6,750 bases of DNA, taken from Nitrospirota bacterium. Its GTDB lineage: Bacteria; Nitrospirota_A; Leptospirillia; Leptospirillales; Leptospirillaceae. Positions 1 through 6,750 of this stretch are shown piece after piece. The notes under the pieces were generated by a model. It was not told the origin of the DNA. It ran no database searches and saw nothing but the letters and a program-made list of their open reading frames with translations. The stretch lies in the NCBI GenBank assembly GCA_021844645.1, contig JAKBTA010000072.1, positions 1-6,750 of the forward strand, in the 5' to 3' direction. Numbering within the stretch: the stretch's first letter is position 1; every line of letters starts with the position of its first letter. Position numbers and translations under genes: made by a program.

Positions 1-424
1 GATACCGGTCTTTCCGCTCGTTGCCGGAGTGGGAACAGGCGGCACCATCAGCGGTGTCGGCCGATTTCTCCGGGAGAAAAAAAGAGATCTCAAAATATGG
101 GCACTTGAACCATCGTCTTCGCCCGTCCTTTCCGGGGGGGCTCCGGGGCCTCACCGGATACAGGGAATTGGTGCGGGTTTCGAGCCCAGGACCTTTAATC
201 GTTCAGTGGTCGACAGGGTCGAGCAGATTTCCGATCGTGAAGCGATAGACATGACCCGGCGTCTTTCGCAGGAAGAGGGGTTGATGGCAGGCATTACGTC
301 AGGAGCAAATGTTGTCGGAGCCCTCCGGTTAGCTCGGGAGTTGCCTTCGGGGTCACACGTTGTGACAATTGTCTGTGATAGCTTTGAACGTTATTTTTCA
401 ATGGAAAGATACTTGAACCTCTGA
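1..424 (+). CDS. cysK: Cysteine synthase (CysK-type, PLP-dependent), C-terminal part, 5' end outside window
   Basis: The frame is open from base 2 to a TGA at 422-424, giving about 140 C-terminal residues of a protein normally near 300-310. The visible part has the fold-type II PLP phosphate loop GVGTGGTISGVG (bases 26-61), the CysK-type stretch EPSSSPVLSGG...GPHRIQGIGAGF, and the GITSGANVVGAL segment. The N-terminal half with the PLP lysine and substrate loop lies outside the window. The family joins O-acetylserine and sulfide to make cysteine in the cytoplasm. The IQGIGAGF signature argues for CysK over the O-phosphoserine-using, CysO-dependent CysM of mycobacteria. The usual C-terminal DSGERYLS is altered to DSFERYFS, followed by the unusual ending MERYLNL. 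It lies 62 bases upstream of an E1-like gene on the same strand, so it may supply the PLP step of a sulfur-carrier pathway; that role is inferred. Confidence 0.9.
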   Translation, partial: IPVFPLVAGVGTGGTISGVGRFLREKKRDLKIWALEPSSSPVLSGGAPGPHRIQGIGAGFEPRTFNRSVVDRVEQISDREAIDMTRRLSQEEGLMAGITSGANVVGALRLARELPSGSHVVTIVCDSFERYFSMERYLNL

Positions 425-436
425 AAGCTGTTTTTC

Positions 437-471
437 GATTTGATCCTGCTTCAGGATGAGAAGGTCAAATC
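437..471 (+). promoter_or_regulatory. Intercistronic stem-loop before the first E1-like gene
   Basis: GATTTGA (437-443) is the exact reverse complement of TCAAATC (465-471). Inside it TCCTG (444-448) pairs with CAGGA (452-456) across a CTT loop, leaving an eight-base bulge on the 3' side. The structure ends four bases before the GAGGA ribosome site (475-479). There is no T-run after it, so it is not an intrinsic terminator. An RNA-processing, stability or translation-control role is possible. Seen in sequence; function unknown. Confidence 0.45.
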
Positions 472-486
472 TGTGAGGATATTGAA

Positions 487-1293
487 ATGGAAATGACAGA
501 AGATCAGATACACCGCTATTCGCGCCACATATTGCTATCCGAGGTGGGCGGGAGCGGCCAGGTAAAGCTTTTGAACTCACGAGTGCTGATTGTTGGGGCT
601 GGAGGGCTCGGCAGTCCTGTAGCCCTCTATCTTGCTGCAGCCGGGGTGGGGCATATAGGGATTGTCGATATGGATGTGGTCGACCTTTCGAACCTTCAAC
701 GCCAGGTCATTCACCACTCGAAAGATGTTGGAAGGGCCAAAGTCCTTTCTGCTTCCGAAAAGATGACCGGACTCAACCCTGATGTCGAAGTAAAGACATA
801 TCAGGTGCTGCTCAATGCAGAAAATGCACGGGAGATCGCTGCTCCCTATGATGTTATCGTGGATGGAACGGATAATTTTTCTGCCAAGTTTTTGATAAAT
901 GATTTGGCTGTTCTCACTGGAAAGCCTCTTGTCCATGGGGGGATCCTCAGGTTTTCTGGCCAGGTGATGACGATTATTCCCGGAAACAGTGCCTGCTATC
1001 GTTGTATTTTCAGGGAACCACCTCCAGCCGGTGCTATTCCGACCTGCTCTGAGGCGGGTGTCCTCGGTGTTATTGCCGGAGTTGTCGGATCGATTCAGGC
1101 TACTGAGGTTCTCAAGTTCCTTCTTGGAAAAGGGGAGCTTTTGACGAACCATCTTCTAACTTATGATGCCTTGACTGTTCTTATTCGAAAAGTGGGTGTC
1201 CGGAAAAACCCCCGTTGTCCCGTTTGCGGTGACAATCCAACCATTACGGAGCTTCACGATTATGAGCAACCCGTCTGTGCCAATCCACTCTGA
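487..1293 (+). CDS. MoeB/ThiF/HesA-family E1-like sulfur-carrier adenylyltransferase, copy 1
   Basis: This 268-residue protein belongs to the E1-like enzymes that adenylate the C-terminal Gly-Gly of small sulfur carriers so that a thiocarboxylate can form. Visible elements are the N-terminal arginines of RYSRH (10 and 13), the nucleotide loop GAGGLG (37-42), the acidic DMD (61-63), SNLQRQ with Arg72, Lys85, and DGTDN (126-130). The zinc cysteines are Cys170/Cys173 and Cys244/Cys247, and the likely transfer cysteine is Cys187 in PTCSEAG. Length matches single-domain MoeB; there is no rhodanese domain as in MoeZ, so the sulfur must come from elsewhere. The ATG at 487 is chosen because GAGGA (475-479) lies seven bases upstream; the next ATG at 493 is spaced less well. 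Its 3' end overlaps the ThrC-like gene by 32 bases. A close paralogue lies at 3175. MoeB and ThiF cannot be told apart from sequence alone, so no symbol is given. Confidence 0.93.
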   Translation: MEMTEDQIHRYSRHILLSEVGGSGQVKLLNSRVLIVGAGGLGSPVALYLAAAGVGHIGIVDMDVVDLSNLQRQVIHHSKDVGRAKVLSASEKMTGLNPDVEVKTYQVLLNAENAREIAAPYDVIVDGTDNFSAKFLINDLAVLTGKPLVHGGILRFSGQVMTIIPGNSACYRCIFREPPPAGAIPTCSEAGVLGVIAGVVGSIQATEVLKFLLGKGELLTNHLLTYDALTVLIRKVGVRKNPRCPVCGDNPTITELHDYEQPVCANPL

Positions 1294-2539
1294 CTCTTCT
1301 GCCCACTCAGGCGTGAAAGCGCTCAAGTGCCGCGAGTGCGGCAGAAGGTATGAGCTTTTAGCGATCCATGTATGTGAATTTTGTTTTGGCCCTCTGGAAG
1401 TCGAGTACGATTATGAGGTTATCGGCAGAAAGATCTCTCGCCAGTCCATAGAGGCTGGTCCCGTTTCGCTTTGGCGATACAAGGACCTTCTTCCTGTTCT
1501 CGGTGAGCCTACGGCCGGACTTCATGCAGGGATGACCCCGCTTGTTCGGGCAGAACGTCTTGGCAAGGCACTCGGCCTTAAAAATCTTTATGTTAAAAAT
1601 GACACGGTCAATCATCCAACGCTGTCTTTCAAGGACCGGGTTGTAGCGGTCGCAACAACAAGGGCGCGGGAGCTTGGATTTACGACAATCGCTTGTGCTT
1701 CGACAGGCAATCTTGCGAACTCCGTTTCAGCCCATGCTGCCAGTTGCGGTATGGAGTGTTTTGTTTTTATTCCCCATGATCTGGAAGCGGGCAAGGTTCT
1801 TGGAAACCTGATCTACAAACCGACGGTTGTTTCCGTCAAGGGAACCTATGATGATGTGAACCGGCTTTGCAGTGAAATCGGAGCAGAGTATCCATGGGCC
1901 TTTGTGAATATCAACATTCGTCCATACTATGCCGAAGGCTCCAAGTCGTTGGCGTTCGAGACTGCCGAACAGCTGGGGTGGAAGGTTCCTGATCAAGTTG
2001 TTGTACCGATTGCGTCAGGTTCTCTTTTGACCAAGATATGGAAGGGATTCCACGAGTTTACCCGTCTTGGGCTTGTGGCGGAAAACCCTCTGTTGAAAGT
2101 CAATGGAGCACAGGCATCCGGGTGTTCTCCGGTTTATCAGGCGTATGTTTCCGGAAAGAACCATATCGTTCCTGTTCGTCCGAACACGATTGCCAAGTCA
2201 TTGGCGATCGGGAATCCTGCCGATGGCTTCTATGCCCTTGATGTCGTCGGGAAGTCTGGTGGAAAGGTCGAAGAGGCGACTGATCCCGAGATTATTGAAG
2301 GCATGAAGCTTCTTGCCGAGACAGAGGGCATCTTTGCTGAAACCGCTGGCGGGGTAACTGTGGCCTGCCTTAAGAAACTGGCTCAGAAAGGGGCGATCCG
2401 TCCTGATGACCTGACTGTTGCATATATTACTGGAAATGGTTTGAAGACAATGGAAGCTTTGGCCGGTTCTCTTTCCCAGCCGGTCAGCATTGACCCAAAC
2501 CTGTCTTCCTTTAGACAAATTGTAAACCCGAAATCCTAG
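1262..2539 (+). CDS. thrC: Threonine synthase-like PLP enzyme with N-terminal zinc ribbon
   Basis: This 425-residue protein matches the plant/archaeal-style threonine synthase class, which converts O-phosphohomoserine to threonine with PLP. Cys23, Cys26, Cys38 and Cys41 form an N-terminal zinc ribbon. MTPL (91-94) opens the catalytic core, SFKDR (122-126) carries the expected PLP lysine Lys124, and ASTGN (146-150) is the substrate loop. PNTIAKSL (308-315) and ITGNGLK (389-395) are family-like. Several loops differ from the ThrC consensus I remember: STGNLANS, PIASGSLLTKI at the phosphate-loop position (249-258), and AETAGGVT near 359-366. Start: an upstream GTG at 1196 is open, but ATG 1262 has GGAG (1248-1251) ten bases upstream and places the zinc ribbon normally. 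It overlaps the preceding gene by 32 bases, and its stop lies inside the ribosome site of the carrier gene. It may be an ordinary threonine synthase or a specialised sulfur-pathway paralogue. Confidence 0.87.
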   Translation: MSNPSVPIHSDSSAHSGVKALKCRECGRRYELLAIHVCEFCFGPLEVEYDYEVIGRKISRQSIEAGPVSLWRYKDLLPVLGEPTAGLHAGMTPLVRAERLGKALGLKNLYVKNDTVNHPTLSFKDRVVAVATTRARELGFTTIACASTGNLANSVSAHAASCGMECFVFIPHDLEAGKVLGNLIYKPTVVSVKGTYDDVNRLCSEIGAEYPWAFVNINIRPYYAEGSKSLAFETAEQLGWKVPDQVVVPIASGSLLTKIWKGFHEFTRLGLVAENPLLKVNGAQASGCSPVYQAYVSGKNHIVPVRPNTIAKSLAIGNPADGFYALDVVGKSGGKVEEATDPEIIEGMKLLAETEGIFAETAGGVTVACLKKLAQKGAIRPDDLTVAYITGNGLKTMEALAGSLSQPVSIDPNLSSFRQIVNPKS

Positions 2540-2544
2540 GAGGA
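2538..2544 (+). promoter_or_regulatory. Strong ribosome binding site for the sulfur-carrier gene
   Basis: AGGAGGA overlaps the last two bases of the upstream TAG stop and lies three bases before ATG 2548. This is the strongest Shine-Dalgarno match in the operon. It suggests coupled, relatively high expression of the carrier, which fits a stoichiometric protein substrate. Expression level is inferred. Confidence 0.75.
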
Positions 2545-2547
2545 TTT

Positions 2548-2826
2548 ATGTCTGTGCTGGTTCGTATTCCAACTCCATTGAGGCCTCTTGCAGGTGGACA
2601 ATCCGAACTTTCGGAAGAAGGAACATCTGTCAGGGAGATTCTGGACAATTTGATCAGAAGGTTTCCGGCAATGAAGGAAAGAATGATGGATGAGTCCGGG
2701 GAACTGAGGCGATTTATCAATATCTATGTTAATGAAGAGGACATCCGGTTCAGGGAAGGGGTATCAACGCCACTTTCTTCCGGTGATGAAGTATCCATTA
2801 TTCCGGCGATTGCCGGGGGGGCTTAG
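2548..2826 (+). CDS. CysO/MoaD/ThiS-family sulfur-carrier protein with C-terminal Gly-Gly-Ala
   Basis: This 92-residue protein has the beta-grasp (ubiquitin-like) carrier pattern: an N-terminal strand SVLVRIPTPLRPLAGG, a helix around 28-48, RFINIYVNEEDIRF (55-68), and GDEVSIIPAIAGG (79-91). From memory it closely resembles mycobacterial CysO, which carries sulfur as a C-terminal thiocarboxylate for cysteine synthesis. In the active form the terminal Gly is adenylated by an E1-like enzyme and then sulfurated. Here the reading frame does not stop at Gly90-Gly91 but adds Ala92 before TAG. A protease must therefore remove one residue before activation, as known for HcyS-Ala of Wolinella; the JAMM gene downstream is the obvious candidate. 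The Gly-Gly codons form most of a seven-G run (2815-2821). The gene lies between the ThrC-like and NIL genes. A plain MoaD role in molybdopterin synthesis is less likely, since no moaE or other moa gene is nearby. Confidence 0.92.
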   Translation: MSVLVRIPTPLRPLAGGQSELSEEGTSVREILDNLIRRFPAMKERMMDESGELRRFINIYVNEEDIRFREGVSTPLSSGDEVSIIPAIAGGA

Positions 2827-2830
2827 AACG

Positions 2831-3073
2831 ATGGCTCAGCTCAGAATTCACCTGACTTTTCCTGAGGACCGTGTCCGGGATCCGATCATTTATGAGATTT
2901 CGAAAAACTTTCAGGTCGTTCCAAATATTCGGAGAGCGGATGTTTCGGATAAAACCGGTTGGATGGAGCTTGAACTGGTCGGAGATCTTTCTGAGATCGA
3001 ATCTACGATCGATTGGCTCAGGAAAAAAGGAGTCCATGTCGATCCTCTTGAGAAAAGTATTCTTGAGGGATAG
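2831..3073 (+). CDS. Stand-alone NIL-domain protein
   Basis: This 80-residue protein is almost entirely one NIL domain. Typical features are LRIHLTFPEDRVRDPIIYE (4-22), VVPNIRRADVS (29-39), GWMELELVGD (43-52), and IDWLRKKGVHVDPLE (60-74). NIL domains occur at the C-terminus of the methionine ABC-transporter ATPase MetN, where they bind methionine, and fused to ferredoxins implicated in homocysteine synthesis in methanogens. A single-domain form here could sense a sulfur amino acid or assist sulfur transfer; neither is shown by the sequence. There is no cysteine in the protein, so it cannot itself carry a persulfide. The start is ATG 2831, four bases after the carrier stop, with only the G-run (2815-2821) as a possible ribosome site. 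This suggests translational coupling. A longer upstream reading frame from 2726 overlaps the carrier gene and is not favoured. Confidence 0.88.
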   Translation: MAQLRIHLTFPEDRVRDPIIYEISKNFQVVPNIRRADVSDKTGWMELELVGDLSEIESTIDWLRKKGVHVDPLEKSILEG

Positions 3074-3122
3074 TACCGTTTTTGATGGTGTCGAACAGAT
3101 TTTTGTTGTAAAATCAGTTGCC

Positions 3123-3152
3123 GCCATCCATTTCCATATTCATTGGGATGGC
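3123..3152 (+). promoter_or_regulatory. Intercistronic stem-loop before the second E1-like gene
   Basis: GCCATCC (3123-3129) and GGATGGC (3146-3152) are perfect reverse complements around a 16-base loop. An overlapping alternative, GGCA (3150-3153) with TGCC (3158-3161), would compete with it and touch the ribosome site AGGAG (3162-3166). No T-run follows, so it is not a terminator. It sits in the longest gap within the carrier operon (3074-3174). I see no promoter there with good -35/-10 spacing; TAAAAT at 3109-3114 lacks a well-placed partner. Control of translation or mRNA processing is a guess. Confidence 0.4.
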
Positions 3153-3161
3153 AAAATTGCC

Positions 3162-3166
3162 AGGAG
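3162..3166 (+). promoter_or_regulatory. Ribosome binding site fixing the start of the second E1-like gene
   Basis: AGGAG lies eight bases before ATG 3175. The competing in-frame starts are TTG 3118, ATG 3148 and ATG 3208. The first two have no such site, and the last has AAGGAG directly abutting the ATG, which is too close. This decides for 3175. Confidence 0.75.
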
Positions 3167-3174
3167 ATCAAGAG

Positions 3175-4005
3175 ATGAGTCAGGGTATTGCGAAGCCGGT
3201 CAAGGAGATGTCTGAAGAGCAGATCACCCGATACGGCCGCCATATCATTTTAAAAGAGGTTGGTGGCATTGGGCAGCGGACCCTTTTGGGCTCGAGCGTT
3301 CTGATTATTGGGGCTGGCGGGCTTGGAAGTCCTGTTGCGCTTTATCTGGCGGCGGCAGGAGTTGGCAGGATCGGGCTGGTGGATCTTGATACGGTCGATA
3401 TGTCCAATTTGCAAAGACAGATCATTCATTCAACAGCCACTTTGGGCGTGCCGAAAGTTCTTTCTGCAAAAAAGACCATGAATGAGCTGAACCCTGATAT
3501 TGAAGTTATTTGCCATCAGGAACGGCTGACATCAGACAATGCCATGGAGCTTTTTTCCGGGTATGATGTCATTGTTGACGGGTCAGATAATTTTGGGACG
3601 CGGTATGTGGTCAATGATGCGGCCTATTTTTTGAAAAAACCCCTGGTTTCAGGATCTATTTTGCGATTTGAGGGGCAGGTGATCGCCATCAGGGGGTATA
3701 TGGATACTCCTTGCTACCGTTGCCTTTATCCAGATCCACCCCCTCCGGGTCTTGTTCCATCGTGTTCGGAGGCAGGGGTTTTGGGTGTTCTTGCCGGAAC
3801 AATCGGAACGCTGCAGGCGGCTGAGGTGGTCAAGCTGTTGCTTGGAATCGGAGAACCTTTGTCGGATCGACTGCTCCTGTACGATGCCCTTTCGATGGAC
3901 TTTCGGCGAGTGAGAGTTCCTAAAGATCCTCAGTGCAGGCTATGTGGCCCTCATGCGACGATCCATTCAGTCAGTGGTTCCACTGATGTGACCTGTGCCA
4001 TATAG
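3175..4005 (+). CDS. MoeB/ThiF/HesA-family E1-like sulfur-carrier adenylyltransferase, copy 2
   Basis: This 276-residue paralogue of the gene at 487 would use ATP to activate a carrier's Gly-Gly end. It keeps RYGRH (19-23), the nucleotide loop GAGGLG (46-51), the acidic DLD (70-72), SNLQRQ with Arg81, Lys94, DGSDN (135-139), and transfer cysteine Cys197 in PSCSEAG. Zinc cysteines are Cys180/Cys183 and Cys254/Cys257. By eye the two copies share about half or more of their residues over the full length, so they arose by duplication or are two members of the same subfamily. Both look catalytically intact. There is no rhodanese domain. This copy lies between the NIL gene and the JAMM peptidase, the arrangement expected for the E1 that serves the adjacent CysO-like carrier. 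The gap to the JAMM gene is 14 bases. Its individual carrier specificity cannot be read from sequence. Confidence 0.93.
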   Translation: MSQGIAKPVKEMSEEQITRYGRHIILKEVGGIGQRTLLGSSVLIIGAGGLGSPVALYLAAAGVGRIGLVDLDTVDMSNLQRQIIHSTATLGVPKVLSAKKTMNELNPDIEVICHQERLTSDNAMELFSGYDVIVDGSDNFGTRYVVNDAAYFLKKPLVSGSILRFEGQVIAIRGYMDTPCYRCLYPDPPPPGLVPSCSEAGVLGVLAGTIGTLQAAEVVKLLLGIGEPLSDRLLLYDALSMDFRRVRVPKDPQCRLCGPHATIHSVSGSTDVTCAI

Positions 4006-4019
4006 TCCAAGGTTCTGTC

Positions 4020-4448
4020 TTGACAAATGAGCCATCCACGCCTGTTTTCTTTTCAAGGGCACTCTATCAGTCAATTGTAGATCATGCTCGTTCGGTCCAT
4101 CCGGAGGAGTGCTGCGGTCTTGTTGCAGCAGATCAAAAAGGCAGTCCGGTTCGTGTTATTCCCATGACAAACATTCTTCATTCTCCTGTCAGGTATCAGA
4201 TGGATCCCAAGGAGCAGTTTTCTGTCGGAAAGGCAATAAGACTCGAGGGGATGTCTCTATGGGGGATTTACCATTCTCACCCACTCTCAGAAGCATACCC
4301 GTCTGTTGTAGATATCAATCTGGCCTATTACCCGGATCTTTTTTATCTTCTTGCCTCTCCTGTGACGACACCTCCAGCTTTAAGAATCTTCCGGATCCAG
4401 AATGGCAAAGTATCGGAATTTCCTCTCATCTTGAAGGAGGGTGACTGA
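4020..4448 (+). CDS. JAMM/MPN+ (Mec-type, M67) zinc metallopeptidase
   Basis: This 142-residue protein is a single JAMM domain. The catalytic Glu30 lies in HPEECCG, and the zinc motif is His85-Ser-His87-Pro with Ser95 and Asp98, i.e. HxH-x7-S-x2-D. All key residues are present. Mycobacterial Mec cleaves the cysteine-carrier bond of CysO-cysteine, and Wolinella HcyD both removes the terminal alanine of its carrier and releases homocysteine. By analogy this enzyme could trim Ala92 from the carrier at 2548 and free the finished amino acid; this is inferred. The start is a TTG at 4020, with AAGG (4009-4012) seven bases upstream. The first in-frame ATG is at residue 50, beyond the catalytic Glu, and ATG 4027 is out of frame. 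A TTG start may limit its translation. Its TGA stop overlaps the ATG of the response-regulator gene. Confidence 0.92.
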   Translation: MTNEPSTPVFFSRALYQSIVDHARSVHPEECCGLVAADQKGSPVRVIPMTNILHSPVRYQMDPKEQFSVGKAIRLEGMSLWGIYHSHPLSEAYPSVVDINLAYYPDLFYLLASPVTTPPALRIFRIQNGKVSEFPLILKEGD

Positions 4449-5152
4449 TGAGTCGTCGGATTCTACTGATTGAGGATGAAGCGGATATTCGGACATTGGT
4501 TCGCCACTATCTTGTCCAGGAGCATTATGAGGTTCTGGAGGCATCCAATGGAACCGATGGCCTTGCTGCCATCAAGTCCCAGTTGCCGGATTTGATCGTT
4601 CTGGATCTGATGCTTCCCGGGGTCGACGGTCTTTCCTTAAACAGAATGCTGAAAAAGGATCCGAGGACAAACCAGATTCCCGTTATTATCCTGACAGCGA
4701 AGGCTGATGAAACGGATCGGATCATTGGTCTTGAACTGGGTGCGGACGACTATTTGGTGAAACCGTTCAATCCGAAAGAGCTCCTTGCCAGAATTCGTGC
4801 CATTTTGAGACGAGTTCATCTGGAGCCCCAAAGCAAGACGGACGATATTATTCGCATAGGCAATATTTCAGTGAATGAATCGCGTCATGAGGCTGTTGCC
4901 GAAGGGGTAACGATGCCATTGACGGCAAAAGAGTTCTCCCTTCTTAAGACACTGATGAAAAATGCCGGTCGCGTCCTTGATCGCGCCACTCTCCTCGATC
5001 TGGTCTGGGGGGATGATTATGAGGGAACAGACCGGACCGTTGATGTTCATATCAGAAGACTGAGAAAAAAAATGGGCGTTTTCCAGGACAAGATACAGAC
5101 TGTAAAGCAGATTGGGTACAAATTTTCGGATGATCCAGACGGGATCGACTGA
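4448..5152 (+). CDS. phoB: OmpR/PhoB-family response regulator (PhoB-like)
   Basis: This 234-residue two-domain regulator has a receiver domain (about 1-120) with acidic residues Glu9-Asp10, phospho-acceptor Asp53 in VLDLMLPG, Thr83 and Lys105 (VKPF). A winged-helix DNA-binding domain (about 133-230) has PLTAKEFSLL (157-166), a recognition helix around RTVDVHIRRLRKKMG (196-210), and the wing TVKQIGYKF. Phosphorylation by a partner kinase would let it dimerise and bind promoter DNA. The sequence is PhoB-like and it is paired with a PhoR-like kinase, so phosphate response is the best guess, but no phosphate-transport gene is in the window. The start is well supported: AAGGAGG (4434-4440) lies seven bases upstream. 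The ATG overlaps the JAMM stop (TGATG), so it is probably translated from the same message as the sulfur genes. Confidence 0.9.
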   Translation: MSRRILLIEDEADIRTLVRHYLVQEHYEVLEASNGTDGLAAIKSQLPDLIVLDLMLPGVDGLSLNRMLKKDPRTNQIPVIILTAKADETDRIIGLELGADDYLVKPFNPKELLARIRAILRRVHLEPQSKTDDIIRIGNISVNESRHEAVAEGVTMPLTAKEFSLLKTLMKNAGRVLDRATLLDLVWGDDYEGTDRTVDVHIRRLRKKMGVFQDKIQTVKQIGYKFSDDPDGID

Positions 5153-5154
5153 AA

Positions 5155-6480
5155 ATGACCTTCCGCGGGGTTATTGCGACCCTGTTCCTTGTTATTTTTT
5201 CTGCTGGCTGGTTTTTCTCGAGACTCAGGGGAACCTTAGAGCGATCACTCTTAATCCTTTTTTTATTGATCTTCCTTTATCTCCTGATCACATATATTTC
5301 CCGTCAGGTTCGTCGTCAGATCCAGATATCATTTGATGCTCCCCAAAGAATGCAGGAAAATACCTGGTTTGATGACCTTCTGGATGAAATTTATCTGAAT
5401 GTGAGTCGTGCGCATTCCGAAAAGTTGCAGAGAGAATCTGAAGTGAAGGAACTTGCTGCCCGTTCTGATGCGGTTCTTGACCATATGGTCGAAGGTGTTG
5501 CGGTTACTGATATAAAAGGTCACATTCTGCTTCATAACAAGTCGTTTTGTCGTTTCTTTCCGGATGAACCCAGAATTATTGGAGAGCCTCTTGGTTTGCT
5601 GGCTAAAAAAGCCGGTATTGATGACCTGATCGAAGAGGTTCTGTCCGGAAACAATCCGGTTCATACAGAGGTGACCTATTCTGGTGGCCTTTCAAAGACA
5701 TGGAGTCTTCTTGGAATCAGGACGCTCGGAGACTCTGGCCCCAAATCGGGGTACGGGATATTTCTGTTTTATGATCTGACTGAAATACGACGTCTTGAAA
5801 GGGTCAGAAAAGATTTTGTGGCCAATGTTTCTCATGAAATCAGAACGCCATTGACTTCGATTTCGGGGTTCGCAGAAGCCTTGATGGATGGGGCTCTTGA
5901 GGATCCAAAGACGGCCAGAAGCTTTCTTGAGATTATTGTGAACCAGTCGCACCGGCTCAACTCAATTGTGACCGATCTTCTCCATCTGGCAACACTGGAG
6001 TCAGGGAAAGCCAGTTTGGTCATGAAGCCTGTTGATCTTTCATCTCAGGTAGCCAGTATTCTGGAAGCAATCCGGGAGATGGCAAGGGAAAAGGGAATCA
6101 GGCTTATCGTGGAGATCGACCCTCCAAATCTGGTGTATGAGACAGATGAGGGGAAAATGAATCTTGTCCTCTCCAATTTGCTGGATAATGCATTGAAGTA
6201 CACTCCGTCCGGAGGGACTGTCAGTGTTGGCGCCCAGATCTTTCAGGGACGTGTTGAAATCTCTGTCTCTGACTCGGGAGTCGGAATTCCAAAGGAAGAT
6301 CTTGGCCGGATTTTTGAAAGGTTCTACCGGGTTGATCGTGCGAGGTCCCGGGAGATGGGGGGGACAGGGCTGGGGCTTTCAATCGTGAAACATGTCCTTG
6401 AACTTTTGGGTGGAGGTATTCGTGTCAAGAGTACACCCGGAGAAGGATCTGTTTTTACTGTCTCGCTCCCTTTCAAATGA
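5155..6480 (+). CDS. phoR: PAS-containing membrane sensor histidine kinase (PhoR-like)
   Basis: This 441-residue kinase starts with two hydrophobic segments (about 5-22 and 31-48) separated by only about eight residues. It therefore has a membrane hairpin and essentially no periplasmic sensor domain, as in PhoR, which senses through transport partners. A linker and a PAS-like domain (about 101-213, with AVLDHMVEGVAVTD) follow. The HisKA domain has phospho-accepting His227 in SHEIRTPL. The ATPase domain has the N box NLLDNALKYT (341-350), G1 box DSGVGI (373-378), F box FERFYRVD (387-394) and G2 box GGTGLGL (402-408). All catalytic motifs are intact. It begins two bases after the phoB stop with no strong ribosome site, suggesting coupling. 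It should phosphorylate and dephosphorylate the adjacent PhoB-like regulator. Assignment to phosphate rather than another signal rests on architecture only. Confidence 0.9.
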   Translation: MTFRGVIATLFLVIFSAGWFFSRLRGTLERSLLILFLLIFLYLLITYISRQVRRQIQISFDAPQRMQENTWFDDLLDEIYLNVSRAHSEKLQRESEVKELAARSDAVLDHMVEGVAVTDIKGHILLHNKSFCRFFPDEPRIIGEPLGLLAKKAGIDDLIEEVLSGNNPVHTEVTYSGGLSKTWSLLGIRTLGDSGPKSGYGIFLFYDLTEIRRLERVRKDFVANVSHEIRTPLTSISGFAEALMDGALEDPKTARSFLEIIVNQSHRLNSIVTDLLHLATLESGKASLVMKPVDLSSQVASILEAIREMAREKGIRLIVEIDPPNLVYETDEGKMNLVLSNLLDNALKYTPSGGTVSVGAQIFQGRVEISVSDSGVGIPKEDLGRIFERFYRVDRARSREMGGTGLGLSIVKHVLELLGGGIRVKSTPGEGSVFTVSLPFK

Positions 6481-6750
6481 ACCTCCTCAATTTTTGCGGG
6501 ATCCTTGTCCTGTTACCAGTGTTGGGTGAAGTCCTCCCTCTGGTCGTTCTTGCCAGGGGATGATGGCGCATTCTGTAACCATGGAAAGTCTGTTGGTAAC
6601 GCCTGAGACCGGATTCGGATGCTGGCATTTCGCCTGAAGACAGGAAATCAGGAAATAAGGAACGTTCCATCTTTTGCAAGGTTTCGAAAAGTACCCGAAT
6701 TCCGATTTAGGATTAACTTCAAGCCTCTTGGTCAGTTTTTGGGGGCATTT
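6481..6750 (+). other. Region after phoR without a convincing gene
   Basis: I see no protein here that I recognise on either strand. It holds a tiny hydrophobic frame (6477-6563), an imperfect stem-loop TCCCTCTGG/CCAGGGGA (6535-6543 with 6553-6560, one bulged base, no T-run), and two copies of CAGGAAAT in tandem (6641-6656) followed by a partial AAGGAA. A frame opening at ATG 6619 runs off the window edge, but its 44 residues are rich in Arg, Phe and Lys and match nothing I know. No convincing promoter, Pho box or intrinsic terminator was found, so whether the operon ends here is open. Confidence 0.5.
6641..6662. repeat. Short tandem repeat CAGGAAAT x2 plus partial copy
   Basis: Bases 6641-6648 and 6649-6656 are identical CAGGAAAT units, followed by AAGGAA (6657-6662), a degenerate third partial copy. 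The eight-base period does not match the eleven-base period of a Pho box. It may be chance or a small binding or slippage site. Confidence 0.4.

What the first reader, a model, noticed from the sequence alone, without database searches (positions are those of the whole stretch)
2548..2826. Sulfur carrier made as an inactive Gly-Gly-Ala precursor
The CysO-like carrier ends GGA rather than the free GG that E1-like enzymes need. In Wolinella succinogenes, HcyS-Ala has the same single extra alanine, which the JAMM protease HcyD removes before activation. A JAMM gene with all catalytic residues lies in this operon. This predicts a two-job protease (maturation and product release) and combines a CysO-like carrier body with an HcyS-like tail. 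Ala92 is seen directly; the processing is inferred.
Basis: partly seen in the sequence, partly recalled or inferred. Interest (0 to 1): 0.75.

Follow-up and report, generated by a model that had tools for sequence, protein, structure and literature searches.

The report
Sulfur carrier made with removable cap
A bacterium of the Leptospirillum family makes a small sulfur-carrying protein with one extra amino acid on its working end, which a protease encoded in the same operon probably clips off; relatives carry extra ends of every length, some as large as a whole second protein.

Summary
In detail: ORF 2548-2826 encodes a CysO/SAMP1-like carrier ending ...PAIAGGA, with a motif-complete JAMM protease in the same operon. 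Three congeners also end GGA, so the G-run there is no sequencing error.

The reading is partly right. Alanine is not a special link to HcyS: capped carriers are the rule in this family (113 of 120 nearest homologues; 79 of 96 Nitrospirota genera), and caps vary freely in length and sequence. In a large family the "cap" is a whole NIL domain, and 120 of 120 best such fusions keep GG at the junction. In relatives a second carrier beside cysK is capped too (36 of 37), five times by CysK itself. Many caps come from gene overlap, and where the NIL start is near, the Gly-Gly codons look like its ribosome-binding site.

JAMM presence: 124 of 125 capped/fused Nitrospirota genomes against 58 of 62 others (p = 0.04, not corrected for kinship). 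Six of 64 capped/fused genomes in a second set show no JAMM.

JAMM uncapping of carriers is already in print (QbsE, PtmS2/3, CsUb, MoaD-MoaE; HcyS recalled), so this is a variant of a known kind. Processing itself is untested. The operon context in relatives (metK, ahcY, NIL, a second ThrC) hints at homocysteine.

The parts
2..424 (+). cysK, 3' part only (cysteine synthase A type; the window starts inside it)
   Evidence: PALP 93.1 bits; best NCBIfam TIGR01139 cysK on the fragment. The full copy of G003 passes the cysK cut-off (372.9 vs 350.95) and not those of CysM
487..1293 (+). E1-like adenylyltransferase, first copy (no rhodanese domain found)
   Evidence: ThiF 288.8 bits
1262..2539 (+). 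threonine-synthase-like PLP enzyme with a CxxC...CxxC N-terminus, immediately upstream of the carrier
   Evidence: TIGR00260 293.3 bits, cut-off 167.1; a second full-length ThrC lies elsewhere in 4 of 4 family genomes of 95% completeness or more
2548..2826 (+). CysO/SAMP1-like sulfur carrier, 92 aa, ...PAIAGGA
2815..2820 (+). Gly90-Gly91, the predicted cleavage site lies after it; the G-run 2815-2821 may also act as a weak ribosome-binding site for NIL
   Evidence: sequence; GGA in three congeners
2821..2823 (+). Ala92, the one-residue cap
   Evidence: sequence
2831..3073 (+). NIL-domain protein, 80 aa; start codon 10 nt after the Gly-Gly codons
   Evidence: PF09383 59.5 bits; distance 10 for the identical locus L001
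3175..4005 (+). E1-like adenylyltransferase, second copy
   Evidence: ThiF 273.1 bits
4020..4448 (+). JAMM/MPN+ metalloprotease, TTG start; E30 4107-4109, H85 4272-4274, H87 4278-4280, S95 4302-4304, D98 4311-4313
   Evidence: Prok-JAB 75.7 bits; motif invariant in 21 homologues; model pLDDT 90.4, nearest folds 2kks, P. furiosus JAMM1 and its SAMP2 complex, C. subterraneum Rpn11 homologue
4448..5152 (+). PhoB-like response regulator, downstream neighbour, probably not part of the system
5155..6480 (+). PhoR/PnpS-like sensor kinase, downstream neighbour

Best explanation
The carrier is translated as an inactive capped precursor (GG-Ala). The JAMM protease of the same operon cuts after Gly91 and frees the GG carboxylate; an E1 of the operon adenylates it, it becomes a thiocarboxylate and hands sulfur to a PLP enzyme of the operon (the ThrC-like protein or CysK), and the JAMM probably also releases the amino-acid product from the carrier. 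The cap carries little information: its length and sequence follow from where the reading frame meets a stop codon near the start of the downstream gene, and a protease that cuts behind GG regardless of what follows makes any cap, even a fused NIL domain, tolerable. Shown: the cap, its prevalence and variability, the fusions, the intact JAMM motif and the gene order. Inferred: cleavage, activation, sulfur transfer, product.
For: Cap in 3 of 3 congeners. Capped: 28 of 30 relatives, 113 of 120 nearest proteins, 66 of 80 named loci, 125 of 187 Nitrospirota genomes and 79 of 96 genera by majority; 91 distinct short caps. Carrier-NIL fusions: 120 of 120 best keep GG at the junction with 80-92 residues behind it, Ala following in 68; in the model of one (L063) the only internal stretch under pLDDT 50 is residues 88-91, I-A-G-G. 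Fusions confirmed by Pfam in single loci: NIL (L240, L063), E1 (L067), rhodanese-E1 (L260), CysK (L106, L112). A second carrier next to cysK is capped or fused in 36 of 37 loci. JAMM found in 182 of 187 carrier-bearing and 1 of 8 carrier-lacking Nitrospirota genomes, p = 3e-9. Experiments on relatives in print: loss of JAMM ptmS1 abolishes product formation with capped carriers (section 7 of PMC6006322); CsRpn11 cuts its ubiquitin precursor exactly after GG (passages of PMC6043591); DRJAMM cuts MoaD-MoaE (passages of PMC8832034).
Against: The direct cap/JAMM association is weak: 124 of 125 against 58 of 62, p = 0.042, genomes counted one by one without correction for kinship. Exception: G181 (cap RGWS) has no JAMM hit. 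Of 78 genomes behind the named loci, 6 of 64 with capped or fused carriers (L045, L046, L067, L070, L073, L110) and 3 of 14 with bare GG (L050, L071, L104) show no JAMM; their completeness is not told. L050's genome lacks a JAMM hit though its second carrier is capped (ANTHVC). Bare-GG genomes nearly always have JAMM too, so JAMM cannot be there for uncapping alone. No call shows cleavage.
Confidence: 0.77

Rival explanations
1. The JAMM acts only on the product (a Mec-like release of an amino acid from the carrier); the cap is trimmed by an unrelated peptidase or lost otherwise.
For: Most genomes with bare-GG carriers keep a JAMM (58 of 62 untailed Nitrospirota genomes); M. tuberculosis CysO ends at GG and its Mec+ releases cysteine (passages of PMC3227635). 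Six capped or fused genomes show no JAMM.
Against: Fusions to whole folded domains need an endoprotease cutting at GG. In Streptomyces the JAMM gene is needed for product formation with capped carriers, although that knockout alone does not separate uncapping from release.
Confidence: 0.12
2. The system is mainly a protein modifier (SAMP-like conjugation), with the JAMM as precursor processor and deconjugase; sulfur transfer is secondary.
For: The carrier passes the NCBIfam SAMP1 cut-off (65.1 vs 60); the model's near folds include P. furiosus JAMM1 and its SAMP2 complex.
Against: The JAMM is far below the desampylase cut-off (69.2 vs 130); the neighbours are CysK, ThrC-like and NIL, with metK and ahcY in relatives. 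No E2-like gene was recognised in the window, where only the nine main ORFs were scanned.
Confidence: 0.08
3. The alanine is an artefact of a miscounted G in the homopolymer.
For: The GG codons sit in a run of seven G.
Against: GGA with the same seven G in three separate congeneric genomes; one base more or less would read on into NIL in another frame.
Confidence: 0.01

Closest known systems
HcyS-Ala / HcyD of Wolinella succinogenes (recalled; Krishnamoorthy and Begley 2011, seen only as reference 34 in PMC5764234; not held)
   Same: One Ala after GG; JAMM gene nearby; sulfur amino acid genes nearby
   Different: Not compared by sequence here. The window carrier resembles CysO/SAMP1; Ala is not conserved in its family; the neighbours are ThrC-like, NIL and CysK, and MetY was not seen in the window
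Capped carriers PtmS2 (MV) and PtmS3 (C) with JAMM PtmS1, and QbsE/QbsD (PMC6006322 section 7 read; QbsE recalled)
   Same: One or two residues after GG; JAMM needed for product formation (PtmS1)
   Different: Natural-product thiocarboxylic acids in those systems; here amino-acid-type neighbours
CysO-CysM-Mec+ of M. tuberculosis (passages of PMC3227635)
   Same: Carrier body (3dwg_C, E 4.8e-23), E1, cysteine-synthase family enzyme, JAMM
   Different: CysO ends at bare GG; CysM uses O-phosphoserine, while here the enzyme is of CysK type; two E1 copies, ThrC-like and NIL here
CsUb precursor / CsRpn11 and SAMP precursors / CsJAMM of Caldiarchaeum (passages of PMC6043591)
   Same: Ubiquitin-like precursor with residues after GG, cut by a JAMM precisely there
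   Different: A conjugation system
MoaD-MoaE fusions cut by DRJAMM (passages of PMC8832034) and MoaD fusions surveyed in Archaea (passages of PMC11237513)
   Same: Carrier fused to a pathway partner and cut at the carrier end
   Different: Partner is MoaE or MoeB there; here NIL, CysK or E1. The passages seen of PMC11237513 mention no NIL fusion

Membership tests
ThiS/MoaD-type sulfur carrier (CysO/SAMP1 branch) | beta-grasp ThiS domain with conserved GG | tested here: met
   PF02597 66.3 bits, SAMP1 65.1 vs 60; GG at 90-91
ThiS/MoaD-type sulfur carrier (CysO/SAMP1 branch) | GG becomes a thiocarboxylate | not testable with these tools
   needs biochemistry
Capped carrier plus JAMM (QbsE/PtmS2/HcyS kind) | residue(s) after GG | tested here: met
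   Ala92; three congeners
Capped carrier plus JAMM (QbsE/PtmS2/HcyS kind) | JAMM with complete E...HSH...S..D motif in the operon | tested here: met
Capped carrier plus JAMM (QbsE/PtmS2/HcyS kind) | JAMM required: capped carriers absent where JAMM is absent | tested here: inconclusive
   124/125 vs 58/62, p 0.042, with exceptions
Capped carrier plus JAMM (QbsE/PtmS2/HcyS kind) | JAMM cuts after GG | not testable with these tools
   needs purified proteins
HcyS methionine pathway | sequence relationship to HcyS/HcyD | not tested
   no HcyS or HcyD sequence was compared
HcyS methionine pathway | O-acetylhomoserine sulfhydrylase family gene | tested here: inconclusive
   one strong PF01053 protein per genome in 4 of 6 family genomes, in pieces in the other two, and not at the carrier's coordinates; MetY, MetZ or MetB not resolved
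CysO-CysM cysteine pathway | CysM-type enzyme beside the carrier | tested here: not met
   the neighbour in G003 passes cysK (372.9 vs 350.95), is below both CysM models (274.9 vs 394.2; 284.8 vs 413)
DUF39/NIL-ferredoxin homocysteine pathway | HcyBio (DUF39) protein | tested here: not met
   0 of 6 family genomes; 3 of 14 control genomes ring

The most novel reading that the evidence does not exclude
The cap is not a regulatory device but a by-product of gene packing that the JAMM makes harmless. The Gly-Gly codons (often GGA-GGn) serve as ribosome-binding site of the next gene, the reading frame runs on into or past that gene's start, and in thousands of related proteins the two genes have merged into a carrier-NIL polyprotein that must be cut at GG, like ubiquitin-ribosomal protein fusions. 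The operon runs two such capped carriers with two E1s and one JAMM, and the carrier beside the ThrC paralogue feeds sulfur to an O-phosphohomoserine-using enzyme that makes homocysteine.
Probability: 0.25. Interest if true: 0.72.

Novelty: new variant of a known kind. Interest (0 to 1): 0.5.

Why it matters
If the reading holds, JAMM uncapping is not a rarity of siderophore or Wolinella pathways but the normal maturation step of CysO-like carriers across Nitrospirota and several other bacterial phyla, and the carrier-NIL and carrier-CysK fusions would be bacterial counterparts of ubiquitin polyproteins. It names testable partners for NIL-domain proteins and for a second threonine-synthase-like enzyme, both of unsettled function, in sulfur amino acid synthesis.

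Tried and rejected
Sequencing error in the G-run: rejected by three congeners. Ala as HcyS signature: rejected, caps are not conserved. 'Capped carriers occur only with JAMM': not upheld as a strict rule (G181, and six capped or fused genomes, plus L050's capped second carrier). G177, at first a second exception, has the end of a JAMM gene cut by the contig start. DUF39 route: no match in 6 family genomes. Ribosome-binding-site idea: supported across genera, but the middle class (starts 10-20 nt away) has only 25% GGA, and the window's own genus (GGGGGG, start 10 nt away) falls in that class, so for the window itself it is weak. Overlap count: one search printed 68 of 103, mixing two sets; the recount is 64 of 103 (starts within 20 nt) and 68 of 168 (any start found). 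The automatic tail of L260 was taken at a later GG and is wrong; the carrier there ends AVAGG and runs on into rhodanese and E1. L087 and L094 have 45-46-residue tails that match no domain and may be frame or contig artefacts. The first classification script stopped with an error and mislabelled CysK as ThrC; one search replaced it, and the label ThrC (E 1e-10) may still include other PLP enzymes.

Not done: no comparison with HcyS, HcyD or QbsE sequences; no complex model; no tree. The NIL start codons behind the distance classes are a mechanical choice (nearest in-frame ATG, GTG or TTG upstream of the domain).

Full report
What is there. The window holds, all on the + strand: the 3' part of cysK, an E1-like gene, a ThrC-like gene, the carrier, a NIL-domain gene, a second E1-like gene, a JAMM gene, and phoB-phoR-like genes. 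The carrier ends PAIAGGA. Its nearest held genome shares 91% of the window's words; relatives returned by name are Leptospirillum and 'Nitrospirae' MAGs. The body is CysO/SAMP1-like: 3dwg_C, E 4.8e-23, ending exactly at GG.

Is the extra residue real? The G-run is suspicious, but three congeners of 100, 96 and 93% identity have the same GGA end.

How common are caps? Of 30 relatives 28 are capped and 2 end at GG. Of the 120 nearest proteins, out of 8000 scored, 113 are capped, 6 end at GG and 1 reads AWGA. Of 80 named loci, the best of 524, 66 are capped (50 with 1-3 residues, 9 with 4-20, 7 longer) and 14 end at GG. Of 195 Nitrospirota genomes 187 have a carrier match; all 187 ends were read: 87 with 1-3 residues, 36 with 4-20, 2 fused to NIL, 60 bare GG, 2 without GG. 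By genus majority: 79 of 96 capped or fused, 16 bare, 1 without GG. There are 91 distinct short caps; first residues are mostly S, R, A, C and G. So the cap is neither alanine-specific nor conserved.

Fusions. Six loci, among them Nitrospirota (L240, L190), 'Deltaproteobacteria' (L044, L045), Desulfuromonadales (L063) and Omnitrophota (L086) by record title, run from the carrier through GG into a NIL domain in one frame; Pfam confirms both domains in L063 and L240, and no ATG lies between GG and the NIL domain in L240. A search with L063 gave 4913 proteins at E <= 0.001; this number includes proteins of other make-up. The best 120 all bear both Pfam domains and all keep GG at the junction, followed by 80-92 residues; Ala follows in 68, Ser in 21. 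They were found by likeness to a GG-bearing query, so conservation of GG is partly expected, but GG is among the invariant columns of a 49-row alignment while the residues straight behind it vary. The model of L063 has two confident domains, and the only internal stretch below pLDDT 50 is 88-91, I-A-G-G. Other fusions: carrier-E1 (L067), carrier-rhodanese-E1 (L260), carrier-CysK (L112; L115 by HMMER only).

The second carrier. In G003, G002 and G007 a 75-78 aa ThiS-family protein lies directly upstream of cysK and ends FFMGGGL, FFMGGGL and FFMGGGG; in five of six family genomes a ThiS match lies 3-5 kb upstream of the main carrier (in the sixth, G001, the contig ends about 2 kb beyond the carrier). 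Among loci at hand 37 distinct relatives of it were found: 27 with 1-3 residues after GGG, 4 with 4-20, 5 fused to CysK, 1 bare. The CysK part was confirmed by HMMER in all five and by Pfam in L106. Upstream of it in G003 are metK and ahcY; relatives of these lie near the carrier in 8 and 9 of 80 named loci, all in the first ten, the Leptospirillum family.

JAMM. Motif residues are invariant in 21 homologues. The model (pLDDT 90.4) is nearest to 2kks, P. furiosus JAMM1 and its SAMP2 complex, and C. subterraneum Rpn11 homologue. In the Nitrospirota set, five carrier-bearing genomes have no JAMM (no PF14464 match better than 1e-8, none with the JAMM alignment): G181 capped, G201 and G219 bare GG, G225 and G239 without GG. 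G177 has a JAMM cut by the contig start. That gives 124 of 125 capped/fused and 58 of 62 others with JAMM (one-sided Fisher p = 0.042), and JAMM in 182 of 187 carrier-bearing against 1 of 8 carrier-lacking genomes (p = 3e-9). Both tests ignore kinship, and carrier-lacking genomes may be lacking it through gaps. In the 78 genomes behind the named loci (one locus not held, two loci in one genome) no JAMM was found in 6 of 64 with capped or fused carriers and in 3 of 14 with bare GG, which does not support a strict dependence.

Why caps exist. Where the start of NIL could be placed within 20 nt of the GG codons, 64 of 103 capped carriers have their stop codon in or beyond that start. With the start 9 nt or less away, the first Gly codon is GGA in 73% (mean over 20 genera) against 36% over 68 other genera (permutation p = 0.001); E1-internal Gly-Gly, a control, gives 29% over 55 genera; NIL fusions 1 of 6. 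Against it: 25% for starts 10-20 nt away and 46% for farther ones, not a smooth trend. The usual spacing is 5 nt, in capped and bare carriers alike (86 loci, of which 47 bare): the frame decides the cap. The window (GGGGGG, 10 nt) is a poor example of this.

What pathway? The ThrC-like enzyme is a paralogue: two full-length ThrC matches in 4 of 4 family genomes of 95% completeness or more, one in G001 and G002 (80 and 72% complete). The NIL domain is linked in print with homocysteine synthesis only as NIL/ferredoxin with DUF39 (passages of PMC5764234); DUF39 is absent in 6 of 6 family genomes. metK-ahcY point to the methionine cycle, cysK to cysteine. I lean to homocysteine for the main carrier and cysteine for the second, as inference only.

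Literature. Capped carriers: section 7 of PMC6006322. Iyer et al. 2006 (passages of PMC1779556) describe ThiS/MoaD-E1-JAB-cysteine synthase operons and propose that JAB frees fused carriers; 'NIL' and 'threonine synthase' have no occurrence there. A search for NIL domain with sulfur carrier, MoaD, threonine synthase and homocysteine (10 papers listed) gave none holding both 'NIL domain' and 'MoaD' or 'sulfur carrier'; this covers only the held open-access library.

Noticed in passing
L370 (G003:C1:1764000-1774500), minus strand, about 3 kb upstream of the carrier; left of the window: A second capped ThiS-family carrier (FFMGGGL) between ahcY and cysK; capped or fused in 36 of 37 relatives at hand.
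   Followed up: partly
L376 567-851 (-), G003:C1:1689100-1690500: A third ThiS-family protein of G003 reads ...GFVGGGSLLFPTCL, eight residues after GGG; the MoaD-like one in L375 ends ...PPFGGG bare. Names by eye.
   Followed up: no
L106, L081, L091, L100, L109; L112, L115: Carrier-CysK fusions, in two carrier families.
   Followed up: partly
L343 (G239) and L344 (G225): Carrier relatives ending ...PAISEG and ...PAVSEG, without GG, in genomes with no JAMM found: perhaps carriers that changed function.
   Followed up: no
window 1262-2539; G003:C1:1136499-1137458: Two threonine-synthase-like genes per genome; the operon copy has an extra CxxC...CxxC N-terminus.
   Followed up: partly
PDB 1v8c_A: A solved 'MoaD related protein' matches the carrier up to GG at residue 87 of 168, so it too carries a domain behind GG.
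   Followed up: no
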